A stretch of DNA of 7,839 bases from Candidatus Hydrogenedentes bacterium CG07_land_8_20_14_0_80_42_17 (lineage in GTDB: Bacteria; UBA8481), in NCBI GenBank assembly GCA_002780065.1, contig PEWQ01000033.1, positions 1-7,839 of the forward strand. Reading direction: 5' to 3'. Both the position numbers and the translations under genes were made by a program. This document shows, piece after piece, positions 1 to 7,839 of the stretch. How positions within the stretch are numbered: the first letter of the stretch is position 1; every line of letters begins with the position of its first letter. A model generated the notes under the pieces. The model was not told where the DNA came from. It did no database searches and saw only the letters and a program-made list of their open reading frames with translations.

Positions 1-99
1 AGGCGGTTCAAACGATCGATAATTATGCTCATGCTCTTTCAATCGGCTTTTAGCATTTTTTTCTTTAGAGTTCTCTGGTAAATTGAAGCGAAGAGATTG

Positions 100-771
100 A
101 TGGATAAAAGTAACTTACAGATAGATTTTTTTGATGATGTTGCGACGGAATACGGCAGGCAATGGACAATCGAAGAGGAGGTTAGGATAACTGCCGGCAC
201 GGTTGCGAAAAAATACGAAGGAAGAATTCTGGAGATTGGATGTGGAAACGGGCGAACTCTTCAAAATCTTCCCGTTGACAGTTTCGGAATGGACTTTTCA
301 AAAAATATGCTTATGTGCGCCAGAAAAAGAAATCCGCTTTCAAGATTGGTTCTTGCTGATGCTCAGAAAATTCCATTTAAAAAGCAAACTTTTAATACTG
401 TAGTAATAGTGAACGTGATTCATCTTTTTGGATTCTATGACAAGGTGCTGGAAGAAGTTGCAACACTTGAGCCCAAATTTCTTATCGTGGATTTTCGCAA
501 CCTGATGAATCCTGTCGTATTTTTCAAGTCGTTACGTAGTAGATCGCAAGTGCCTTACAAAGCTATAATGCCATGGAAATGGTTGGGGATTTTAAAGAAA
601 AACGGTTTTGGAAGATTTAGATTATTTAGAATAATTCGCCCCTTGTCCGATCCCAACGAAGGGTTTAAAGTCAGACATGCAATCGGCTATCTTATTTCTA
701 TGTTGTTTTGGCTTGCCCCGTCTTATGTAGTCGCGGCGGAATATATGGGAGGTACCGAAAAAAATGATTGA
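100..771 (+). CDS. Class I SAM-dependent methyltransferase (Methyltransf_11/25-like)
   Basis: The protein of about 223 residues has a Rossmann-fold methyltransferase core. Motif I is EIGCGNG near residues 45-51, the acidic end of strand beta-2 is GMDFS near 63-67, and the LADAQKIPF segment near 86-94 is the usual post-II adenine-contact region. The substrate cannot be read from sequence. The C-terminal third is basic and then hydrophobic (around YLISMLFWLAP), which suits a lipid-linked or membrane-proximal substrate, but this is only a guess. The start is ambiguous: TTG at 97 and ATG at 100 are adjacent and in frame. ATG is preferred, and only weak purine-rich sequence (GAAG, AAGAG) precedes it. 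The stop overlaps the next gene by 8 bp, so the two are probably coupled. Family assignment is secure; the specific function is unknown. Confidence 0.88.
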   Translation: MDKSNLQIDFFDDVATEYGRQWTIEEEVRITAGTVAKKYEGRILEIGCGNGRTLQNLPVDSFGMDFSKNMLMCARKRNPLSRLVLADAQKIPFKKQTFNTVVIVNVIHLFGFYDKVLEEVATLEPKFLIVDFRNLMNPVVFFKSLRSRSQVPYKAIMPWKWLGILKKNGFGRFRLFRIIRPLSDPNEGFKVRHAIGYLISMLFWLAPSYVVAAEYMGGTEKND

Positions 772-1375
772 GTGCGTGACATGGGGAGAGTTTGACGAAA
801 ACACATACGTTGTTTCCGACCAAGGGGAATGCGCTGTAATCGATGCTGGCGCGCCTTATGAAGTATTGAAGCCGAAGATTGGCGATAACAAAGTTGTTGC
901 GATTCTTTTAACTCATACACATCTTGATCATATTTTTGGAGCGGACGAATTGAGAGCAAACACCGGCGCACCGCTATTTGCTCCTAAAGGTGAGGAAGAC
1001 GGATTGACGAATCCTGACATAAATCTTTCTTCACTTTTCAAAGAACCATTGCGGCGCAGCGCACCTGAAATGATCGCGGCAGACGGTAAAGATATAAAAG
1101 TTGGTAAAATAATACTTAAAGCAATTTCTATTCCAGGGCATTCAAAAGGGCATTTGGCGTGGCTCGGAGAGCAATACGTTTTTACAGGCGACGCGCTTTT
1201 TGCCGGAGCAATCGGCAGAACAGACCTCCCAGGCTCTTCGTTTGAGACTTTGTTGAGTTCGATTAAGAAGAGATTGATGACTCTTCCCGACTCAACTGTT
1301 GTTTACCCCGGTCACGGTCCTAAAACGACTATCGGAACGGAACGGAGATACAATCCTTTTGTCGCAGAAGAATAA
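764..1375 (+). CDS. Metallo-beta-lactamase-fold hydrolase, YcbL/glyoxalase II-like
   Basis: This 203-residue protein carries the complete two-metal site of the MBL-fold thioesterases. HTHLDH lies at residues 51-56, the next His ligand is H126 in PGHSKGH, the bridging Asp is D143 in TGDALF, and the last His is H184 in PGHGP. GRTDLPG near 151-157 and the ending TTIGTERRYNPF are typical of the short YcbL-type glyoxalase II relatives, which lack the long C-terminal helical domain of classical hydroxyacylglutathione hydrolases. The likely reaction is hydrolysis of a thioester such as S-D-lactoyl-glutathione or another thiol adduct, in the cytoplasm; the true substrate is not determined. The ATG lies inside the end of the methyltransferase gene and is preceded by a strong GGGAGG at 747-752 with 11 nt spacing. 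The 3' end overlaps the recombinase gene. Confidence 0.92.
   Translation: MIECVTWGEFDENTYVVSDQGECAVIDAGAPYEVLKPKIGDNKVVAILLTHTHLDHIFGADELRANTGAPLFAPKGEEDGLTNPDINLSSLFKEPLRRSAPEMIAADGKDIKVGKIILKAISIPGHSKGHLAWLGEQYVFTGDALFAGAIGRTDLPGSSFETLLSSIKKRLMTLPDSTVVYPGHGPKTTIGTERRYNPFVAEE
1344..1347 (+). promoter_or_regulatory. Ribosome binding site supporting a TTG start for xerD
   Basis: GGAG lies 11 nt before an in-frame TTG at 1359. Starting there gives a 305-residue product, close to the usual XerC/XerD length of about 300. The open frame extends further upstream to a TTG at 1299, but those 20 extra codons lie entirely within the preceding hydrolase gene and encode nothing family-like. Confidence 0.5.
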
Positions 1376-2276
1376 CATTACGAATATCGAATGGCAGAAG
1401 GAAGCCGATGCCTTCAGAGCGTATTTGCAGGTGGAAAGAAACCTTTCGCCTCATACGGTCGCATCGTATCTTCGAGATCTTAACAGATTTATCATCTTCG
1501 CTCTAGGCCGCTCGAAACGCTCATCCTCGGGAATAACTCGAAAAGACATAAATGATCACATTGCTGAATTGCATACTGACGGACTTTCACCGAGGTCTAT
1601 TGCCCGCGCGCTTTCTGCGCTAAGGACTTTTTTTAAGTTCATTACTTCTGAGGAGGGACGAAAGGATGAACCGACTGAAGAGATAGAAGGGCCAAGAATC
1701 GGCAGACCGCTTCCGAAAAGTTTGAGACGCGATCAGATGGATAAAATTATGAATACCGTGGATATTTCAATTCCTGCCGGAATAAGAGATAGAGCAATAC
1801 TCGAAACATTGTATAGCTCCGGTTTGAGAGTTTCAGAAGTGATTTCATTAAAATTGGAAAACGTTTCATTCGAGGAGGGACTGCTTCGCGTTCTTGGAAA
1901 GGGGAGAAAGGAACGGCTGGTTCCGCTTGGCAGGTTTGCAATCAATTGGATCGGCAGATATTTGAAAGAAGTGAGAACCGAGTTCATTAAAAAAAAATTA
2001 GATAAAGGATATTTATTTGTGAATCAACGCGGCGGAGCTTTGTCAAGGCAAGCTGTTTGGCTAATGGTAAAAGCTGTCGCGAAGAGATCGGGGTTGAGAC
2101 TTTCTCCTCATACATTGCGTCATGCGTTTGCAACTCATCTTGTCGAGGCGGACGTGGATTTGAGAAGCGTTCAGGAGATGCTAGGTCATGCAAGCATTAC
2201 GACGACTCAGATATACACATTTGTTTCAGGAGAGCGGCTCCGTCAAGTTCACAAAAAATATCATCCGCGCGGCTAA
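1359..2276 (+). CDS. xerD: Site-specific tyrosine recombinase, XerD type
   Basis: The protein has an N-terminal SAM-like core-binding domain (about residues 10-100, with NLSPHTVASYLRDL) and a C-terminal phage-integrase catalytic domain (about 125-305). All six catalytic residues are present: R157 in SGLR, K181 in GKGRKER, H251 and R254 in SPHTLRHAF, H277 in LGHAS, and the nucleophile Y286 in TTQIY. The tail GERLRQVHKKYHPRG resembles the end of Escherichia coli XerD more than that of XerC. The expected role is resolution of chromosome dimers at dif near the terminus, with a XerC partner and FtsK. The start is taken as TTG at 1359, overlapping the hydrolase by 17 bp; ATG is absent from this region of the frame. 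The product is full-length and has no phage or integron neighbours, so a housekeeping Xer protein is more likely than an element integrase. XerC, or a single XerH-like protein, cannot be excluded. Confidence 0.9.
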   Translation: MSQKNNITNIEWQKEADAFRAYLQVERNLSPHTVASYLRDLNRFIIFALGRSKRSSSGITRKDINDHIAELHTDGLSPRSIARALSALRTFFKFITSEEGRKDEPTEEIEGPRIGRPLPKSLRRDQMDKIMNTVDISIPAGIRDRAILETLYSSGLRVSEVISLKLENVSFEEGLLRVLGKGRKERLVPLGRFAINWIGRYLKEVRTEFIKKKLDKGYLFVNQRGGALSRQAVWLMVKAVAKRSGLRLSPHTLRHAFATHLVEADVDLRSVQEMLGHASITTTQIYTFVSGERLRQVHKKYHPRG

Positions 2277-2464
2277 AAAAGGAAAAAGGTGTTATCGAAC
2301 TCAGACCTTATTCTACCGTAAATTGCAGGGTCATTCAAAGGCTCCAAATCCATCTTCTGACTTCCGCTGAAAGAATATGCACGGGCAAGCTGAAAATTAA
2401 CTTCGTATGACTCAGGATTTTTTCCGAGCACTTCTTCATAAATATTTTCTCCTTCTAAAATTTC
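2273..2464 (-). pseudogene. Startless remnant of a TPR-repeat protein (C-terminal piece)
   Basis: Most of the gap between the two convergent genes is covered by one minus-strand reading frame, open from 2494 and closed by TAG at 2273-2275. It contains a convincing TPR-like helix pair: IYEEVLGKNP, then SYEVNFQLARAYSFSG, matching the spacing of large and small residues and the Pro at the repeat boundary. After this the match fades (DPAIYGRIRSEFDN). There is no plausible ATG, GTG or TTG before the TPR segment, and the frame differs from that of the beta-barrel gene just upstream, so it is not a readthrough of that gene. I read it as the leftover 3' end of a former gene on this strand. Alternatives are chance similarity or a sequencing frameshift. 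The upstream protein ends properly in Phe, which argues against a frameshift inside it. Confidence 0.4.
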
Positions 2465-3294
2465 TGAGTGAATTCGAGACTCAATAACGCATCGTCAGCA
2501 TTATCCGTCGCTCCGAAGACAGCATTCCAATCGACTCTAAAACTGTCCGAAACGTTCCAGCTCAATCCGCCGCCGAATCTCAATACATCCTGATCCGAGC
2601 CTGCAATTTGAACTCCATTCAATCTGATATGACCTATTATGTTTCCTACAGTAAATAAATTTATTTTCACTCTTGGATTCAGCATTATGCTCGATCCGAC
2701 TCTGAATCTTAAATCTCCGCCGGGCTGAATTTTTCCGTAATTTGTAAAATGTTCAGGGAAGGTCCACTGGCGTCCAAGATAAAGATACATGACTGCAGGG
2801 TCAACAACTTTCAAAAATGTAAATCCTGGCGCAACTGAATAGAATCCGCTTCCGAGACTTCTGGAATGAACGTAAGGATTTTTCCCGGTCGGGAATGAGG
2901 CGTCAGTATGAAATATAACCTTCCAATCCTGCCGCCCTGCGATATCAAAAGAAAATTGTGTGTAAATATCGCCCCAGCCTTCCTGGCTCTCGCTGTAGAT
3001 GTAAGAAGGAAATTTTACACGTTCCTGTTCGATGTAAGAATACGGCGCTTCAACATAAAATTCGAATCGGTTTACAGGATTGACGCGCAATGAAAGTCCC
3101 AGCTGAGCCAGCCGATTGAATTCCAGCCCGTTTCTGTCGAAACTGAATGAAACTCTTGATCCGAACTCAGCGCTACCTTTCTTCAAAACATTAGTGGGTC
3201 TTGGAAGATACCATTGTTCGGCATTCACTGTAGTCGAAATTGCAAGAAGCAGATAGATGATTGAGGCGAGTTGTATTCTATTACGGCTAATCAT
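2455..3294 (-). CDS. Outer-membrane beta-barrel protein, FapF/Phenol_MetA_deg-like
   Basis: The 279-residue protein starts with a Sec signal peptide: a basic n-region, a hydrophobic stretch at residues 9-20, and a likely cleavage after A25 in TVNA/EQW. The remainder is rich in alternating polar and aromatic strands and ends in Phe (FTQKF), the usual C-terminal signature for BAM-assembled barrels. DASFPTGK near 131-138, LGSGFYS near 147-153 and DPAVMYLYLG near 165-174 recall the putative-transporter barrels grouped with the meta-pathway phenol-degradation family and with the FapF export barrel. It lacks the N-terminal coiled-coil plug region known from FapF. It overlaps the peptidase gene by 8 bp (ATGATTAG), with an AGAGG just upstream of its ATG, so the pair is coupled. 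Passage of a peptide or small molecule is inferred from family and context only. Confidence 0.75.
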   Translation of the reverse strand: MISRNRIQLASIIYLLLAISTTVNAEQWYLPRPTNVLKKGSAEFGSRVSFSFDRNGLEFNRLAQLGLSLRVNPVNRFEFYVEAPYSYIEQERVKFPSYIYSESQEGWGDIYTQFSFDIAGRQDWKVIFHTDASFPTGKNPYVHSRSLGSGFYSVAPGFTFLKVVDPAVMYLYLGRQWTFPEHFTNYGKIQPGGDLRFRVGSSIMLNPRVKINLFTVGNIIGHIRLNGVQIAGSDQDVLRFGGGLSWNVSDSFRVDWNAVFGATDNADDALLSLEFTQKF

Positions 3295-4018
3295 TGAATC
3301 CTCTCAGTTGAAAATTATTGGTCAAACTTATTGTTCTCAAAGCAGTATTATAGAGCGAATACGGAGCAATTTCATTTTCTTTCGTAATAATTTCCTTTGA
3401 GTCTCTTTTGAAAAAAACCTGTCCCGAATCACTCTTCCACGCCTGAAACGGCATTTTACTGATTACGAGCATTACTCTGTCTCCCTCTTCCCAAACCTTT
3501 CCGAATTGGGAGACCGGCAGACGAATCCTACCGTAAGCAGGATCGGACATCAAAAGCCATCCGTCTTCAATACCTTCGATCACTACAAAATGAAGATACT
3601 CGTCAAATAATTTAATTCTGCATATTGCCGGAGACAATCTGTCAAGTGCAACGACAGCGAAAGTGTCTTCGTTAATTTTAAGAGTTATGGCTTTGAATCC
3701 TGCTTTGCGGGCAATCTTCTCCAGATTTGCGGCCGAGATTTCTACTTCTTCGGAATCACTTTTATCTTCGAGCCGAAGCGAAGGAGAATCTTCAAGAATT
3801 GGAGTTAATACTTCCAGTTCAGACGTTGGAGTTCCTAGTTCGGTCATTACGGTAGCCAGCGCCGCGGCGCCGCATGTGAATTCGTGAGTCTGCCTCACCA
3901 TATTTTTATTTCTAACTTCGATAATGCTTTGAGGCTCCCGCAGTTCTTCTCGAATGCAGGCGGCGGAGAAAATTAAAGCAATGAATATTATCGCAAGTCG
4001 GACTCCTGCAAGCCGCAT
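3287..4018 (-). CDS. C39-like papain-fold cysteine peptidase, lipoprotein (FapD-like)
   Basis: From the ATG at 4018 the protein has 243 residues, opening with a compact lipoprotein signal: MR, hydrophobic LAIIFIALIF, and lipobox FSAAC with the lipidated Cys at 21. The peptidase domain follows. The oxyanion Gln (Q43) and catalytic Cys (C49) are in RQTHEFTCGAAALATVM, the His is H143 in LHFVVIEG, and the Asp is D159 in SDPAYG. All four positions are intact, so it could be active. It is not fused to an ABC transporter, unlike bacteriocin exporters; stand-alone C39 proteins of this kind occur beside beta-barrels, as FapD does with FapF. The frame also opens at an ATG at 4075, adding 19 residues (262 in total), but those codons come from an inverted repeat and would bury the signal peptide, so I prefer 4018. 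Neither start has a good Shine-Dalgarno. The substrate is unknown. Confidence 0.85.
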   Translation of the reverse strand: MRLAGVRLAIIFIALIFSAACIREELREPQSIIEVRNKNMVRQTHEFTCGAAALATVMTELGTPTSELEVLTPILEDSPSLRLEDKSDSEEVEISAANLEKIARKAGFKAITLKINEDTFAVVALDRLSPAICRIKLFDEYLHFVVIEGIEDGWLLMSDPAYGRIRLPVSQFGKVWEEGDRVMLVISKMPFQAWKSDSGQVFFKRDSKEIITKENEIAPYSLYNTALRTISLTNNFQLRGFND

Positions 4019-4023
4019 TTTTG

Positions 4024-4107
4024 AACCATTGAGGCACAGAGACACTGAGATTTTTTTATTAAAATTTATATTCATCTTTTTTTCCGCGCCTTCGTGGCTC
4101 CATAGTT
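4024..4107. repeat. Degenerate inverted repeat with AT-rich centre between regulator and peptidase genes
   Basis: Two 25-bp arms, 4024-4048 and 4083-4107, are inverted copies matching at 17 of 25 positions without gaps (plus-strand arm begins AACCATTGAGGCACAGAGAC). They enclose a 34-bp centre made largely of A and T runs. The GAGGCACAGAGACACTGAG wording resembles a dispersed intergenic repeat that I recall from many unrelated environmental genomes; that is memory, not a search. In minus-strand RNA it would form a long imperfect hairpin directly before the peptidase start, so it could affect readthrough from the regulator operon or translation. It overlaps the first codons of the longer peptidase frame. 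Confidence 0.6.
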
Positions 4108-4144
4108 TTATTCCATATTTTGATCGACTTGCATATAGCTGAAT

Positions 4145-5482
4145 TCATTCTCTAACTTTGTATTTCGAAATAAGCCGCAGAAGGGAAGTCCTGCCTATTT
4201 TGAGCCGCCGCGCAGCGACAGAGACATTTCCGCCTGTTTCAGATAAAGCAGATTTTATGACCGAGCGCGTCCACTCTTCAATAGCTTTTGACTTTGCTTT
4301 TTGAAATGGAAGATTTTCATCATGACTCTGTTCCATAAAATCGAAATGTTTTGGTTCAAGTCTCAACATTGTCGAACTGGAATCTTCTGCCAGAGCTCGA
4401 ACTATTCCCCGCTCAAGCGCGTTTGCTAATTCTCGAACGTTGCCGTTCCATTCTTTAAGCATCATTGCCGTCAAAACTGAAGGGACGATTTCGATAGGCT
4501 TCTCAATATTTTCTTTTGTTTTTTTTCTATCGAGAAGTGCTCTTACAATTACCGGAATATCTTCAGGCCTCTCTTTTAGACTAGGCATGTTAATTCTCAA
4601 AACATTCAATCTATAAAATAAATCCTTTCTGAATTTTTCCCGCGCTACAAGCTCTTCGAGCTTGACGTTAGAAGCGGCAATTATGCGCGCATCAACCTTT
4701 ATTGGCTTTTCTGCGCCGAGCGGCCAGATCTCTGAATTTTCGATTGCGCGCAGGAGTTTCGGTTGAAGTTCAATCGGAAGCGAATCGATTTCATCTAGAA
4801 ACAGAGTTCCTTCTTTAGACAGTTCGAATCTTCCTCGTTTCTTGGCGTGCGCGCCCGTGAATGCTCCGCGTTCATGACCAAACAGTTCGCTCTCGATTAA
4901 TTCCTTCGGGAGCGCTCCGAGATTGACCGCTATAAGAGGGCCGCTGCGCCTCTGTGAAGACTTGTGAATTGCGATAGCCGTCTCTTCCTTGCCTGTGCCA
5001 GTAGCGCCTGTAATCATTATCGGAGAGTTGGAAGACGCGGCCGCGTCGATCTCTGAGTAGACTCTTTTCATCGCATCGCTGATTCCGACGAGCCCGTATC
5101 TGCCTGCGCGTTCTGCAGTCCGTTTGAGTTCGATTTTTTGTTCGATCTCTTTTATGTGTAGTATTAATTCCTCAGGATCGAATGGCTTTGTGAGATATGC
5201 TCGTGCTCCGCTCTTCATTGCAGTCACTGCTGAAGGTATAGAACCGAAAGCTGTCATTATAATGATCTCAAGTTCGAAATTATTTTTTTTGCATTCAGTG
5301 ACAAATTCGACTCCGTCTCCATCAGGAAGCCTGAGGTCGCTGACAACAAGATTAACTGCAGAAACCTGCTTTCGCGCAGACTCTATAGACTCCGCTTCAA
5401 GAACCTCCCAGCCTTCAGCCTCGAGATTTGCGAGAAGCCCGGACCTCAGAGCATCATCATCTTCGACAAGTAGAATTTTCAT
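4145..5482 (-). CDS. NtrC-family sigma54-dependent response regulator
   Basis: The 445-residue protein has the classic three domains. The receiver (1-120) has acidic D8/D9, phospho-acceptor D49 in VVSDLRLPDGDG, T77 and K99. The AAA+ activator domain (about 130-360) has Walker A GATGTGKE at 159-166, GAFTGA at 206-211, Walker B LFLDEID at 227-233, sensor I IIAASN, arginine-finger region FRKDLFYRL and sensor II GNVREL. A Fis-type helix-turn-helix lies at about 417-441 (GGNVSVAARRLKIGRTSLLRL). The intact GAFTGA loop predicts contact with sigma54 RNA polymerase. The motif usually written WPGNVREL reads WNGNVREL here, a mild variation. Its ATG overlaps the kinase stop by 4 bp, so the two form a cognate pair. 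Its target promoters are not identified; the downstream peptidase and barrel genes are candidates. Confidence 0.95.
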   Translation of the reverse strand: MKILLVEDDDALRSGLLANLEAEGWEVLEAESIESARKQVSAVNLVVSDLRLPDGDGVEFVTECKKNNFELEIIIMTAFGSIPSAVTAMKSGARAYLTKPFDPEELILHIKEIEQKIELKRTAERAGRYGLVGISDAMKRVYSEIDAAASSNSPIMITGATGTGKEETAIAIHKSSQRRSGPLIAVNLGALPKELIESELFGHERGAFTGAHAKKRGRFELSKEGTLFLDEIDSLPIELQPKLLRAIENSEIWPLGAEKPIKVDARIIAASNVKLEELVAREKFRKDLFYRLNVLRINMPSLKERPEDIPVIVRALLDRKKTKENIEKPIEIVPSVLTAMMLKEWNGNVRELANALERGIVRALAEDSSSTMLRLEPKHFDFMEQSHDENLPFQKAKSKAIEEWTRSVIKSALSETGGNVSVAARRLKIGRTSLLRLISKYKVRE

Positions 5483-6990
5483 TTCTTATCACTAACACTT
5501 AATTCTATTCTAAAACTCGCGCCGTGTCCGTCTTCAAATCTATTTTTCGCTGTAATTTTTCCGCCGGCTGATTCGCAGATCTTTCTCACGATCGTAAGTC
5601 CTAATCCTGTTCCATACGGCTTTGTCGTATAGAACGGTTCGAATATGCGTTCGGGCTTTTCACCGAGTCCTGGGCCGTCGTCCTCCATAGTAATTATTAA
5701 TGACTTGCCGTTCGAAATAACTGAAATATTCAGCCGATTATTTTTAGAGAGCGCATCGCGCGCGTTCTCGAATAGATTTACCATCAGCTCTTGAAATTGA
5801 TCCGGATTGGCAGTGATTGAAGGTAGATTGTTTGAAATATTCAATTCGATTTTTATACCCTTTTCTTTAAAACTCTGTTCGAATAAAGCGGCAACTGTGC
5901 GAATGATATCAGATAACTGAAATATTTCTTTCGGCATATTTCGCTGGCGTGAAAAATCCAGAAGCAGTCGGACAGTTCGAGCGATTCGGTCTATTTGATC
6001 GGAAAGTATTTTTAATTCCAAAACAGTTTCTTCATCTTCAGTATATTTTTTTGTGATCAGTTTCAAGTGAGCTTTCATTGCCGCAAGAGGATTGTTGATC
6101 TCATGAGCAACAGTGCCGGCGAGTCTGCCGATTATTGCCTGCCGCTCCGCAGATGCAAGTTTATCTTCGATCTCTTTGAATTCAGTGAGGTCTCGAAATC
6201 CGATTATCGCGCCTTTACGGTTGGAATCGAAGAGATGCGGAGAGACCGTTATTCCCCACAATCTTCCGCCTCTTCCGAAGACCTCGACTCTGTGCTGAGC
6301 TTTGCCGGTGTCGAGACATGCCTTTATGGGGTCGTTTCTTATAAAACCGAATAGCTCGAAATAGTGCCGCTCCGAAATGTCTTTTCCGAACGCTTCTACT
6401 GCAGGTAAATTCGATTCAATTATTCTGCCGGAAGGGTCGAGAACAATTAGAGGCGAAACTATTGAAGCGAGTAAACTTTTTGTATGAGCGCGTTCAGACT
6501 CGATCTCTTTGGATTGAGTGATGCGCCCCATTGCAACGCCTGCGGAGCGAGACAGAATTTCGATGACTCGGATCTTCCATTCGTTTAATGCCGCTCCGTC
6601 TTTTATCGAGAGTATTGCAAATCCTAAAAGCCGCCAGCTGAAGAAGAGAGGCACCGCAAGATATGCGCTGTTATCTTTAGAATTCTCTTCTGAGCTTGAA
6701 AGTTTGGGAATAATTATCGGTCTCAACTCTTGCTGAAAATATGAAAGCCATTCAGAAGTGATTTTATTTCCGATTGAGGTTTCCGATTCCTGAGTCATTC
6801 CGCGTGATGCTAGTATTATATTTTCCTGATTCAACCAGACTCCGGCAGATTCGTAATCGATGAAGTGCTTTGACAAATTCAGAAAGAGCTCGGCGACTTC
6901 TTTGCAGGTAAAGATATCGTCGAATGATTCAGTGAATCTGAACGCCTCGATGATTTTGAAGTATGCGGAGCTCTCTTTGGATTTTTTCAT
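5479..6990 (-). CDS. Cytoplasmic GAF/PAS sensor histidine kinase (NtrB-like)
   Basis: The 503-residue protein has no membrane segment, so it should sense an internal signal. Residues about 20-155 look like a GAF domain (for example LAVPLFFSWRLLGFAILSI), and about 170-275 form a PAS domain (ASIVSPLIVLDPSGRIIESN through GAIIGFRDLTE). The HisKA phospho-acceptor is H296 in GTVAHEINNPLAAMK. The ATPase domain has the N box with N405 and N409 (NLFENARDAL), the G1 box DDGPGLG near 437-443, the F box FEPFYTTK and the G2 box GTGLGL at 460-465. All catalytic boxes are intact. It would phosphorylate D49 of the adjacent regulator. Both ends overlap neighbours by 4 bp (ATGA with the HDOD gene upstream and with the regulator downstream). 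Its ligand is unknown. Confidence 0.95.
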   Translation of the reverse strand: MKKSKESSAYFKIIEAFRFTESFDDIFTCKEVAELFLNLSKHFIDYESAGVWLNQENIILASRGMTQESETSIGNKITSEWLSYFQQELRPIIIPKLSSSEENSKDNSAYLAVPLFFSWRLLGFAILSIKDGAALNEWKIRVIEILSRSAGVAMGRITQSKEIESERAHTKSLLASIVSPLIVLDPSGRIIESNLPAVEAFGKDISERHYFELFGFIRNDPIKACLDTGKAQHRVEVFGRGGRLWGITVSPHLFDSNRKGAIIGFRDLTEFKEIEDKLASAERQAIIGRLAGTVAHEINNPLAAMKAHLKLITKKYTEDEETVLELKILSDQIDRIARTVRLLLDFSRQRNMPKEIFQLSDIIRTVAALFEQSFKEKGIKIELNISNNLPSITANPDQFQELMVNLFENARDALSKNNRLNISVISNGKSLIITMEDDGPGLGEKPERIFEPFYTTKPYGTGLGLTIVRKICESAGGKITAKNRFEDGHGASFRIELSVSDKK

Positions 6991-7787
6991 AATATCGAGA
7001 ATTCGTCCTCCACTGCACGCCTGATTATTTCTCTGAGATCGTCATATTTGTCGGAAACGCCGGAGCAAGATTCAAAGGAGCAATTGACGTATCCGAAGCT
7101 CTTCGAAATAGTGTCAGCTTCGAAGATGATTTCCGAGAGTGAATTTGCTATTGGAGTGTGATGCTGTTCTATTGCGGTGACCAATTCAAGAGGCAAATTC
7201 CAGCGGAGAAGAATACTTGCTCCAACCATGTCGTGCGACTGCCCCATGCATGAACTTTCTGCTTTACGACATTCCACTCCGCTTGCAATCATATCGAGCG
7301 ATGCTTTGTATCTGTCAGGCAGAGTTTTCGATAAAATGATTTTGCCTATATCGTGAAGGAGACCGGCAGTAAATGCCGTTTCGGTATCGTATATTCTTTT
7401 TTTTCTTGAAATAAACCGCGCCGCAACTCCGACCGCGATTGAGTGCCTCCGAAAAAGCTTTGGATCTATTGGACCCCAATTATGCCCGAGCGTGGAAAGA
7501 ATCGGGATAGAGAGGCAGAGCGATCTGATTATTCGAAACCCGAGTATTGCGGCGGCCTGAGTTATTGAGGTGATATGCTGAGGTATCGCATACAACCCGG
7601 AATTCGCCGCTCGGAGAATTCGAGCAGAGAGTGCCGGATCAGACGCTACCACGGATTCGAGATCGCGCATAGAAGAGTCGGGATCCGAAGATATTTCGAG
7701 CACGCGTTCGACAACGTAAGGAAGTGTCGGCAGATCGCTCACCGCATTTTCTACTTTGGTTAATAATTTGTCTAATGTCTCTGACAC
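6987..7787 (-). CDS. HDOD-domain signalling protein
   Basis: The 266-residue protein is a single HDOD domain (about 15-215) with a short C-terminal helix-rich tail. The entry motif DLPTLPYVVERVLEI near 18-32 and the segment SDPALSARILRAANSGLY near 49-66 are diagnostic. Unlike many HDOD proteins it keeps possible HD metal ligands: H115, H145-D146 in AGLLHDIGK, H185 and H209-H210. It has no HD-GYP signature, so cyclic-di-GMP hydrolysis is not predicted. HDOD proteins generally act as regulators of signalling or stress responses, and here it is the first gene of a kinase/regulator operon. The start is GTG, with only AAAGA immediately before it; an in-frame stop not far upstream (TAG at 7815-7817) excludes a much longer form. 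Confidence 0.9.
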   Translation of the reverse strand: MSETLDKLLTKVENAVSDLPTLPYVVERVLEISSDPDSSMRDLESVVASDPALSARILRAANSGLYAIPQHITSITQAAAILGFRIIRSLCLSIPILSTLGHNWGPIDPKLFRRHSIAVGVAARFISRKKRIYDTETAFTAGLLHDIGKIILSKTLPDRYKASLDMIASGVECRKAESSCMGQSHDMVGASILLRWNLPLELVTAIEQHHTPIANSLSEIIFEADTISKSFGYVNCSFESCSGVSDKYDDLREIIRRAVEDEFSIL

Positions 7788-7839
7788 TCTTTGAATACTA
7801 CGGAATGAGAACCACTAATCAACAGTAATTTACGAACCA

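Follow-up and report, generated by a model that had tools for sequence, protein, structure and literature searches.

What does a C39-type peptidase do when its gene overlaps that of an outer-membrane barrel and no amyloid subunit is encoded nearby? The window, by which we mean the whole 7,839-nt stretch analyzed (contig PEWQ01000033.1 of Candidatus Hydrogenedentes bacterium CG07_land_8_20_14_0_80_42_17), carries such a pair (Table 1). A sequence-only reading had taken it for a minimal relative of the FapD/FapF module of Pseudomonas. We consider it likely that the two genes form a minimal export module under NtrC/sigma-54 control. Judging from relatives, the peptidase would sit in the periplasm, held by its lipid anchor, and would trim the leader of a protein that Sec has carried across the inner membrane; the mature protein would then exit through the neighboring FapF-like barrel. 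The cargo gene is not beside the pair and probably lies elsewhere in the genome, and the upstream two-component system together with sigma-54 probably switches the module on.

Table 1. Features of the window, listed in the direction of transcription
Feature	Coordinates	Strand	Remarks
HDOD-domain protein	6987..7787	-	first gene of two-component operon
PAS histidine kinase	5479..6990	-	4-bp overlap with regulator; possible regulatory partner
NtrC-type sigma-54-dependent response regulator	4145..5482	-	upstream of pair, co-oriented
Dispersed ~60-bp repeat, two inverted copies	3996..4134	4056-3996 on -, 4081-4134 on +	in regulator-C39 gap
C39 peptidase open frame	3287-4075	-	262 aa from ATG 4075
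C39 peptidase gene, likelier start ATG 4018	3287..4018	-	243 aa; lipoprotein-type signal MRLAGVRLAIIFIALIFSAAC
FapF-like outer-membrane barrel	2455..3294	-	279 aa; signal peptide helix 4-22; C-terminal Phe (...FTQKF); without coiled-coil N-terminal domain

The peptidase frame passed Pfam Peptidase_C39 (3.2e-16, 59.8 bits, cut-off 22), and its best NCBIfam match was FapD (5.4e-14), at 52 bits far under the 330-bit cut-off of that equivalog (NF058616). FilB, another NCBIfam family, also matched (2.5e-10), far under its own cut-off. All four active-site positions claimed at first reading were borne out. Q62, C68, H162 and D178 (262-aa numbering) are invariant in a 5-sequence alignment; among 63 sequences Q, C and H never vary and D is kept in at least 90%. 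By alignment, the Gln, Cys, His and Asp of peptidase family C39 are all in place. A model of the peptidase (pLDDT 81.4) found its top fold matches in the double-glycine peptidase domains of PCAT1 and ComA. As in family C39 generally, its substrates would be cleaved at a double-glycine-type leader.

ATG 4018 is the likelier start of the peptidase gene, rather than ATG 4075, and gives a 21-aa signal. The lipobox described earlier is present (...IFSAAC), with Ser at position -3 where Leu is usual, and agrees with the permissive lipoprotein pattern. A lipobox-like signal was found in just 6 of 81 related peptidases, which makes lipid anchoring a minority trait among them. The 8-bp overlap of the peptidase and barrel frames was likewise found as described, at 3287-3294 on the minus strand.

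FapF, not an unrelated porin family, heads the NCBIfam, PDB and fold searches made with the barrel: it is the best NCBIfam family (4.2e-9) and comes first in a sequence search of the PDB (1e-7). At 35.7 bits the barrel does not reach the 700-bit cut-off of the FapF equivalog (NF058560), and FilC matches it weakly (0.052, far under cut-off). The signal peptide and terminal Phe noted earlier are both there. An AlphaFold2 model was confident (pLDDT 90.5), and Foldseek returned 18 FapF chains on top (E 4.9e-19) with the COG4313 channel next; because the prediction alignments include FapF relatives, this fold result and the homology search do not count as independent. Structural alignment begins only at FapF residue 97, so that the window barrel has neither the coiled coil nor the linker; fewer than 20 residues, with no helix, separate the signal helix from the first strand (residue 41). 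In the plug region no helix was modeled ahead of the first strand, part of this stretch being of low confidence. In lacking the coiled coil the window barrel departs from FapF, whose periplasmic coiled-coil domain is essential (PMC6173795).

The barrel could instead serve the uptake of hydrophobic small molecules, as a channel of the COG4313/Phenol_MetA_deg type, with the peptidase gating or maturing it or acting on something else. The barrel does pass Pfam Phenol_MetA_deg (PF13557; 1.8e-8, 35.2 bits, gathering cut-off 22), it has no FapF-like periplasmic domain, and it shares a barrel fold with the P. putida F1 COG4313 channel (PDB 4rl8), its next-best match. VIA-align gave Z 27.7 against that channel (11% identity) and Z 29.3 against FapF (rmsd 1.6, 243 residues, 25% identity). 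With Z nearly equal, it is the sequence, in these identities and in the NCBIfam and PDB searches, that settles the comparison for FapF. Linkage to a C39 gene, described next, is also near-universal for such barrels, whereas C39 partners are not reported for COG4313 channels (PMC6173800). We regard the uptake channel as unlikely.

The linkage comes from one C39-alignment scan of 85,000 species genomes, blind to neighbors, which yielded 80 stand-alone relatives in Pseudomonadota, Thermodesulfobacteriota, Myxococcota, Planctomycetota, Elusimicrobiota, Campylobacterota, Aquificota and Nitrospirota. A barrel profile was seeded from the barrels of the window and of one Elusimicrobia locus (L024) alone, and then iterated. 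It placed a homologous barrel near 78 of the 80 relatives, 73 of them already with the first two-sequence profile; one of the two barrel-less loci (L025) is cut by a contig end. The two genes lie within 1.5 kb of each other in 72 loci and within 50 bp in 26. The genomes checked carry 1–3 such barrels each in total, and therefore chance colocalization is excluded. Peptidases routinely lacking a barrel neighbor would have told against the sequence-only reading; this is not what was found.

The window and the Elusimicrobia locus form one clade in both the C39 tree (support 99) and the barrel tree (support 100), so the peptidase and barrel genes have been inherited together. The Elusimicrobia pair is orthologous, intact and ∼37% identical to that of the window; there the C39 and barrel genes are followed by one for a secreted protein (390 aa) that belongs to no known family. 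Within the window's genome both genes are single-copy, save that contig C130 carries a weak barrel relative.

Some barrels elsewhere had features of their own. The Dyella genome of locus L073 has a second full barrel (C19:372996-374959), beside a sigma-54 activator and away from its C39 locus. The barrel of L047 (7222-8289) carries an excisionase-type HTH_17 domain directly behind the signal peptide (Pfam 3.4e-10), odd for the periplasm, and by eye the barrel of L059 (4076-5188) resembles it.

Placement of the pair behind an NtrC-type two-component operon, as first read, was upheld. The HDOD, kinase and regulator genes are joined by successive 4-bp overlaps, and the regulator is followed by a gap of 69 bp (to ATG 4075) or 126 bp (to ATG 4018). 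At 31 of 81 related loci, sigma-54 activators lie 0.5–4.5 kb away from the peptidase gene. Several of these genomes have just 5–21 such activators, and the chance expectation estimated from activator densities is near 3% per locus, with many of the loci mutually related. The window genome has rpoN and 8 sigma-54 activators. HDOD genes recurred near related pairs at none of the loci.

In the gap before the peptidase gene, a dispersed repeat of ∼60–65 bp (TAAAAAATCTCCGTGTCTCTGT..CTCCGTGGTTCAAAAATGCTACTTGCACGAGCCCGG) is present as two inverted copies; a stretch of 1.39 Mb of the window genome contains about 40 matches to it. Copies occur in L125, L209, L233, L237, L104 and others, many within a few hundred bases of contig ends. 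The first copy runs into the 5' end of the peptidase gene, supplying the likely ATG 4018 and first codons. The two inverted copies can fold (-39.2 kcal/mol, z -3.1), and because the gap holds them, co-transcription of the pair with the two-component genes is not established. On inspection by eye, a sigma-54 promoter ahead of the peptidase gene was rejected: the sole GG-N10-GC seen sits in this repeat-bearing gap.

What might such pairs export? A survey of the homologous loci for a third gene found that leader-bearing secreted proteins usually lie near the pairs. They belong to several unrelated Sec-secreted families and share a leader of double-glycine layout behind the signal peptide. Examples are 'VSEHRLEAVRGG' in a protein in FapE's position, 'VDIQELEQLRGR' in secreted proteins of halomonads, 'MSDDAGTQVRGL' in Planctomycete paralogs, 'MSDSELAGITGQ' in Desulfoluna, 'ISDEELDDVSGG' in Aquificales, and 'LGQDEMKNTEGEWGIWGAIAGAISG' and 'LNNDEMQSTQGFGFW' in small bacteriocin-like proteins of L048 and of Helicobacter L033, respectively. 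Pfam Lactococcin matches one such leader at 1.9e-4, slightly below cut-off; leader-bearing proteins also matched Pfam DUF6160 (9.9e-16) and NCBIfam FilA (2e-10).

Leader matrices were trained on one lineage set and tested on the other, as a guard against circularity, with a score threshold of at least 10. Of 246 signal-peptide ORFs from 17 loci of other phyla the proteobacteria-trained matrix picked out 13, compared with 2 of the 1040 in the window genome (p 2.6e-8). Reverse training gave 32 of 1520 against 1 of 1040 (p 7.1e-7); these p values are optimistic, because ORFs within a lineage are related and a single genome served for comparison. Internal positions of the same ORFs (2/104 and 5/716) gave a weaker contrast. 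It is plausible from these sequences that the shared leader is a general cleavage signal. A limited search of open-access literature found no description of a leader common to Fap, Nap and related systems.

Other secreted proteins were seen at these loci. In L031, L038, L039, L028, L054 and L056 (mostly Planctomycetes) there are secreted paralogs of 130–220 aa in which 'MSDxxGxxVRG' follows the signal peptide, with up to five of them around the single C39-barrel pair of L031. Beside the pairs of L033 (9609-9938, Helicobacter), L048 (8791-9222, a marine bacterium) and L023 (7759-8133) lie small secreted proteins whose leaders are double-glycine-like and whose C-termini are rich in Gly/Ala and bacteriocin-like. 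Long Gly/Ser/Asn-rich secreted repeat proteins are encoded just upstream of the peptidase in L034, L040, L055, L060, L082 and ∼20 more loci, many of them proteobacterial; they do not match the Fap repeat profile and are candidate structural cargo.

For the window itself, the earlier statement that it encodes neither a FapB/FapC-like repeat protein nor double-glycine cargo was confirmed, the former with a repeat profile. The assembly is 87% complete at 2.39 Mb, of which the matrix scan covered 1.39 Mb (58%); in that part no leader-bearing secreted protein rose above noise and no double-glycine, bacteriocin-like peptide was found. The canonical leader S-[DE]-x-E-L-x-x-h-x-G, searched as a degenerate DNA pattern over the whole assembly, had no credible match; its five matches were rejected as spurious or not at an N-terminus. 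The window genome contained no homolog of the 390-aa Elusimicrobia protein and no FilA-type DUF6160 protein, and a FapC-like query found nothing in it, a search without a close positive control.

Cargo genes may have been lost in this lineage, leaving a pair that is decaying or repurposed. The absence of cargo from the window and the scanned part of the genome would fit such a history, as would the start-less TPR-like frame directly downstream of the barrel and the dispersed repeat inserted into the 5' end of the peptidase gene. Yet both frames are intact, the catalytic residues are conserved and the fold is confident, and the orthologous Elusimicrobia pair is intact despite its divergence. 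We find this history improbable, more so than the uptake channel. A complete Fap amyloid system with fapB, fapC and fapE apart from fapD and fapF is very improbable. In its favor, no named family is nearer than FapD and FapF, and some genera have fapF split off (PMC3792158). Against it, the searches for a Fap repeat protein in the window and, as just qualified, in the genome were empty, both scores are far below the equivalog cut-offs, and the barrel has no coiled coil. A Fap amyloid operon proper was also rejected (no subunits, no coiled coil). The downstream frame, at 2291-2473 on the minus strand, resembles a single TPR unit (TPR_19, E 0.0024, below cut-off) and is possibly a gene remnant.

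We return to the export module. Counting for it are the best family matches, FapD and FapF, the FapF fold of the barrel, the PCAT1 and ComA fold matches of the peptidase, the linkage and joint inheritance of the two genes, the leaders near relatives, the need for FapD in FapC secretion, and the sigma-54 activators and rpoN; counting against it are the lack of a cargo, the missing coiled coil, an identity of ∼25% or less to any characterized system, and an assembly that is 87% complete. Kinship to FapD/FapF, as first proposed, is supported by profile, sequence and fold. Like the window pair, the Pseudomonas proteins comprise a periplasmic C39 peptidase with a catalytic Cys and a nearby FapF-type barrel (PMC5557850, PMC6173800). 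The window differs in having no FapA, FapB, FapC or FapE, no coiled coil on its barrel, a predicted lipoprotein peptidase, ∼25% identity and a two-component operon upstream. FapD activity is required for FapC secretion, and GG sites in FapE are already suspected (PMC5557850); the FapD substrate has been described as undetermined (PMC5557850, PMC6173800).

The same layout is seen in the colocalized fapD/fapF homologs reported in 2018 from outside Fap operons in five further phyla (PMC6173800). These are two-gene pairings without a full fap operon, as in the window, and the main text of that report gives neither cargo nor mechanism. Minimal pairs were there taken as homologs less than 5 kb apart; those of the window overlap. 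The sequence-only reading had the pair outside its usual context; the setting is less unusual than supposed, in view of those published pairs and of the sigma-54 activators near 31 of 81 related loci. In Neisseria, the nap island likewise has a C39 peptidase and a FapF-like channel, NapP and NapF, proposed to process and export GG peptides (PMC11798529); its cargo genes lie between napP and napF, whereas the window encodes no such peptide. The putative pilus system FilA/FilB/FilC (NCBIfam NF050077-NF050079) matches the window pair through FilB and FilC, but its DUF6160 FilA is lacking in the genome; a limited search of open-access literature found nothing on FilB/FilC function.

The window pair is a divergent, cargo-orphan member of the known FapD/FapF-like pairs, grouping with Elusimicrobia. 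Colocalized fapD/fapF homologs and the similar NapP/NapF pair were already known (PMC6173800, PMC11798529). The window adds a divergent pair with a coiled-coil-free barrel, a predicted lipoprotein peptidase and no Fap subunits. More tentatively, C39 peptidase and FapF-like barrel may constitute a general second-step secretion system in at least 8 phyla, in which proteins exported by Sec would have a double-glycine-like leader trimmed in the periplasm and exit by the barrel. On that view cargo would fall into many classes, with amyloid subunits and bacteriocin-like peptides as two of them, and the window would be a deep-branching version under NtrC control whose cargo has gone unrecognized. A common leader on unrelated secreted proteins beside the pairs is a concrete, testable candidate cleavage site, and offers a route to new cargo in many phyla, including bacteriocin-like peptides and surface proteins. 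The divergent, coiled-coil-free window barrel is of use in finding out what FapF can do without.

A Fap-like arrangement was noted in L020 (genome G138, 5710-9066), where three Fap-repeat proteins lie upstream of a FapD. The barrel there is ∼4 kb from FapD on the opposite strand, with sigma-54 activators nearby.
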